Shown here: piece by piece, positions 1-64,000 of the stretch
How the letters are laid out: the number at the start of each line of letters is the position of its first letter
Position numbering within the stretch: position 1 is the stretch's first letter
Assembly: GCA_903920455.1 (NCBI GenBank)
Contig: CAIXLY010000003.1
Coordinates: 1-64,000, forward strand
Length of the DNA: 64,000 nt
Source: an uncultured bacterium
GTDB lineage: Bacteria; Bacteroidota; Bacteroidia; Chitinophagales; Chitinophagaceae
Direction: 5' to 3'
Position numbers and translations under genes: made by a program
The notes under the pieces: generated by a model
What the model was told of the DNA's origin: nothing
What the model saw: only the letters and a program-made list of their open reading frames with translations
The model's database searches: none

Positions 1-357
1 AAAAACGTACAGAGTATGCTGAAGCTTGGCAGGGCACAAGGTATCGCCATTGCTGTTGCGATGAGCAACTCCATTCCAGTTGCAGAATACTCGCCAAAGA
101 AAGTGAAACAGTCCATCACCGGAAACGGCAATTCAAATAAGGAGCAGATTTGGAAAATGCTGAACAGCATCATGCCACTCACACATAACCTAAAATACTA
201 TGATGCATCAGATGCGTTGGCCGTTGCGGTTTGCCATCATTTTAATTCGCATGGCATTGCAACCGTAACCACTGCAAAGAAAAAAGCAACAGCAAAAAAA
301 GGTTCAAGCTGGGATGCATTTATAAAAGCAAATCCCGGAAGAATAAATCAGCCTTAA
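1..357 (+). CDS. ruvC: Holliday junction resolvase RuvC, 3' part only
   Basis: RuvC is the dimeric endonuclease that resolves Holliday junctions together with RuvAB. The reading frame is open from the first base of the window (KNVQSMLKLGRAQG), so the N-terminal part lies outside. Visible family blocks are LGRAQGIAIAVA, the DNA-contact region YSPKKVKQSITGNGNSNKEQ and the C-terminal acidic block DASDALAVAVCHH, whose two aspartates match the last two metal-binding catalytic residues of the family. A basic, Lys/Ala-rich tail of about 30 residues follows the nuclease fold; its role is unknown. The next gene is convergent and I see no clear terminator between them. Confidence 0.95.
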   Translation, partial: KNVQSMLKLGRAQGIAIAVAMSNSIPVAEYSPKKVKQSITGNGNSNKEQIWKMLNSIMPLTHNLKYYDASDALAVAVCHHFNSHGIATVTTAKKKATAKKGSSWDAFIKANPGRINQP

Positions 358-394
358 CCTCTGGGGGATAAGGTCGAGTAGCCAGTCAACAGGT

Positions 395-724
395 TTATTT
401 GATCTTAGCCAAAAAGTAAAAAGCGGGTAGAAGCAATACAAGTTTCAGAAAGGAGAATGCGCCAACGAAGAAGTCGAGCCCAAGATGAGCCAGCACGATT
501 GCCAAAAAAAGCCAAACTGCCCACCTTTCTTTTACCCATATGAAGGATAATGCGAGAAAAAGGAAAATCGTTAACAAGACATGGGCTGATGGATACAACA
601 AACCATAATTGGCATAGGATCCGGCGAATGAATAGATAACATCAAAGAGTCCAATTGCAATTAGTATACCGATAATACCCTTAAAGATATTCTCTGAAAT
701 AGAAGAGCTGGTTTGTTGATTCAT
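395..724 (-). CDS. Small multi-spanning membrane protein, unknown function
   Basis: This 109-residue protein consists almost entirely of three or four hydrophobic segments (about residues 13-33, 45-63, 68-85 and 88-106), so it should sit in the inner membrane. I do not recognise a family. Its ATG overlaps the TGA stop of the upstream HIT gene (ATGA), which points to translational coupling and to one transcript with the HIT gene and greA. No catalytic or binding residues stand out. Confidence 0.7.
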   Translation of the reverse strand: MNQQTSSSISENIFKGIIGILIAIGLFDVIYSFAGSYANYGLLYPSAHVLLTIFLFLALSFIWVKERWAVWLFLAIVLAHLGLDFFVGAFSFLKLVLLLPAFYFLAKIK

Positions 725-1119
725 TTTTTTAATTCTTCAAGAATACGTTGTTGAGCATCTTTAAGTTGTTCAGGACTTAGTGTCAACTTAGGTCTGGTGA
801 AGTTAAGATCATCTGCTGAATTGATGGGCAGAAGATGTACATGCGCATGTGCCACTTCAAGACCAATCACTGAAATACCGCATCTGCTGCAGGGGAAAGC
901 TTTTTCAATGGCTTTGGCAATGGGCCTGGCGAACTCAAGTATGCCAGACAACTCAGCTGCATTCAAATCAAATAAGTAGTCGATTTCCCTTTTGGGAACT
1001 ACGAGCGTGTGACCATGTACAAGGGGGAAGACATCAAGAAATGCAAAGAACAGATCATTCTCAGCAATCTTGTAGGACGGAATTTCCCCTGCAATAATTT
1101 TTGAAAAAATACTTGCCAT
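721..1119 (-). CDS. HIT family (histidine triad) nucleotide-binding protein
   Basis: HIT proteins are small nucleotide hydrolases or transferases, typically phosphoramidases acting on adenosine-linked substrates. The 132-residue length is normal. The diagnostic triad HAHVHLLP lies near residues 91-98, preceded by the usual N-terminal blocks IFSKIIAGEIPSYKI and FLDVFPLVHGHTLVVPK. The second His of the triad is the expected nucleophile. The gene starts 10 bases after greA and overlaps the following membrane-protein gene by four bases, so it is probably the middle gene of a greA-HIT-membrane protein unit. The physiological substrate cannot be told from sequence. Confidence 0.93.
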   Translation of the reverse strand: MASIFSKIIAGEIPSYKIAENDLFFAFLDVFPLVHGHTLVVPKREIDYLFDLNAAELSGILEFARPIAKAIEKAFPCSRCGISVIGLEVAHAHVHLLPINSADDLNFTRPKLTLSPEQLKDAQQRILEELKK

Positions 1120-1129
1120 TGGTTAATAA

Positions 1130-1603
1130 TCAAATGGTAATATGCTCTATAGCAAACACCACTTTCCCGTTAGGCACCGTTATTTCAGCCTCATCGCCAA
1201 CCTTTTTACCAAGAAGCCCCTTTCCTATTGGAGAGGTTACAGAAATCTTTTGCAACTTAAGATCAGCTTCTTTTTCAGAAACAATCTGATAGGTAATTGA
1301 CTTTTTTGTTGCCTTATTCATGATCGTGACCTTGGTAAGTATAGATACTTTGCTTGTATCAATAGTGGATGCATCAAGAATTCTAGCGGTTGCCAATTCG
1401 GATTCCATGCGGCTGATTCTAGCCTCAAGCAATCCTTGGGCTTCCTTTGCCGCATCATATTCTGCATTTTCCTTCAAGTCACCCTTCTCCCTTGCCTCCG
1501 CAATAGCTCTTGAGGCGGCATGTCGTTCAACACTTTTTAGTTGATGCAGCTCAGCCCTCATGATTTCCAGTGTCTCTTTTGTTACGTACATGATTTCACT
1601 CAT
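1130..1603 (-). CDS. greA: Transcription elongation factor GreA
   Basis: GreA rescues backtracked RNA polymerase by stimulating cleavage of the nascent transcript through the secondary channel. The 157-residue length fits the family. The N-terminal coiled coil carries the diagnostic tip GDLKENAEYDAAKE, with the acidic pair that positions the catalytic metal, and the C-terminal FKBP-like domain contains SPIGKGLLGKKVGDEAEI. An internal Met at residue 5 (MYVTKE) is an alternative start. A hairpin terminator for the preceding dehydrogenase lies just upstream, so greA probably has its own promoter and leads the HIT and membrane-protein genes. Confidence 0.96.
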   Translation of the reverse strand: MSEIMYVTKETLEIMRAELHQLKSVERHAASRAIAEAREKGDLKENAEYDAAKEAQGLLEARISRMESELATARILDASTIDTSKVSILTKVTIMNKATKKSITYQIVSEKEADLKLQKISVTSPIGKGLLGKKVGDEAEITVPNGKVVFAIEHITI

Positions 1604-1630
1604 AACATCATTTTTTGGTTGGTGTTCTTA

Positions 1631-1670
1631 AAAAAATAGCAACGCCTCATATGAATTTTGAGGCGTTGCT
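1631..1670 (-). terminator. Intrinsic terminator behind the 2-hydroxyacid dehydrogenase gene
   Basis: A perfect 12-bp stem (1638-1649 with 1659-1670, arm AGCAACGCCTCA) closes a 9-base loop. On the minus strand it is followed by a run of U (the A run at 1631-1636). It ends the rsmA-dehydrogenase transcript before greA. Confidence 0.9.
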
Positions 1671-1699
1671 TATGAAATAAAGGTACAAAAAATATATGA

Positions 1700-2638
1700 T
1701 TAGCCGCTGAAGGCCGCATCGAGCTTTTTAATCAGCACATCAGACATTTTGAAAAGCGCTTCGTGGGTATACCCTGCAATGTGGGGGGTAACAATCACAT
1801 TCGGCCGATGAGAGAGGTTATCCAATTGCGCCATTTCCTGCTCAGTATAGGCTGTAAGATCCTCATTTTCAAGCACATCAATGCCTGCAGCGGCGATTCG
1901 GCCATCATTCAATGCCGAAATCAGTGCATGGGGATCAACCACACTACCTCGGCTGGCATTTAAGAAAAACGGCTTCCGTTTTAAGTTTTCAAAAAAATGA
2001 CTATCCGCATAATACTTGGTCTCCGCTGTCAATGGCAGATGGAGGCTAATGACATCGGCTTCCGCTGAAATTTCTTCCAGAGATGCTTCCTGAATATATC
2101 CGCCACCGAACCCATGATGATATTTGTCATGCGCCAATATGGTAACATCAAATGATGACAATAACCTTGCAAATGCGCTTCCTGTATTGCCGAAGCCGAT
2201 GATGCCAACTTTCCTGCCATACAGCTCATATCCTCTATTCGGCTCTCTTCTCCACTTTCGATCCCTCACCTCATCTCTTGATTGTGTAATGCAGTGCATC
2301 AAAGAAAGCAACATGCCAAGACAATGCTCAGCAACTGCATTGCGGTTTCCTTCAGGACTGCTTAAGCAGATGATCTGCTTAGCAGTAGCGTAGGCAACAT
2401 CAATAATCTCCATCCCACTACCAAGTCGCCCTATCCACTTTAGCGAGCTGGCTTTGGCAAGCAATGCAGCATCAATTTCAATTCTCGTAGAAACAATGAT
2501 TCCAGTGTATTCGCTGATTACTTCGCTAAGTGCGCCATAATCAATCTTCTCCTGGACATCAACAGCATAGCCCCTTTGCTCCAGTTCTCTGGCCAACATA
2601 GGATGTGCATATGCTGTAATAATTACTTTAGGCTTCAA
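1700..2638 (-). CDS. D-isomer specific 2-hydroxyacid dehydrogenase (phosphoglycerate dehydrogenase-like)
   Basis: This is an NAD-dependent oxidoreductase of the family containing SerA, glycerate and lactate dehydrogenases. In the 312 residues I see the Rossmann motif VGIIGFGNTGSAFA and the three catalytic positions: Arg in NASRGSVVD, Glu in GIDVLENED and His in TPHIAGYTHEA. There is no C-terminal ACT domain, so it is shorter than classical SerA and the exact substrate is open. The start is TTG at 2638, overlapping the rsmA stop (TTGA). It is chosen because the first beta strand (KVIITAYAHP) begins at once and no upstream in-frame ATG exists. It is cotranscribed with rsmA and ended by the hairpin at 1638-1670. 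Confidence 0.9.
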   Translation of the reverse strand: MKPKVIITAYAHPMLARELEQRGYAVDVQEKIDYGALSEVISEYTGIIVSTRIEIDAALLAKASSLKWIGRLGSGMEIIDVAYATAKQIICLSSPEGNRNAVAEHCLGMLLSLMHCITQSRDEVRDRKWRREPNRGYELYGRKVGIIGFGNTGSAFARLLSSFDVTILAHDKYHHGFGGGYIQEASLEEISAEADVISLHLPLTAETKYYADSHFFENLKRKPFFLNASRGSVVDPHALISALNDGRIAAAGIDVLENEDLTAYTEQEMAQLDNLSHRPNVIVTPHIAGYTHEALFKMSDVLIKKLDAAFSG

Positions 2639-3387
2639 TTCATTTTATTTAACAGTTCAACAAAATCAGCAACAGAAAGTTGCTCAGCACGTTTGGTAAA
2701 GATGGCTTCTTGTAAAATTTCGGGCTTGAAGTAGGGCTTGAGTGGATTTCTCAACTGCTTTCTTCGCTGACCAAAAGCCGCCTTGATTAGTACCATGAAT
2801 TTTCGGTGACTGGATATGTTGTAAGGGTTGCCAGCATACTCGAACTTAATCACACCACTTTTAACTTTAGGCGGTGGATTAAAAGATTCCTGATCAACAT
2901 CAAATAAATATTCAACATTATAATAAGCCTGCGTTAACACACTAAGAATTCCATACTCCTTGGAGCCTGGACCTGAGCAAATTCTCAAACCAACTTCTTT
3001 TTGAAACATCCCAATCATGTGTTCCACCTGTTCTCGCCAATCAATGATTTTAAAGACAATCTGTGTAGAAATATTATAAGGGAAATTTCCAATCAATGTA
3101 AACTTACCTGAAAACGGAACTTCAATGTCGAGTATATCTCCTTCAATGATCTTATCACTTAGTTCTGGATAAGTTTGTTTGAGATATTGGATCTTTTCCT
3201 GATCGATTTCCACCATCTTGAAATCTACCCCCGGTATGCAACTCAAATACTTTGTAAGTGCTCCTCCGCCTGGCCCAACTTCAAGAAGATTGGAGAAACT
3301 CAACGCATTCAGGGCCTCCACAATCTTTTGAGAAACTGATTCATCCTTGAGAAAGTGCTGTCCGAGTGATTTTTTTAGGGTATACAT
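2635..3387 (-). CDS. rsmA: 16S rRNA (adenine1518-N6/adenine1519-N6)-dimethyltransferase RsmA
   Basis: RsmA (KsgA) dimethylates two adjacent adenines in the 3' end of 16S rRNA during late 30S assembly, using S-adenosylmethionine. Key blocks are KKSLGQHFLKDE at the N terminus, the SAM motif LEVGPGGGALTKYL, and the catalytic motif IGNFPYNISTQI. I place the start at the ATG at 3387 (MYTLKKSLGQ), giving about 250 residues. The frame is open 18 codons further upstream, but that stretch reads into the promoter region and has no family counterpart. It is divergent from pdxA and overlaps the next gene by a few bases. Confidence 0.95.
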   Translation of the reverse strand: MYTLKKSLGQHFLKDESVSQKIVEALNALSFSNLLEVGPGGGALTKYLSCIPGVDFKMVEIDQEKIQYLKQTYPELSDKIIEGDILDIEVPFSGKFTLIGNFPYNISTQIVFKIIDWREQVEHMIGMFQKEVGLRICSGPGSKEYGILSVLTQAYYNVEYLFDVDQESFNPPPKVKSGVIKFEYAGNPYNISSHRKFMVLIKAAFGQRRKQLRNPLKPYFKPEILQEAIFTKRAEQLSVADFVELLNKMN

Positions 3388-3456
3388 GAAGTTCAAAATT
3401 AAGACAAAGATCCCCCTTTTCCTTGTACCTTTACGCAACAATAGAAAGCCTAATCA

Positions 3457-4542
3457 ATGAGTGCACAAAAAAGACCTGTGGTAGGGATTTCAGTCGGAGA
3501 TCTGAACGGGATCGGCATCGAGCTGATCATCAAAACATTTACGGACAGCCGGATCATGGATTTCTGTACCCCAGTTGTTTTTGCTTCAAACAAAGCCATC
3601 AACTTCTACAGGAAACTGATGCCAGAAGCCAACCTCAATACCAATGTCATCAAAGATATTTCTAAGACTACACCCAAACAGCTGAACATCTTGAATGTAT
3701 GGGAGGAAGAGGTGGAGATAAAGCCAGGTGAAATGGATAATACAGGAGGCAAGTATGGAGTCATATCACTCCAGGCTGCTGTCCAGGCCTTGAAGGATAA
3801 AACCATTGATGCCCTAGTTACTGCCCCTTTGCATAAATACACCATGCAGGGCAGTGAATTTAATTTTACTGGGCATACCCCATATCTGAAGCAAACCTTC
3901 AATGCAGATGAAGTGCTGATGTTAATGACTGCCGAAAATATGAAGGTGGCTTTGCTGACAGAACACCTTGCTATTGGAGATGTAGCGAAGAACATCACCA
4001 AAGAGCAGATTATTAAAAAAATCAACTTGCTAAAAGCGAGTCTCAAAAAAGATTTTGGCATAGACCGTCCACGGATTGCCATACTAGGCTTAAATCCACA
4101 TGCTGGAGATGAGGGCCTTGTTGGAAGAGAAGAAAAAGATATTATACGCCCCGCTGTGCTTGAGGCGAAGAAAAATGATTGCATCGTAATGGGCCCTTAT
4201 CCTGCAGATGCATTTTTTGCAAGAGGCAGTCACGAAAAGTTTGATGCAGTGCTGGCCATGTATCACGATCAGGGTTTAATTCCATTCAAGTCACTCGCAG
4301 TGGGTGAAGGAACAAACTTTACTGCTGGCCTGCCGGTAATACGCACTTCTCCAGATCATGGAACTGCATTTGATATCGCTGGAAAAAACAAAGCAGATGA
4401 ATCTTCATTCAGGTCTGCAGTGTTTGCAGCAATAGATATTTTTGATACCCGGATGGGGTATGCGGAATTGAGAAAAAATCCGTTAAGAAAAATATCAGCA
4501 CATGTGGTTGCCAATGCCGTTGATGAAAAAATAGAAGAGTAG
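3457..4542 (+). CDS. pdxA: 4-hydroxythreonine-4-phosphate dehydrogenase PdxA
   Basis: PdxA oxidises 4-phosphohydroxy-L-threonine, and the product decarboxylates on the way to pyridoxal 5'-phosphate in the DXP-dependent vitamin B6 pathway. At 361 residues it is somewhat longer than the E. coli enzyme. Visible blocks are GISVGDLNGIGIELI, GHTPYLKQ, LGLNPHAGDEGLVGREE, and the metal/substrate regions AMYHDQGLIPFK and RTSPDHGTAFDIAGKN, which supply the conserved His ligands. The gene is divergent from rsmA, with a 69-base shared promoter region, and is followed 49 bases later by an outer-membrane-type protein that may share the transcript. Confidence 0.96.
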   Translation: MSAQKRPVVGISVGDLNGIGIELIIKTFTDSRIMDFCTPVVFASNKAINFYRKLMPEANLNTNVIKDISKTTPKQLNILNVWEEEVEIKPGEMDNTGGKYGVISLQAAVQALKDKTIDALVTAPLHKYTMQGSEFNFTGHTPYLKQTFNADEVLMLMTAENMKVALLTEHLAIGDVAKNITKEQIIKKINLLKASLKKDFGIDRPRIAILGLNPHAGDEGLVGREEKDIIRPAVLEAKKNDCIVMGPYPADAFFARGSHEKFDAVLAMYHDQGLIPFKSLAVGEGTNFTAGLPVIRTSPDHGTAFDIAGKNKADESSFRSAVFAAIDIFDTRMGYAELRKNPLRKISAHVVANAVDEKIEE

Positions 4543-4591
4543 CATTGTCTTTTATTAAGTCTAAAATTTCATAACCAGCAAAACAACTGAA

Positions 4592-5359
4592 ATGAAAAAT
4601 CAATTTTATTTGATCATCATGATCTCAATACTTTGTGTTGTGATGACTAGCCAAGCACAGGTTGACAAAGACACGAGAATCGACATTAGAAAAAACTATG
4701 CAAAAATTAACCTCCCCGGACTAGCCATCAGAAATTATGGCCTACAATATGAAAGGGCAGTGAGTAAACGGGTTTCATTTGCAGTAGGATACAGATTTAT
4801 GCCTACTGGCCCAATCCCTTTCAAATCCGCTATCTTAAAGTCTGGCAACAATACACCCGAAGCAGAAAAAGCAATCAACTCAATCAAGCTTTCTAATATG
4901 GCTATTACTCCCGAAGTAAGATTCTATATGGGCAAGAAGGGCTATGGCAGAGGATTTTACATTGCTCCTTTCTATAGGTACGGAAACTTCAACGCTACAG
5001 GTATTGAACTAGAATATCAAGCCACTGGAGGCAGTGCTGAAACGATGACACTGAGTGGTGACATTAAAGGGAATAGCTTTGGATTGATGTTTGGTGCACA
5101 ATGGGCACTTGGGAAAAATATATGCCTTGACTGGTTCATCATTGGCCCACATTATGGTTCAGGAAGTGGAACGCTAAAGGGAACCTCATCAATGGCATTG
5201 AGCCAGGGAGAGCAGGATGAAATTCTAACTACGCTGAGGGATATTGATATTCCACTCGTGAAAGAAACGTATACTGTCACTGCGAATAGTGCATCCATAA
5301 GCTTTAAAGGACCTTGGGCGGGAATTAGGGCTGGACTTTCATTAGGAATCCGCTTTTAA
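4592..5359 (+). CDS. Exported protein, probable outer-membrane beta-barrel, unknown function
   Basis: The 255-residue protein starts with a clear Sec signal peptide (cleavage likely after the SQAQ region, near residue 23). The rest has alternating hydrophobic and polar strands and Gly/Tyr/Phe-rich segments (ISFKGPWAGIRAGLSLGIRF at the C terminus, ending in Phe), typical of small outer-membrane barrels. The repeated phrase pattern 'YGLQYERAVSKRVSFAVGYR' resembles the DUF3575-type barrels common in Bacteroidota, but I assign no function. A strong hairpin follows the stop codon. Confidence 0.75.
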   Translation: MKNQFYLIIMISILCVVMTSQAQVDKDTRIDIRKNYAKINLPGLAIRNYGLQYERAVSKRVSFAVGYRFMPTGPIPFKSAILKSGNNTPEAEKAINSIKLSNMAITPEVRFYMGKKGYGRGFYIAPFYRYGNFNATGIELEYQATGGSAETMTLSGDIKGNSFGLMFGAQWALGKNICLDWFIIGPHYGSGSGTLKGTSSMALSQGEQDEILTTLRDIDIPLVKETYTVTANSASISFKGPWAGIRAGLSLGIRF

Positions 5360-5365
5360 CCTGCC

Positions 5366-5411
5366 ACTGAGATGAGCGCGCCCTTCTAGAAGGCCCTCTC
5401 ATCTCAGTTTT
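5366..5411. terminator. Bidirectional terminator between convergent genes
   Basis: An 11-bp stem (5366-5376 with 5398-5408, arm ACTGAGATGAG) encloses an inner palindrome CCTTCTAGAAGG. On the plus strand it runs into a short T stretch, and its far end touches the stop codon of the minus-strand gene. It can serve both convergent transcripts, more clearly the plus-strand one. Confidence 0.8.
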
Positions 5412-6108
5412 AATTAGCGGTAAACACCTCGCTCTTCAATCCTTTATTGATATCGTAAGAAGCGTAGATGATCTCTACCCTGCCTTGTTTACTTGGTGGC
5501 TTCGTTGATTTGTTCTTATCCGCGATACTTGCTTCGTATTCAAACGTGATGCCTTTAGGAAGCTTATAATCTTTTGTGTTGAAGATCATTACAGCCTTAT
5601 CAGGAAGCCCCCACTTGGCATACTTCCCATAATCCATCTCCATCTCATAGGTGCCGTTGTCTTTTGTTGTAGTGATCGTTTTTCTGATCAGCATGGCCTT
5701 ATCGTCTACATACAATGTGGTGATAACGATTTCAGAAGACTGCCCATCTGGAACCAATTTGATGATGGCAAGGTCGGCGCCCTTCCAGTTTGTTCTACCG
5801 GCATCAATGGCAGTATAATTGCCTTGGGTAATCAGTGAGCCCATGCTAATTCTAATACCTCCTTTCGGCAACACAGAAATACCACCATCTTTCTTAATTC
5901 TAAAAAAGTCGGGATGCTTATAATAGATACGCACGTTGGAGATTGGAATTTTCAGGAAGGCAACATCCGTTTTCAATTTACCAGTTGCCTCATAATCCTT
6001 TACTGCGTCAAGTTTCCCTTTGAGTATGGTAACAATGTCATTTGCAGACTGTGCAGTTGATCCAGCAACACAGAAAAATAATAAAATAAAAAATGCTGCC
6101 CTTTTCAT
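5410..6108 (-). CDS. LolA/LppX-like exported outer-membrane lipoprotein-sorting protein
   Basis: The product has a signal peptide (MKRAAFFILLFFCVAGSTAQ) and then an all-beta domain with the pattern seen in LolA-like periplasmic carriers (FFRIKKDGGI, NYTAIDAGRTNWKG, YEMEMDYGKYAKWGLPDKAVM). LolA-like folds bind lipids or lipoprotein acyl chains in a half-barrel. I choose the ATG at 6108 because the signal peptide begins there; the frame stays open to 6153. It follows the Hyi-like gene by 45 bases on the same strand and is probably cotranscribed. The fold assignment is by pattern only. Confidence 0.65.
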   Translation of the reverse strand: MKRAAFFILLFFCVAGSTAQSANDIVTILKGKLDAVKDYEATGKLKTDVAFLKIPISNVRIYYKHPDFFRIKKDGGISVLPKGGIRISMGSLITQGNYTAIDAGRTNWKGADLAIIKLVPDGQSSEIVITTLYVDDKAMLIRKTITTTKDNGTYEMEMDYGKYAKWGLPDKAVMIFNTKDYKLPKGITFEYEASIADKNKSTKPPSKQGRVEIIYASYDINKGLKSEVFTAN

Positions 6109-6153
6109 GTTTATAAAACACGTGGGCAGCATAAAAGTTCGAATCAGATTCAC

Positions 6154-7071
6154 CTAAAGAAAAGAGTCAGATTCACGGTAAGCCTTAATCAGCGCAAGCT
6201 CACCTTCCTTACCAGGAAGAGAATTTCCATGTTCCATTCCCAATATTCCCTTGTATCCTTTGTTGTAGATGTGTTTGAAAAGATTTTTATAATTCATTTC
6301 CCCTGTTGTTGGCTCATTTCTTCCAGGATTGTCGCCAATCTGAAAATATCCAATCTCATCCCAGGTTGTATCGATGTTGTTGGTGATGTTACCTTCATTA
6401 CGTTGCATGTGGTACATATCAAACAAAATCTTGCATGCGGAGCTCTTGACTGCTTTGCAGATCATGTAGGTTTGCGTAGAAAACCTTAAAAAAAGATCTG
6501 GATTATCACTTAGTGGCTCAAGGACCATCACCAATCCATTTTTTTCCAATATCTCAGACCCACGCCTTAAGCCATCAATTACATTGGCTGTTTGAATATC
6601 CATTGGAAGCGACCTGTCAAAGTTTCCAGGAACCACAGTCATCCATTTTGCATTGGTGCGCTTGGCAACTTCAACAGCTTCCTTACAGTCCTTTACGATT
6701 AGATCTTTAAATTCCTGCTCGCCCGTAGCTAAACTTTTTTCCCAATGCCATCCGTTTGAAGAAACAACAAAAACCCCCATTTGCATGCCTAGTTTTGCAA
6801 GTGTTTCACCAATGCGAGATTGCATTTGAGGCGTGCGACCCATCATGCCATTGTCTTCAATAGAACGAAAGCCTTGGTCATGCGCAAACTTAATTTGATC
6901 AATGAAATCGTTGCCTGCATGAGCGGAAAACATTCCATCATGAAAAGCATAATTCATATTAAATGTCTTCCCTGGTTCTTTAATCATGTTTGGGTTTGAA
7001 AATGCAGACACAACAGGAAGTGTTCCTACTCCAGCTATCGATGCACTTTTAAGAAATGTTCTGCGTTGCAT
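6154..7071 (-). CDS. Exported hydroxypyruvate isomerase-like TIM barrel
   Basis: This belongs to the sugar-phosphate isomerase/epimerase (AP endonuclease 2) superfamily, closest by motif to hydroxypyruvate isomerase Hyi. The block DEIGYFQIGDNPGRNEPTTG is nearly diagnostic, and metal ligands are expected in VLEPL, LFDMYHMQ and GMEHGNS. The N terminus has a twin-arginine type signal (MQRRTFLKSASIAGVG), so it should act in the periplasm, unlike cytoplasmic Hyi. Exported members of this superfamily often serve oxidised-sugar (3-keto-glycoside) breakdown together with Gfo/Idh proteins, one of which lies at 8113. Substrate unknown. It is divergent from the FGE-like gene. Confidence 0.88.
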   Translation of the reverse strand: MQRRTFLKSASIAGVGTLPVVSAFSNPNMIKEPGKTFNMNYAFHDGMFSAHAGNDFIDQIKFAHDQGFRSIEDNGMMGRTPQMQSRIGETLAKLGMQMGVFVVSSNGWHWEKSLATGEQEFKDLIVKDCKEAVEVAKRTNAKWMTVVPGNFDRSLPMDIQTANVIDGLRRGSEILEKNGLVMVLEPLSDNPDLFLRFSTQTYMICKAVKSSACKILFDMYHMQRNEGNITNNIDTTWDEIGYFQIGDNPGRNEPTTGEMNYKNLFKHIYNKGYKGILGMEHGNSLPGKEGELALIKAYRESDSFL

Positions 7072-7147
7072 TTTATGAATAATTAAGGTGAATATTAAAA
7101 TAGTTTACAATCAACAATTTAGTTAAAATTGCATCAAATACCCAGCA

Positions 7148-8095
7148 TTGAAAAGAAATATTATCATTTTGATCTGCATGAATTTCTTCATGCCCTTCAA
7201 ACCATCCGCCCAGACGCCTCTTGTCTATGAAGAAATTACAGTTCCAAATTCTGCCCAAAAGATAAAACTTGTTTCCATAACCGGAGGAACCTTCCTGATG
7301 GGAAACAATGCCTCATCCAAGACAAATGAGAAGCCTGCAAAAACAGTATCTATATCAGACTTCTGGATGGGTGTATATGAGGTTACTCATGACCAATTCA
7401 ACGTATTCTTCAGGGATGCAACAACATCGCAGGGCTCCAAAGTAGATGCCGTAACCAGACCCACTGCACAGTATATCGATCTCAGCTGGAACATGGGCAA
7501 GGATGGTGGCTTTCCGGTAAATAGCATGAGTGTTGACGCAGCGATGATGTTCTGCAGATGGCTTTATAAAAATACGGGGCTATTCTATAGGCTTCCAACA
7601 GAGGCTGAATGGGAATATGCATGTAGGGCAGGCAGTAAGACAAATTATTTTTTTGGCAACGACCCTGCTCAACTTGGTCAATATGCTTGGTTTAAGTTGA
7701 ATAGCAAAAGCAAATACCAGAAAGTTGGACTAAAAAAACCTAATGCATGGGGCCTCCATGACATGCTAGGAAATGTTGCTGAATGGACACTGGATCAATA
7801 TGACCCTGAATATTTCAAAAAGATTGGTGATAACGCAAAAGACCCAACCATCCTCCCTACTTCCAGATATCCACGAAGTATTCGTGGAGGATCCTATCTA
7901 GACGATGCAAGCGCATTAAGGGGTTCAAACAGACAGTTTTCAGATGTCAACTGGAACAAAAGAGATCCGCAGATTCCAAAAAGCCGCTGGTGGCTTACAG
8001 ACGGAGCATTTGCAGGATTTAGGATTGTTCGTCCTATTTCACAACCTACTGCTGAAGAAGCGGAAAAATTCTATAAATTGTATCTCGGTAAATAA
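7148..8095 (+). CDS. Formylglycine-generating-enzyme (SUMF1) family protein, catalytic cysteines absent
   Basis: The 315-residue protein has an N-terminal signal peptide and then a full FGE/SUMF1 fold: GGTFLMGN, EVTHDQFNVFF, RLPTEAEWEYACRAG, GNVAEWTLDQYD, RGGSYLDDASALRGSNR and FAGFRIVRP. Genuine FGEs oxidise a sulfatase Cys to formylglycine using two Cys residues in the C-terminal part. Here the stretch from RGGSYL to GFRIVRP contains no Cys, so sulfatase activation is unlikely. No sulfatase gene is nearby either. The start is TTG at 7148, because the next ATG would cut into the hydrophobic signal. It lies 17 bases before the Gfo/Idh gene, probably in one operon. Confidence 0.85.
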   Translation: MKRNIIILICMNFFMPFKPSAQTPLVYEEITVPNSAQKIKLVSITGGTFLMGNNASSKTNEKPAKTVSISDFWMGVYEVTHDQFNVFFRDATTSQGSKVDAVTRPTAQYIDLSWNMGKDGGFPVNSMSVDAAMMFCRWLYKNTGLFYRLPTEAEWEYACRAGSKTNYFFGNDPAQLGQYAWFKLNSKSKYQKVGLKKPNAWGLHDMLGNVAEWTLDQYDPEYFKKIGDNAKDPTILPTSRYPRSIRGGSYLDDASALRGSNRQFSDVNWNKRDPQIPKSRWWLTDGAFAGFRIVRPISQPTAEEAEKFYKLYLGK

Positions 8096-8112
8096 AACTT
8101 AAAACAACAAAG

Positions 8113-9456
8113 ATGCAGAACAACTTTTCTCTCTCCGGCAACAGCCGCAGAAAATTCGTTAAGCAGTCAGGCCTCATTTCAGGAGGAGTACTTGCAGCCC
8201 CACTAATGAGCAATGCCAATTTCTTTTCCGGATCAAATGATGCAATTAAAATTGCACTAATTGGTTGTGGAGGCAGGGGTACTGGTGCAACTCTTCAAGC
8301 TTTGCAAAGCAAGCAAAATGTAAAACTTGTTGCAATGGCTGATGCCTTTCGTGACAGGTTAGATGATTGCTACAAAGCCTTAACTGCAGATGACCTATCA
8401 GACTCAGGAGTTCAAGGCAATGTGAAATCAATGATTGATGTTCCTGAAGAAAGAAAATTTGTTGGATTTGAAGGATATAAAAAAGCAATAGCACTGGCTG
8501 ATGTTGTGATACTTACAACCCCTCCAGGATTAAGGCCTATTCATTTTGAAGAGGCGGTAAGACAGAACAAGCATATTTTCATGGAGAAGCCAGTTGCAAC
8601 AGATCCTGAGGGCGTAAAGAGGGTTCTGGTGGCGGCAGAAGAAGCAAAGAAAAAGAAACTGAATGTGGTGGTTGGGCTTCAACGTCACTATGTAAATTCC
8701 TACAGGGAACTTTACAAGAGAAAAGACATGATTGGAGAAATTACAACAGCCTACGCTTGGTGGAACAATGATGGTGTTTGGGTAAGAGAGAGAAAACCCG
8801 GACAAACAGAAATGGAATACCAAATGAGAAACTGGTACTACTTTAACTGGCTTTGTGGTGATCATATTACCGAACAGCATATCCACAACCTCGATGTAAT
8901 AAACTGGTTTAAAGGTGCATATCCTGTTAAGGCTCAAGGTATGGGAGGAAGAGAAGTTAGGAAGGGAAAAGACCATGGTGAAATCTTTGACCACCACAGC
9001 GTGGAGTTTCACTATGCTGACGGATCAATCCTCAACAGCCAATGCAGGCATATTCCAAATACCTCAGCGAAAGTTGATGAAATGCTGGTGGGTACAAAAG
9101 GTAAAATATTCTGTGGTGCGGCCAACATTCGTGACCATAAGGGAAATATCATGTACCAATATGATACGAAAAACGAAAACAATGGCTTCCAAACAGAACA
9201 CGATGAATTGTTTGCTGCCATTGCAAAGGGTGAATACAAATTTGCCAATGCAGAATATGGAGCAAAGAGTACCATGACATCCATATTGGGAAGAATGGCT
9301 ACCTATAGTGGGCAAGTAGTTGAGTGGGACAAGGCGCTTAATTGCGGACTAAACCTCCAACCATCCGCATATACCTTTGATACACTTCCACAATCATTGC
9401 CTGATGAACATGGTAATTATAAGATTGCAGTTCCTGGGGTGACGAAGTTTTATTAA
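8113..9456 (+). CDS. Exported Gfo/Idh/MocA family oxidoreductase
   Basis: NAD(P)-dependent oxidoreductases of this family oxidise sugar or inositol hydroxyls. The 447 residues begin with a Tat-type signal (SRRKFVKQSG), followed by the Rossmann motif IALIGCGGRGTGAT near residue 46, the catalytic-lysine motif EKPVATDPEG near residue 157, and the family block GDHITEQHIHNLDVINWF. With an export signal it would work in the periplasm with a pre-bound cofactor, as in glucose-fructose oxidoreductase. It follows the FGE-like gene closely, and its 3' end runs directly into the 9-bp repeat array. The substrate is probably a glycoside or free sugar. Confidence 0.92.
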   Translation: MQNNFSLSGNSRRKFVKQSGLISGGVLAAPLMSNANFFSGSNDAIKIALIGCGGRGTGATLQALQSKQNVKLVAMADAFRDRLDDCYKALTADDLSDSGVQGNVKSMIDVPEERKFVGFEGYKKAIALADVVILTTPPGLRPIHFEEAVRQNKHIFMEKPVATDPEGVKRVLVAAEEAKKKKLNVVVGLQRHYVNSYRELYKRKDMIGEITTAYAWWNNDGVWVRERKPGQTEMEYQMRNWYYFNWLCGDHITEQHIHNLDVINWFKGAYPVKAQGMGGREVRKGKDHGEIFDHHSVEFHYADGSILNSQCRHIPNTSAKVDEMLVGTKGKIFCGAANIRDHKGNIMYQYDTKNENNGFQTEHDELFAAIAKGEYKFANAEYGAKSTMTSILGRMATYSGQVVEWDKALNCGLNLQPSAYTFDTLPQSLPDEHGNYKIAVPGVTKFY

Positions 9457-9459
9457 AAG

Positions 9460-9681
9460 GTTGAAGGGGTTGAGGGGGTTGAAGCAGTTGAAGAGGTTGA
9501 AGCAGTTGAAGAGGTTGAAGTAGTTTAAGAGGTTGAAGTAGTTGAAGAGGTTGAGGGGGTTGAAGGGGTTGAAGCAGTTGAAGAGGTTGAAGGGGTTGAA
9601 GGGGTTGAAAATTAAACATCTTCAACTACTTAAACTGCTTCAACCTCTTAAACTGCTTCAACCCCTTTAACTTCCCTCAAC
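9460..9681. repeat. 9-bp tandem repeat array with inverted arm, forming a long hairpin
   Basis: Seventeen head-to-tail copies of a 9-bp unit GTTGAAGNN (variants NN = GG, CA, AG, TA) fill 9460-9612. After a spacer of five bases, seven inverted copies follow at 9618-9681. The inverted arm, read on the other strand, matches units 11 to 17 in the same order with few mismatches, so about 63 bases can fold back on themselves. The array begins three bases after the stop of the Gfo/Idh gene and ends 10 bases before the stop of the convergent esterase gene. A role as transcription stop or RNA stabiliser is possible. It also reads open on the minus strand as a low-complexity Gln/Pro/Leu string, which I do not call a gene. 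Confidence 0.95.
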
Positions 9682-9691
9682 CTTGTATTAC

Positions 9692-11077
9692 CTACTTGTC
9701 CGTCCTAAACAAATTCACCGGCAATCCCTCTGCACTAAACAGATTTGATATTGCTGTATTGTTGAAGCTGAATCTAACAGCAACTGGATCCTTGACTTCC
9801 TTACTGGATACAACTACAGTTTTACCATCAATCTTTGCAGTAGCTGGGAAAAATTTATTGTCTGCACCAGCAACATAAAACTCTGTTGGTGACCCTCCTC
9901 TAGAGATGAGCACTGTTGGTACGTTATCAAAACTAACCCTGATCTTTCCTTTTTCAATTTGGTGAGAAGCATAAACAGGACTCTTATAAGCGAGGCCTTT
10001 TACACCATAAGTTTCAGCTAATGCATAGTTGGCGAGGCGGGAGGCAACCAATTGTTTCTCTACGGGATGAATGTCTTTAACATTGTCAACCAGATCGCTC
10101 ACCACAACCATTCCTACTTTGGGGTGAAGGGCCGACTGCGTTTGTGATTCTCTTAAGTAAGCTGCATTGATATGCTCATCGCTATAGTTAAATGGCGCAA
10201 TCTGTACAAAATAGAAAGGGAAATCATTCTTCCATGCATTCCTCCATCCATCTATCATAGAAGTAAACAGTTTTTTGTAGGTATTGTGCGCGCTGACATT
10301 GCTCTCACCCTGATACCAAATAGCTCCTGCAATTTTAAAATTCACCAGCGGATAGATCATTGCATTGTATGCCACACCTTCAATATTTGGCCACCATGCC
10401 AAAGGAGTAATTTTACTTGCAGCTGCTTTTAATGCGGCGTCAGCTTGCACGATCTCTGAGGGAGTCCACACCTCGGCAGGAGTACCGCCCCAGTTGCTAT
10501 TGATCATCCCAACTGGAAATTTAGTGTTGGCATTGATTTTCTTTCCAAAGAAATATCCGATTGCACTGAAATGTTTCATGTCTTCCGGATTGCACACAAC
10601 CCATTTTGCACTCACATCATCTTGGGGATTGTTTGAAGTTGATTTGGGAACATAAAAAAGCCTAATTGCCTTGTTGGTTGCATTTGGTGCTTCTGCAATA
10701 GACTGTGGAAGATTTTGATCCCCACTCCACTCCATATTGCTTTGTCCACTGCAAACCCAAACCTCCCCAATCAATACGTCATTGAGAATGATTTCGTTAT
10801 TGCCTTTGATGGTGATGGTATAAGGACCGCCAGCAGCGGGAGTTTTAATGGTAGTAGACCATGTTGCACCATTTGTTGCAGTAATCTTATAGGTTGTGGT
10901 ATCCCAACTTGTGCTGATGGTGATGCCTTCTGCAGGACTAGACCATCCCCAGAGTTTTACATCTGACTGTTGCTGTAAAACCATGTGTGAGCCAATAATT
11001 GCTGGTAGCCTAACATCAGCAGACGCCGATACAAAAAGGGATGATAGGATGATAACTAGTGAAAATATTTTTGTCAT
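9692..11077 (-). CDS. Sialate O-acetylesterase-like SGNH esterase, secreted
   Basis: This exported esterase removes O-acetyl groups from sialic acids or other acetylated glycans. The 461 residues start with a signal peptide, then an N-terminal beta domain, then the SGNH blocks: VWVCSGQSNMEWSG with the nucleophile Ser, MINSNWGGTPAEVW, IWYQGESN, and a C-terminal Asp-His block in VKDIHPVEKQLVASRLA. No sialic-acid uptake or nan genes are nearby, so the true substrate may be an acetylated plant or algal glycan. It is convergent with the Gfo/Idh gene across the 9-bp repeat hairpin and divergent from the large ThuA-fusion gene. Confidence 0.9.
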   Translation of the reverse strand: MTKIFSLVIILSSLFVSASADVRLPAIIGSHMVLQQQSDVKLWGWSSPAEGITISTSWDTTTYKITATNGATWSTTIKTPAAGGPYTITIKGNNEIILNDVLIGEVWVCSGQSNMEWSGDQNLPQSIAEAPNATNKAIRLFYVPKSTSNNPQDDVSAKWVVCNPEDMKHFSAIGYFFGKKINANTKFPVGMINSNWGGTPAEVWTPSEIVQADAALKAAASKITPLAWWPNIEGVAYNAMIYPLVNFKIAGAIWYQGESNVSAHNTYKKLFTSMIDGWRNAWKNDFPFYFVQIAPFNYSDEHINAAYLRESQTQSALHPKVGMVVVSDLVDNVKDIHPVEKQLVASRLANYALAETYGVKGLAYKSPVYASHQIEKGKIRVSFDNVPTVLISRGGSPTEFYVAGADNKFFPATAKIDGKTVVVSSKEVKDPVAVRFSFNNTAISNLFSAEGLPVNLFRTDK

Positions 11078-11198
11078 ATCGCTAAATTTTAGATGATGAA
11101 AATAGGGATTTTATTGAAGGGGACAGGATCCAAGATCAATTCACCCTGAAATTTTGAGTATATTGAGAGCATATTTAATCACCATCAGACTACCACTT

Positions 11199-14100
11199 AT
11201 GTCGTCCAATTTCAAAACCTCTTTTAGCAGCCTCATCTACGCGATTCTAATGACAATGATTCTTTCTTGCAATCAATCATCACCACTCAACGAAAAAGTT
11301 GAACTGAAGTCTTCAAAAATATTGGTATTCTCAAAAACCAAAGGGTTTCGTCATGAATCGATTCGTGCTGGAGCTGACGCCCTCTATAAACTAGGAAAAG
11401 AAAACGGATTTGAAGTTGATACAACAGAAGATGCTTCATCATTTGATGATCAAAACCTCTCAACGTATAGTGCAGTGATATTCTTGAATACTACCCAAAA
11501 TGTACTCAACGCAGATCAACAAGTTGCATTTGAAAGGTACATTCAGGCAGGTGGAGGCTTTGTTGGAATACATGCTGCCGCAGATACAGAATATGAGTGG
11601 CCATGGTATAACAATTTGGTAGGTGCTTATTTTGCAAGTCATCCACATCAACAACATGCAGATATTATTGTTTCTGATTCAACACATCCATCCACAAAAC
11701 ATCTCCCACGTGTTTGGAACAGGTTCGATGAATGGTATAATTACAAGAGCCTATATGCAGGAATAAAAGTGATTGCATCACTAGATGAAAGCACCTATGA
11801 GGGTGGTGATATGGGAGACAGCCATCCAACAGCATGGTATCACGACTATGATGGAGGAAAGGCATTTTACACCGGCGGTGGCCATACCGATGAATCCTTT
11901 TCAGATCAAGTCTTTTTGAAACATCTCTTGGGTGGTATTCAATCAGTGATGGCGAATGGATTTCTGGATTATTCAAAGTCATACTCGGTAAAAGCTCCTG
12001 AGGATAATCGTTTCACCAAAACCGTTCTTGCAAACGACCTGAATGAACCCATGGAACTCATTGTGGCTGAGGATGGAAGGGTGTTTTACACAGAGAGAGC
12101 AGGTAAGTTTTATATGTATGACCCTACCACAAACAAATCAAGCTTGCTGCGTGATTTTCCTGCAAAAGGAGTAGACAAATATTTAAATGGACTTATAGGT
12201 GTAACACTAGATCCTGATTTCAAGAATAACAATCAGCTCTATGTTTTTTATAGCAGCTCTACCAAAGAACAACTGCATCAAAATATTTCCAGGTTTACGA
12301 TCAAGGGCAATAAACTTGATACAACATCAGAAAAAATCATTCTCCAGATTCCTATTGAAGCTGAAGTCAGTGCTCATACTGGTGGTTCAATGGCATGGGA
12401 TAAATATGGCAACCTGTATATTTCAACAGGAGACAACACAGTGCCATTTGGCTCAGATGGCTACTCACCAATTGACGAGGGAAAAGAAAGAATAACATTT
12501 GATGCTCAGCGATCTTCGGCAAACACAAATGATTTGCGTGGTAAAATTCTAAGGATTCATCCTGAAGCAAATGGAACATATACCATCCCTGAAGGAAATC
12601 TTTTTCCAAAGGGAACGGCAGATACCAAGCCAGAGATTTATGTAATGGGATGTAGAAATCCATACAGAATATCAGTTGATATGGAAACCTCAATTTTATA
12701 TTGGGGAGAGGTAGGTCCAGATGCTGGTGGTGATGCTGAACATGGGCCTAGAGGGTATGACGAATTCAATCAGGCTAAAAAGGCTGGAAACTATGGATGG
12801 CCATACTTCGTAGGCGATAACAAGGCCTATCACGACTCTAACTTTACCACCAAAGCTGTTGGTGCGTTGTTTGATGATAACGGCCCCATCAATGAGTCGC
12901 CTAATAACACTGGACTAAAAAAACTACCGCCGCCAACACCTGCAATGATTTGGTATCCCTATAGTGGTTCCAAAGAATTTCCAATACTGGGATCAGGAGG
13001 ACGTTGTGCGATGGGCGGACCGGTTTATCATTTTAATCAAGAACTCAAAAACGAAAATAGATTACCTGCATATTTTGATAAGGCATTATTTGTGTATGAC
13101 TGGATGAGAAACTGGGTTTTTGCAGTTCGTTTAGATGAGCAGCAGAACTTTGATCGAATAGAGCCATTTATGCAAATCAATGGAGATTTCCGCAGACCGG
13201 TTGATATGGAAATAGCTCCTGATGGCAGAATGTATGTTTTGGAATACGGATCAATTTATGGAATCGACAATGAAGATGCAAGATTGGTAAGGATTGACTA
13301 CAACGGAGGCAACAGGGCTCCTGAAGCAATCATCACTACAAATGATACGATTGGCAGTATTCCTTACGAGGTGAATCTTAGTGGGAATAAAAGTAGGGAT
13401 CTAGACGACGACGCAATAACATACAATTGGACAATCGATGGTATCAGTATATCAAAAGAGTCACAAGTACAGTATACGTTCAAGAATAATGGAGTGCATA
13501 AGGCAATATTGAAAGTGACTGACAAAGCAGGACTTAGCAGTACGGATACTGTTGAAATAAAAGTTGGCAACACAACCCCTGAGATTAAGATTAATACCCA
13601 AAATAATCGAACCTTCTTTTTTGAAAAGTCTCTCCCCTTTGATTACCAAGTTGCAGTGCAGGATAAGGAGGATAAAACAATCGATAGCGCTAAACTGAAA
13701 ATAACCTTGAACTATATTCCGAAAATAGCGGTATCCAGTTCAGTTATAGGACACCAACAAATTGATGAAAACTTCAATCTTGGCAAAGCACTTATCGCGG
13801 GTAGCGATTGCAACACCTGCCATCAGACAGATGCAGTTTCTGTTGGCCCAGCGTTTCTTGAGATATCTGAAAGATATGCAGGAGATAAAACTGCTGTGAG
13901 TAAACTCGCCAATAAAATCATCACTGGTGGTAATGGGAACTGGGGTAATGATAGGGCCATGTCTGCACACCCTCAGCTAACAAGAGAAGATGCATCAGAG
14001 ATGGTAAAATATATCCTTTCGCTTACAACCCGCAAAGATCCTCAGGTCCTTCCCACAGCAGGTCGTATTGAATTGAAAGAGCATGTTGGACAGCCTAGTA

Positions 14101-14546
14101 CTGGACGCTATTTCATTACTGCGTCCTACACCGACAAGGGAGGAGCAGCAAGTCCACTTTCAACAAAGAAAACACTTATCCTAAGGCCTGCACTGTTACA
14201 AGCAGAAGAAGCTGACAAGAAATATAATCCTCAGTCGGAATGGGACGGCATCACACATCTTAAACATCGATCATTCCTTCGCTATAATGAGATTGACCTA
14301 ACAGGACTTCGCAGCCTTAGTGCTTTTCTGGGTGCAGAAGCGGCTGACATGAAGTTGTCGGTTCGAACTGATTCACTCAAAGGAAAAGAGATCGCCCTAA
14401 TCAATATTCCCAATACCGGCGACCACTATAAGTTAAGGCAGGTTCAGGTTCCACTTGGCCATGAGGGCGGACAGCACAATCTGTTTTTCATCGTGCTGGG
14501 TGGAGATGGAAAACAAGTGGGCATCGATTGGATGCGCTTTCAATAA
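11199..14546 (+). CDS. Lipoprotein fusion: ThuA - PQQ-type sorbosone/glucose dehydrogenase - PKD - cytochrome c - CBM6-like
   Basis: The ATG at 11199 gives 1115 residues with a lipoprotein signal ending in ILSC (Cys24). An upstream in-frame TTG at 11154 is less likely. Domains in order: ThuA-like class I amidotransferase fold (about 38-247), six-bladed soluble aldose/sorbosone dehydrogenase propeller (about 270-700), PKD-like domain (about 704-790), a cytochrome c with haem motif CNTCH at 871-875 and a candidate axial Met near 921, and a beta-sandwich carbohydrate-binding domain (about 997-1115). The arrangement suggests a surface or periplasmic sugar oxidase that passes electrons to its own haem. 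Similar long fusions are common in Bacteroidota. PQQ would have to be made elsewhere or scavenged; no pqq genes are here. Confidence 0.9.
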   Translation: MSSNFKTSFSSLIYAILMTMILSCNQSSPLNEKVELKSSKILVFSKTKGFRHESIRAGADALYKLGKENGFEVDTTEDASSFDDQNLSTYSAVIFLNTTQNVLNADQQVAFERYIQAGGGFVGIHAAADTEYEWPWYNNLVGAYFASHPHQQHADIIVSDSTHPSTKHLPRVWNRFDEWYNYKSLYAGIKVIASLDESTYEGGDMGDSHPTAWYHDYDGGKAFYTGGGHTDESFSDQVFLKHLLGGIQSVMANGFLDYSKSYSVKAPEDNRFTKTVLANDLNEPMELIVAEDGRVFYTERAGKFYMYDPTTNKSSLLRDFPAKGVDKYLNGLIGVTLDPDFKNNNQLYVFYSSSTKEQLHQNISRFTIKGNKLDTTSEKIILQIPIEAEVSAHTGGSMAWDKYGNLYISTGDNTVPFGSDGYSPIDEGKERITFDAQRSSANTNDLRGKILRIHPEANGTYTIPEGNLFPKGTADTKPEIYVMGCRNPYRISVDMETSILYWGEVGPDAGGDAEHGPRGYDEFNQAKKAGNYGWPYFVGDNKAYHDSNFTTKAVGALFDDNGPINESPNNTGLKKLPPPTPAMIWYPYSGSKEFPILGSGGRCAMGGPVYHFNQELKNENRLPAYFDKALFVYDWMRNWVFAVRLDEQQNFDRIEPFMQINGDFRRPVDMEIAPDGRMYVLEYGSIYGIDNEDARLVRIDYNGGNRAPEAIITTNDTIGSIPYEVNLSGNKSRDLDDDAITYNWTIDGISISKESQVQYTFKNNGVHKAILKVTDKAGLSSTDTVEIKVGNTTPEIKINTQNNRTFFFEKSLPFDYQVAVQDKEDKTIDSAKLKITLNYIPKIAVSSSVIGHQQIDENFNLGKALIAGSDCNTCHQTDAVSVGPAFLEISERYAGDKTAVSKLANKIITGGNGNWGNDRAMSAHPQLTREDASEMVKYILSLTTRKDPQVLPTAGRIELKEHVGQPSTGRYFITASYTDKGGAASPLSTKKTLILRPALLQAEEADKKYNPQSEWDGITHLKHRSFLRYNEIDLTGLRSLSAFLGAEAADMKLSVRTDSLKGKEIALINIPNTGDHYKLRQVQVPLGHEGGQHNLFFIVLGGDGKQVGIDWMRFQ

Positions 14547-14583
14547 ATTAATCAGGGGAGGGATATTATATTGCAGCAGTATG

Positions 14584-15465
14584 CTAAGATAAGATATCCT
14601 TCCTCTTGAAAATAACCATTGAAGCGACAAGGAATCCAACAATATGCAGCAACAACACTGCAGCAGAAAATAATACTGCAGGCAGGTTTTCAACAGAGCC
14701 TACTATTTGCTCATTGTTTTCATTAATCTGTACATCAAAGAAACCCTTCCACCCCAACATGTGCGTTGTAAATAAGTAGGGCTTAACGAGGTTAAAAATA
14801 GGCAGATCAAGCGCATTAAGAATGGTAAATACAATGATGATGCTCATTGTTGCCATAATTGGTCCGATTGAATTTTCAGCAAATAAGCTAAGAAAAAAAC
14901 TAAGCGCAGAAACCGTGAGCATTGCTAGTGATGCGAAGGCAAAAGCTGCAACATAGCGCCACAAGACATCTGTAGACAACACTTGAGTTACTGATTCACT
15001 TTTGAGGATGAGCATATCGTCTACGCCAAATATCAATATTGAAATGCCAAGTGCCCAAATGGCCATCCAAATGAGAAGCGCCAAAGTATAAATGGCAGAA
15101 GCAGTGAATTTGCCCAATATCATTTGGTTTCTGCTTACTGGTTTAGTAAGCAGCAAACGCAAAGTTCCTTGATTCGCCTCCCCAGAAATCATATCACCGG
15201 CAACCAAAGCGATAAGCAAGGGTACATGAACCAATAATGTTTGAAGAATGATGAAGGCCATGAGGTAGCCATTCAAAATATTTCCACTTACGTCAAAAGA
15301 ATCAGAAAGCGTTTGCATACCAAACTTCATGTAGCTTTCTCCGTCAGCATAAAAGCCAAGTTGTATAAGCCCTACGATTGCAGCTACTGCGCCAAAAGCA
15401 ATATAGGTCCGTGGCTTACGGAATATCTTATACAGTTCGATATCTACAATATTGCTAAACTTCAT
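14584..15465 (-). CDS. ABC-2 type transporter permease
   Basis: The 293-residue integral membrane protein has about six hydrophobic segments and the cytoplasmic ABC-2 hallmark GEANQGTLRLLLTKPVSRNQ after the second. It should form the membrane part of an exporter with the ATPase encoded just upstream, whose 3' end it overlaps by 11 bases. Such two-gene exporters are often linked to gliding or Nos-type maturation, but nothing here fixes the cargo. The gene is convergent with the ThuA-fusion gene, 37 bases apart. Confidence 0.9.
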   Translation of the reverse strand: MKFSNIVDIELYKIFRKPRTYIAFGAVAAIVGLIQLGFYADGESYMKFGMQTLSDSFDVSGNILNGYLMAFIILQTLLVHVPLLIALVAGDMISGEANQGTLRLLLTKPVSRNQMILGKFTASAIYTLALLIWMAIWALGISILIFGVDDMLILKSESVTQVLSTDVLWRYVAAFAFASLAMLTVSALSFFLSLFAENSIGPIMATMSIIIVFTILNALDLPIFNLVKPYLFTTHMLGWKGFFDVQINENNEQIVGSVENLPAVLFSAAVLLLHIVGFLVASMVIFKRKDILS

Positions 15466-16366
15466 TACCTGATGTTAATGACAGAAAATATGCTTCAAGT
15501 GAGTTGACTGCACGCAGACTTAATACTCCGATGTTGTGTTCAACCAGATACTTTGTTAATTCGGGAACTGAGGATGCACTTGTTTCCAATACAATATGTC
15601 GCGCTGCTGAAACCTTGAGTCCACCAGCCCAGGCAGATGTGGCGATTGCTTCCATGGCCTGTTCGTTTGAAGTGGCAATGATTTCCAACTGCACAACTTC
15701 AGGATTGAGCAGTTCCCTAACATTGCCTTCAACCACCTTCTTGCCCTTGTTGATGATGAGCATGCTGTCGGCAACCTGTTCTATTTCAGAAAGCAAATGT
15801 GATGAAACCAATACCGTCTTGTTTTGCTCTCTACTCAACTTTAGGATAAGATTCCGTATGTCAGCAATCCCTTGAGGATCTAATCCGTTGGTAGGCTCAT
15901 CGAGAATGATTAGGGAAGGATCATGAACTAGAGCCACTGCTATTCCAAGTCGCTGTTTCATGCCTTGCGAGTAAACCCTAACATGATCGTGGGCGCGTTT
16001 GTCTAGCCCCACAACACCAAGGCAGCGCATGACATCTTGCTTTGAAATCTTTTTGCCACTCAATTTGGCGAAGATGTTAAGGTTTTCGTATCCTGTAAGG
16101 TAGCGGTATAAATCTGGCCGCTCCACTACTGCGCCAACACGCTCCAAAATCTTCTCCCTGTGTTTATCAATCGAAAAACCGAATATGTTGATTTCACCCT
16201 GTGTTGGTTTAATCAAGGACAAGAGCATTCTGATGGTGGTGGACTTCCCTGCACCATTTTGACCAAGGAATCCGTATACCTCTCCTTCTTTCACCGAAAA
16301 TGAAAGGTCATCGACTGCTACAAAGTCGCCGAAATGTTTAGAAAGATTGTTTACTTGAAGTAGCAA
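15455..16366 (-). CDS. ABC transporter ATP-binding protein
   Basis: The 303-residue ATPase has Walker A GQNGAGKSTTIRML, signature YSQGMKQRLGIAVAL, Walker B LIILDEPTNGLDP and the H-loop VLVSSHLLSEIEQ. A C-terminal extension of about 80 residues is typical of ABC-2 export ATPases. The start is TTG at 16366 (LLQVNNLSKHFGDFVAV), chosen because the conserved N-terminal strand begins there and no ATG is available. It pairs with the permease that follows and is separated from atpA by a clear terminator, so it is not part of the ATP synthase operon. Confidence 0.95.
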   Translation of the reverse strand: MLLQVNNLSKHFGDFVAVDDLSFSVKEGEVYGFLGQNGAGKSTTIRMLLSLIKPTQGEINIFGFSIDKHREKILERVGAVVERPDLYRYLTGYENLNIFAKLSGKKISKQDVMRCLGVVGLDKRAHDHVRVYSQGMKQRLGIAVALVHDPSLIILDEPTNGLDPQGIADIRNLILKLSREQNKTVLVSSHLLSEIEQVADSMLIINKGKKVVEGNVRELLNPEVVQLEIIATSNEQAMEAIATSAWAGGLKVSAARHIVLETSASSVPELTKYLVEHNIGVLSLRAVNSLEAYFLSLTSGNEV

Positions 16367-16428
16367 GGTTATCGTTTATTCTTTAACATCAATTAATTCA
16401 TGGTTGTTTGAATTATTGAGTTAATTAT

Positions 16429-16457
16429 AAAAAAAATCCGGATTGATGAATCCGGAT
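16429..16457 (-). terminator. Intrinsic terminator behind atpA
   Basis: A 9-bp perfect stem (16436-16444 with 16449-16457, arm ATCCGGATT) with a 4-base loop is followed on the minus strand by a run of U. It closes the atpB-E-F-H-A transcript directly after atpA. Confidence 0.93.
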
Positions 16458-16481
16458 CTTGTATTGGTCTTTATCTTTTTA

Positions 16482-18059
16482 CTATTTGAATTGAGTCATT
16501 AGCCCTTGAGCAAACTCGACCATGGTCTTTAGACCATCCTCAGGAAGGTTACCCTTCTTGAATTCGGCAAGTATTTCAGGATGCTTTTGCTCCATTTCGA
16601 AAAGGAATGTTTCTTCAAAATCCTTCACCAATCTTACTGGCACATCCTTCAACAAACCTTGTGTACCAAGATAGATAATGGCCACTTGTTTTTCCACCGA
16701 TGCAGGCTGATATTGACCTTGTTTTAGGATTTCAACGTTACGGGCACCTTTATCAATTACAGATTTGGTTGCCGCATCAAGATCACCACCAAATTTGGAG
16801 AACGCTTCAAGCTCACGGTATAGGGCTTGATCAAGTTTAAGGGTACCAGACACTTTTTTCATTGACTTAATCTGTGCATTACCACCAACTCGACTCACAG
16901 AGATACCTACGTTAATGGCAGGACGAATACCCGCATTGAAGAGGTTTGACTCAAGGAAGATCTGACCATCCGTAATGGAGATCACGTTTGTTGGGATATA
17001 TGCTGAAACGTCACCAGCCTGTGTTTCGATAATTGGAAGTGCTGTCAGCGATCCACCACCCTTAACCAGGTGCTTGATAGAATCAGGAAGGTCATTCATC
17101 TTTCTAGCGACTTCATCCTTACTGATCACTTTCGCTGCTCTTTCAAGCAAACGGCTATGCAGGTAGAATACGTCACCAGGGTATGCTTCACGTCCAGGAG
17201 GCCTGCGAAGAAGAAGAGATACCTCACGGTAGGCTACGGCCTGCTTCGAAAGGTCATCATAAACAATCAACGCTGCATTTCCTGTATCGCGAAGAAACTC
17301 ACCAATCGCAGCACCAGCAAATGGCGCATAGAACTGAAGCGGTGCAGGATCTGCTGCTGGAGCAGCAACGATGATGGTATACTCCATGGCACCATTATCT
17401 TCCAATGTCTTCATTACACCGGCAATGGTTGAGGCCTTTTGTCCGATAGCAACATAGATACAGTATACAGGCTTTCCTGCTTTATAAAATTCTTTTTGAT
17501 TAATGATGGTATCGATTGCAATGGCAGTCTTACCCGTTTGACGGTCACCAATGATCAGCTCTCTTTGTCCACGTCCGATAGGAATCATGGCATCGATTGC
17601 TTTCAATCCGGTTTGAAGCGGTTCTTTTACCGGTTCGCGAAAGATAACACCAGGAGCTTTACGCTCGATTGGCATTTCGTATAGATCGCCTTGGATTGGG
17701 CCTTTACCATCAATTGGTTCACCAAGTGTGTTAATCACACGTCCAACAAGACCCATACCAGCTTTGATTGATGCAATCAATCCGGTACGTTTCACTTTTG
17801 AACCTTCTTTGATATTGGCACTCTCTCCCATCAAAACCACACCCACATTATCTTCTTCCAAGTTTAGTGCAATTGCTTTAACGCCGGTTTCAAACTCAAC
17901 GAGTTCTCCGGACTTAACATTGTTCAGTCCATATACACGTGCAATACCGTCACCTACCTGAAGTACGGTACCCACTTCTTCAAGTTCAGCTGATGTGTTG
18001 AAATTGCTCAGCTGTTGGCGGAGTATGGCTGAAATCTCATCTGGCTTAATGTCTATCAT
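16482..18059 (-). CDS. atpA: F1Fo ATP synthase subunit alpha
   Basis: The alpha subunit forms the non-catalytic nucleotide sites of the F1 head. All 525 residues fit the family: beta-barrel N terminus ([10 protein letters not shown]), Walker [12 protein letters not shown], the [13 protein letters not shown] region, [13 protein letters not shown], and [26 protein letters not shown] (the last part given in pieces: [14 protein letters not shown] and [12 protein letters not shown]). It is the last gene before a strong terminator. The gamma-subunit gene atpG, which normally follows atpA in Bacteroidota, is not here. Confidence 0.98.
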
Positions 18060-18095
18060 ACGTGATGATTTAAAATGTAATCTGTTTAGTATTAA

Positions 18096-18656
18096 TTAAA
18101 GGTCCTTTATGTACATGTTTTTAATGAACTGACGCTTGATAAACTGCAAATCATGTTTGATGCTTGCATCAAAGAGTTTGTCATCTACCTGAACGATTAG
18201 TCCACCTAGAATTGAAGGATCTGTCTTCTCCTTGAATTCGATTGTTTTACCAAGCAATAATTTATTCTCGCTAAGCATCTTTTTCACGGTTGCCTTAACA
18301 TCATCAGATGCAGGAATAGCGGTGGTAAGTTCCACCAGTTTGATTCCTTTATGCTCTCTGTACATTTCCTCGAATGCCTCGATGATGGCATAGATAGCAA
18401 TCGATCTTCCCTTGCCAAAGATCAGCTTAAAGAAAGATGTGGTAAGGGGTTGGATATGTTTGGCAAAAATTGCGTTAAAAATTGAGATCTTCTTTTCACC
18501 AGCGACAACAGGAGATACGAGCAAATTGCTCAAGTCCTTATGTTTGACATCACGAACCAACATGAGGTCATTCCTCACCTCTTCAACTTTAGCTGTTTGC
18601 ACAGCAAGCTCAAAGAGGGCTTTAGCGTAACGATATGCAACTTTGGTCTGACGCAT
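18096..18656 (-). CDS. atpH: F1Fo ATP synthase subunit delta
   Basis: Delta (OSCP-like) joins the peripheral stalk to the top of F1. The 186 residues show the family's all-helical N-terminal domain (VAYRYAKALFELAVQ) and the C-terminal motif GGLIVQVDDKLFDASIKHDL. It lies between atpF (5-base gap) and atpA (36-base gap) in the usual order. Confidence 0.95.
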   Translation of the reverse strand: MRQTKVAYRYAKALFELAVQTAKVEEVRNDLMLVRDVKHKDLSNLLVSPVVAGEKKISIFNAIFAKHIQPLTTSFFKLIFGKGRSIAIYAIIEAFEEMYREHKGIKLVELTTAIPASDDVKATVKKMLSENKLLLGKTIEFKEKTDPSILGGLIVQVDDKLFDASIKHDLQFIKRQFIKNMYIKDL

Positions 18657-18661
18657 ATTGA

Positions 18662-19162
18662 TTAGTTTCCGAAGTGTTGAAGTTCACCAGCCATTTGCTG
18701 AATATATTTTTCCTGCTCGGGTTTGTTGTCAAGTTGTTTGCGCAACACTTTTTCAGAAATTTCAATCACCATTTTTCCTATCTGGTTCTTGACATCTGTT
18801 ATTGCGGCTAACTTTTCTGTCTGTATGGCAGCATTTGCATCGGCAATAATCTTTGATGCTTCGAGTTTTGCTTGCTCTTTGGCTTCACTGATTACCTTAT
18901 CCTTTGTTTCCTTTGCTTCCTTTAGCATCTGAGAGCGTTCTTCTCTTGCCTGAGCCATTAGCGATTCATTCTCGCTTTTCATCAATGCCATTTCAGCCTT
19001 AAGTTTTTTTGCAGACTCCAAAGATTCTGCTATGCCTTGTTCCCTTTCGATGAGTGACTGAATGATAATCTTCCATGCAAATTTTCGCAAGATAAAATAC
19101 ACCAGTCCAAAGGCCAATAAGGTCCAGAACAGAAGTCCAATACTGGGTAATAATAAATCCAT
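18662..19162 (-). CDS. atpF: F1Fo ATP synthase subunit b
   Basis: Subunit b is the peripheral stalk. The 166-residue product has one N-terminal membrane helix (LLPSIGLLFWTLLAFGLVYF) and a long charged coiled coil (about residues 30-150) rich in Lys/Glu/Ala heptads. It is preceded by a 124-base gap after atpE that contains two hairpins, which is longer than the other gaps of the operon. Confidence 0.95.
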   Translation of the reverse strand: MDLLLPSIGLLFWTLLAFGLVYFILRKFAWKIIIQSLIEREQGIAESLESAKKLKAEMALMKSENESLMAQAREERSQMLKEAKETKDKVISEAKEQAKLEASKIIADANAAIQTEKLAAITDVKNQIGKMVIEISEKVLRKQLDNKPEQEKYIQQMAGELQHFGN

Positions 19163-19193
19163 GGTCTATATTTTGAGTACAAATGTTAAAGAA

Positions 19194-19261
19194 CTGCATC
19201 CTCCGCCCTGTGCTTTGGATGCAGTGTAATTTTTCGATACGTGTTGCATAGTTTTCTATGC
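19194..19261 (-). other. Two small hairpins between atpE and atpF
   Basis: In the atpE-atpF gap one stem is 8 bp (19194-19201 with 19217-19224, arm CTGCATCC, 15-base loop) and another is 6 bp (19246-19251 with 19256-19261, arm GCATAG, loop TTTT). Neither has a U run, so they are not classical terminators. They could stabilise or partly attenuate the message behind atpE, whose product is needed in many copies per complex. Confidence 0.5.
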
Positions 19262-19286
19262 TACAGTACCGCGTGCACTGCTTTGA

Positions 19287-19568
<282 letters not shown>

Positions 19569-19571
19569 TTA

Positions 19572-20639
19572 TTAATGGTGCGTGTCGTCATGTCCCCCTT
19601 CAAAAGCCTGGCCGATAAATACAGCGGTTAGGTTTGTGAAGATGAAGGCTTGGATGAATGCAACCAATATTTCTATCAGATAAATGAACACAGCAAAAGC
19701 TACAGACAAGGGAGAAAATCCCCATCCAGCAATTGAGCTCATGGATCCGAAAATGAAAATCAATGTAATAAAACTCAAAATGATAATGTGTCCTGCAACC
19801 ATGTTGGCAAACAGACGGACAATCAATGCAAACGGCTTTGTAAATACACCCAACAATTCAACGGGCAGCATAATCAACAACCTCACAACCATCGGCACCC
19901 CGGGGTACCAGAAGATATGTCCCCAAAAATGTCTGTTGGTACTAAAAATAATAACAAAGAAAGAAATCACTCCAAGTACTACTGTGAAGGCAATGTTTCC
20001 GGTTACATTGGCGGAGCCAGGTAGTAGTCCAAATATATTGTTGACAAGGATAAAGAAAAATACGGTGAGCAGGTAGGGAAGATATTTATGATACTTGCCA
20101 GCCAAATTGGGCTTTGCAACTTCATCTCGTACAAAGGTGATCACAGGCTCCATAGCATTCTGCCATCCTGTTGGTGCAGTCGTTACACCCATCCCTTTTT
20201 TATAACTATTGGCAATGCTGATCATTAAGGTAACCAGTATCATCAAGGCCAACATCATTTGAACTACATTTTTCGTGATAGAGAGGTCATATACAGTTAC
20301 CCCTGGTTCAACAGCGTGTATTTTTCCTTCTTCAAGTACATAGCCATTATGCTCTGCGTGACCATGATGAAAAGCTGATGAGGAGAAAAACGAGAACCCT
20401 TTTTGCGGTGAGTAAAGAATTACAGGGAGGGGTATAGTTGCATGAAATTCGGAACCATCTGCATGCTTGATGGTAAAAAAGTGAAACTCATGGGAATCTT
20501 GTATGTGCTCCATGATGATCTTTGCGGGATCAAGCTTCTGATTTGCCCCTTCTTCATTGGCCATTACGCCCGTAGAAAAACCAAATAAAAAAAGACTAAA
20601 AATCGCCGACTGAACCAATTTGAGCCACTTGATGCACAT
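19572..20639 (-). CDS. atpB: F1Fo ATP synthase subunit a
   Basis: Subunit a provides the proton half-channels. I start at the ATG at 20639 (MCIKWLKLVQ), giving 355 residues; the open frame extends 17 codons more, across the promoter. The first 25 or so residues look like a signal peptide, followed by a His-rich exported stretch of about 100 residues (HEFHFFTIKHADGSEFH, FHHGHAEHNG) before the membrane part. The essential Arg lies in FALIVRLFANMVAGH. This long N-terminal extension is typical of Bacteroidota. It is first in the operon. Confidence 0.96.
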   Translation of the reverse strand: MCIKWLKLVQSAIFSLFLFGFSTGVMANEEGANQKLDPAKIIMEHIQDSHEFHFFTIKHADGSEFHATIPLPVILYSPQKGFSFFSSSAFHHGHAEHNGYVLEEGKIHAVEPGVTVYDLSITKNVVQMMLALMILVTLMISIANSYKKGMGVTTAPTGWQNAMEPVITFVRDEVAKPNLAGKYHKYLPYLLTVFFFILVNNIFGLLPGSANVTGNIAFTVVLGVISFFVIIFSTNRHFWGHIFWYPGVPMVVRLLIMLPVELLGVFTKPFALIVRLFANMVAGHIIILSFITLIFIFGSMSSIAGWGFSPLSVAFAVFIYLIEILVAFIQAFIFTNLTAVFIGQAFEGGHDDTHH

Positions 20640-20659
20640 AATTTTCTCCAAATTTTTCG

Positions 20660-20667
20660 CAAAGATA
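20660..20667 (-). promoter_or_regulatory. -7 promoter element of the atpB operon
   Basis: On the minus strand the octamer TATCTTTG matches the Bacteroidota -7 consensus TAnnTTTG exactly. It lies 20 bases upstream of the chosen atpB ATG, with a GGAGA-like ribosome binding site between. No convincing -33 TTTG is visible. Confidence 0.6.
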
Positions 20668-20709
20668 GGGATGCCTAGAGTAAAAACCACGCCAATCTGG
20701 AAAAAAGGC

Positions 20710-22530
20710 TTAGTCTTCAGAAAACTTGCGCTGAAGTTGGATTAAATGGGCATAATGGCCGTGATTTTCAAGTAGTTCAGCGTGGTTGCCCGACTCAATA
20801 ACCTTACCCTGATCCAACACCAGGATGTTGGTCGCTTTTCTGATGGTGGACAGCCTGTGGGCAATCACGATGGAGGTTCTGTCGGCAGTCAAGACATCAA
20901 TAGCGTGTTGGATCAACTTTTCGGTCTGGGTATCTACAGACGAGGTGGCTTCGTCCAATATGAGAATTGCAGGATTATAAAGCAATGCCCTGATAAAGGA
21001 GAGCAATTGACGTTGGCCCATCGAAAGGGTGCTTCCCCGCTCCATGACATGATAATCGTACCCGCCAGGCAGCTGTTCAATAAAATCATGGATACCAATC
21101 GCTTTGGCAGCATGAATCACTTCTTGTTTGGATATAGCAGGATTGCGGAGCGTGACATTGTCAAGGATTGAACCAGAAAAAAGGAATACATCTTGCAAGA
21201 CAACCGCAATTTTTGATCTTAGATATTCAATGTTGAATGACTCTATCGGCTGGCCATCAATGAGAATTTGACCAGATTGGTGCTGATACAGCCGATTGAT
21301 CAAACTAATGATTGTCGACTTACCACTTCCTGTATGTCCGACAATGGCCATTGTCTCACCCTGATCAACAGAAAAAGAAACATTGTCCAATACAGGTGCC
21401 CCATCAACATATTGAAAACTCACATTCCTGAATTCAACCCTGCCCTTGATGGGAAAATCGACAGCTTCATGACTATCCTTCAGTACATCCTTGTTGTCTA
21501 GTACAGCCAACACCCGCTCCCCTGCCACCATGCCCATTTGGAGCACATTGAATTTATCTGCGATAACCCGCAATGGACGAAACAAAAGATTCAGCAATAG
21601 TGTGAAAGAAACAATATTACCCGTTACAGTTACTGCTTCATTCACGCCAAGATGAAAAGCATCCCTGGCTGCAAACCAGACCAAGATCCCCATAGAGAAT
21701 GCAAGTACGATTTCAACAACAGGGAAAAAAACTGAGTAGGCAAAAATAGCTTCGATATTAGCATCCTTGTGCCGGCGATTAATTGTTGTGAACTTAGCTT
21801 GCTCTCTGTCCTCTGCAGTAAACGCCTGTATGATTTGCATTCCTGAGATATGCTCCTGAACAAATGCATTGAGTGATGCAATCGCATTTCTCACACTGAT
21901 GAATGACCGATTCACACTTTCCTTAAAAAAATAGGTAGCGATAATTAATAACGGAAAGGGAATGATGCAGACCAAGGTCAATTGCCAATTGGTATAAAAC
22001 ATCGCAGATAAAATTGCGATGATCGAAAGCATGTCCGCAACAATCGGAATAAGTCCTTCAGAAAAAATATCGTTGATGGCCTCAATATCATTGATCGTTC
22101 TTGTGCTCAATGTACCAATAGGCGTTTTATCAAACTGACGAAGATTGAAAGAAAGAATTTTTTCATACACGGCCACGCGGATATCTTTCACCACCCTGTG
22201 ACCCAACCAAGATGTTGTGTAAGAAAAAAGAAAACGAAGACATACTTCAAGCAACAATACCCCAACTTGAACCAGCGTAACCATCAACAAAAATTCCATT
22301 AAAATTTTTGCGGGAGAACCAATATCCGCACTTATCCGCTTTAAGGTGAAGTTGATCAGCATTGGGCGTATGGGAGACATTATCGCGAGCACCAACGCCA
22401 ATATGATGGAGATATAAAATCTTTCTGAATAAGGCTTTGCATAAGAGAATATTCTTCTCAGCAGCTGGAAGTTAACAACCTTATTGAGCGCATTGATATT
22501 AGTTTTTTTCATTCTCCCCTGCTGTTGCAT
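20710..22530 (-). CDS. MsbA-like ABC exporter (fused permease-ATPase)
   Basis: This half-transporter of about 606 residues has an N-terminal six-helix type I exporter domain (about 40-330) and a C-terminal ATPase with Walker A VGHTGSGKSTIISL, signature LSMGQRQLLSF (Met replaces the usual Gly), Walker B AILILDEATSSVD and the H-loop IVIAHRLSTIR. Homodimers of this type flip lipids, lipid A precursors or drugs. The ATG at 22530 is coupled to the stop of the exported clan-CD-like gene (TGATG). An ATG at 22512 after AGGGGAGA is an alternative. The next gene on the strand is atpB, but atpB has its own promoter. Confidence 0.93.
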   Translation of the reverse strand: MQQQGRMKKTNINALNKVVNFQLLRRIFSYAKPYSERFYISIILALVLAIMSPIRPMLINFTLKRISADIGSPAKILMEFLLMVTLVQVGVLLLEVCLRFLFSYTTSWLGHRVVKDIRVAVYEKILSFNLRQFDKTPIGTLSTRTINDIEAINDIFSEGLIPIVADMLSIIAILSAMFYTNWQLTLVCIIPFPLLIIATYFFKESVNRSFISVRNAIASLNAFVQEHISGMQIIQAFTAEDREQAKFTTINRRHKDANIEAIFAYSVFFPVVEIVLAFSMGILVWFAARDAFHLGVNEAVTVTGNIVSFTLLLNLLFRPLRVIADKFNVLQMGMVAGERVLAVLDNKDVLKDSHEAVDFPIKGRVEFRNVSFQYVDGAPVLDNVSFSVDQGETMAIVGHTGSGKSTIISLINRLYQHQSGQILIDGQPIESFNIEYLRSKIAVVLQDVFLFSGSILDNVTLRNPAISKQEVIHAAKAIGIHDFIEQLPGGYDYHVMERGSTLSMGQRQLLSFIRALLYNPAILILDEATSSVDTQTEKLIQHAIDVLTADRTSIVIAHRLSTIRKATNILVLDQGKVIESGNHAELLENHGHYAHLIQLQRKFSED

Positions 22531-24719
22531 CAAAGCTGACTGCCATTAAATGCTTTAATGAATAATGCCCCAAGATTTTTATGCGGCGGTATATAATTAT
22601 CAAATCGCTCTTTGGCAATACCATTTCCAAACTGGCCTTCGAGTTGTTTCCAGATACTAATCCAATCAACCCCATTGCCATTGCGTAAGGATTCAACTAT
22701 CATTTTCACTACGGGCTCATTGACGATCTTGGTGCCTACTTCTTTAGACGAGACGATGTGTGCATCTGGACACATGTCAAGCACGGCACTAAGGTTTTGA
22801 AAACTACCGCAGGAGCCCAACACAACAATTCGCGCTGATGGCGGCAACTGCCCAAGGGTGTATTTGAGGTGATAACTATGCCCCCTGTGAATAACGATTG
22901 AAGGCTTCATTCCTTTTGTTTTCAGGTAATCACCAAGCAAGACCTGAGCCTTTGCATCAGGATCATCGCCTTTTGAATTGTCGAGTGGAAGGTTTGCAAA
23001 AATTAAAATGGGTTTACCAATAAGTGATCTGATTTCTACCCAATGTTCATTTTGTTCAATTTTCCATTCGCTTCTACCTCTGAAGGTTGACATGAAATTT
23101 GCAAAAGATTCCGCCCCATCCTTATCCCCATAAAAAAATACCTGCTGCACAATGCGGCCCCCTTGATCAGCAAGTTCATCATAAGGCAATCGATAAGCAG
23201 ATGGTATTTTGTATTTTGTAGTTAGTTCTTTTGCACTGTCTGATGCAGCCCTGAAGAGCAGGTGCAAAATGCCATAGATTGCGTCTCCCCTTCGGTTGTC
23301 GTTCATTCTCTGTACAATAAGATTATTCTCAATCTCTGCACTTACCAATTTTCTAATGGCGTCATTTTTAATACTGCTATAAGAATCTGCAACATCAACA
23401 GCATCTTCAAGATCAAAGTTTTTTTCTAGTCCCCTTACAAACGCTTTCATCAACATTTTGGCATTGTCGGTAGACATGCTAGCAAGGAATGCATCAAGTT
23501 TATTGTAGCCCGCAGCCATTCTGATGAACTTTTTAAATCGGTCAAACCGAACCCTCATAAGAATTGAATCGCCCGCCGAATTTGGCGTACGGGCCATCAT
23601 GCGGTTGTATACACCTACATAACTTGAGGTGTACAAAACATCTTCCCCTGTAACAATGATATAATAGAGTTCTTCTGCATTGAGCGGATTGAGTATCTTA
23701 AACCTCACTTCATCCTGCTCGTCATGCAAGGCATTGATCTCATTAATGAATAAGCTTTCAGCTTTTTTCTTGATGGTGAGCCCGATTTCAAGATGCAGGA
23801 TTGGAGTATCTCTTTTTCTCATATCGTCTGCATACTCCCCTTGTGTTCTAACCAACAATCGATAATATTTTAAGTCATTCGCGATTGCGAGCTTGATGGA
23901 GTCTGTAGAAATTCTTCCTTTCATGATCGAGTGAACAAAAGGAAAGATTAGCCGTCCTGAGGGATCCTCTGAAATTGATGCAATCAACGAAACCAGCGGA
24001 TTGTTGATTACTCGAATTTTTTTGCCCAACAGACTTCCCGTTGCGGCTGCATAATTATAAAACTGCTCAGGAAAACGATTTGCAGTTGCGATAATCAGAC
24101 TGTCGGCAAATGGTTCCTCCAGGTATGGATCGATCTTGGCAAGTACCAAGAGGGGTTGTTCGGCAGCAAATTGCTTGAACATCATGGTCCTAGATTCCTT
24201 AAGCCCTTTGTTTTCAAAAAACACAGAGTTCTCCCCTAGCAATAATTGGTTTACCACATAAGGAAACCGCATGACCAAAGGCAATATGCTATTGCCCTCC
24301 ATATCCGCATTCATATACTGATGATAGGCTGAGAATATAACCACCCCCTGGCCCGCCACTATCTTTCCTGCTTGCCAGCTGTCGATAAAGCCTTTCATCA
24401 TCAGGGTTAAGCCGGTCAGGTATTTTACCTTTATTCTGTGGTCGAGGTTGGGACTTGCTTCAATTTCAGCCTGTAAAACATCAAGCTGCCTTGTATAAAT
24501 ATCCGTGAATAAGAGGTCTAGGTCCTGATCTTTATTGAGCACGGCCAACTGCTGAGTTCCTCCTTCCAGGGAGATGACCTGTTTCTGCAAAGCATCAATA
24601 TCTTCGTGCAATTTTATTCGCCGTATGTCAATTTGCACCTTCCCGGTATCGCTCAGAGCGGCAGCCGAAGAAAAAAGGGGAAGCAGGGCAAAAGCAATTA
24701 TAAACCTCAGGATGTGCAT
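22530..24719 (-). CDS. Uncharacterised exported protein with a possible clan CD (caspase/gingipain-like) C-terminal domain
   Basis: I do not recognise a named family. From the ATG at 24719 the protein has 729 residues: a signal peptide (MHILRFIIAFALLPLFSSAA), a long mostly helical middle, and a C-terminal alpha/beta part from about residue 540. There IVIHRGHSYHLKYTL (His611, His614) is followed by the strand RIVVLGSCGSFQNL (Cys637). A hydrophobic strand ending in His-Gly-like residues and a second strand ending in Ser-Cys-Gly is the layout of clan CD peptidases (caspase, gingipain, CHAT). The His-Cys spacing is shorter than usual, so activity is uncertain. It is translationally coupled to the MsbA-like exporter downstream and divergent from the PhoB-like regulator. 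Confidence 0.7.
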   Translation of the reverse strand: MHILRFIIAFALLPLFSSAAALSDTGKVQIDIRRIKLHEDIDALQKQVISLEGGTQQLAVLNKDQDLDLLFTDIYTRQLDVLQAEIEASPNLDHRIKVKYLTGLTLMMKGFIDSWQAGKIVAGQGVVIFSAYHQYMNADMEGNSILPLVMRFPYVVNQLLLGENSVFFENKGLKESRTMMFKQFAAEQPLLVLAKIDPYLEEPFADSLIIATANRFPEQFYNYAAATGSLLGKKIRVINNPLVSLIASISEDPSGRLIFPFVHSIMKGRISTDSIKLAIANDLKYYRLLVRTQGEYADDMRKRDTPILHLEIGLTIKKKAESLFINEINALHDEQDEVRFKILNPLNAEELYYIIVTGEDVLYTSSYVGVYNRMMARTPNSAGDSILMRVRFDRFKKFIRMAAGYNKLDAFLASMSTDNAKMLMKAFVRGLEKNFDLEDAVDVADSYSSIKNDAIRKLVSAEIENNLIVQRMNDNRRGDAIYGILHLLFRAASDSAKELTTKYKIPSAYRLPYDELADQGGRIVQQVFFYGDKDGAESFANFMSTFRGRSEWKIEQNEHWVEIRSLIGKPILIFANLPLDNSKGDDPDAKAQVLLGDYLKTKGMKPSIVIHRGHSYHLKYTLGQLPPSARIVVLGSCGSFQNLSAVLDMCPDAHIVSSKEVGTKIVNEPVVKMIVESLRNGNGVDWISIWKQLEGQFGNGIAKERFDNYIPPHKNLGALFIKAFNGSQL

Positions 24720-24725
24720 CTTATG

Positions 24726-24733
24726 CAAAATTA
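24726..24733 (-). promoter_or_regulatory. -7 promoter element of the clan-CD-like gene
   Basis: The minus strand reads TAATTTTG, a full match to TAnnTTTG, ending six bases before the ATG at 24719. If used, the message would be almost leaderless or would start translation further in. A longer start at 24755 or 24737 would need another promoter. Confidence 0.45.
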
Positions 24734-24846
24734 GCATTAATATTCCAGCACCCATACCCTCTTATCCGCGACTGATCAGAAATTATGCCTTAATCCATTA
24801 ACAATTTGATAATCCAGAATCTTGGCATTATGAAATCAAGGGAGAC

Positions 24847-24854
24847 TAACTTTG
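24847..24854 (+). promoter_or_regulatory. Promoter of the PhoB-like regulator gene
   Basis: TAACTTTG at 24847-24854 matches the -7 consensus TAnnTTTG. A TTGG at about 24822 lies 21 bases further up, in the place of the -33 element. The predicted RNA start falls at or next to the ATG at 24859. Confidence 0.6.
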
Positions 24855-24858
24855 CACT

Positions 24859-25551
24859 ATGCAATCCAAGATGGCTCCAAGAGGTAACCGGGTTTTAATC
24901 GCCGACGATGAGCCAGATATACTGGAAATCCTAACATACAACCTGCAACTTCATGGCTATGATGTGATGACCGCAAAAGACGGGGATCAGGCAATTCAGA
25001 AAGCAAAGCAATTCAACCCTGATCTGATTATTCTTGATATCATGATGCCAAAGAAAAATGGTATTGAAGTGTGCAAGATTTTGAGAACGCAACCAGAATT
25101 CAAAGATACCCTCATTATTTTTTTAACGGCCTTGAGTGATGAGCTCTCCCATGTTAAGGGCTTAGAAGATGGAGCCGATGATTTTATCAGCAAGCCGGTT
25201 TCTCCAAAAATATTGGTCTCAAAAGTAAATTCCCTTTTCAGACGGATTAATAAACCAGAAAAATCTAAGGGCATAGAGATTGGCGACTTAAGAATTGAGC
25301 CAGAAGAATATGTAGTTTACTACAAAGGGGAACCCGTCAATCTTGCAAAAAAAGAATTTGAGCTTCTCAACTACCTGGCTTCCAAACCTGGCAGGGTCTT
25401 TCTTAGAAACGAGATTTTGAATACAATCTGGGGTAGTGAGGTGATTGTGGGCGACAGGACCATTGACGTGCACATTAGGAAAATCAGGCAAAAACTGGGC
25501 ATGGACTGCATTACCACAGTCAAGGGTGTTGGATACAAATTCGAAGCCTAA
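24859..25551 (+). CDS. PhoB/OmpR family response regulator
   Basis: The 230-residue regulator has a receiver domain (acidic pocket ADDEPD, phospho-acceptor Asp60 in LIILDIMMP, then the Thr and Lys of the switch region in FLTALSD and ISKPVSP) and an OmpR-type winged-helix DNA-binding domain (LAKKEFELLNYLASKPG, DRTIDVHIRKIRQKLG, TVKGVGYKFEA). It is cotranscribed with the kinase 38 bases downstream. Domain layout and motifs fit the PhoB branch in Bacteroidota. Met5 at 24871 is an alternative start. Confidence 0.93.
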   Translation: MQSKMAPRGNRVLIADDEPDILEILTYNLQLHGYDVMTAKDGDQAIQKAKQFNPDLIILDIMMPKKNGIEVCKILRTQPEFKDTLIIFLTALSDELSHVKGLEDGADDFISKPVSPKILVSKVNSLFRRINKPEKSKGIEIGDLRIEPEEYVVYYKGEPVNLAKKEFELLNYLASKPGRVFLRNEILNTIWGSEVIVGDRTIDVHIRKIRQKLGMDCITTVKGVGYKFEA

Positions 25552-25589
25552 CCCAATAGCAAATCTGCCGGCAATTCGTATATTGTGTT

Positions 25590-26636
25590 ATGCTCGACAC
25601 AAAAAACACCTCCCCCGGTAATATTGCCCTAATACTTTCTCTCATTGTGTCCTTATTTGCAGGGGTGCTAATTTCTCTTGGAGTGAAAGAAATTTTCTTC
25701 ACCCTGGTTTCCCTATTGGCAATTTTTATTCTCAGCTTTTTTCTTTCCAGATTCTTGATTGAAAAATTCATCCACCGAAAAATTAAGCTAATTTATAAGT
25801 TCATTCACCAAACCAAAGCATCAAAGCGTGAGGAATTTTTTAAGAGGTCGGTACTCCCACAGCAAAATCTTGAAGAGGTTGGAGAAGATGTCTTGCTCTG
25901 GGCCGATCAGCGAAAAGCAGAAATGGAGATGCTCGAAAAAAATGAAGCATTTAGAAAAGAGTTTCTTCAAAATCTAGCACATGAATTCAAAACGCCAGTG
26001 TTTGCCATCCAGGGATACCTGGAGACACTCATTGAAGGAGCTTCAGAAAGTCCAGAAATCAGAACAAAGTTTCTTGTAAACGCACATAAGAATACAGAAC
26101 GACTCATTAATTTGATTTCAGACCTAGACGAGATTACCAGCCTGGAAAGCGGAAAGCAAGAGATGCATTATACAAATTTTGTCATTCAAGACCTCATTCA
26201 CGAGGTGTTTGAATCACTTGCGATTAAGGCGGATAGAAAAACAATCAAGTGTCAGATCAAAAAAGGGTGTGAACAATCCATAGCAGTGCATGCAGACAAA
26301 GAAAAAATAAGACAGGTATTGATCAACTTGGTGGACAATGCGATAAAGTATGGCAATACCGAAGGCTTAATTGAAGCGAGCATTTACAGAACAGATGACA
26401 AAAAAGTACTTGTAGAAATAAGTGATGATGGTATTGGTATTGCTGAAGAACATCTCTCAAGAATATTCGAACGTTTCTACAGGACTGATTATGGCAGAAG
26501 CAGGAATATTGGAGGCACTGGATTGGGGCTCGCTATATGCAAACACATTATCGAGGCCCACGGGGAAATTATCCATGTAAGAAGTAAAGTTGGTGTTGGC
26601 ACTACATTCGGATTTAGCCTGGATGCGAGAGATTAA
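25590..26636 (+). CDS. PhoR-like sensor histidine kinase
   Basis: The 348-residue kinase has two N-terminal membrane helices (about residues 8-28 and 33-53) with almost no periplasmic loop, a short linker, a HisKA domain with His131 in NLAHEFKTP, and a HATPase domain with LVDNAIKYG, VEISDDGIGI, RIFERFYRTD and GGTGLGLAICKHI. The tiny external loop suggests it senses through a partner, as PhoR does with the Pst transporter, not by a large sensor domain. A perfect terminator hairpin follows. Confidence 0.93.
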   Translation: MLDTKNTSPGNIALILSLIVSLFAGVLISLGVKEIFFTLVSLLAIFILSFFLSRFLIEKFIHRKIKLIYKFIHQTKASKREEFFKRSVLPQQNLEEVGEDVLLWADQRKAEMEMLEKNEAFRKEFLQNLAHEFKTPVFAIQGYLETLIEGASESPEIRTKFLVNAHKNTERLINLISDLDEITSLESGKQEMHYTNFVIQDLIHEVFESLAIKADRKTIKCQIKKGCEQSIAVHADKEKIRQVLINLVDNAIKYGNTEGLIEASIYRTDDKKVLVEISDDGIGIAEEHLSRIFERFYRTDYGRSRNIGGTGLGLAICKHIIEAHGEIIHVRSKVGVGTTFGFSLDARD

Positions 26637-26663
26637 AGATGCGAGAAATTAATAATACATACA

Positions 26664-26702
26664 AACGCGCCGTTCCCAACTGGGAACGGCGCGTTACTTT
26701 TT
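26664..26702. terminator. Terminator behind the two-component pair
   Basis: A perfect 14-bp stem (26664-26677 with 26682-26695, arm AACGCGCCGTTCCC) is followed by ACTTTTT on the plus strand. It separates the convergent kinase gene and the lipoprotein gene and may stop both transcripts. Confidence 0.92.
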
Positions 26703-26721
26703 GCCCTTTTATTAGACCGTA

Positions 26722-28116
26722 TTAGTAGGCAGTATTTTGTGGATCCCAGTTTGTCCATCCTAGTGTCCAATCCGTGGTTCCCATTGCTCCTCTGAAGGTT
26801 AATGCGTTATTACCAGATGTTTTTATGAAATAAGAATTCATTCCAGTAAAGCTGGCACCAGTTAGTGCTGGGGATCCTTCCAAAGGCAAGAAGTTAGGAG
26901 CAGTTGAATAAAAAGGTGATGTCAATAGTGCTGCAGAAGCAGTTGCCAATGTTGTGCAACCTTGAGCTTCCGCCTTGTCCTGTATTTGCTGATTCGTAGC
27001 AATTGCCACATTTCCTGATTTGTAAGGAGAAGCAATGGCATGGACAATATTGTTTTTAAATTCTGAAGTACTGTCTACAAAGTAAGACCTGATCGAATTA
27101 TCAGACTCCAAAGACAAACCAGCCTTCTGCCATCCGATCATAACAGAATTGCGAAGAAGAAACTTAGTAGACCTTCTAAAGCGATTTCCGAAATTATGGT
27201 TTGCAGCAGTACCACTTGCATCATTAGGACCAACAAAAGTAAAGTTGCTAAGTTGCGGCTTTGTGAAAGGCTCTGTTGCGGTTCCTGACCCGTCGTTGTC
27301 ACACTCAATTCCATTTCCAGCATCTCCACCGTCTACAAAATCAGGCTTACGACAAGCAATAGCGTATTGAATCTTTCCAGAATATCCAAAATCAAAATCA
27401 AAATCATCATCAGCAGTTGAGAATGCAATCAGATTTTTACAATTTACTGTACCACCAAAAAATTCATATGCATCATCATTACCAAAAGATACCTGGACAT
27501 TTTCAATGATTGTTCCAGAACCTACACCACCAAGGGTTAACCCATTGATTTCGGATCCAGGTTCAGCTGCAATACCTGCAAATTCAATTCTTACAAAGCG
27601 AAGAATTCCACTTTCGTCATTTGGATCTGTACCACCATATTTTCTACCGACACCCCCCTCAACGGTTGGTGCTGGATCTTGCGGCCTATTTGTAGGCGCC
27701 TTACCTAATATGATAATACCACCCCAATCACCAGGTGTTCTGAGTCCGATTGACTTACCACTGGTAAATACTATTGGATTATCAGCACGGCCATCTGCAA
27801 TCAGTTTTGCACCACGTTCAACGATTAATGCACCTTTCTCAGTGATATCACTAAGGATTACACTACCAGGAGCAATGGTGAGGGTATTGCCATCTGTTAG
27901 ATAGACATATCCCTTAAGGGTGTACTTCCCTTTAGGCAAATAATAACTTTTGTTCATAATACCTTGGATAATACCACCATTGGAAGCTGGATCTTGAGGG
28001 TCTGTAGCACCTGTCCCACCATTGGTGTTATTGATAGTCTCTTCAAAATTAACTTTAAGACAAGAGCTGGCGGATATCATTAGAAGTGCCAATGCCCCAA
28101 AAAGGATCTTTTTCAT
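26722..28116 (-). CDS. Surface lipoprotein, predicted right-handed beta-helix, partner of the TonB-dependent receptor
   Basis: The 464-residue product begins with a lipoprotein signal (ISASSC, Cys19). The body carries repeated strand-turn patterns (NTLTIAPGSVI, GALIVERGAKLIADG, PIVFTSG, GDWGGIIILG, GSGTIIENVQVSFGNDDAYE) as in parallel beta-helix proteins. A very acidic loop (DDDFDFDFGY) might bind metal. It lies 20 bases after the TonB-dependent receptor gene and is almost surely cotranscribed with it. It is not SusD-like: I see no tetratricopeptide-like helices. Its ligand is unknown; the nearby Pho-like regulators make a phosphorus compound a reasonable guess. Confidence 0.75.
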   Translation of the reverse strand: MKKILFGALALLMISASSCLKVNFEETINNTNGGTGATDPQDPASNGGIIQGIMNKSYYLPKGKYTLKGYVYLTDGNTLTIAPGSVILSDITEKGALIVERGAKLIADGRADNPIVFTSGKSIGLRTPGDWGGIIILGKAPTNRPQDPAPTVEGGVGRKYGGTDPNDESGILRFVRIEFAGIAAEPGSEINGLTLGGVGSGTIIENVQVSFGNDDAYEFFGGTVNCKNLIAFSTADDDFDFDFGYSGKIQYAIACRKPDFVDGGDAGNGIECDNDGSGTATEPFTKPQLSNFTFVGPNDASGTAANHNFGNRFRRSTKFLLRNSVMIGWQKAGLSLESDNSIRSYFVDSTSEFKNNIVHAIASPYKSGNVAIATNQQIQDKAEAQGCTTLATASAALLTSPFYSTAPNFLPLEGSPALTGASFTGMNSYFIKTSGNNALTFRGAMGTTDWTLGWTNWDPQNTAY

Positions 28117-28136
28117 AATTGATTTTTTACCTTGTT

Positions 28137-30959
28137 TTATTTTTTCTTGTTGTTCTTACTAATATTAAAATCATAAGTGAATCCTATAGTTACCGTTGAA
28201 CCCGGAGTGTAGCTGTTGAACATTCTGTCAACACCTGCACTGTATGCTGTTGCCTCATCCTTGTTTTCATAAAAGAAAAAAGCGTTGTTCAAAATGTCAG
28301 CAACATTCAATTTGATTTCAGCCCTATCTCCGATAAATCTTTTAGAAAGCTGGAAATCCAACTGGTTGCGTGGTCGCTCATACACACTTGGGAACTCTTC
28401 GTTTCCTACAAGAGCAAGGCGTTCGCCAATTTTATTATAAAGTATGGATGCATTCAGCTTATCAGAAGTGAATTGAATACCTGCATTGATGAGGTAAGGT
28501 GATTGCCCCTGAAGCGGTCTGTTCGCACGAATTGCTTTGTTATTTCCACTTAAGTCGTTAAACACCACTTCAGATTTCAAGTACGTGTAGTTTCCAAAAA
28601 AACTGAAGTTTTTAAGCACAGGTGAAATGAAGTCGAATCCCTTTCGAACCTCTATTTCAAGACCAATCGTGTTGGCACTGATTGCATTTTGATAAAAATA
28701 ACGTCGGCTATCTGCATTGCTTCCTGGATCAAGTCTGAATTCAATTGGATCAGTAAAAGACTTATAAAATGCACCTATAGATATGGATTCGCCAGCTCTA
28801 GGATAAAGCTCATAACGAAGATCATAATTCAAAACGGATGTCCTTCTCAATGCCGTATCCCCCTTAACTCCATAATTCATTTCATAATCGTAAAAAGCAA
28901 ATTCAGCAATCTCTCTAAATTCTGGACGCGCCACTGTTCTGCTTGCTGCCATTCTTAAGGTTTGCTTATCCCCAACATTAATTGAAAGATTGACGGAAGG
29001 AAGCAAATCTAATTTTTCAGTGAGCCTTATACTCCGATTACCCGTTTGATCTTTAGAGGTCAGCAATTGCTGAAAATTCTCAGCCCTAAGTCCCCATATC
29101 ATTCTAAATGGACCAAATTTATTGTCTAACATTCCATATCCAGCATTGAGCACAGATATACCAAAGTATTTATCTTGATTGTTGGTGAATTCATCCAATA
29201 TATATCCAGCTTGTCCCATATTATCTGCATTAAACGCAGTAGAGACTGGCTTGTGCGAATTCTCGAATACGAAAGAATTCAGGTTTGTAACGTTGTATCT
29301 AAAGATTCGGCTACTGAAATCACGAACACGGACAAGCGATGAGCCTCCGAATTTTAACGTTTGCTTATCCTTACCCCCCCAATTCATTGGAACGATAAAT
29401 TGTCCTCCAGCACCAGCACTGTAATCCTTAAGATCACTAAAAAATCTCCTTGTATCATCTGGGTCAATTTCATAAGGATCAGTAGTATTGATACTTCTAG
29501 CGTACAAAGCACTTCTAAGGTCTGGCTGAGTTTTCCAATTGTATCCACCGTTACCGTTCCACTTGAATTTTATGCCCCTGCTACCCAACTGATGCTCTCC
29601 TTCAATTTGTGTACTATACAAACTTCTTTGATTGAGATAAGAGGATTGAAAAAGTATATCATTCTGACGATTGGTATTGTATCCTGTTCTTGTGTAGTAG
29701 TTGTCTTCGTAAAGTTGGTTGAACAGATTTTTGAAAGAGATTTTATGCTTTCCCTTTACCCATGAAAGATTTACAATACCTCCAAGATTTGCTTGGTATC
29801 TGTTTTGGTTGTCATTATACTCAAATACTGGAGATCCATCGGCTTCGTAAAAAGATCTCTTCACGTTATACACCAGCATCGAGTTTCGATAGTTTAACGA
29901 AACCAATGTTCCCAAATTTCCACCTTTCCTCAACTTATGACTTTGTGCATAGGTAAGGTTGAAAGTTTTAATTGGCTGTGCTATAGTATTTATCGGAGCA
30001 TAAACGTCGCCGCGAAATGATTTGGTATGCTCAATCTGCTTATTCAATCCAGCAGCATCTTTGCCCAACACACGATACAATTGAGCAGTTGCAGGAAAGC
30101 TATCTGGCATACTTCTGGTGCCGTCATCAAAACCTAACCAGTCGAACGAATTCCTTTTGTTGCTTGTGAAAGCGTTAAAAGTTGACTGGCTATTATACCC
30201 CACGCCAAACCCTACCGATAAAATATTTTTTGTTGGAATATCACGGGTATTCACTTGTACAAGTCCGCCTGAAAACTCTCCAGTAAATTCAGGGGTAGCC
30301 GTTTTGTTTATAACCAGGTTATCAATCAATGCTGCAGGAAACATATCAAAGGCAAAAGCTTTTTTATCTGGTTCACTGCTTGGGAGGAGTGCGCTATTTA
30401 ACATGGCTGAATTGTAGCGATCAGATAATCCACGTACAATAACAAAACGATTGTCTTGAATGGAAGCTCCACTTACCCGCTTCAACACTTCACCGGTATT
30501 TTTATCGGGAGTTCTTCTAATAAAATCAGCTGCCAATCCACTTGAAACTGCTGAATTGGTTCTTTGAAAAGTAAGCAGTGCCGTGGTGCTCTCTTGGCGG
30601 CGTGTTGAGCGGATTACAATTGCCTCGCTGTTTGTGACTTTTGGTGCAAGAACAATGGTAATAATTTCGTCAGACCCAACACCTGGCTCTATGCCTGAAA
30701 CCGCTTTTGTGTTGAATCCTAAACTTGATACTGTAAAGGTATATGTCTTTCCCTTCTCTAATAAAACAGTAAACTCACCCGCTACATTCGCAATTAATGT
30801 TTTGTTTATTTCTTCAACCAAGATACTTGCCCCAGGTATTGACTCATTGCTCGTATTGACAACCTTACCAGCAATATTTATTGATTGGGCTGAAGCCTGA
30901 GCAACTAAAAGGAACAGTGAAATAAAAAGTACTGTTAAACTAGATAGAATCGTCTTCAT
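28137..30959 (-). CDS. TonB-dependent outer-membrane receptor
   Basis: The 940-residue receptor has a signal peptide ending in AQAS, an N-terminal carboxypeptidase-regulatory-like beta domain (IAGKVVNTSNESIPGASILV), a plug domain (RRTPDKNTGEVLKRVSGAS, FVIVRGLSDRYNSAMLN) and a C-terminal beta barrel with the last strand TVTIGFTYDFNI. Such receptors import large or scarce ligands using TonB energy. The gene is first in a two-gene unit with the beta-helix lipoprotein. Upstream lies a 148-base region with TTAA motifs in an 11-bp register, compatible with control by the PhoB-like regulator a few kilobases away. Confidence 0.93.
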   Translation of the reverse strand: MKTILSSLTVLFISLFLLVAQASAQSINIAGKVVNTSNESIPGASILVEEINKTLIANVAGEFTVLLEKGKTYTFTVSSLGFNTKAVSGIEPGVGSDEIITIVLAPKVTNSEAIVIRSTRRQESTTALLTFQRTNSAVSSGLAADFIRRTPDKNTGEVLKRVSGASIQDNRFVIVRGLSDRYNSAMLNSALLPSSEPDKKAFAFDMFPAALIDNLVINKTATPEFTGEFSGGLVQVNTRDIPTKNILSVGFGVGYNSQSTFNAFTSNKRNSFDWLGFDDGTRSMPDSFPATAQLYRVLGKDAAGLNKQIEHTKSFRGDVYAPINTIAQPIKTFNLTYAQSHKLRKGGNLGTLVSLNYRNSMLVYNVKRSFYEADGSPVFEYNDNQNRYQANLGGIVNLSWVKGKHKISFKNLFNQLYEDNYYTRTGYNTNRQNDILFQSSYLNQRSLYSTQIEGEHQLGSRGIKFKWNGNGGYNWKTQPDLRSALYARSINTTDPYEIDPDDTRRFFSDLKDYSAGAGGQFIVPMNWGGKDKQTLKFGGSSLVRVRDFSSRIFRYNVTNLNSFVFENSHKPVSTAFNADNMGQAGYILDEFTNNQDKYFGISVLNAGYGMLDNKFGPFRMIWGLRAENFQQLLTSKDQTGNRSIRLTEKLDLLPSVNLSINVGDKQTLRMAASRTVARPEFREIAEFAFYDYEMNYGVKGDTALRRTSVLNYDLRYELYPRAGESISIGAFYKSFTDPIEFRLDPGSNADSRRYFYQNAISANTIGLEIEVRKGFDFISPVLKNFSFFGNYTYLKSEVVFNDLSGNNKAIRANRPLQGQSPYLINAGIQFTSDKLNASILYNKIGERLALVGNEEFPSVYERPRNQLDFQLSKRFIGDRAEIKLNVADILNNAFFFYENKDEATAYSAGVDRMFNSYTPGSTVTIGFTYDFNISKNNKKK

Positions 30960-30978
30960 CGTGCCATTTATTATTACA

Positions 30979-30986
30979 CAAAGGAC
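30979..30986 (-). promoter_or_regulatory. Possible -7 element of the TonB-dependent receptor gene
   Basis: The minus strand reads GTCCTTTG, which keeps TTTG but departs from TAnnTTTG at the first two bases, 19 bases upstream of the ATG. A weak core promoter next to an operator array would fit activator-dependent transcription. Confidence 0.35.
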
Positions 30987-30997
30987 GCATCCGTAGG

Positions 30998-31057
30998 TTA
31001 ACGCACTGTTTGGTCTATATTAACCAATTGTAAAGCTCATATTAAGCCAAAGTTAAC
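30998..31057. promoter_or_regulatory. Pho-box-like operator array, TTAA-type motifs in an 11-bp register
   Basis: TTAAC at 30998, TTAAC at 31020, TTAAG at 31042 and TTAAC at 31053 start exactly 22, 22 and 11 bases apart. Weaker copies sit in the register at 31009 (TTTGG) and 31031 (TAAAG). Direct repeats every 11 bp are how PhoB/PhoP-type regulators bind; the cyanobacterial (YTTAAYYW) and Bacillus (TTAACA) Pho boxes look alike. The array begins 12 bases upstream of the possible -7 element of the receptor gene and ends 23 bases upstream of the one before rmlA, so it could act on either gene. Confidence 0.5.
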
Positions 31058-31106
31058 AGTGGAAATCCTGTTAAAAATTGCATCTTTGTGACCATAAATA
31101 CACCAT

Positions 31107-31967
31107 ATGAAAGGCATCATCCTGGCCGGAGGCTCCGGAACTAGACTTTACCCAATCACCTACGCCATCAGTAAGCAGATTATGCCTGTCTATGACAAGC
31201 CCATGATTTATTATCCGATGTCTACCTTGATGCTTGCCGGCATCAAAGAAATCCTGATTATTTCTACCCCTCAAGATCTGCCTCAATTCCAAAAGCTTTT
31301 TGGCGATGGCAGCCATCTTGGACTTTCCCTCAGCTATGCTGAACAGCCACTCCCAAATGGCCTTGCACAAGCCTTTGTCATTGGTGAACAATTCATAGGA
31401 AACGATTCCTGTGCGCTGGTACTTGGCGACAATATTTTTTATGGTGCCGGGCTTGGAAAAATGCTAGAAATGAATGCCAATCCCGATGGTGGCATTGTCT
31501 ATGCCTATGAGGTAAGCGACCCTGAAAGATATGGTGTTGTTGAATTTGATAAAAACATGAAAGCCATTTCAATAGAAGAGAAGCCGGCTTCTCCGAAAAG
31601 CAAGTTCGCTGTTCCGGGTTTGTATTTTTATGATAATGACGTAATTGAAATTGCCAAAAACATCAAGCCATCTCCCCGCGGTGAATACGAAATAACAGAT
31701 GTCAACCTCGAATATTTGAGAAGAGGAAAATTGAGTGTATCAATACTGGACAGAGGAACGGCATGGCTAGATACCGGCACATTTGATTCGCTTATGCAGG
31801 CTTCGCAGTTTATACAAGTGATTGAACAAAGACAAGGAATCAAGATTGCCTGTATTGAAGAGATTGCTTGGAGACAAGGGTTTATCAGCACAGCGCAATT
31901 GGTCAAATTGGCTGAACCCTTGCTGAAGAGTGGGTATGGTACCTATATTATGGGATTAATCAATTAG
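31107..31967 (+). CDS. rmlA: Glucose-1-phosphate thymidylyltransferase
   Basis: RmlA (RfbA) joins glucose 1-phosphate to dTTP, the first step to dTDP-sugars such as dTDP-L-rhamnose used in surface polysaccharides. The 286-residue length is standard. Blocks seen: [60 protein letters not shown] and [14 protein letters not shown]. It is followed 20 bases later by galE. The other rml genes (rmlB, C, D) are not in this window. Confidence 0.96.
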
Positions 31968-31987
31968 TATCCAACAACTTACGACGA

Positions 31988-33046
31988 ATGAAAAAAGTAC
32001 TTGTCACAGGCGGATCAGGATATATCGGATCACATACCATAGTTGATCTGATCGAAAACGGGTATACGGTTATCTCTGCAGATAACAACTCTAGGTCTAC
32101 CCCAGGAATGTTGGAAGGAGTAGAAAAAATCACTGGAACAAAAGTAAAAAACTATAAAGTTGATCTCTGCAATTTTGATGAAACCAGGGCAATTTTTGAA
32201 GAAAATAATGATATTGCTGGAGTCATCCATTTTGCTGCATACAAAGCAGTTGGCGAGTCGGTAGAAAAACCACTCTTGTATTTTCATAACAACATGAATT
32301 CACTCATCAATGTAATGCGTTGTATTGATGAATTTAGTGTGCCCAACTTTGTTTTTTCGTCTTCCTGCACAGTATATGGAAATCCAGATAAGATACCTGT
32401 CACCGAGGAAACTCCAAGAAAAAATGCAGAGTCGCCTTACGGCCTTACCAAGCAAATGGGTGAGCAAATGATTGAAGCATTTGCAGCTGCAAAAAAAGAC
32501 ACCAACTCAATTCTTCTTAGATATTTCAATCCAGCTGGAGCACATCCATCAGCCTTGATTGGTGAACTTCCAATTGACAGGCCACAGAACCTGGCTCCGG
32601 TCATTACACAAACAGCAATAGGAAAAATTCCAATGCTTACTGTTTTTGGCAATGACTATCCAACTAGAGATGGCTCTTGCATTCGCGACCTTATTCATGT
32701 ATGCGATCTTGCTCATGCTCATACGCTGGCATTAAATTTTCTGATTGAAAAAAAGAACAAGACGAATTGTGAAGTATTCAATCTGGGTTCAGGAGATGGC
32801 ATCACAGTACTAGAATCAATACGGGCATTTGAAGAAAGCACAGGGATTAAACTCAACTATACCATCGGACCTAGAAGAGCTGGTGATGTGGTTGCCATCT
32901 ACGCCAACAATGATAAAGCCCAAAAAGAACTTGGATGGAAACCAAGGTTTGGATTGGGCGAGATCATGACAACTGCGTGGAAATGGGAGCAATACATCGA
33001 AAAATTACCACAACACCTGGATCTTAGCCCACACCTCCTCAACTAA
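31988..33046 (+). CDS. galE: UDP-glucose 4-epimerase
   Basis: GalE interconverts UDP-glucose and UDP-galactose with tightly bound NAD. The 352 residues contain the Rossmann motif VTGGSGYIGSHT, the catalytic Ser/Tyr/Lys set in FSSSCTVYG and SPYGLTKQMGEQM, LLRYFNPAGAHPS, RDGSCIRDLIHVCDLAHAH and NLGSGDGITVLES. The gene forms a likely operon with rmlA for nucleotide-sugar supply. No Leloir genes (galK, galT) are adjacent. Confidence 0.95.
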   Translation: MKKVLVTGGSGYIGSHTIVDLIENGYTVISADNNSRSTPGMLEGVEKITGTKVKNYKVDLCNFDETRAIFEENNDIAGVIHFAAYKAVGESVEKPLLYFHNNMNSLINVMRCIDEFSVPNFVFSSSCTVYGNPDKIPVTEETPRKNAESPYGLTKQMGEQMIEAFAAAKKDTNSILLRYFNPAGAHPSALIGELPIDRPQNLAPVITQTAIGKIPMLTVFGNDYPTRDGSCIRDLIHVCDLAHAHTLALNFLIEKKNKTNCEVFNLGSGDGITVLESIRAFEESTGIKLNYTIGPRRAGDVVAIYANNDKAQKELGWKPRFGLGEIMTTAWKWEQYIEKLPQHLDLSPHLLN

Positions 33047-33118
33047 TCTGCAAATTTTAACCTCCCTAGCGCTGAAATAACGACTGATTAATGTTATTTT
33101 GCGCCAAAGAATATCAAT

Positions 33119-34078
33119 ATGCTCGATGCGATTCAGGTAAGCGGACAAAAAGACACAAGAAGCGGTTTTGGAGATGGAATCTTTGAGCTGGGACAAAAAA
33201 ATCCAAATGTGGTTGCACTAACCGCAGACCTTGCAGGATCATTAAAACTCAATGCCTTTATAAAAGCATTTCCCGAGCGCTTCATTCAATGTGGAATTGC
33301 AGAGGCAAATATGATTGGTATAGCCGCAGGTTTAACAATTGGCGGGAAAATACCATTCACCACCACGTTTGCCAACTTCTCAACCGGACGGGTATACGAC
33401 CAGATTAGGCAATCCGTTGCCTACTCAGGTAAAAATGTAAAAATTTGTGCTTCACATGCTGGACTTACTCTTGGAGAAGATGGTGCAACCCACCAAATCC
33501 TTGAGGATATTGGCTTGATGAAAATGCTCCCTGGTATGACAGTGATTGTACCTTGTGATTATAACCAGACAAAGGCTGCAACGATTGCCATAGCTGAATA
33601 TGAAGGCCCTGTCTACCTGCGTTTTGGTAGACCCGTTTGGCCAATATTCACCAACCCAGATGAACCGTTTATAGTTGGTAAAGCTCAACAACTTGCTGAG
33701 GGTTCAGACGTAAGCATTTTTGCATGCGGACATATGGTTTGGAAATCTATTGAAGCAGCTAGAATACTTAAAGCAAAAGGAATTCACGCTGACGTGATTA
33801 ATATCCATACCATCAAACCGTTAGATACTGCAGCAATCATTGCGTCTATTAAGAAAACAGGCTGTGCAGTAACTGCAGAAGAGCATAATGTACTTGGAGG
33901 ATTGGGAGACAGCATTGCACAAACTGCTGCTAAATCATTCCCAATTCCGATTGAAATGATTGGTACACAAGATACTTTTGGTGAAAGTGGAACCCCAACA
34001 CAACTATTAACTAAATACGGCCTGGATACAGAATTTATTGTTGCTGCCGCAGAAAAGTCAATCTCAAGAAAAAAATGA
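33119..34078 (+). CDS. Transketolase, C-terminal subunit
   Basis: Many Bacteroidota split transketolase into two genes. This 319-residue product is the C-terminal half: the pyrimidine-binding domain with the catalytic Glu in CGIAEANMIGIAAGL, LTLGEDGATHQILEDIGLM, VPCDYNQTKAA and the C-terminal domain (HTIKPLDTAAI, AEEHNVLGGLGDSIA). The N-terminal, pyrophosphate-binding half is not next to it; galE lies upstream and a sigma factor downstream. It must find its partner from another locus. The enzyme would work in the pentose phosphate pathway with thiamine diphosphate. Confidence 0.93.
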   Translation: MLDAIQVSGQKDTRSGFGDGIFELGQKNPNVVALTADLAGSLKLNAFIKAFPERFIQCGIAEANMIGIAAGLTIGGKIPFTTTFANFSTGRVYDQIRQSVAYSGKNVKICASHAGLTLGEDGATHQILEDIGLMKMLPGMTVIVPCDYNQTKAATIAIAEYEGPVYLRFGRPVWPIFTNPDEPFIVGKAQQLAEGSDVSIFACGHMVWKSIEAARILKAKGIHADVINIHTIKPLDTAAIIASIKKTGCAVTAEEHNVLGGLGDSIAQTAAKSFPIPIEMIGTQDTFGESGTPTQLLTKYGLDTEFIVAAAEKSISRKK

Positions 34079-34116
34079 TTTGCCTGAAGAATGGATAATC
34101 GCTCACCCAAACCAAT

Positions 34117-34668
34117 ATGGCACAAGACATCGAAGACAATGAATGGGTTCGACGCTTCAAGGAAGATAAACAACGGGATCAGGTATTTACCTCTATTGTA
34201 AAAAAATATCAGGAACGAATCTATTGGCAAATAAGGCGGATGGTTGTCAGTCACCAAGACGCAGACGATGTGATGCAAAATGTTTTCATAAAAGCATGGA
34301 AGGGACTTGATAGTTTTAGGGAAGACGCCCAATTGTTCACTTGGCTATATCGAATAGCTGTAAATGAATCGCTAAGCTTCCTTGAAAAACAAAAAAGAAC
34401 TGCGTCTGTATCATTTGATGACGTGAGCGAATCCCTTGAAAATACATTACACAGTGAGAGTGGGTTTGATGAAAACAAGACCATATGGAAACTTCAGTTG
34501 GCCATCCAACAGCTTCCTGATAAGCAGAAACTCGTGTTCAACTTGAGGTACTTCGAAGAAATGCCTTACGAGGAGATTAGTCAGATTCTGGACACTTCTG
34601 TAGGGGCCTTGAAAGCAAGCTATCATTACGCAGTGAAGAAAATAGAAGAATATATTCTTCACCATTAA
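34117..34668 (+). CDS. ECF-type RNA polymerase sigma factor
   Basis: The 183 residues show sigma region 2 (YWQIRRMVVSHQDADDVMQNVFIKAWKG, in pieces YWQIRRMVVSHQDADDV and MQNVFIKAWKGL; then TWLYRIAVNESL) and region 4 (LPDKQKLVFNLRYFEEMPYEEI, helix-turn-helix ILDTSVGALKASYHYAVKKI). Regions 1.1 and 3 are missing, as in ECF factors. It heads a compact unit with a one-helix membrane protein and a Spy-like periplasmic protein, the usual layout of sigma, anti-sigma and envelope sensor. Confidence 0.93.
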   Translation: MAQDIEDNEWVRRFKEDKQRDQVFTSIVKKYQERIYWQIRRMVVSHQDADDVMQNVFIKAWKGLDSFREDAQLFTWLYRIAVNESLSFLEKQKRTASVSFDDVSESLENTLHSESGFDENKTIWKLQLAIQQLPDKQKLVFNLRYFEEMPYEEISQILDTSVGALKASYHYAVKKIEEYILHH

Positions 34669-34698
34669 ACTTCTGAGAAAAGCAGTAGTCTAACCACT

Positions 34699-35331
34699 AT
34701 GACGAAAAGAAACGTCGATATTACCAATGAACTATCTGCCATCAGCCGAGCCGTTGATGACCTACCCAAAAACACCCCGTTTTTAGTCCCAACAGACTAT
34801 TTTGAGACCTTCCCGGAAAAAATCAGGCTTCGTATTCAAGAGGAATACACTAATCAAGAGTCAGAGCTTGAATTGCTATCGCCCCTACTTCATTCAATGA
34901 AAAAGGAAAACCCATATTCCGTTCCAAAGGACTATTTCCAAGATTTTGAAGTGAATCACCCAAAAACCGAGGCTTTTCATACATTCAGCATGCGCCAGAT
35001 CGTTCGGTACGCAGCAGCAGCCTGTGTCATGGGATTATTGGTTTCAGTATATTTCTTTTCAGATTGGACTGGAAAACAGCAATTAAATGTTGGATCAAAA
35101 GAAATTAGTCAATCAGATTTCTCAATTGATGCAGTGGAAACCTATCTTAGCTATGATGAGGACCTAGATATTGAGTCCAATAAGGATGACCTGTTAGAAA
35201 CTGAGAGCAATGCCTTGGTTGACCTAGACAGCGAAACCATTGGGCAGATGCTTTCTGAGCTATCTGAAAACGGGATTGCTCAATACATGACCCTCAATGA
35301 TATAAATGACCAGAAAAACTTACTTAACTAA
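34699..35331 (+). CDS. Single-pass membrane protein, probable anti-sigma factor
   Basis: The 210-residue protein has an N-terminal cytoplasmic part, one membrane helix at about residues 101-122 (VRYAAAACVMGLLVSVYFF) and an acidic C-terminal periplasmic tail. The cytoplasmic part has two copies of one motif, TPFLVPTDYFETFPEKI and NPYSVPKDYFQDFEV. Position directly after the ECF sigma gene, topology and size fit an anti-sigma factor, but I see no zinc-binding ZAS motif, so this is inference from context. Confidence 0.65.
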   Translation: MTKRNVDITNELSAISRAVDDLPKNTPFLVPTDYFETFPEKIRLRIQEEYTNQESELELLSPLLHSMKKENPYSVPKDYFQDFEVNHPKTEAFHTFSMRQIVRYAAAACVMGLLVSVYFFSDWTGKQQLNVGSKEISQSDFSIDAVETYLSYDEDLDIESNKDDLLETESNALVDLDSETIGQMLSELSENGIAQYMTLNDINDQKNLLN

Positions 35332-35358
35332 TTGAATTATAATAAGATAGAATCCCCT

Positions 35359-35790
35359 ATGAAACAGATTTACCTGCTTATTTTCATCATGCTCTCCGCC
35401 TCATTGTTAGAAGCGCAGCCTTTAAAATCAGATCAAGAAAAGAAATTGGCAGATCTTAGAAAGATTCAGGCCATGGAAATGGCCTTTATCACCAAGGAGC
35501 TAAATCTGAGTCCGGATGAGGCCCAAAAATTTTGGCCTGTATTCAACCAATATAGAAATGAGATAAAGGGCGTGGCAAAGGACAAAAGTGGCAATGATCA
35601 GCTTGAGAAACAGCAGCGAATGCTTGATTTGAGAAAGAAATATAGGGAGGATTTTACGAGGGTAATCAGCCAAGACAGGGCCAATAAGGTCTTCGGAGCA
35701 GAAGATGAGTTTAAGACACTTGTGAGGAGGGAATTTCAAAAAAGACAGGTCGAAAAGCGACAATTAGAGCCTAGAAAAAAAGGGTTTTGA
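35359..35790 (+). CDS. Spy/CpxP-like periplasmic protein
   Basis: Starting at the ATG at 35359 the 143-residue product has a signal peptide (cleavage near LLEAQP), then a helical, highly charged region with the motif LNLSPDEAQKFWPVFNQYRNEI, seen in small LTXXQ/Spy-like periplasmic proteins of Bacteroidota. Such proteins act as holdases or sense envelope stress. The open frame extends nine codons further up to a TTG, which I reject because the signal peptide starts at the ATG. It completes the sigma/anti-sigma unit and is followed by a strong terminator. Confidence 0.75.
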   Translation: MKQIYLLIFIMLSASLLEAQPLKSDQEKKLADLRKIQAMEMAFITKELNLSPDEAQKFWPVFNQYRNEIKGVAKDKSGNDQLEKQQRMLDLRKKYREDFTRVISQDRANKVFGAEDEFKTLVRREFQKRQVEKRQLEPRKKGF

Positions 35791-35843
35791 ATATACTTTT
35801 TTATCATGTAATTTCAATGCGGTGTTTTTCATAGGTTAGCAAC

Positions 35844-35877
35844 GGCTGGCTCTTTTTAGAGCTAGCCTCTTTTTTTT
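35844..35877 (+). terminator. Intrinsic terminator behind the sigma-factor unit
   Basis: A 9-bp stem (35844-35852 with 35859-35867, arm GGCTGGCTC, one G-U pair) with a 6-base loop is followed by TCTTTTTTTT. Confidence 0.93.
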
Positions 35878-35907
35878 ATAATAGTTAGTAGCGAAAACTA
35901 CTATTTA

Positions 35908-36666
35908 CTACTCATTTGATTCACCCTTCATCGTAAAGTAGGGAACCATGATATCATGATAAAATAAAAAGGTCCATGCCTCAGCAATTCCAATATCCCA
36001 CCACTGCTGCCTTAACTCCATTGCCCTTTTGCCGTCAAAATCATACTTCGCAATAAACTTGGTTTTCATTTGCTGAAGTTGAGGGGCCTCGTCACCGCCA
36101 AAAAATAGAATTTGATCACCCTCTACTATTTTAATTACTTGATGAAAAGGAGAATGTCCGCCGCTGAGTTCGAAAAATATATAATTATCAATATCTCCTC
36201 GGTCATCCAGGAGATGAACTTTATCATGATTGGCCAAAAAAGAAAGTTTTGAACTGTCATAAGAAGAGCTCAGTCCGCTAAGTGCATAATCTAACTCCTT
36301 GGACTGAATATAATGATCTGCTTGTGGAAATGCAAGGTAGTGGAGACCGGAGAAAGGATCAGCAACGGAGAGTCCGCCAGCATGATCACGATGCAAATGA
36401 CTCATGATCACTTTAGTGACGTCAGAAGAGGATATTCCATGCTTGGCGAGGTTATTATAAAGCTGCAGAACACCATCCTGCGAAAATCCAAGACCCGTAT
36501 CGAGAAGGATTATGTCTTGCGTAGTGACAATAAGAAAGGGTTGAATTTCAACAAGCAAACTTCCCTTGGGCCTTTCCTGAAGCATACCCTTTTCAGGATT
36601 ATATGGTATAAACTTTTTGGTTTGATCTACTGTAAAGGAACCTTCGGAGAGAGGGATTATTTTCAT
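35908..36666 (-). CDS. Metallo-beta-lactamase fold hydrolase
   Basis: The 252-residue protein carries the metal-binding motif SHLHRDHAGG (HxHxDH), an N-terminal LLDTGLG block, and later His/Asp ligands in SGGHSPFHQ and FFGGDEAPQ. The family covers lactonases, glyoxalase II-like and other hydrolases, and the substrate is open. It starts 18 bases after rodA and is probably the last gene of the cell-shape operon, although nothing in the sequence links it to the wall. Confidence 0.9.
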   Translation of the reverse strand: MKIIPLSEGSFTVDQTKKFIPYNPEKGMLQERPKGSLLVEIQPFLIVTTQDIILLDTGLGFSQDGVLQLYNNLAKHGISSSDVTKVIMSHLHRDHAGGLSVADPFSGLHYLAFPQADHYIQSKELDYALSGLSSSYDSSKLSFLANHDKVHLLDDRGDIDNYIFFELSGGHSPFHQVIKIVEGDQILFFGGDEAPQLQQMKTKFIAKYDFDGKRAMELRQQWWDIGIAEAWTFLFYHDIMVPYFTMKGESNE

Positions 36667-36684
36667 TATTCCAATTAAAACTAA

Positions 36685-38022
36685 TTATCGCAATGTCATT
36701 TGCCTGTCGGCATCGAGGCGAATCAAAATAAACAGCAACACGGTGAAGGTAATTAATGATGTTCCACCATAGCTCATGAAGGGCAATGGTATTCCAATCA
36801 CTGGAACAATTCCAACTGTCATTCCAATATTAACAAAAATATGAAAGAACAAAACGGAGGCAACGCCATAAGCATATGATCTAGAAAATGTACTTCTTTG
36901 CCGCTCGGCCATATTGACAATCCTAAACAACATAAAAAGATAGAGACCAAGAAGTACTATGCTTCCCATAAAACCAAAGCCTTCTCCAATTGTACAGAAA
37001 ATAAAATCAGTTCTTTGTTCAGGAACAAAATCATACCGAGTCTGTGTTCCCTTCATCAGACCTTTACCAAAAAATCCACCCGAGCCAATCGCAATCTTAC
37101 TTTGTTTCACATTATAATTCCCCGCTCTCTTCTTATCCTCCATCTTTTTGAGCTCTTCTTCGCTCATGTTTTTTGTATCGACACTGATCTCTTTACCCAC
37201 AGTAGCATATATGCGCTGAACCTGATAAGGTTTAAGAATATTACTAAAGAAATAGGGAACTGCAAATCGTTGAACACCTACAGCAATCACCCAAATAGAG
37301 ACTACAAGGTATACAATTGACTTATTGCGTTTGATCTGAAGTCTTGTAACATATAAAAACAATAGGGCAGAGACTGTTAAGAGAATGGCCAGTATATTTT
37401 GATCTATCAACAAGGTCAGGATCACCAACACCGCCATTGAAATACCAATTACCAAAATGGCAGAGGGCAATCCTTCACGGTACATCACAAGAAAAAAAGA
37501 AAGATAGACAAGTGCCAATCCAGTTTCACTCTGGAAAATTGTAATTGCCGCCGGGACCAATACCAAAGAGGCTGCAATGAGCTGTGAACGAATTTTTTTG
37601 AAATTAAGATCAATTGAAGAAAGATATTTTGCCAACGCAAGATTGACGAACACTTTGCACAATTCAGCGGGCTGAAGCTGGAATCCGGAAAAACGAATAA
37701 TCGATTCTGTGCCTTTCACTTCTGTATGAAATGGAAACACAAGCAACAAGAGTATAATGCCAAAAAAATAAAACACATTGGCAGTAGCAGTAAAAAATTT
37801 ACTGTCGGTCAATAATATAAATGTGGCCAGCACCCCACTGATTCCAAAATACAGAAACTGTCGACTATAATCTGTCTTGAAAGATAAGAACCCTTGAATC
37901 ACAGACTCATCCCTGTAGGTTGTTGCAAAAATACTTGCAATACCAAACAAGACAAGCGTGACATAGACGATGATCAAAGTCCAGTCAACACCCTTAGATA
38001 TATCAAATGACTTGTTCTTCAT
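36685..38022 (-). CDS. rodA: Rod-shape determining SEDS glycosyltransferase RodA
   Basis: RodA polymerises lipid II during lateral wall growth together with PBP2. The 445-residue protein has about ten membrane helices, the SEDS blocks GFQLQPAELCKVFVNLALA, TRYDFVPEQRTDFIFCTIGE and a C-terminal PLPFMSYGGTSLITF. A charged loop of about 60 residues (MSEEELKKMEDKK) sits in the large extracytoplasmic region and makes the protein longer than E. coli RodA (370). Its start overlaps the 3' end of the PBP2 gene by 20 bases. Confidence 0.95.
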   Translation of the reverse strand: MKNKSFDISKGVDWTLIIVYVTLVLFGIASIFATTYRDESVIQGFLSFKTDYSRQFLYFGISGVLATFILLTDSKFFTATANVFYFFGIILLLLVFPFHTEVKGTESIIRFSGFQLQPAELCKVFVNLALAKYLSSIDLNFKKIRSQLIAASLVLVPAAITIFQSETGLALVYLSFFLVMYREGLPSAILVIGISMAVLVILTLLIDQNILAILLTVSALLFLYVTRLQIKRNKSIVYLVVSIWVIAVGVQRFAVPYFFSNILKPYQVQRIYATVGKEISVDTKNMSEEELKKMEDKKRAGNYNVKQSKIAIGSGGFFGKGLMKGTQTRYDFVPEQRTDFIFCTIGEGFGFMGSIVLLGLYLFMLFRIVNMAERQRSTFSRSYAYGVASVLFFHIFVNIGMTVGIVPVIGIPLPFMSYGGTSLITFTVLLFILIRLDADRQMTLR

Positions 38023-40048
38023 TTCTTGGTTTGACAGCTTCCTTGTGAAGTTGGGTGATCGCTTTATTTTTTGTAGGTGTAGATAGGGGCTTTTTAACGG
38101 AAGGAGACTGAGCCTTGAGTTGAAGTTTGTTAAGTCGTTCCTTTTTTAGCAAATCAATTTTGGCACGCTTAAGCCTTACAATTGGAAGTATGATTTCCGT
38201 ATTCTCGATTCGTTCAACTTCTTTTAACCTAGACTCAGACAATGTGTCTTTTAAATATTTCTCCATGATTAGTGATGCCATTGGTCCGGCCCATGTTGCG
38301 CCATAACCTGCATTCTCAACAATAACTGCTACCGCAATCTTCGGATTTTCAATCGGGGCAAAACAAACAAACCAAGAATGGTCTTTCAACTTTTCACGTC
38401 GGCCCGATATAATTCCATAATTCTCAGCAGTACCCGTTTTACCACCAATATTTATTCCTTCAATTCGCGCCACCCTTCCTGATCCATTTTCAATTACATC
38501 TTGCATCCCAAGTTGGACTGTTTTATATACGGATGCTGGTATTTTGGTAACCTTGTGTTTAACTCTGTAGCGATTAAGTAGAGTGTCTGTTGTTTGCTCT
38601 CCATCAATCGAGGATATGAAATGTGGTGTATAATAGTACCCGTTGTTTGCAATTATACAGAGCATATTAGCCATTTGAAGCGGAGTGGCCTGCATTTCGC
38701 CTTGACCAATTCCTAGAAATACATTCGTGCACGAACTCCACGAACGATTATATAACCGGTTATAAAAACTCGTGTCTGCAATAAACCCCTTGTCTTCGCT
38801 AGGAAGATCCACCCCCAGCTTAACACCAAACCCAAATGAATTCATGTACTGTTTCCACTTGAGATAGCCATTAACGGTGCCTCCTAGCCTTGGATTATCA
38901 ACTGCCAATCTGTAGAGATGGGAAAAATAACTATTGCAGGAATTTGCAAGTGCGAGTCGCAAATTGGCAGCATGTCCTGGATTTTTATGTGTGCACTTAA
39001 TTGGCCGCCTGCATCCATGGTAAGCTCCACTGCATCCAAGTCCGTATGACTCTGTAATAACTCCTTCGTCCAAAGCAATGAGTGCGCCCATGGGCTTCAC
39101 CGTTGAACCAGGGGGGTATTGTCCTTTAATGGCTCGATTAAACAAAGGGCGTGCTGTATCCCTCAACATCCAAGAAAAGTTTGTTCTGCGATTGCTCCCA
39201 GTAAGTTCATTAGGATCATAGGTTGGACCACTTGCCATCGCAATAATTCCTCCTGTCTTTGGATCAATCGCTACAATAGCACCTAATTTATTTTTCAGCA
39301 GTCGCTCTGCCAATACCTGCACATCGATATCAATTGAGCTACGAAGATTTCTTCCAGCAATGGCAGTTGAATCAAATTTTCCATTTTCATATGATCCAAC
39401 AATTCTATTTTTATTGTCTTTGATTTGATAACGGACGCCTCGCTGACCCATCAATACTGATTCATAGAAACGTTCTAGTCCACTCAATCCCATATAATCA
39501 CCCATCTGGTAGAAATAATTCGTTCGCTTGAGTACAGCGGAATCCACTTCACCAACATACCCAAGGATATGAGCAGCTGCCTTGTAGGGATAAGAACGAC
39601 TAGGACGTTCTTGCAGAAAGAAGCCTGGTTCAAAGCGAAAGATATTTTCCTGCAATTGCACAAATGTTTCTATAGGAAGTACCGATTCAAAAATAGAGGG
39701 GCGATATCGACCATTTTTTACAATAGCGCCAATAACACGCTCTCTAAATTCTTCTTTATCGATTTTGAGAATCGTGCAGATCCCGAGCGTATCAATTCCT
39801 TTGAGTAAAGTAGGCAGAACCATTAGGTCGTAGGTCTGGGTATTTTCCAATATTGACCTTCCCTTTCTATCAAATATGATTCCCCGATCAGGAAACACCA
39901 CTTTTTTACTGACTGCATTGTCCATGGCGAGCGTGTCATAGTTGGACGGCCCTAACTGAAGAAAAAGCAAACGCAAGGCTAGCACAATAAATGTAGCCAC
40001 GAATATGATTCGGATAATGTATTGTCGTGATTGATTAAATGCTGGCAT
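38003..40048 (-). CDS. mrdA: Penicillin-binding protein 2 (class B transpeptidase)
   Basis: PBP2 crosslinks peptidoglycan for elongation. The 681 residues show one N-terminal membrane anchor, a dimerisation domain, and the transpeptidase with SxxK in YPPGSTVKPM, SxN in LANSCNSYFSHL and KTG in IGGKTGTAEN. A basic tail of about 70 residues after the fold (KRAKIDLLKKERLNKLQLKA) is an addition of unknown role. It lies in mreBCD-mrdA-rodA order, the standard elongasome cluster. Confidence 0.95.
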   Translation of the reverse strand: MPAFNQSRQYIIRIIFVATFIVLALRLLFLQLGPSNYDTLAMDNAVSKKVVFPDRGIIFDRKGRSILENTQTYDLMVLPTLLKGIDTLGICTILKIDKEEFRERVIGAIVKNGRYRPSIFESVLPIETFVQLQENIFRFEPGFFLQERPSRSYPYKAAAHILGYVGEVDSAVLKRTNYFYQMGDYMGLSGLERFYESVLMGQRGVRYQIKDNKNRIVGSYENGKFDSTAIAGRNLRSSIDIDVQVLAERLLKNKLGAIVAIDPKTGGIIAMASGPTYDPNELTGSNRRTNFSWMLRDTARPLFNRAIKGQYPPGSTVKPMGALIALDEGVITESYGLGCSGAYHGCRRPIKCTHKNPGHAANLRLALANSCNSYFSHLYRLAVDNPRLGGTVNGYLKWKQYMNSFGFGVKLGVDLPSEDKGFIADTSFYNRLYNRSWSSCTNVFLGIGQGEMQATPLQMANMLCIIANNGYYYTPHFISSIDGEQTTDTLLNRYRVKHKVTKIPASVYKTVQLGMQDVIENGSGRVARIEGINIGGKTGTAENYGIISGRREKLKDHSWFVCFAPIENPKIAVAVIVENAGYGATWAGPMASLIMEKYLKDTLSESRLKEVERIENTEIILPIVRLKRAKIDLLKKERLNKLQLKAQSPSVKKPLSTPTKNKAITQLHKEAVKPRNEEQVI

Positions 40049-40089
40049 TAGGGGTACAAATTACTATGCAAAATTACTGATTTGCTTTC

Positions 40090-40611
40090 TTACCGGCTTC
40101 TTGATTTTCTATTCATAAAAAGATCGGCAACAAGAATGAGCAGCAAGCTAACCAACGTGGTCAATATCACCTTTCCGAGAAAATAAAGAAAGCTACCAAA
40201 TTGCAGCCATTCGAGAAAAACGAGATAGAAATGATGCACAAAGGTAAGCAGAATGATGTAAGTAGAATAGGGCAAGGGGCCCATGGTATTTCTTGAAGGC
40301 TCTTCATTACCCCATTCAGTGACTTCTTTCGGAAGCAAGAGCCCAATTACAAAAGGCCTTAGAAACCCTACCAACAAGGAAGCCGCAGCATGCAACCCAG
40401 GTGTCTTATAAAACATATCAACGAAGACTCCCAGAAAGAAGGACGTAAATAAGAGTGTAGTTCTGGTTGTCTTGAAAGGCAGCCAAAGTAAAAACACAAA
40501 ATAAATATAAGGAACGATGAACTGATGCAATGGAGGTATATTATTCAGGATGAACACCTGAATCAACACGATAACTATGAGCCTGATTATATTTTTAACA
40601 ATTAAGTTCAT
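40090..40611 (-). CDS. mreD: Rod-shape determining membrane protein MreD
   Basis: The 173-residue protein has five or six hydrophobic segments and lies between mreC (four-base overlap, ATGA-type) and mrdA. Sequence conservation of MreD is low, so context carries most of the weight; length and topology fit. An EVTEWGNEEPSRNTMG loop is the only charged stretch. Confidence 0.85.
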   Translation of the reverse strand: MNLIVKNIIRLIVIVLIQVFILNNIPPLHQFIVPYIYFVFLLWLPFKTTRTTLLFTSFFLGVFVDMFYKTPGLHAAASLLVGFLRPFVIGLLLPKEVTEWGNEEPSRNTMGPLPYSTYIILLTFVHHFYLVFLEWLQFGSFLYFLGKVILTTLVSLLLILVADLFMNRKSRSR

Positions 40612-41456
40612 TCCTTAATACTCTTATGTTTTAGTTGCTCCATTTCTTCGAGCAATAAATTTTTTACAACAAAAACATGTTGAATGCTATTAAAATCTAT
40701 TGCTGTTTTGACACTTAGCAAATAGGTATTGGTTTCCTGATCTTGACTCACGTTATCTACATATCCGATGGCAACCCCTGGAGGAAATTTATCTGAATAA
40801 GGACTAGTCACCACCGTATCGCCAACCTTTACTGTCACTGTCTTTGGGACCTTAGACAATTGGAGATGTCCTGGATCCTTACCGTCCCAAGTAACCTCTC
40901 CCAATCCGCTTCCCTTTTTGAGAACAGCAATCACCTTAGATTGTCTGTGCAACAGACTCATGACCATAGACATGTTGCTGCTGACACTAACAACAGTTCC
41001 AACCAACCCCGTTAAACCAACTACAGCCATATTGGGTTGAATTCCTTGGTTGCTTCCACGGTGTAGCATAATGTAATTTTGTTGCAGAAATACAGAATTT
41101 GAAATCACCTTGGCTGGAAAGTATTGGAATTGAAGACGAGTTTTCAAAGAGTCAGTCAGCAAACTATCCCTAACCAACTTAAAAGAAGAATCTGGCAAAA
41201 CACTGCCTGATGGAATACTTGACATCAACAAAGCATTCTGATTTCGCAACATTTCATTCTGCTTACTCAGTGAGAAAAATTCTTCAACACTGTTTACCCG
41301 TTGGTTGATTTTTCCAGAAATTTCGCTGGAAAACATTCCGTACACGGTCTGATGAAATCGGTTGTAGCTGAAAAGCATTGAGAGTGACACTCCCTGCAAA
41401 AACAGAAAGGAAATGAATACTGAATACCTTTTGAGAAATAAAAAAACGTTACGCAT
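40608..41456 (-). CDS. mreC: Rod-shape determining protein MreC
   Basis: MreC is the periplasmic scaffold of the elongasome. The 282 residues have one N-terminal membrane helix, a coiled coil at about 60-90 (VEEFFSLSKQNEMLRNQNAL) and the beta domains with NYIMLHRGSNQGIQPNMAVVG and VGDTVVTSPYSDKFPPGVAIG, both typical of the family. The gene follows mreB by 38 bases. Confidence 0.94.
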   Translation of the reverse strand: MRNVFLFLKRYSVFISFLFLQGVSLSMLFSYNRFHQTVYGMFSSEISGKINQRVNSVEEFFSLSKQNEMLRNQNALLMSSIPSGSVLPDSSFKLVRDSLLTDSLKTRLQFQYFPAKVISNSVFLQQNYIMLHRGSNQGIQPNMAVVGLTGLVGTVVSVSSNMSMVMSLLHRQSKVIAVLKKGSGLGEVTWDGKDPGHLQLSKVPKTVTVKVGDTVVTSPYSDKFPPGVAIGYVDNVSQDQETNTYLLSVKTAIDFNSIQHVFVVKNLLLEEMEQLKHKSIKE

Positions 41457-41494
41457 GTGGAGAGCAGGCTCCTTCTGATTTTAAAATGGTTTTC

Positions 41495-42520
41495 TTACCT
41501 CATGATAAAAGGAAAATGATGATAATTTTTTAGTGCAAGGCCTGTGCCACGCACAACGCTCTTCAGCGGATCTTCTGCAACATGCACTGGAAGCTTAATT
41601 TTTTGAGCAAGCCTTTTATCAAGACCCTTTAGCAATGCGCCACCACCAGTTAAGTAAAGTCCTCGTCTATAGATATCAGAAGCAAGTTCTGGTGGGGTAG
41701 TTTCCAATGCCTTAAGAATTGCCTCTTCAATTTTAAAAATAGATTTATCAAGTGCCTCGGCAATTTCCTGATAACTCACCATGATCTGCTTAGGAATACC
41801 AGTAACCAAGTCTCTTCCATTAACAGGAATATCATCAGGTGGATTGTCCAGTTCCTTCATTGCAGCACCAATATGAATTTTAATCTGTTCAGCAGTTCTC
41901 TCTCCAATTAACAAGCTGTGATATCTTCTAAGCGCCTCCATGATGTCTGCAGTAAATTCATCTCCGGCAATACGGATAGATTGATCACAAACAATACCTG
42001 CAAGTGCAATCACAGTAATGCCTGTGGTTCCTCCTCCAATGTCAATGATCATATTTCCAATTGGTTCGGCAACATCAATACCAATACCCAATGCAGCAGC
42101 CATTGGTTCATGTATCAAATAAACTTCTTTTGCACCCGCTTGCTCTGCACTGTCACGTACTGCTCTCTTCTCTACTTCAGTAATGCTTGATGGAATACAA
42201 ATCATCATTCTCCAACTCGGGGGGAAAAGAGGTTTTTTGGGATAAATCAATTTGATCATCTCCCTAATCATAAGTTCAGCAGCATTAAAATCTGCAATTA
42301 CCCCATCTTTCAATGGCCGAACGGTACGAATACTTTCGTGCGTTTTTTCATGCATCAACAAGGCTTTTTTTCCAACAGCAAGCAAATGCTTAGGATTATT
42401 CCTCTCGAGGGCCACGATAGAAGGCTCGTTCACAACAATTTCATCATTGTGAATAATCAATGTATTTGCAGTGCCAAGATCAATGGCAATATCCTGTGTA
42501 AACCATGTAAAAAGTCCCAT
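41495..42520 (-). CDS. mreB: Rod-shape determining actin homologue MreB
   Basis: MreB filaments guide lateral wall synthesis. The 341 residues contain the actin-family nucleotide motifs: phosphate 1 IDLGTANTLI, phosphate 2 MIIDIGGGTTGITVIAL, adenosine LTGGGALLKGLDKRL, plus VCIPSSITEVEKRAVRDSA-type switch residues (ICIPSSITEVEKRAVRDSAE). The N terminus FTWFTQDIAIDLG resembles the amphipathic membrane-binding helix. It is the first gene of the elongasome cluster. Confidence 0.97.
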   Translation of the reverse strand: MGLFTWFTQDIAIDLGTANTLIIHNDEIVVNEPSIVALERNNPKHLLAVGKKALLMHEKTHESIRTVRPLKDGVIADFNAAELMIREMIKLIYPKKPLFPPSWRMMICIPSSITEVEKRAVRDSAEQAGAKEVYLIHEPMAAALGIGIDVAEPIGNMIIDIGGGTTGITVIALAGIVCDQSIRIAGDEFTADIMEALRRYHSLLIGERTAEQIKIHIGAAMKELDNPPDDIPVNGRDLVTGIPKQIMVSYQEIAEALDKSIFKIEEAILKALETTPPELASDIYRRGLYLTGGGALLKGLDKRLAQKIKLPVHVAEDPLKSVVRGTGLALKNYHHFPFIMR

Positions 42521-42605
42521 GCTAGCCTATTTAAAAGAAGTTGCTCAAAGTTCAAATAAATAACGCAATAAACAATCAATAATTTAAATGAGTAGCAAAA
42601 TGAAA

Positions 42606-43889
42606 TTAGTCTAGAAACTCATACCCGATATCCTCCCTAAATGCCATGTTTTCAAAACTGATGTTTTGAATGATCTTGATTGATTGATCAACGGCATCCT
42701 TGATGGAAGCGCCATAGGAGGTAACTGCAGCAACGCGTCCCCCTGTAGTCAACAACGCTCCATTGCTGCTGCCAATCCCCGCATAAAAGATCATGCTATC
42801 TGAAGATAGCAGCGTATCAATCCCTTTGATAGACTTGCCTTTTTCAAACACCCCAGGATAACCACCACTGACCAAGACCAAAGTTGCTGCCGATCTTGGA
42901 TCCACATCAATATGTACCTCAGAAAGTCTTCCTTCCGCCATAGCCAGAAACATGTCTACAATATCTGTTTTTAAGCGTGGCATGACCACTTCCGTTTCTG
43001 GGTCTCCCATCCTACAGTTATACTCGATCACATAAGGCTCACCGCCGACACTAATGAGTCCGAAAAACACAAATCCGTGATATACCAAGCCCTCTTTAGA
43101 AAGTCCATCAATCGTGGGCTTAACCACTTGCTGAATCACCTTATCCATAAAGGTTTTATTGGCGAAAGGAACCGGACTTACAGCACCCATTCCGCCGGTA
43201 TTTGGGCCTGTATCGCCTTTGCCAATTCGCTTATAATCCTTCGCCTCAGGAAGGAGTACATATTCCTTGCCATCAGTGAGGGCAAACATGCTAAGTTCAA
43301 TTCCAGTGAGAAACTGCTCAATCACCACTTTCTCGCCTGCCGCACCAAAACAGGTAAATTGAATCATGTCCTCAAATGTGGAGAGTGCTTCTTCGTGCGA
43401 CTGGGCAATGACAACCCCTTTACCGGCAGCCAAACCGTCGGCTTTCAATACGATTGGCAAGGCATGTTGTTTGAGATAAACGATCCCCTCCTCATAATTG
43501 TCCTTGGTAAACTCCCTATATGATGCTGTTGGAATGCCATTTCTATCCATAAAGGCTTTTGCAAACGCCTTACTGCCTTCAAGTTTTGCTGCTTCTGCAG
43601 AAGGGCCAACAACAATGATATGAGCATAGGATGCGTTGGACGTAAAGTAATCGTAAATCCCATTCACCAAAGGATCTTCAGGTCCAACAACCAATAGCTT
43701 AACCTGATTTTCCAGACAAAACTCAGCAATTCCATCAAAATCAGCAGTAGCAATATTGACATTCTCCCCGCAAGAAGATGTTCCGGGGTTGCCGGGCGCA
43801 ATAAACAGTTTGCTGCAGTGGTTACTTTGCTTAATCTTCCAAGCGAGGGCATGTTCCCTACCGCCGGATCCTAAAAGGAGTATGTTCAT
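42606..43889 (-). CDS. purD: Phosphoribosylamine-glycine ligase PurD
   Basis: PurD (GAR synthetase) joins glycine to phosphoribosylamine with ATP in purine synthesis. The 427 residues have the N-terminal LLLGSGGREHALAWKI, the ATP-grasp motifs VLKADGLAAGKGVVIA and IEYNCRMGDPETEV, and YKRIGKGDTGPNTGGMGAVS. It lies 85 bases upstream of mreB on the same strand and could be cotranscribed with it. A full -7 promoter match lies upstream. The POT transporter gene is divergent. Confidence 0.97.
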   Translation of the reverse strand: MNILLLGSGGREHALAWKIKQSNHCSKLFIAPGNPGTSSCGENVNIATADFDGIAEFCLENQVKLLVVGPEDPLVNGIYDYFTSNASYAHIIVVGPSAEAAKLEGSKAFAKAFMDRNGIPTASYREFTKDNYEEGIVYLKQHALPIVLKADGLAAGKGVVIAQSHEEALSTFEDMIQFTCFGAAGEKVVIEQFLTGIELSMFALTDGKEYVLLPEAKDYKRIGKGDTGPNTGGMGAVSPVPFANKTFMDKVIQQVVKPTIDGLSKEGLVYHGFVFFGLISVGGEPYVIEYNCRMGDPETEVVMPRLKTDIVDMFLAMAEGRLSEVHIDVDPRSAATLVLVSGGYPGVFEKGKSIKGIDTLLSSDSMIFYAGIGSSNGALLTTGGRVAAVTSYGASIKDAVDQSIKIIQNISFENMAFREDIGYEFLD

Positions 43890-43927
43890 GAGATAAATTG
43901 AAATTGAAAATAAAACTGCTTGAGGCG

Positions 43928-43935
43928 CAAAGATA
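43928..43935 (-). promoter_or_regulatory. -7 promoter element of purD
   Basis: The minus strand reads TATCTTTG, a full match to TAnnTTTG, 38 bases upstream of the purD ATG. The -33 element is not clear. Confidence 0.55.
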
Positions 43936-43974
43936 CAAATTGCTTATTTTAGGAACATCAACAAAAACAGATAC

Positions 43975-45486
43975 ATGTCATCAAACCAGACATCAGCGCA
44001 CCCAAAGGGTCTATATGTTCTTTTTACAACCGAAATGTGGGAGCGATTTAACTACTACGGTATGCGGGCAATTCTGGTGTTGTTCATGACCAAGGCCCTG
44101 ATGTTTGACAAAACAATTGCATCTGGACTCTACGGAAGCTATACCAGCCTTGTTTTTCTCACCCCTTTGATTGGAGGATTCATAGCCGATAGGTACTGGG
44201 GTAATAAAAGATCAATCATTGTAGGTGGACTTACCATGGCGTTGGGGGAATTCATCTTGTTTTTTTGTGCGACAATTTACCAGTCGAACCCCGAACTCTC
44301 TACTTTTCTCTTTTTTAGCGGATTAGGATTTATGATTGCTGGTAACGGGTTCTTTAAGCCAAATATATCATCGATGGTCGGACAACTGTATACTCCTGGC
44401 GACAGAAAAATAGATCCTGCATATACTATATTTTATATGGGCATCAATGTTGGTGGTGCGCTAGGGCCATTTCTCTGTGGCGCCTTTGGAGATACTGGAA
44501 ACCCTGCTGATTTTAAATGGGCGTTTTTGATTGCAGGAATTGGCATGCTGCTCAGTGTAGTTGTTCAACTGCTGTTTCAAGAAAAATACCTTGTCAATGC
44601 AGAAGGAGAATCCATTGGCAATGTCCCGCGGGGAGTAAATGCCAAATTGCTCAACCCTTTGTTTGGTGCAATTGGAATCGGCGTGTTTGCTTCTGTAATG
44701 ATTGCACTATTATATATAGATGCTAAAATGTTCAGCTATATTTTCTATCTGCTCATCGCATCACTGCTCCTCATACTGGCGGTAATCTTTGGGGATAAAT
44801 CGCTTTCTCCGCTAGACAAGAAAAAAGTAGGCGTAATTTTTATACTCTCTTTTTTCGTCATCTTTTTTTGGAGTGCATTTGAACAAGCAGGCGCATCCCT
44901 GACCTTTTTTGCGGATGAACAAACACAACGCAACCTGGGTTTTTATACTGTACCTGCAAGCTTTTTCCAATCATTGAATTCCATTTTTGTAATCGCCTTC
45001 GCACCAGTCTTTGCCTGGATATGGGTCAAATTGGGAAAGCATGATCTTTCATCCCCCACCAAGATGGCATTGGGATTATTTCTGCTATCAATAGGCTATC
45101 TCTGGATTGCCATAGGTGTAAAAGATGTTCAACCTGGTATAAAAGTGAGCATGATGTGGCTGATCGGAATGTATGCACTGCACACTTGGGGAGAACTTTG
45201 TCTTTCACCAATTGGACTTTCATTGGTCAATAAACTTGCTCCCATAAAAATAGCTTCCCTGCTCATGGCGGTATGGTTTCTTGCCAATGCCTTTGCCAAT
45301 AAACTTGCCGGACAGCTGAGCGCCCTTTATCCTGAAAAAGGAACAACAAGTTTTTTGGGATATGAGATGAACAACATGTACGACTTTTTTATATTTTTTG
45401 TAGTGCTATCAGGACTCGCTTCGCTCATCCTTTTTCTTTTGACGAGATGGCTTCAAAAAATGATGAATACTCCCGTGCAGCAATAA
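43975..45486 (+). CDS. Proton-dependent oligopeptide transporter (POT/PTR family)
   Basis: The 503-residue carrier has about 12-14 membrane helices and the POT signature EMWERFNYYGMRAILVLF (ExxER, proton coupling), plus GFIADRYWGNKR and the PTR2 block FYMGINVGGALGPFLCGAFG. It should import di- and tripeptides into the cytoplasm with protons. It heads a tight set with an OPT transporter (22-base gap) and an AlkB-type hydroxylase (18-base gap). Confidence 0.95.
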   Translation: MSSNQTSAHPKGLYVLFTTEMWERFNYYGMRAILVLFMTKALMFDKTIASGLYGSYTSLVFLTPLIGGFIADRYWGNKRSIIVGGLTMALGEFILFFCATIYQSNPELSTFLFFSGLGFMIAGNGFFKPNISSMVGQLYTPGDRKIDPAYTIFYMGINVGGALGPFLCGAFGDTGNPADFKWAFLIAGIGMLLSVVVQLLFQEKYLVNAEGESIGNVPRGVNAKLLNPLFGAIGIGVFASVMIALLYIDAKMFSYIFYLLIASLLLILAVIFGDKSLSPLDKKKVGVIFILSFFVIFFWSAFEQAGASLTFFADEQTQRNLGFYTVPASFFQSLNSIFVIAFAPVFAWIWVKLGKHDLSSPTKMALGLFLLSIGYLWIAIGVKDVQPGIKVSMMWLIGMYALHTWGELCLSPIGLSLVNKLAPIKIASLLMAVWFLANAFANKLAGQLSALYPEKGTTSFLGYEMNNMYDFFIFFVVLSGLASLILFLLTRWLQKMMNTPVQQ

Positions 45487-45508
45487 AACCAACTAAACAA
45501 CTGCTTTT

Positions 45509-47551
45509 ATGTCAGAAAAGAAATTCTACCCTTTCATAACTCCAGAAACTGCGATGAAAGAGTTCACGCTCAAGGCAGTCATTACTGGATCGTGCTTTGG
45601 CATCATCTTTGGCGCAGCAACTGTTTACCTTGCGCTAAAAGCGGGACTTACCGTATCTGCATCAATTCCGATTGCAGTAATGTCAATTGCACTGAGCAAA
45701 CTATTTCTGAAAACAACCATTCTTGAAAACAACATCATCCAAACCACTGGGTCTGCAGGCGAAAGTATTGCAGCAGGTGTTGTGTTCACTTTACCAGGGT
45801 TTCTTTTTTTAAGCGAAAGCAACAGCGCTGACTATTTTAATTACCTCACCATTTTGATTCTTGCCATCTTTGGCGGCATGCTTGGAACCATGATGATGAT
45901 TCCTTTAAGAAGTGCGCTGATTGTAAAAGAACACAATACCCTTCCCTATCCTGAAGGAACTGCCTGTGCTTCAGTTTTAAAGGCAGGAGAAAAAGGAGGA
46001 AATTTTGCAAAGACAGCCTTCACAGGACTTGGCGTTGCAACCGCATATGCCTTTCTTCAAAAAATAATGCACCTGATTGCTGAGACCCCCTCATACATCA
46101 CAGCACAAACAAATAAATATCTTCCTTCTGCAAAAGTGAGTGGAGAGATCACACCTGAATACCTGGGTGTTGGATATATTATTGGTCCGAAAATTGCGGG
46201 CGTGCTTGTTGCAGGAAGTGTGCTCACTTGGTTCGTTTTCAACCCGCTACTGGCAACGATAGTACCTGCCGATGTAATTGCCAATCAGCTGATCAAACTA
46301 GGGTACCTAAAAGATATTGCAACACCAGGCGGACCCGGTGGATGGAATCCGCTAACCCATGAATTCAGCGACTATGCTGTTGCAATCTATCGGGCATTCG
46401 TCAGACAGATTGGGGCTGGCGCAGTCGCAGCAGGCGGCTTCATTACCCTAATCAAAACCATTCCAACCATCATATCCTCCTTTAAGGGAAGCATTGGAAG
46501 TATACGCTCAGGTAATGAAGAGGCCAAGAAGGTGCTCAGAACAGAAAGAGACCTCTCCCTAAAAATTGTTCTTTGGGGAAGCTTGGGACTGATCTTACTT
46601 ATGACCATCATGCCTCAGGTACCTGGGGAGGGAATCTTAAGCAAATTGATATTGGGCATACTTGTTGTTTTCTTTGGTGCATTTTTTGTAACCGTTTCAT
46701 CGAGAATTGTGGGATTGATTGGATCCTCAAACAATCCAATATCTGGAATGACCATAGCCACCATCATGGGCACTTGTCTTGTTTTCATTGCCATCGGATG
46801 GACAGGCAAGGTATATGAACCCATGGCACTTGTAGTGGGCGGAATCATTTGCATTGCCGCAGCAAATGCAGGCGCAACATCACAAGACCTGAAAACAGGA
46901 TACCTTCTTGGAGCAACGCCGCGTGCACAACAAATAGCATTGTTTATCGGTGCCATTGTTTCTTCTATCGCTATTGGATTTACAATCAAAGTACTTGATA
47001 CCCCAACACAGGAAATGATTTCATCTGGAATTTATCATGCCATTGGCACTGACCAATATGCAGCGCCGCAAGCAACATTGATGGCAACATTAATCAAGGG
47101 GATATTATCATTTAACCTCGATTGGCAGTTTGTGTTGGTGGGCGTAGCAATAGCTGTAGTCATGGAACTCTGTGGCATAAAGGCACTAAGTTTTGCGATT
47201 GGCATATACCTACCATTGTCAACCACATTGCCCATCTTCATTGGTGGTGCAATACGGGGGCTGGTTGATGCAAAGAAGAACAAAAAGAAGCAAATTGACG
47301 AAGAGGAAGATTTAAGAAAAGGGAACTTATTTGCAACCGGATTGGTTGCTGGAGGGGCGATTGCAGGAGTGATTGTAGCATTCCTCTCGGCCAATGAAAC
47401 CATTGCAAAAAATCTAACCTATTTGAGCCTTGAAGCGTCCCTCACAACAATATTAGGGGAACACGGTTATTATCTATTGGGAACCCTGCTGTTCTTTTCA
47501 ATGGCATTTCTATTGTATAGAATAGCAATAAAAGAAGATAAAACTGAATAA
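45509..47551 (+). CDS. OPT family oligopeptide transporter
   Basis: The 680-residue carrier has about 15-16 membrane helices and OPT blocks near the N terminus (VYLALKAGLTVSASIPIAVM, NNIIQTTGSAGESIAAGVVF) and PYPEGTACASVLKAGEKGG. OPT members carry peptides or metal-chelate complexes; bacterial forms are poorly studied. A basic cytoplasmic loop (KKNKKKQIDEEEDLRKGN) lies near the C terminus. Together with the preceding POT gene it suggests that the operon deals with peptide uptake. Confidence 0.94.
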   Translation: MSEKKFYPFITPETAMKEFTLKAVITGSCFGIIFGAATVYLALKAGLTVSASIPIAVMSIALSKLFLKTTILENNIIQTTGSAGESIAAGVVFTLPGFLFLSESNSADYFNYLTILILAIFGGMLGTMMMIPLRSALIVKEHNTLPYPEGTACASVLKAGEKGGNFAKTAFTGLGVATAYAFLQKIMHLIAETPSYITAQTNKYLPSAKVSGEITPEYLGVGYIIGPKIAGVLVAGSVLTWFVFNPLLATIVPADVIANQLIKLGYLKDIATPGGPGGWNPLTHEFSDYAVAIYRAFVRQIGAGAVAAGGFITLIKTIPTIISSFKGSIGSIRSGNEEAKKVLRTERDLSLKIVLWGSLGLILLMTIMPQVPGEGILSKLILGILVVFFGAFFVTVSSRIVGLIGSSNNPISGMTIATIMGTCLVFIAIGWTGKVYEPMALVVGGIICIAAANAGATSQDLKTGYLLGATPRAQQIALFIGAIVSSIAIGFTIKVLDTPTQEMISSGIYHAIGTDQYAAPQATLMATLIKGILSFNLDWQFVLVGVAIAVVMELCGIKALSFAIGIYLPLSTTLPIFIGGAIRGLVDAKKNKKKQIDEEEDLRKGNLFATGLVAGGAIAGVIVAFLSANETIAKNLTYLSLEASLTTILGEHGYYLLGTLLFFSMAFLLYRIAIKEDKTE

Positions 47552-47569
47552 CAACATAAATAGACGATC

Positions 47570-48616
47570 ATGCGTATTCGAGCCTTAAAGTTTGCCGCCC
47601 CTATGAGTATCTATGTGCTGTCTTATTTTGCCTTCACTCAAACAGGTTGGGCAATTGCCTGGCCTTTGCTCTACGTATGGGCTTTTATTCCTTTTATAGA
47701 ATTGCTGGTTTCTCCCAAATCAGAAAACCTAGATGCTGCGGAAGAACAAGTGGCTAAAGAAGATAGGACATATGACATCTGGCTTTACCTCATGGTGCCG
47801 CTTCAGTATGGTGCACTAGCGATGTTCTTGTTTTCTGTTCGAGATTCATCACTCAGTAGCATGGAGCTCATAGGAAGAATTTTAGTCATGGGCCTCCTCT
47901 GTGGCACATTTGGAATAAACGTTGGTCATGAGCTTGGCCATCGTAAGCATCTCTACGAACGCAACATGGCAAAGGCATTGCTGCTCACATCCCTTTACAT
48001 GCATTTTTATATAGAACACAACAAAGGGCATCACAAAAATGTCTCTACAAAAGAAGATCCCAGCAGTGCAAGAAGAGGAGAATCGGTTTATCAATTTTAC
48101 TTTCGATCTGTCATCCTGGGATATTTGTCGTCATGGAAAATCGCAGCAGAAGACCAACGCAAAAAAGGACTTCCCGTGTTTCATTACACCAATCAAATGC
48201 TACAATTTCAACTCATGCAATTGATGCTGATTGGTATTATATATTTTGTATTTGGAGCAACCATCATGTTGTATTTTATCGCAGCAGCAACGATTGGATT
48301 TCTCCTCTTGGAAACCGTTAATTATATTGAACACTACGGACTGCAAAGAAAGAAAACTGAAACTGGCTATGAGCGAGCAATGCCCGAACACAGTTGGAAT
48401 AGCAGCCACATTCTTGGCAGACTCATGCTGTTTGAACTATCAAGACATAGCGACCATCACTACATGGCAAGTAAAAAATATCAAGTATTAAAGCACTATG
48501 AGGAAGCACCACAAATGCCTACAGGTTACCCAGGAATGATGCTGCTGTCGCTCATCCCCCCGATTTGGTTTGGCATCATGAACAAAAAGCTGGATGCCTC
48601 GAGCACGCATGTTTAG
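47570..48616 (+). CDS. AlkB-type membrane-bound alkane/fatty-acyl hydroxylase
   Basis: Membrane non-haem diiron monooxygenase. The 348 residues have about six membrane helices and all four His clusters of AlkB: NVGHELGHRKH, IEHNKGHHKNVSTKEDPSSA, NYIEHYGL and LFELSRHSDHH, then the C-terminal QMPTGYPGMMLLSLIPP. This pattern is that of alkane 1-monooxygenase, not merely of generic fatty-acid desaturases. No rubredoxin or rubredoxin reductase gene is near, although AlkB needs one. The last codon overlaps the stop of serS, which is convergent. Substrate may be medium-chain alkanes or a lipid. Confidence 0.92.
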   Translation: MRIRALKFAAPMSIYVLSYFAFTQTGWAIAWPLLYVWAFIPFIELLVSPKSENLDAAEEQVAKEDRTYDIWLYLMVPLQYGALAMFLFSVRDSSLSSMELIGRILVMGLLCGTFGINVGHELGHRKHLYERNMAKALLLTSLYMHFYIEHNKGHHKNVSTKEDPSSARRGESVYQFYFRSVILGYLSSWKIAAEDQRKKGLPVFHYTNQMLQFQLMQLMLIGIIYFVFGATIMLYFIAAATIGFLLLETVNYIEHYGLQRKKTETGYERAMPEHSWNSSHILGRLMLFELSRHSDHHYMASKKYQVLKHYEEAPQMPTGYPGMMLLSLIPPIWFGIMNKKLDASSTHV

Positions 48617-49884
48617 GAAATTATTGCAGCACCAAAATAAGGACGAAGTACTGCTGGGATATTGATGCCTTCAGCCGTTTGATTATTCTCCAACAAGCTT
48701 GCAAGAATACGCGGAAGAGCCAATGAGCTGCCGTTCAATGAATGCAAGAGTTGTGTTTTACCCTGTTCATCTTTGGTACGAATTTTCATTCTATTGGTTT
48801 GAAACGTCTCAAAGTTAGAAACAGAGCTTACCTCGAGCCATCGCTGCTGAGCTGCACTATATACCTCAAAATCATAAGTCAGAGCTGAAGCAAAACTCAT
48901 GTCACCACCACAGAGCCTAAGTACACGATACGGAAGCTCTAAGGATTGAATTAATTTCTCCACATGGGATACCATCTCGTCCAATGCAGCATAACTTTTT
49001 TCCGCTTCGGTCAGGCAAACAATTTCAACCTTATCAAACTGATGAACTCGATTTAATCCGCGAACATCTTTACCAAAGCTTCCTGCCTCCCTTCTAAAAC
49101 ACGGAGTATAGGCAGTCATTTTTACAGGCAACGAAGACTGAGGGATAATTTCATCACGATAGATATTTGTTACTGGAACCTCGGCAGTTGGAATGAGATA
49201 AAAATTATCTGCGGGCATATAATACATTTGACCTTCCTTATCGGGAAGCTGGCCTGTTCCATAAGCAGAGGCCTCATTGACCATGAAAGGAGGAAGATAT
49301 TCAGTATACCCAGCTGCGGTATTATAATCAAGAAAATATTGAATCAACGCACGCTGTAATTTTGCGCCTCGCCCCTTGTACAATGGGAAACCACTTCCAG
49401 TTATTTTTACACCAGTTTGAAAATCGACCAAATCGTAGGTTGTAATAAGATCCCAGTGGGGTACAGCGCCATCATAGAGCAATGGGGTGTCGGCAGACTG
49501 CCTTACCACCTGATTGTCTTCTGCACCAACACCTGCCGGTACGATTTCATTCGGGATATTTGGAAGACGCACGAGCAGCTTACTCAGCAGTTCTTCAGTT
49601 TCTGCCAATTGAACCGCAAAGCCATCAATCGCCTCTTTCAATTCAGCTACCTGATTCTTACTGGCCTCTGCCTCCTCTTTATGACCTTGGGCAATTAATA
49701 CACCAATGGCCTTAGATGCTGCATTGCGTTTTGCAAGAAGATCATCAGACTGCCCCTGTAATTTCTTACGAAGGTCATCAGCTTCCAGCACCCTGTCTAA
49801 AAGATCAAGCTCTTTGAAGTTTTTCTTTTTCAAGCCTGATAGTACCTTTTCCTTTTGGCTGCGAATGAATCCTAACTGAAGCAT
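48613..49884 (-). CDS. serS: Seryl-tRNA synthetase
   Basis: SerS charges tRNA-Ser and is also the entry step to selenocysteinyl-tRNA where present. I start at 49884 (MLQLGFIRSQKEKVLSGL) because this matches the family N terminus; the frame remains open for 19 codons more. About 423 residues: N-terminal tRNA-binding coiled coil (about 30-100) and class II core with motif 2 CFRREAGSFGKDVRGLNRVH, motif 3 SLNGSSLALPRILASLLEN and the SSVSNFETFQTNRM block. Its stop codon overlaps the alkB stop tail to tail. Confidence 0.96.
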   Translation of the reverse strand: MLQLGFIRSQKEKVLSGLKKKNFKELDLLDRVLEADDLRKKLQGQSDDLLAKRNAASKAIGVLIAQGHKEEAEASKNQVAELKEAIDGFAVQLAETEELLSKLLVRLPNIPNEIVPAGVGAEDNQVVRQSADTPLLYDGAVPHWDLITTYDLVDFQTGVKITGSGFPLYKGRGAKLQRALIQYFLDYNTAAGYTEYLPPFMVNEASAYGTGQLPDKEGQMYYMPADNFYLIPTAEVPVTNIYRDEIIPQSSLPVKMTAYTPCFRREAGSFGKDVRGLNRVHQFDKVEIVCLTEAEKSYAALDEMVSHVEKLIQSLELPYRVLRLCGGDMSFASALTYDFEVYSAAQQRWLEVSSVSNFETFQTNRMKIRTKDEQGKTQLLHSLNGSSLALPRILASLLENNQTAEGINIPAVLRPYFGAAIIS

Positions 49885-49965
49885 TGTGTCCCTTTTTTTG
49901 CGAAGATAAGCAATCAACCAAGAAGCCCGCACCAGTTGCATTGTAATCTTGATTAGCTTTGCAGC

Positions 49966-50313
49966 ATGATGACATCAGATGATCTGCAGGCCAGGTGGTG
50001 GAAATTGGAGGAAAAGCTCATGAGTAGGTTTGATAAAAAGCCTGACATGGAAGCAATCTTGTTTCTCATCGGGATCCAGGAAGTAGGTGGAACAGGCCAC
50101 AGTTTTACCAAAGAGCAAAAACAAGACCTCATGCATGTGGCCGTCTGCACCCTGCTTTCCCCAGGGGGATATTATGAGCACGAAGGATGGGATGAAGATG
50201 GGTGGCCCCACTTCAAGCAAATAAAGGAATTGCCAGTGATGCACATGATTGAGCAGGAAAATTTCATGAAAGACCATGTGCTGTTTTACTTTGCCCAACA
50301 CGAATTTCTATGA
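49966..50313 (+). CDS. Small conserved-looking protein, unknown function
   Basis: This 115-residue protein has no signal peptide or membrane helix and is rich in His, Glu and aromatic residues (YYEHEGWDEDGWPHFKQ). I do not recognise a family. The coding signal is convincing because the gene is compact, its 3' end overlaps the cyclophilin start by four bases (ATGA), and codon use resembles the neighbours. Two adjacent ATGs open the frame; either may be used. It is probably a soluble cytoplasmic protein cotranscribed with the exported cyclophilin. Confidence 0.75.
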   Translation: MMTSDDLQARWWKLEEKLMSRFDKKPDMEAILFLIGIQEVGGTGHSFTKEQKQDLMHVAVCTLLSPGGYYEHEGWDEDGWPHFKQIKELPVMHMIEQENFMKDHVLFYFAQHEFL

Positions 50314-51032
50314 ACAGATACAAATGCTCATGCATTGCCTTGTTTTCACTCTTAACCATTCAGTTTGCTGCGATAGCACAGCCTACAGGTAAAGTGAAAA
50401 AATCAGACTTAAAAAAAGATGTCCTCATCCAAACGGATTCAGGAAACATCGTTATCAGATTAAGTGACGCTACCCCAATTCACCGCGATAATTTCATCAT
50501 GTTGGTTCGCTCAGGTTTTTACAAGGGTATCGGCTTTCACCGGGTAATTGCAGGATTTATGATTCAGGCGGGAGATGAGAAGAGTAGGCAAGATGCAGAC
50601 AGTACGAAGTTTTTAAAGCCCTATACCCTCCCCGCAGAATTCACGACCTCACTTTTCCATAAAAAAGGAATGCTTGCAGCGGCCAGAATGGGAGACAATG
50701 TGAACCCCAACAAGGAAAGCAGCGGAACACAGTTCTATATAGTACAAGGGAAGAAATTTACAGATGCTTCCCTCGATTCTGTAGAAACCTTTAGGATGAA
50801 GGGAAGAAAAATACCTTTGGAACAGCGCACCGTTTACAAAAACATGGGAGGTACACCACACCTTGACCAGAACTATACCATCTTTGGCGAATTGGTCAGC
50901 GGCATTGAGGTAGTTGATAAGATTGCAGCTACAAAAACAACTGGAATGGAAGCTGCCGACAAACCTATTCAAGCCATTAGGATTCGCGAAACAAAAATGG
51001 TGAGACGAAAAACTGACACTAGTCATAAATAA
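50310..51032 (+). CDS. Exported cyclophilin-type peptidyl-prolyl isomerase
   Basis: The 240-residue protein has a Sec signal peptide, then a cyclophilin domain: DSGNIVIRLSDATPIHRDNF, GFHRVIAGFMIQAGD with the catalytic Arg, SSGTQFYIVQGKKF, and HLDQNYTIFGELVSGIEVVD. It should speed proline isomerisation of exported proteins in the periplasm. There is an insertion of about 40 residues in the core (TDASLDSVETFRMKGRKIP) compared with minimal cyclophilins. Its ATG overlaps the preceding gene. Confidence 0.94.
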   Translation: MNRYKCSCIALFSLLTIQFAAIAQPTGKVKKSDLKKDVLIQTDSGNIVIRLSDATPIHRDNFIMLVRSGFYKGIGFHRVIAGFMIQAGDEKSRQDADSTKFLKPYTLPAEFTTSLFHKKGMLAAARMGDNVNPNKESSGTQFYIVQGKKFTDASLDSVETFRMKGRKIPLEQRTVYKNMGGTPHLDQNYTIFGELVSGIEVVDKIAATKTTGMEAADKPIQAIRIRETKMVRRKTDTSHK

Positions 51033-51104
51033 TAAATTCGCTCAGTAGAAAGAAATCTTAGATAGAAAAAGTAAAAAGCAGTAAACTTGTAAAAAATATC
51101 ACAA

Positions 51105-51485
51105 ATGAATTTTCCAGAAAACTTGCGCTATACCAAAGAACACGAATGGATTTCTATTGAAGGCAATGTTGCCACCATTGGAATCACTGAATTTGCTCAA
51201 GGTGAATTGGGAGATATCATTTATGTTGATATTGAATCTCTTGGAAAGGAGCTAACAGCGAACGCTGTTTTTGGCACAGTTGAAGCAGTAAAGACAGTAA
51301 GTGATTTGTTCCTTCCTATTGCTGGAACCCCTACTGAAAAAAACCCTCTACTTGAAAGCCAGCCTGAGCTTGTCAACCAAGATCCTTATGGGGATGGCTG
51401 GATGGTCAAAATGACCATCAGTAACCCATCAGAAATTGACAGCCTACTTGATGTAGCTTCTTACAAAGCACTCATTGGCGCTTAG
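51105..51485 (+). CDS. gcvH: Glycine cleavage system H protein
   Basis: GcvH carries the aminomethyl group on a lipoyl arm between the P, T and L proteins. The 126-residue length is standard, and the lipoylated Lys63 lies in GTVEAVKTVSDL. Other blocks: YTKEHEWISIEGN, GITEFAQGELGDIIYVD, and NQDPYGDGWMVKM. The gcvP and gcvT genes are not nearby, so the gene stands alone. A VanZ-like gene follows after one base. Confidence 0.97.
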   Translation: MNFPENLRYTKEHEWISIEGNVATIGITEFAQGELGDIIYVDIESLGKELTANAVFGTVEAVKTVSDLFLPIAGTPTEKNPLLESQPELVNQDPYGDGWMVKMTISNPSEIDSLLDVASYKALIGA

Positions 51486-51486
51486 C

Positions 51487-51867
51487 ATGATAAGAAGGCT
51501 TCTGGAGAGCATATGGACAGGAATAGGCTGGACCCTCGCAATTTTTTTCTTGCTCAGCATGGACACCCATGATATAATTACTACTCCAGGATTCTTCGAC
51601 AAGTTGCAGATTGACAAATTGATCCATTTCTTACTTTTTGGGGCATACTCAGTTTTATGGGGTAGCTATATAGCAGCTAACACATCCATCAAATTAAAAC
51701 CAATACTGATATTGCTCATTGTATCAGGATCCCTTTATGGCTTGGGAATGGAGTTCTACCAAAAGTTTTTTACCGACAGGATGTTTTCCATTTGGGATGC
51801 GGTTGCGGATGCAGTTGGTGCAGTGGCTGGAGCAGCAGTCATAAAAAAAAAGCCCCTATGGAAATAG
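51487..51867 (+). CDS. VanZ-like membrane protein
   Basis: The 126-residue product (start MIRRLLESIW) has four hydrophobic segments and the VanZ-like layout with DKLIHFLLFGAYSVLWG and a C-terminal RMFSIWDAVADAVGAVAGA. VanZ in Enterococcus gives low-level teicoplanin resistance, but small members like this are general and of unknown role. The start codon lies one base after the gcvH stop. The stop codon is inside a hairpin that acts as terminator for the opposite prfA transcript. Confidence 0.8.
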   Translation: MIRRLLESIWTGIGWTLAIFFLLSMDTHDIITTPGFFDKLQIDKLIHFLLFGAYSVLWGSYIAANTSIKLKPILILLIVSGSLYGLGMEFYQKFFTDRMFSIWDAVADAVGAVAGAAVIKKKPLWK

Positions 51868-51871
51868 GGGC
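51843..51871 (-). terminator. Intrinsic terminator for prfA, overlapping the VanZ-like gene end
   Basis: An 8-bp stem (51852-51859 with 51864-51871, arm GCCCCTAT) is followed on the minus strand by nine U. It lies about 220 bases behind the prfA stop. The remaining 51872-52092 interval is AT-rich and shows no gene I can support. Confidence 0.85.
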
Positions 51872-52092
51872 CGTAACCAAAACTAACTGCTTATGAGAAA
51901 ACAAATTTTATATTAGATGTTATTGGGAGATATTTTCCATTGTTTTTAGATGTTAAAGATTTCAAAATACCCTCAACCACTAATTGATGGATACAACACA
52001 AGGTATAGACGAAAAACAAACGTCTGAGTTTGTTAAAGCCTATATAAATTGGAAAATTATTTTTTTACAACAAAAGCAACTGACAAGAATAC

Positions 52093-53151
52093 TTACTGTG
52101 TGAGCTTACTGGCATTTTCAGCAAACTGAAGTGCTTCAATCAGTTCACCGATGTTCCCATTTAGAACATCTTGGAGATTATATAAGGTCATGCCAATGCG
52201 GTGGTCAGTAACTCGGCCTTGAGGATAATTATAGGTTCTAATTTTAGCGGAACGATCTCCGGTACTTACTATGCTTTTTCTATGTCTGGAAATCTCATCC
52301 TCTTGTTTTCTTACCTGCTCTTCATAGAGTCTGGTTCTCAACATTTGCATGGCCTTCTCTCTGTTTCCCAGCTGCGTTCTTTCGGTCTGGCAGATAACCA
52401 CAGTTCCAGTTGCAATGTGGGTTAGCATTACTTTGGTTTCAACCTTATTTACATTCTGTCCACCTGCACCTCCACTTCTTGAAGTTTCCATTTTTACGTC
52501 ACTATCTCTTATGTCAACATCAACTTCCTCAGCCTCGGGCATCACAGCAACCGTAGCGGCACTGGTGTGAACCCTTCCACTTGCTTCTGTATTAGGCACA
52601 CGCTGAACCCTATGCACACCACTTTCAAACTTCAATGTTCCATAAACCTCGTCACCGATTACTTCTAACTGTACTTCTTTATATCCTCCCATCGTGCCCT
52701 CACTGTCAGAAAGTATAGCGGTCTTCCAACCCTTACCTTCACAGTAGCGGATGTACATGCGAAGGAGATCTCCTGCAAACAAGGATGCTTCATCCCCACC
52801 AGTTCCAGCACGAATCTCAAGAATGGCATTCTTATCATCCTGAGGATCCTTAGGTATAAGCATATTCCTGACCTGCCTTTCAATCGCATCTTTTTGCTGC
52901 TCCAACTGGCTCGTTTCTGCCTTGGCCAATTCTCGCAATTCATCATCATCTCCCATCAATGCTTCACGATTGAAGTCGATATCAGACAGTAAGGTTTTAT
53001 ACTCTTTATACACCAGTACAATCTTTTCAAGGCTACGATACTCCTTGGAAAGCTGACTAAAACGCTTGTTGTCGTTCACAATAGCCGGATTGGTCAGGGC
53101 TACCCCGATATCGTCAAATTTGGCCTTTATTGCTTCTAATTTGTCTAACAT
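52093..53151 (-). CDS. prfA: Peptide chain release factor 1
   Basis: RF1 reads UAA and UAG and triggers peptide release. The 352-residue length is standard. The catalytic GGQ is in [14 protein letters not shown], and the domain 2 block [21 protein letters not shown] is clear. The closing [20 protein letters not shown] also fits. The gene has a full -7 promoter match upstream and is divergent from the amidohydrolase gene. Confidence 0.97.
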
Positions 53152-53197
53152 AATATTAACCGTAAACTGTCCGCCAATTAATCTTTAATTTCGCATG

Positions 53198-53205
53198 CAA
53201 AGTTA
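53198..53205 (-). promoter_or_regulatory. -7 promoter element of prfA
   Basis: The minus strand reads TAACTTTG, a full match to TAnnTTTG, 46 bases upstream of the ATG. The -33 region is not convincing. Confidence 0.5.
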
Positions 53206-53219
53206 CTTCTTTTAAAGAG

Positions 53220-54404
53220 ATGAATTACCGTAAGTTTCAAGCTGATAAGATCTTCAATGGGCATGAGTTCCTCGACCCGAGCCATGTGCTGGTTACCAAC
53301 GAATCTGGCAAGATCGTTGAAATTGTTGCTGCCATGGATGCTGGCGAAGAGGTTGAGAGACTGAAAGGCATACTTACACCAGGCTTAATCAATGCACATT
53401 GCCACTTAGAACTGAGTCACCTCAAGGATGTCATCCCTCCTCATACTGGATTAATTCCCTTCCTGCTTGATGTTGTTGGAAAACGAGATTTCCCAATGGA
53501 AATCATTTTGGACAAGATTGAGAAAGCGGAACAGGAAATGTATGCAGGAGGAATTGTTGCAGTAGGCGATATTGGAAATACCGCAAATACACTCAACACA
53601 AAACTGAAAAGCAAGATCAGCTGGAATAATTTTGTTGAAGTACTTAGCTTCAGCGATGAGATGTCTGCTGCCAGAATGCTTGAGTACAGCAATGTATTGA
53701 ATCAGTTCGATGAATCGGCGATGAGTACGGGTTTAGAAAAAGGCAAGTTCAAATCAGCATTAGTCCCCCATGCCCCCTATACCATCAGCAACAATACATT
53801 CAAAAAAATCAATGAATTAACTGCTGGGGCTGTCATTTCCATGCACAACCAAGAGAATCCGGCAGAGGATGAACTTTACAGAAGCGGAACGGGAGACTAT
53901 CTTTCATTTTTGAAAATATTTGGATTTGATAAAAGTCCATTCCCGATCACAGGATTATCAGCTCTTCGATCATGCCTTCCACACTTCAACAAGGGACAAA
54001 GGATGTTGTTGGTTCATAACACATTCATACCTGAAGAAGACATCAGCTTTGCAATCAATTATGCGAAAGAACATCTTGCTGGTGTCCATTTTTGTATTTG
54101 TGCAAATGCAAATCTCTATATTGAAGATAAGATGCCTCCGATTGAAATGCTCATGCAGCATGGTGCAGACCTCGTGCTCGGAACCGATAGCTATAGCAGC
54201 AACTGGCAACTCAGCATTGCTGCTGAAATTCGAACCATAAGAAAAAGACTCCCTGAAATACCAATGCAAACAATCTTGCAATGGGCAACAATAAATGGTG
54301 CGAAAGCACTCGACAGGGCAGATGAATTGGGGAGTTTTGAAAAAGGAAAAATACCAGGATTGGTATTGCTTGACCAGGAACTCAATGCAAAAAGAATTCT
54401 TTAA
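53220..54404 (+). CDS. Amidohydrolase family protein, possible aminodeoxyfutalosine deaminase-like
   Basis: The 394-residue enzyme belongs to the metal-dependent amidohydrolases of the TrzN/Atz and adenosine-deaminase-like group: [15 protein letters not shown] with the first two metal His, [27 protein letters not shown] (third His block), and [11 protein letters not shown] with the metal Asp. The HCHLELSHL form and the size resemble the aminodeoxyfutalosine deaminases of the futalosine route to menaquinone, but other deaminases share them, and no mqn genes lie nearby. Its stop directly abuts the convergent recO stop. Confidence 0.85.
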
Positions 54405-55145
54405 TTAATCCTCCAACAAGGTCCTGATCACAGGTAGCGATCGCAATGGTCCAAAGGGATTAATATGCAAACTATAATAATCAATGCAGGCATCAAGCAA
54501 TTCACTTCGAACCTGACGATTTAACCTCACTTGATCCAGCTCTTCAATTTGCATCACCCGGAGTAACTGAGCAACATGCCCACTATAGGGCTGGGCAAGA
54601 ACCATTTGGTGCATGGGAACTGCGGAAACGAATTGTCCCTCCCTGAGGTCCAGAATACACATCTCATCAGAATAATTGTCCATCATCCTGAATCCAAAAA
54701 AATGCGAAAGGTGCAACATGAAAAACAGTGGAATATTTGCCGTTTGGTAAGGGGTTGCGTCATCCAATCCTTTCATGACATCCTCAATAAAGTAAAATAG
54801 CTCTGGTTGTGGATCAGGCTGCTTGAGTGCTTTTTGCAATACCTCTATTAAAAAAAGCATCACTGAGTTTTTCGTCACATTCCCAAACAAAGAGGAATAA
54901 TGAATGTACTGCTTACATTCTTTTATACGCTGCAGGGTATTTTTTTGATTTTGATAAACAACCATATCAAGCATATTGCCGACCTGCATTTGTGATGAAG
55001 AAAATCCTGAAGATCTTTTTGATGTTCTTACGCCATTGACAATATATTGCTGGAGACCAAACAATTCAGTGAATATGGAAAGAATCAAGGAAGTTTCTCC
55101 ATAGTTGACTGAACGAATAATGATCCCTTTGGTGTTGTGAAGCAA
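54405..55145 (-). CDS. recO: DNA repair protein RecO
   Basis: RecO loads RecA onto SSB-coated DNA with RecR in gap repair. The 246 residues begin with the OB-fold block TKGIIIRSVNYGETSLILSI and contain the helical middle with LLIEVLQKAL-type residues (FLIEVLQKALKQPDPQPELF). I see no CxxC zinc pairs, which many RecO proteins have. It follows the porZ gene by 10 bases on the same strand, so the two share a transcript. Confidence 0.93.
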   Translation of the reverse strand: MLHNTKGIIIRSVNYGETSLILSIFTELFGLQQYIVNGVRTSKRSSGFSSSQMQVGNMLDMVVYQNQKNTLQRIKECKQYIHYSSLFGNVTKNSVMLFLIEVLQKALKQPDPQPELFYFIEDVMKGLDDATPYQTANIPLFFMLHLSHFFGFRMMDNYSDEMCILDLREGQFVSAVPMHQMVLAQPYSGHVAQLLRVMQIEELDQVRLNRQVRSELLDACIDYYSLHINPFGPLRSLPVIRTLLED

Positions 55146-55155
55146 TAGATTGGGT

Positions 55156-57444
55156 TTACTTTATAAAAAATATTTTTGCTGCTACTCGCTGCGTGTTGAA
55201 CTCATCTGAAATATACACCAGATAGACTCCACTGCTTACCCGTTCTCCCTTATAATTTTTGCCATTCCATATCGCCTGCCCTCCTACTGACCTGGTCTGA
55301 TGAACCAGCCTGCCATCGAGTTCAGTAATTCTAACCCATGCATTCGCAGGAAGATCACGAATAGCGATGGTTCCGGTAAATCCTGGTGGGACAGGATTTG
55401 GGAAAACCATGGGCTTGGCTTTTTCGGTGACTGGCTCAGTTGCTGTGCTTCGATATGAACAGATTCCATTTTCAGTAAAGAAGAATACTTCTCCAGTTTT
55501 TTTATGGACAACAATAGAATGCACGATATTGCTGAGCAACGGACTATTTAGTTCATTAAAAACGGCTAGCGTCTTTTGCCCATCAATACTTAGAAGCCAG
55601 ACTCCGTTATTTGTTGCAATCCATTTTTGATCAGCGCCGTCCACCTCGATATCATTCACAGACTCATTTGCAAAAAGGGGGGCAGCAAAATTTCCCTGTT
55701 GCACAATAGGAATAGTAGCTTCACAGATGGCTGAGTTAAAAATATCTTCACCACATTGAATAATACCTATCCCCTTATCTGTTCCCACCCATACAAAGCC
55801 GTTTCGATCAGCAGCAATAGACAATACCTTGGAGGAAGGCAGATTGCCATTCCCAGAACCAACCCTAAAAAATCTCCAACGATCGTCGTTGGGTTGCTCT
55901 ATGGTTCGGTTATCATCCAAACAAAAAACACCATTATTTCGTGGAGACAAGATCCATTTTCGGTTAAGATCATCTACAACAATTGATGAAACTGCGTTTT
56001 CATTATGTTCAAAAGGAATGGTAAACGTATTCCATTTCCCTTCTTTAGTTTTTGCCAATATATTTCTTGCAGCACCATAGTTTGAAACCCACAAAGTCAT
56101 TTCCTGGTCGATAACTAGCCCACTCACCCGATATGAACTAGGATCAGACAATGCTGGGGAGATGGGCGACTGTTGCTTATTCACGATAACTTGTCCACCT
56201 TTTTTTATCTCTACCAATCCCCCACCAAATGATGCGGCAAAGATTGATTCGGAGGAGGGGTCTACAGCCAATGATATAATATCACTAATGCTATCTAATA
56301 TGGAATATCTGTCAGCATCATAATTATTCCAAACATTGCCATCAAAATTATAGATGCCATCAGAGTTGTTGGTTGGCCTCCAATCATCATCTACACCTCC
56401 TGCTGCTGCCAAAATATGATCATTGAAATATAGGCCATCTCCAACAGCAACTCCATGCGGGGCATTGGGAACTACTCGCTCATCATTATTTCCATTTACC
56501 CTAAGCAACCCGTTGATGCTGTCACCCACCCAGAACTGACCATCAAAATTCAAACAGGCAGATGGATGTGCCATTGAGGGTGTTTGAATTAGTACTGGAG
56601 TGGGGTTATCAATATTTAATTGAAGAATGCTGCCAACACCTTGAGCAGAACGACAAACATACAATGAGTTACCAGCAATAGATATTCCGCTAATGGGAAG
56701 CTGCGAGGCATGAAGCAGGCCCCACACATTATTTTGGCGCATAAAAAGAGAGTCGCTCTTTTTAATCACGAGCCTATTCTCCCAAACGTATACACCCGAG
56801 CATTCACCTTCAGGGGAAACTGAAACGGGCTCAGTAGACCAAGATCTAAAGTCATGCAATTGATCAGATTTGAAAAAAGCTTTTTTTAACCCCTCTGCAG
56901 TAGCAGCGTAAAGTGAATCGCCAAGCTGAGCTAGGCCACTCACCTTAAGGGCATTCCCGTTGGTGCCTAGACGATAGGTATCGCGTATTTCATTTCTAGT
57001 GGCATTGATTACAATGATGCCGAGTCCGGACGACAAATAAATATTATTATCAATCCAAAGAATATTGAAAATCGTCTTGTCATCTTGCGTAGGACTTAGC
57101 AACAGATCTGGAATATTGATGGTTTTATCGCCATCAACAAGATCAATATTTGAATTTTTGTAGACAAGAATTTTCTTGGATGATGATGGATCCAGCGCCA
57201 TGAGTTTGAGCCTCACCTCAGACAATCCTTTTGAACGGGTCATCTGGTTAAACTCTCTCTTGGCGGGATCAAAAGTAAAATATCCGAATTCTGTAGGCGC
57301 TAACAACAATTGGTTATCAATGGCTAGGCCGATAAGATTTCTCATGGGAAGATGATCCCTCCACTGGCCGATGGGAGGAATAGATTGCGCCAAAGAAAGC
57401 TTTATAAATAGACAATAAAAACATACAAGCGCAATTCTAGACAT
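55156..57444 (-). CDS. porZ: Type IX secretion protein PorZ-like, beta-propeller with C-terminal sorting-type domain
   Basis: PorZ is a surface protein of the type IX secretion machinery, needed for processing and lipid attachment of cargo. The 762 residues have a signal peptide (cleavage near SLAQS), the N-terminal motif IGQWRDHLPMRNLIGLAID, many propeller-type repeats (GNGNLPSSKVLSIAADRNGFVWVGTDKG, as NGFVWVGTDKGIGII; QKWIATNNGVWLL), and a C-terminal immunoglobulin-like sorting domain (VFPNPVPPGFTGTI, VSSGVYLVYI). Length is close to the P. gingivalis protein. It shows that the organism probably has T9SS, although no other por or gld gene lies in the window. Confidence 0.85.
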   Translation of the reverse strand: MSRIALVCFYCLFIKLSLAQSIPPIGQWRDHLPMRNLIGLAIDNQLLLAPTEFGYFTFDPAKREFNQMTRSKGLSEVRLKLMALDPSSSKKILVYKNSNIDLVDGDKTINIPDLLLSPTQDDKTIFNILWIDNNIYLSSGLGIIVINATRNEIRDTYRLGTNGNALKVSGLAQLGDSLYAATAEGLKKAFFKSDQLHDFRSWSTEPVSVSPEGECSGVYVWENRLVIKKSDSLFMRQNNVWGLLHASQLPISGISIAGNSLYVCRSAQGVGSILQLNIDNPTPVLIQTPSMAHPSACLNFDGQFWVGDSINGLLRVNGNNDERVVPNAPHGVAVGDGLYFNDHILAAAGGVDDDWRPTNNSDGIYNFDGNVWNNYDADRYSILDSISDIISLAVDPSSESIFAASFGGGLVEIKKGGQVIVNKQQSPISPALSDPSSYRVSGLVIDQEMTLWVSNYGAARNILAKTKEGKWNTFTIPFEHNENAVSSIVVDDLNRKWILSPRNNGVFCLDDNRTIEQPNDDRWRFFRVGSGNGNLPSSKVLSIAADRNGFVWVGTDKGIGIIQCGEDIFNSAICEATIPIVQQGNFAAPLFANESVNDIEVDGADQKWIATNNGVWLLSIDGQKTLAVFNELNSPLLSNIVHSIVVHKKTGEVFFFTENGICSYRSTATEPVTEKAKPMVFPNPVPPGFTGTIAIRDLPANAWVRITELDGRLVHQTRSVGGQAIWNGKNYKGERVSSGVYLVYISDEFNTQRVAAKIFFIK

Positions 57445-57538
57445 GGTATAAAATTAACGAATTAGCAGATGCCCGCGGGGCTGAAGAAAAAGATTCGATT
57501 TCAGCAACAGAAAATCCTTTCCTTTGTAAAAAAAAGCT

Positions 57539-59884
57539 ATGTGGCAAGCCCTCGGAAAAGCCATTTTGAAGTTCAGAATAGCATTGGCTGTGGCACTTAT
57601 TGCCTTCACCGCATTTGCTGGATATCAAGCAAGTAAGGTTCAGCTCAGTTATGAATTTTCCAGGGCAATCCCTACAGATCATCCAAAATACAAAGCTTAC
57701 CTGGACTTCAAAGAGAAATTCGGAGAAGATGGGAATCTCCTAACTGTTGGTTTCATTACAAAAGATTTTTTCACAGTAGCCCAGTTTAATGCGCTTACTG
57801 AATTCCAGAAAAAACTTAAAACTATTGTTGGCGTAGAGGACATCATCAGCGTCAATGGGTCCGTACAATTAAAGAAAAACGAAAGCGATCTAAAATTAGA
57901 TGCTGTCAAGATTTTCCCAAACAACATCTCCAGCCAACACGAACTTGACAGCCTTAAGCAAATTTTTTACTCCTTGCCGTTCTATCGGGGCTTACTTTAC
58001 AACTCAGAGACAAATGCATTTTTAATTGGACTGAGAATAAATAGGGAGATCCTCGGCTCGAAAGCCAGAGAAAAAACAATCGCCTTAATTGAAAAAGAAG
58101 CAGACGCATTTTCGGCAAGTACACGATTAGAGCTTCACCTCAGCGGTTTGCCACTGATTAGGACCAACGTAGCAAAAAGAATTGCTAGTGAGATGCAATG
58201 GTTTCTATTGGGATCTTTATTGCTGTCTGCGCTTATCTTGTATATATTTTTTCGATCGGCAAGTACCACACTACTCTCCTTATCTGTTGTTGTTATTGGC
58301 GTGATTTCGAGTTTGGCAAGCATTCACCTGCTTGGCTACAAAATAACCTTACTGACCGCGCTTATCCCGCCCCTCGTCGTAGTAATAGGAATACCCAACT
58401 GCATTTATTTCCTCAACAAGTACCATAGTGCCTACATTCAAACAGGCGACAAAAGAAGGGCAATTGTGGAGATGATTAGTAAGATGGGGATAGTCACGCT
58501 CTTCTGCAATATCAGCGCAGCACTTGGTTTCGCAGTGTTTGCACTTACCAAGAGTGTAATCTTGAAAGAGTTCGGAATGGTTGCAGGAATTAACATCATG
58601 GGATTATTTTTCATCTCTCTTGTGCTGATTCCCATATCACTCTCTTTTATGTCTTCCCCAAAACCTAAGCACACTAAGTATCTTGAAAACAAGTGGTTGC
58701 TGGTATTACTTACCAATATAGAAAAGTGGGTGTTCTCAAATAAAAAATTCGTCTACCTTATAACTGCAGCGGCTTTATTATTTTCTCTGGCTGGAATCAT
58801 GAAGCTAAAAAATCAGGCTTTCATAGTGGATGATCTCCCACAAAAAGATAAGATATATACCGACCTGAAATTTTTTGAATCAAACTTCAAGGGAATCATG
58901 CCACTGGAAATACTGGTGGATACCAAACGCAAAAATGGCATCGCGGGCGCTAGGGCATTATCGGTTTTTGAGAAAATAGATGCCTACAGCAGTTACATAG
59001 CATCACAGCCAGAGCTGGCGAGACCACTGTCACTTGCCGAGGGGATGAAATTTGCCCGCCAGGGATTTTATGATGGTGACAGCAATAACTATTCAATCCC
59101 CAATGCATTTGACGGAGCATTTCTAGCTGATTATTTGAAAGCCGGTAAGGGAGATAGCAGTTCACAAAGTTCACTTCAACAATTGATGGCTGCTTTTATT
59201 GATAGCAACAAACAAGTTACACGCATCAGCATCAATATGGCGGATATTGGAAGCCTGAAGATGCCCATGCTCATTGACAGTCTTCAACTGCACGCAGCAG
59301 ACTATTTTGACACCAGTAAAGTAAAAGTAACACTTACCGGTTCAAGCATTACATTTCTGGAAGGAAGCAGGTTTATTATCAAAGGACTCAAAGAAAGTAT
59401 CATGTGGGCTTTTTTATTCATCACCATTTGCATGCTCTATTTATTCAGATCATTTCGCATATTGGTTTGTTCCCTGATACCCAACCTCATTCCTTTGGTA
59501 ATGACCGCCGGATTAATGGGATGGCTTGGTGTTGCAATAAAACCTTCAACCGTATTGGTATTTAGTGTGGCGCTGGGTATTGCAATAGATATAACCATTA
59601 GATTTCTTGTAAACTATAAACAGGAACTGCCAAATTTTAGTGGCGATGTGCACAGTACAGTAATTCAAACCATTAGAGAAACTGGAATATCCATCATCTA
59701 TACTTCATTGGTGCTGATTGCGGGATTTATCATATTTGTATTTAGCGGATTTGGCAGCACACAAGCCCTGGGATGGTTAACCTCCTTTACCTTATTGATT
59801 GCAACACTGACGAACCTGGTTCTTCTTCCAGTACTCCTTCTGCTGATGTCAAAAAAAAGAGTAGAGACTAATATCCAATCATAA
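57539..59884 (+). CDS. RND/MMPL superfamily exporter
   Basis: The 781-residue membrane protein has the two-fold RND layout: helix 1, a large periplasmic loop, five to six helices (about 220-400), a second loop, and a last bundle (about 620-770) with RFLVNYKQELP and ALGIAIDITIRFL. The MMPL/patched subgroup moves lipids, sterols or hopanoids without an outer-membrane partner. No adaptor (HlyD) or TolC gene is nearby, in line with this subgroup. It is divergent from porZ. Confidence 0.9.
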   Translation: MWQALGKAILKFRIALAVALIAFTAFAGYQASKVQLSYEFSRAIPTDHPKYKAYLDFKEKFGEDGNLLTVGFITKDFFTVAQFNALTEFQKKLKTIVGVEDIISVNGSVQLKKNESDLKLDAVKIFPNNISSQHELDSLKQIFYSLPFYRGLLYNSETNAFLIGLRINREILGSKAREKTIALIEKEADAFSASTRLELHLSGLPLIRTNVAKRIASEMQWFLLGSLLLSALILYIFFRSASTTLLSLSVVVIGVISSLASIHLLGYKITLLTALIPPLVVVIGIPNCIYFLNKYHSAYIQTGDKRRAIVEMISKMGIVTLFCNISAALGFAVFALTKSVILKEFGMVAGINIMGLFFISLVLIPISLSFMSSPKPKHTKYLENKWLLVLLTNIEKWVFSNKKFVYLITAAALLFSLAGIMKLKNQAFIVDDLPQKDKIYTDLKFFESNFKGIMPLEILVDTKRKNGIAGARALSVFEKIDAYSSYIASQPELARPLSLAEGMKFARQGFYDGDSNNYSIPNAFDGAFLADYLKAGKGDSSSQSSLQQLMAAFIDSNKQVTRISINMADIGSLKMPMLIDSLQLHAADYFDTSKVKVTLTGSSITFLEGSRFIIKGLKESIMWAFLFITICMLYLFRSFRILVCSLIPNLIPLVMTAGLMGWLGVAIKPSTVLVFSVALGIAIDITIRFLVNYKQELPNFSGDVHSTVIQTIRETGISIIYTSLVLIAGFIIFVFSGFGSTQALGWLTSFTLLIATLTNLVLLPVLLLLMSKKRVETNIQS

Positions 59885-59903
59885 GTAATCACTTTAAAAA
59901 TAT

Positions 59904-59931
59904 AAAAAGGGCGAATCTAATGATTCGCCCT
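59904..59931 (-). terminator. Intrinsic terminator behind the TlpA-like gene
   Basis: A perfect 10-bp stem (59908-59917 with 59922-59931, arm AGGGCGAATC) with loop TAAT is followed on the minus strand by TTTTTATA. It ends the alaS-gatB-tlpA transcript and may also catch the convergent RND transcript. Confidence 0.92.
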
Positions 59932-59957
59932 CTTGGTATAACAAAGTTTAATCTTGT

Positions 59958-61085
59958 CTATTTAAGAATTTCAGCAAGTTTCTGGTGTAGCTCATTGCCC
60001 CTCAGGTCTTTTGCAATAACAATACCTTTAGGATCCAACAAAACATTAAAAGGAATCCCTTCGATGTTATAAAGAGGCACTACTTCGCTTTTCCAATATT
60101 TCAAGTCGCTAACATGCTTCCAATCCAATCGATCATCTTCTATAGCCCTTATCCAAGAGGCCTTGTCCTTATCAAGTGAAACACCAAGAATAGTAAAATT
60201 CTTATCCTTGAATTTCTCAAATGCTGACAATACATTTGGATTTTCCATTCTGCAAGGCTTACACCAACTTGCCCAGAAATCAACCAGCACATACTTGCCT
60301 CTAAGAGATTTCAACGATACGTTTTTTCCTTCTGTATCAGCAAGTGTAAAATCAGGTGCTTCACTTCCAACAAGTTCTGCCGGCTGTGCATCGGCAGATC
60401 CAGTTGCAAATTGCTGAGCAAGCTTAGCAATTTTTGGAGATGAAGAAAATCTTTTGGCAAGCTTATCAACTGTAGCTTTGATTTGATCCGGACTAATCAC
60501 ATTTTTTGCAAGTTCAACAGCGTACATGGATACAGCAGGTGTTTTTGAAGTATCTGCATACGCAAGCAAATACTCCCCTGTCTTTGCAAGACTTGCGCGA
60601 AAGTTGTTTTCGGCAAATACACGCGTGCTATCCATTTGCTCACCCATCCCCAAAATACCACTGCGCAAGGTTTCTATCTCCTGAAGTTTTTTGTTGAAGC
60701 CATTTAGAAGCAACTTAAAGGAATTTGTACCAGATGAGTTTGTCGTATAATCTGCAGGAAGTGACCAATCAGCATCAATCTTGATTTCCCGTTGGTCCGG
60801 TATCATTAGAAAGTAAACCTGATCTTTTTCAAATCTAATCATATAGACAACCTGAGGGTCAACACTTGCACCTTTCAATGAGAAGATCGCCTTTCCCTTA
60901 TCAATCACTGCAGTATCGAGGGTTACTGGAGCAGACCCATCAAGTTCTATCAGGTCTAAATAAACCGACTGCTTTTCTGTGTTGTTGACTAGATTAATTT
61001 GCAAGTCTACTGTTTGTTCTTTTTCCTTGCAGGAATTAAGCGCCAACAGAAAAAGAGCAGCAGACACAATGAATAAATTTTTCAT
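59958..61085 (-). CDS. TlpA-like thioredoxin lipoprotein with DUF4369-type N-terminal domain
   Basis: The 375-residue protein starts with a lipoprotein signal (LALNSC), then a beta-rich DUF4369-like domain (about 25-120), a helical linker, and a C-terminal thioredoxin fold with active site FWASWCKPCRMENP and cis-Pro in IEGIPFNVLLD. It should reduce disulfides in the periplasm or at the membrane, for example in cytochrome c or outer-membrane protein maturation. It lies six bases behind gatB. Confidence 0.92.
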   Translation of the reverse strand: MKNLFIVSAALFLLALNSCKEKEQTVDLQINLVNNTEKQSVYLDLIELDGSAPVTLDTAVIDKGKAIFSLKGASVDPQVVYMIRFEKDQVYFLMIPDQREIKIDADWSLPADYTTNSSGTNSFKLLLNGFNKKLQEIETLRSGILGMGEQMDSTRVFAENNFRASLAKTGEYLLAYADTSKTPAVSMYAVELAKNVISPDQIKATVDKLAKRFSSSPKIAKLAQQFATGSADAQPAELVGSEAPDFTLADTEGKNVSLKSLRGKYVLVDFWASWCKPCRMENPNVLSAFEKFKDKNFTILGVSLDKDKASWIRAIEDDRLDWKHVSDLKYWKSEVVPLYNIEGIPFNVLLDPKGIVIAKDLRGNELHQKLAEILK

Positions 61086-61091
61086 ATGTTA

Positions 61092-62546
61092 TTATTGATT
61101 TAGAAAGTTATTGAGAACCTCGGTAGTTATTTTAGGATCTGCCTTACCCTTGGAAATCTTTTTCACTTCGCCGACAAATAATCCAATCAATCCTTTCTTG
61201 CCTTTCTTGTATTCATCAACCTTATCCGGCATGGATTCCAAAACATGAGTCACCCATGCAATCACTTCATCCTGACCAGCATCTTGAATTAAATTAAGAT
61301 CCTGTGCAACTTGCAATGGTGATGCTTCTCCATTTTCCAGTAGAACTGGAAGAATATGCTGTACGGCTGCAGAGAACGCAATCTTTCCATTTACAACAAG
61401 GGTCAGCAACTGATCCCAATTTTCTTTGGTGATGGAAACAGATTCCCAGCCAGCATCTTTTGCATTGAGGCAAGACCGAATAGGCCCTATAAGAAAATTT
61501 GCCAACTGCTTTTTATGTGCAGTAGAAGAAGCCAGTTCATCAAATAAATCGCTAAGCGTTTTATCTTCAGTTAGCTGTTGTGCATCATATGCAGTGAGTC
61601 CGAACTGCTCTATATAAGTGGCCACTCTTTCGGCTGGCATGGCAGGCAATGACAGCTTAACCTGTTGGATGAATTCATCGGTAAAGTCAAATGGAGCAAG
61701 ATCTGGCTCAGGAAAATACCGATAGTCTTCTGCATCTTCCTTTGTTCGAATGGAAAAAGTGCTCCCTTTATCCGCATCATAGCCCCTTGTTTCTTGAATG
61801 ACAACTCCTCCCGTTTCCAAGATACCAGAAAGCCGTTTAACTTCAATTTCAATGGCGTGGCCAAGATGTTTAATGGAATTGAGATTTTTAACTTCCACTC
61901 TTGTTCCTAGTTTTTTTGCGCCATGCAAGCGTACAGAAATATTGGCATCACACCTTAAACTACCTTCTTCCATATTTCCATCACAAATGCCAATCCAACG
62001 CACCAGCTTTCTCACCTGGGTTAGGTAAGCTGTAGCTTCTTCTGCGCTATGCAGAACGGGCTCCGTAACAATCTCAATCAGTGGAACTCCTGCCCTATTA
62101 TAATCCAGATAGGTAACTGCATCACTTTGATCGTGTATACTTTTTCCAGCATCCTCTTCAAGATGAATACGTGTAAGTTCAATATTTCGCTCACCCATTG
62201 AAGTGGTGATTTGAACATCACCTCCGCTACAAATTGGTGTAGTATGCTGTGATATTTGATAGCCCTTAGGCAAATCAGGATAGAAATAATTTTTTCTTGC
62301 AAAATAATTATGCTTTGCAATTGTAGAATTACAAACCAGTCCCATTTTGATCGCATAATCTATTGCCTTTCTATTCATTCTTGGCAAGGTGCCTGGGTGT
62401 CCGAGTGTAATTGGACTTACATGCGTATTGGGTGATGCCCCGAAGGATGCGGCATCACCAGCAAACAACTTACTCTTTGTCTGAAGTTGTGCATGGACCT
62501 CAAGGCCTATAATAGTTTCATATTTTGCTGAGAGATCAACAGACAT
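61092..62546 (-). CDS. gatB: Aspartyl/glutamyl-tRNA amidotransferase subunit B
   Basis: GatB, with GatA and GatC, turns misacylated Glu-tRNA(Gln) or Asp-tRNA(Asn) into the amide form. I start at the ATG at 62546 (MSVDLSAKYETIIGLEVHAQ), 484 residues; the frame is open 14 codons more but would run into alaS. Blocks seen: DLPKGYQISQHTTPIC, YLDYNRAGVPLIEIVTEP, GSLRCDANISVRLHG, TRGYDADKGSTFSIRTKEDA and the helical YqeY-like tail. gatA and gatC are not in the window. Confidence 0.96.
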   Translation of the reverse strand: MSVDLSAKYETIIGLEVHAQLQTKSKLFAGDAASFGASPNTHVSPITLGHPGTLPRMNRKAIDYAIKMGLVCNSTIAKHNYFARKNYFYPDLPKGYQISQHTTPICSGGDVQITTSMGERNIELTRIHLEEDAGKSIHDQSDAVTYLDYNRAGVPLIEIVTEPVLHSAEEATAYLTQVRKLVRWIGICDGNMEEGSLRCDANISVRLHGAKKLGTRVEVKNLNSIKHLGHAIEIEVKRLSGILETGGVVIQETRGYDADKGSTFSIRTKEDAEDYRYFPEPDLAPFDFTDEFIQQVKLSLPAMPAERVATYIEQFGLTAYDAQQLTEDKTLSDLFDELASSTAHKKQLANFLIGPIRSCLNAKDAGWESVSITKENWDQLLTLVVNGKIAFSAAVQHILPVLLENGEASPLQVAQDLNLIQDAGQDEVIAWVTHVLESMPDKVDEYKKGKKGLIGLFVGEVKKISKGKADPKITTEVLNNFLNQ

Positions 62547-62568
62547 CCTGTTTATGGTTTCGTATAAA

Positions 62569-64000
62569 TTAAAAATTAGCTGATGCAATAAATTCTTTCA
62601 CAGCATCAATTGTTTTTTGCAAGCCCGCCGCGTCTTGTCCACCTGCAGTAGCCAGCGCCTTTTGTCCACCACCACCACCTTTGATCAAGCCCGCAACGTG
62701 GGTCTTGATGAGCATTACGGCATCAAGCCCCTGATCAGAAACCAAAGCATCAGAAAGTCCAATAGAAACATTGGGTTTACCGGAAATATTGGCTCCAAGA
62801 ATAATTACTGAATTTTCATTTGCAGATCTCAGCTCATTACATATTTTCTTAAGGGCATCTGGAGAGGATGAGTCAACAACTGCCCCGATAAAGTGAATGT
62901 TTCCAATCGACTCAACTTTGTTCAGCAACTCCGTTTTCAAGAAGCCCAGCAAGCGATTTTCCACCTGTTCAAGCTGCTTTTTTACTGAAGTAAATTCCTC
63001 AGCCTGCTGTTCGATTGCTCGAACCAGGTCGCGAGGATTCTTGAACATTAGATTTACTTGTTTTATCAGTGACTGATCTTGATTTATCTTCTCTTCTGCA
63101 GCAACACTACACACTGCCTCAATGCGTCTTACACCAGCTGCAACCCCAGATTCAGAAATCACAACACAATATCCCAGTTCCCCAGTAGTGCCAACATGGG
63201 TGCCACCACAGAGTTCAACAGAGTAGGAAGGATCAATGGTTACTACCCGAACAGTTTCTCCGTACTTCTCGCCAAATAAGGCCATCGCACCTAGCTTTAT
63301 TGCATCGTCTTTAGGCATTTCCTTAATGATCACCGGAATATTCTCCCGTATTTTTTGGTTCACGATAGCAGTAACAGCATCAATCTCATCATCACTCGTC
63401 TTTGAAAAATGTGAAAAATCAAAACGCATTCCTTGATCATTCACCAACGAACCCTTTTGTGCAACATGAGTTCCCAGTACGTTGCGCAGAGCAGCATGCA
63501 GGAGATGGGTTAGGGTATGGTGATTGGTGATTTCTTTTCTTCTTGCAGTATCTACACTAGCAAGCACATCCGCAACAAGGGTATCGGGCAGTGAGGCAAC
63601 GGTATGAACAATAAGGTCGTTTTCTTTTTTTGTGTTGACCACTTCAATAACATGGCTGCCCATGGTAATGGTTCCCGTATCTCCCACCTGACCTCCACTT
63701 TCTGCATAGAAAGGAGTTTTCTCTAATACAACCTGAAAAGTAGTTTGTCCTTTTGCAGTCACTTTCCTATATCTCAGCAGTTTTGTTGAGCAAGAAAGTT
63801 CTTGGTACCCTATAAAAGAGTGATCCGTTTTTTGTGATGTTGTCAATTCAACCCAATCATCAACATCTGATGCAGTAGCAGCGCGGCTCCTATTTTTCTG
63901 GGCCAGCATTTCCTTTTCAAAACCTGCTTCATCCACTTTTATTTCATGCTCTTGTGCAATCAATCTTGTGAGGTCAATCGGAAACCCATAGGTATCATAC
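62569..64000 (-). CDS. alaS: Alanyl-tRNA synthetase, C-terminal part
   Basis: The frame is open to the window edge and continues outside, so the catalytic core is missing here. The visible 477 residues begin with the end of the catalytic region (YDTYGFPIDLTRLIAQEH), followed by the editing domain with HHTLTHLLHAALRN (metal His pair) and CGGTHVGTTGELGY (Cys/His metal site), and the C-Ala domain (MLIKTHVAGLIKGGGGGQKA) that ends in the characteristic glycine run. The gene ends 22 bases before the chosen gatB start. Confidence 0.96.
   Translation of the reverse strand, partial: YDTYGFPIDLTRLIAQEHEIKVDEAGFEKEMLAQKNRSRAATASDVDDWVELTTSQKTDHSFIGYQELSCSTKLLRYRKVTAKGQTTFQVVLEKTPFYAESGGQVGDTGTITMGSHVIEVVNTKKENDLIVHTVASLPDTLVADVLASVDTARRKEITNHHTLTHLLHAALRNVLGTHVAQKGSLVNDQGMRFDFSHFSKTSDDEIDAVTAIVNQKIRENIPVIIKEMPKDDAIKLGAMALFGEKYGETVRVVTIDPSYSVELCGGTHVGTTGELGYCVVISESGVAAGVRRIEAVCSVAAEEKINQDQSLIKQVNLMFKNPRDLVRAIEQQAEEFTSVKKQLEQVENRLLGFLKTELLNKVESIGNIHFIGAVVDSSSPDALKKICNELRSANENSVIILGANISGKPNVSIGLSDALVSDQGLDAVMLIKTHVAGLIKGGGGGQKALATAGGQDAAGLQKTIDAVKEFIASANF

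Follow-up and report, generated by a model that had tools for sequence, protein, structure and literature searches.

Phosphate-responsive surface clusters have been described most closely in F. johnsoniae, whose PhoBR operon, or PUSIV (Fjoh_0541-0549), places PhoR, PhoB, a TonB-dependent receptor (TBDT) and a lipoprotein side by side (PMC8115612). Upon Pi depletion, Table 1 of that account gives fold changes, apparently log2, of 8.02 for Fjoh_0545 and 9.91 for Fjoh_0546, and a value of 3.06 for PhoB; the cluster members OprP (-1.3) and PhoR (0.76) are given as not induced (PMC8115612). The receptor-lipoprotein-phoBR cluster and its Pi induction are thus already known from F. johnsoniae, and no operator sequence was found in the account of PUSIV (PMC8115612). 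Its authors relate the F. johnsoniae lipoprotein to Caulobacter ElpS (PMC8115612), a surface lipoprotein described as made under phosphate starvation, while the Caulobacter TonB receptor cc0171 is described as expressed in both rich and poor media (PMC2996285). The general form of Pho boxes is established as 11-nt direct repeats, with the units CTGTCAT in E. coli and GTTCACC in S. coelicolor (PMC4415409). A paper on B. fragilis PhoB mentions a Pho box (PMC3547664) and predicted Pho boxes have been reported near plcP (PMC4796936); our literature search, which covered journals open without subscription, found no Bacteroidota Pho-box sequence, and a prior description is possible.

The window analysed here, the whole 64-kb stretch of DNA, contains a cluster of the same kind:

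24859..25551, plus strand: response regulator of the PhoB type, with TIGR02154 PhoB as its best NCBIfam match
25590..26636, plus strand: PhoR-type kinase with HisKA, HATPase_c and a hydrophobic N-terminus
26664..26695, no strand assigned: terminator-like hairpin (14-bp stem) where phoR and the lipoprotein gene converge
26722..28116, minus strand: lipoprotein of 464 aa, predicted right-handed parallel beta-helix, mean pLDDT 90
28137..30959, minus strand: TonB-dependent receptor of 940 aa with CarboxypepD_reg, Plug and OMP_b-brl_3
31107..31967, plus strand: rmlA, read divergently from the receptor gene and probably not regulated by the repeat array described below

The likeness to PUSIV was drawn from domains and arrangement. 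All three TBDT domains given for F. johnsoniae (pf07715, pf13715 and pf14905) are matched by the window receptor, and the F. johnsoniae lipoprotein (FII) is assigned to the pectin-lyase fold superfamily IPR011050 (PMC8115612); the window lipoprotein is a predicted beta-helix. PUSIV includes OprP, whereas the window has rmlA as the neighbour, with the porin and pit genes on another contig. The C. crescentus ElpS/CC0171 pair likewise consists of a surface lipoprotein and a TonB receptor whose homologues co-occur; in Caulobacter, ElpS release is described as dependent on a T2SS, and the homology rests on Lidbury's FI/FII/FIII statement. In its arrangement the window pair is ElpS/FII-like, a predicted beta-helix lipoprotein beside a TonB receptor.

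The gap between the receptor and rmlA is 147 bases long, one fewer than in the original prediction, which had placed TTAA motifs in it at 30998, 31020, 31042 and 31053 with spacings of 22, 22 and 11; these positions were confirmed. The 11-bp repeat array proposed for this gap is real, directional and conserved in relatives, and consists of six in-register units read on the minus (receptor) strand, with the weight-matrix consensus [G/C][T/G]TAA[C/T]ATTnn. The Bacteroidota -7 consensus is TAnnTTTG, and the array lies just upstream of such an element:

30992..31057, minus strand: six in-register 11-bp units, the fifth weak; proposed PhoB operator of the receptor gene
31047-31057, minus strand: unit 1, GTTAACTTTGG
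31036-31046, minus strand: unit 2, CTTAATATGAG
31025-31035, minus strand: unit 3, CTTTACAATTG
31014-31024, minus strand: unit 4, GTTAATATAGA
31003-31013, minus strand: unit 5, weak, CCAAACAGTGC
30992-31002, minus strand: unit 6, GTTAACCTACG
30979..30982, minus strand: TTTG of the receptor -7 element (TGCGTCCTTTGTG), 20 bp past the start of the last unit

The bare TTAA/11-bp pattern was not in excess, either in the window (6 matches against 8.85 expected) or in the 2.31-Mb genome, where the forward pattern matched 23 times and its reversed control 35 times. Because this pattern does not rise above chance, the evidence first offered for the array was insufficient alone, and the significance of the array comes from its conservation and from the refined unit. 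Scored with that unit, the window contained four three-unit matches above 16 bits, all of them inside the receptor array, and six two-unit matches above 12.5 bits, three inside the array and three elsewhere (19979, 25617 and 26793). Among the bare-pattern matches of the genome, seven other sites were fetched (L150-L156, on C7, C16, C35, C95 at ~8.3 kb, C98, C103 and C3 at ~148.6 kb); they were taken as chance since none had a three-unit score above 10.

Conservation was measured upstream of receptor orthologues, which were sought in 119 genomes at genus, family and order level and found in 98 of these at E ≤ 1e-30. Across 48 upstream regions, a TAA followed another TAA at 11 bp 132 times, compared to 8.7 in dinucleotide shuffles (z 46.6); further peaks occurred at 22 bp (z 30.1) and 33 bp (z 27.8), and the other distances from 4 to 40 had z below 5. 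A weight matrix was learnt from these 48 regions, and within these same learning regions the best five-unit array outscored every one of the 455 null pieces in 47 of 48 cases. With array presence defined as at least three units and a score of 12 or more, arrays were present in 45 of the 48 learning regions and in 67 of the 76 scored regions of a second set, compared to 18 of 2165 other pieces of the second-set loci, some of which may be true sites elsewhere. The second set overlaps the first, with 14 of its 77 regions repeating one of the 48; with duplicates removed, an array is found in 99 of the 111 distinct upstream regions and in 54 of the 63 held-out regions outside the learning of the matrix. 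An estimate of 2e-13 uses an assumed background of 0.6% and carries no weight in the argument. The lack of enrichment of the bare pattern would be consistent with an array of chance AT-rich repeats, but the TAA-TAA spacing, the array presence and the held-out counts refute this explanation, and with the array conserved and phased across roughly a hundred genomes its probability is negligible.

The array was missing from 12 of the 111 distinct regions, five of which belong to Mucilaginibacter or Pedobacter. At the Mucilaginibacter loci L134, L136, L138 and L147, receptor orthologues are found with no three-unit array upstream; these may have been rewired, or their starts may be wrongly placed.

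The placement of the array relative to the promoter is also conserved. Receptor arrays have 3 to 7 units, and in 112 arrays (13 of them from the same organism twice) the last unit starts 20 bp before the TTTG in 60 cases and 31 bp before it in 27, two preferred distances that are one helical repeat apart. The array thus has the two or more 11-bp direct repeats of a Pho box and, in 87 of 112 cases, a fixed place of 20 or 31 bp from the core promoter. The Bacillus Pho-box unit is TTAACA. Like the array, the Pho boxes of E. coli, S. coelicolor and Bacillus are tandem 11-bp direct repeats, theirs being bound head to tail by PhoB/PhoP; the array differs from them in its unit, [GC][TG]TAA[CT]ATTnn, in its 3-7 units, and in its distances from the TTTG of 20 or 31 bp at the receptor and 41-43 bp at phoB.

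Since the array lies between two divergent starts, it could in principle be the operator of rmlA, a surface sugar gene, or of both genes. The rmlA gene has a separate TTTG (31085-31088) and is the receptor's neighbour in the nearest relatives. The array is, however, directional and phased to the receptor TTTG, and it persists at loci that have, in place of rmlA, a porin O/P reading toward the receptor or PhoU_div upstream; we assign it to the receptor gene for these last two reasons. With rmlA rejected as the array's target by direction, phasing and synteny, we regard a role of the array as an rmlA or shared operator as very unlikely. The frequent order in Chitinophagaceae is PhoU_div (reverse), porin O/P, receptor and lipoprotein (forward), then PhoR and PhoB (reverse), while in the closest relatives of the window rmlA adjoins the receptor and the porin and PhoU_div are not at this place. 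Among 80 loci of relatives, 76 have a lipoprotein homologue; three of the remaining four (L069, L075 and L080) are cut off by the contig end within the receptor or shortly after it. PhoB, PhoR or both, at more than 50% identity, lie within 8 kb in 20 of the 80 loci (both in 18), many of the loci being on short contigs.

The original prediction held that copies of the array should be found at other phosphate genes of the same genome. R1, a model of three units derived solely from 64 segments of receptor arrays, gave two own-genome matches at E ≤ 10 among the 150 of 615 candidates that were scored, both with modest scores: the receptor array itself (E 0.029) and a site at C95:31406-31434 (E 0.06). 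The C95 site is on the correct strand, ~190 bp before an operon whose genes all read in one direction and encode Porin_O_P (109.6 bits), PhoU_div (73.5 bits) and PHO4/PitA (324.9 bits), and a copy of the array at phosphate genes was thereby found. R1 scans with the stricter filters used below for the 60 relatives and the 197 class genomes gave no match in the own genome. The porin-PhoU_div-PitA promoter also contains a proximal two-unit box, CTTAACAATTT GGTAATATGGT, with the second unit starting 43 bp before the TTTG. Two boxes belong to the porin-PhoU_div-PitA operon at locus L149 (5261-5300 and 5404-5436): the distal one has multiple units, and the proximal one has two, spaced as at phoB.

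Sites at phosphate genes were also found in relatives. The 80 loci (1.25 Mb, exclusive of F. johnsoniae and B. fragilis, the species with expression data) contained 114 sites that scored above 17 bits. The receptor accounts for 61 of these, the lipoprotein for 15, porin O/P for nine and PhoU_div for one; a further 17 are at genes outside the query set, and 11 are either distant from any gene or at an edge. A Pfam check of 17 site genes (12 unlabelled, three far and two labelled) identified nine as phosphate-related: two porin O/P, one of them below the cut-off, five calcineurin-like phosphoesterases, a polyphosphate kinase and a PhoU_div. The other eight were a sensor kinase, a TPR protein, a peptidase M57, a protein with no family, a sigma factor, a TonB-type receptor and two HHH proteins ~2 kb off. 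When R1 was run on 60 relatives at E ≤ 0.02, with stricter filters and at most 118 candidates scored per genome, 28 matches were obtained in 23 genomes; 16 lay at the receptor, two at porin O/P, one before a PhoB-like gene, two beside lipoprotein homologues, and seven elsewhere with no recognised target.

At the class level, 197 genomes searched with R1 at E ≤ 0.003 yielded 12 matches in 11 genomes, with 36 candidates scored in each genome listed. Seven of these lie at PhoU_div/PitA, porin O/P (two), PI-PLC, PstS-like, PhoB-like and lipoprotein genes. The PhoU_div match is followed by PitA, one porin O/P is downstream beside PhoBR and the other is divergent, and the PhoB-like gene encodes a regulator 53% identical to the window PhoB. 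The remaining matches are at two receptor-like genes, a PLD-like protein and two places with no recognised target (L198 and L199). Genes at ten of the 12 class sites were put to Pfam; the L204 gene was named by eye and L199 was outside the Pfam check. Both within the own genome and in relatives, then, the array occurs at other phosphate genes.

Two side observations concern individual arrays in relatives. In a close relative (L070:5948-8174), a polyphosphate kinase gene with an array of its own lies between the lipoprotein and PhoR; this gene is absent from the equivalent place in the window. In a single genome, G084, one array stretch appears at the ends of two contigs (L187:43-66 and L188:76-99), probably as a repeat or an assembly break.

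The regulator and kinase genes had been predicted to encode a PhoB/OmpR-type regulator and a kinase with almost no sensor loop, and domain analysis agrees on both counts. The regulator contains Response_reg and Trans_reg_C; its score against TIGR02154 (227.8-228.3 bits) is under the curated cut-off of 296.2, and since this is its best NCBIfam match yet below the cut-off, we call it PhoB-like and not a certified equivalog. The kinase contains HisKA and HATPase_c and is hydrophobic from about residue 10 to 61 with K33 E34 as the sole break, from which its N-terminus is probably two membrane helices with almost no loop between them. Pfam detected no sensor domain in the window kinase, and in place of the PAS sensor of a PhoR, the window kinase and all ten relatives scanned show kinase domains only (E 0.001). 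Upstream of phoB, a short version of the array was found:

24797..24818, plus strand: two-unit box ATTAACAATTT GATAATCCAGA before phoB, with TTTG 43 bp past the start of unit 2
24851..24854, plus strand: TTTG of the phoB -7 element (TAACTTTG)

The window phoB box is weak (8.6 bits, against a control 95th percentile of 8.2). A two-unit box was present in 15 of 17 phoB promoters, comprising the window and 16 of the 18 loci with a PhoB, chosen for near-full length, with the TTTG at 41-43 bp in all 15; this count is descriptive because the regular expression was chosen after looking at the box scores. A different OmpR-type regulator of the genome might bind the array in place of the neighbouring PhoB: there are three further PhoB-profile matches, two of them full length (C35 and C16), and the window PhoB is itself below the curated cut-off. 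The window regulator nevertheless scores best (227.8 bits against 178.9, 138.9 and 94.8), phoB promoters carry a box of array-type units, and the targets are phosphate genes, all of which make another binder unlikely.

Taken together, the 11-letter repeat before the receptor would be an on-switch for the phosphate-starvation response that is shared across a whole bacterial group; with a probability of roughly 85%, we read it as a tandem Pho box whose 11-bp units are the putative binding sites of phosphorylated PhoB, which would switch on the receptor promoter at low phosphate. The original prediction of a Pho-box-like array acting under phosphate limitation gains support from the second site at porin O/P-PhoU_div-PitA, from the sites at phosphate genes of relatives, and from the Pi induction of the F. 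johnsoniae TBDT and lipoprotein. Weighing against it are the sub-cut-off PhoB score, the modest own-genome matches and their loss with stricter filters, the 12 regions with no array, the weakness of the window phoB box, the sites with no recognised target, the lack of induction of OprP and PhoR in F. johnsoniae, and the expression of Caulobacter cc0171 whatever the medium. PhoB would be the binder of the array and low phosphate its signal. Phosphorylated PhoB (24859-25551) would bind the units head to tail, with the last unit sitting about where a -33 element would be, and, under phosphate scarcity, would bring RNA polymerase to the receptor promoter. One output would be the outer-membrane pair of TonB receptor and surface beta-helix lipoprotein; the other, from the second site of the genome, would be the porin O/P-PhoU_div-PitA operon. 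The two-unit box at phoB may provide autoregulation.

The role of the receptor-lipoprotein pair was considered separately. The receptor scores 199 bits against TIGR01782, which does not reach the cut-off of 310. SusCD (PUL) membership was rejected, with TIGR04056 at 31 bits against a cut-off of 368 and the lipoprotein in no family. The lipoprotein matched no Pfam or NCBIfam family, its sequence had no relative in the PDB at E ≤ 1, and its profile returned an unrelated PDB match alone (E 0.99). Foldseek gave no match to the model at E ≤ 0.001, and the closest solved folds included alginate epimerases, NosD, pectate lyase and phage tailspikes (Z ~19-23). Because the fold search yields just a common beta-helix, no enzymatic function is claimed. 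Residues 214-273 of the lipoprotein contain acidic residues that are invariant in 33 sequences (D214 D215 E218, D236 D237 D240, D262, E271 and D273), and their position on the predicted beta-helix is suggestive of a metal site.

The pectin-lyase-type beta-helix, near to alginate epimerases, pectate lyase and phage tailspikes, would also suit a pair that serves a purpose other than phosphorus, such as polysaccharide capture, and is merely switched on at low phosphate. Such a purpose is a real but lesser possibility given how often porin O/P, PitA/PhoU_div, phosphoesterase and PPK genes accompany the pair, and given that overproduction of Caulobacter ElpS is described as raising extracellular phosphatase activity (PMC2996285). 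The likeliest reading of the pair's role is that it captures phosphorus-bearing material at the surface. It may thereby capture or take up a phosphorus source, and import of a phosphorus-containing ligand, as originally suggested, is plausible.

How phosphate would be gauged in this organism was approached through its transport genes. In the own genome (table completeness of 100, in 106 contigs), no match was found to PstA (TIGR00974; 14 of 14 controls positive), to PhoU (PF01895; 13 of 14 controls positive), or to the Na/Pi cotransporter (NptA-type) profile (5 of 14 controls positive). By these profiles, PstA standing alone for PstSCAB, the genome has neither the classical Pst system nor the classical PhoU, and profile misses and contig gaps are possible explanations of the three absences. 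The single PitA of the genome is the one behind the array-bearing porin operon. Plant-associated Bacteroidetes have earlier been described as lacking Pst (PMC8115612), and 94 of the 118 relatives searched gave no PstA match. PstA was present in 9 of 20 listed receptor-less genomes, from which list one such genome is missing, compared to 15 of 98 genomes with the receptor (G001-G117; Fisher p 0.005, a test that ignores relatedness).

In S. aureus, PitR, a PhoU-like protein tied to PitA, is described as repressing PhoPR (PMC13170248). The likeness to the present genome lies in a PhoU-like protein tied to PitA, with PhoU_div (DUF47) assumed to be the equivalent of PitR; S. aureus also has PhoU/Pst and NptA (PMC13170248), whereas here the PstA, PhoU and Na/Pi cotransporter profiles are without a match. 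By elimination, PhoU_div/PitA is the sole accessory regulator and phosphate gauge identified here, and would be the phosphate gauge of this circuit. We tentatively propose, at somewhat less than even odds, a Pho circuit that operates without Pst, PhoU and NptA, in which a loop-less PhoR would be signalled by PitA-PhoU_div, PhoB would drive both that operon, as feedback on its own gauge, and the receptor-lipoprotein pair, and the response would be graded by how many phased units a promoter has, with two at phoB and between three and seven at the receptor.

The operator grammar, the two-unit phoB box and a genome with PitA-PhoU_div as the sole phosphate gauge identified are, as far as our search shows, new. 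Phosphate scavenging by Bacteroidota is important in lakes and soils, and an operator grammar that can be scanned for would allow the Pho regulons of Bacteroidota to be predicted from genomes and MAGs. For the question of how PhoR gauges phosphate without Pst and PhoU, this genome is also a natural small case, and it bears on whether import itself is what is sensed.

On the other side of phoB, the minus strand of the window encodes a 741-aa protein (22530-24755) that has no Pfam or NCBIfam family. A homologue of this protein lies beside phoB in 14 of the 80 related loci, making it a conserved neighbour.
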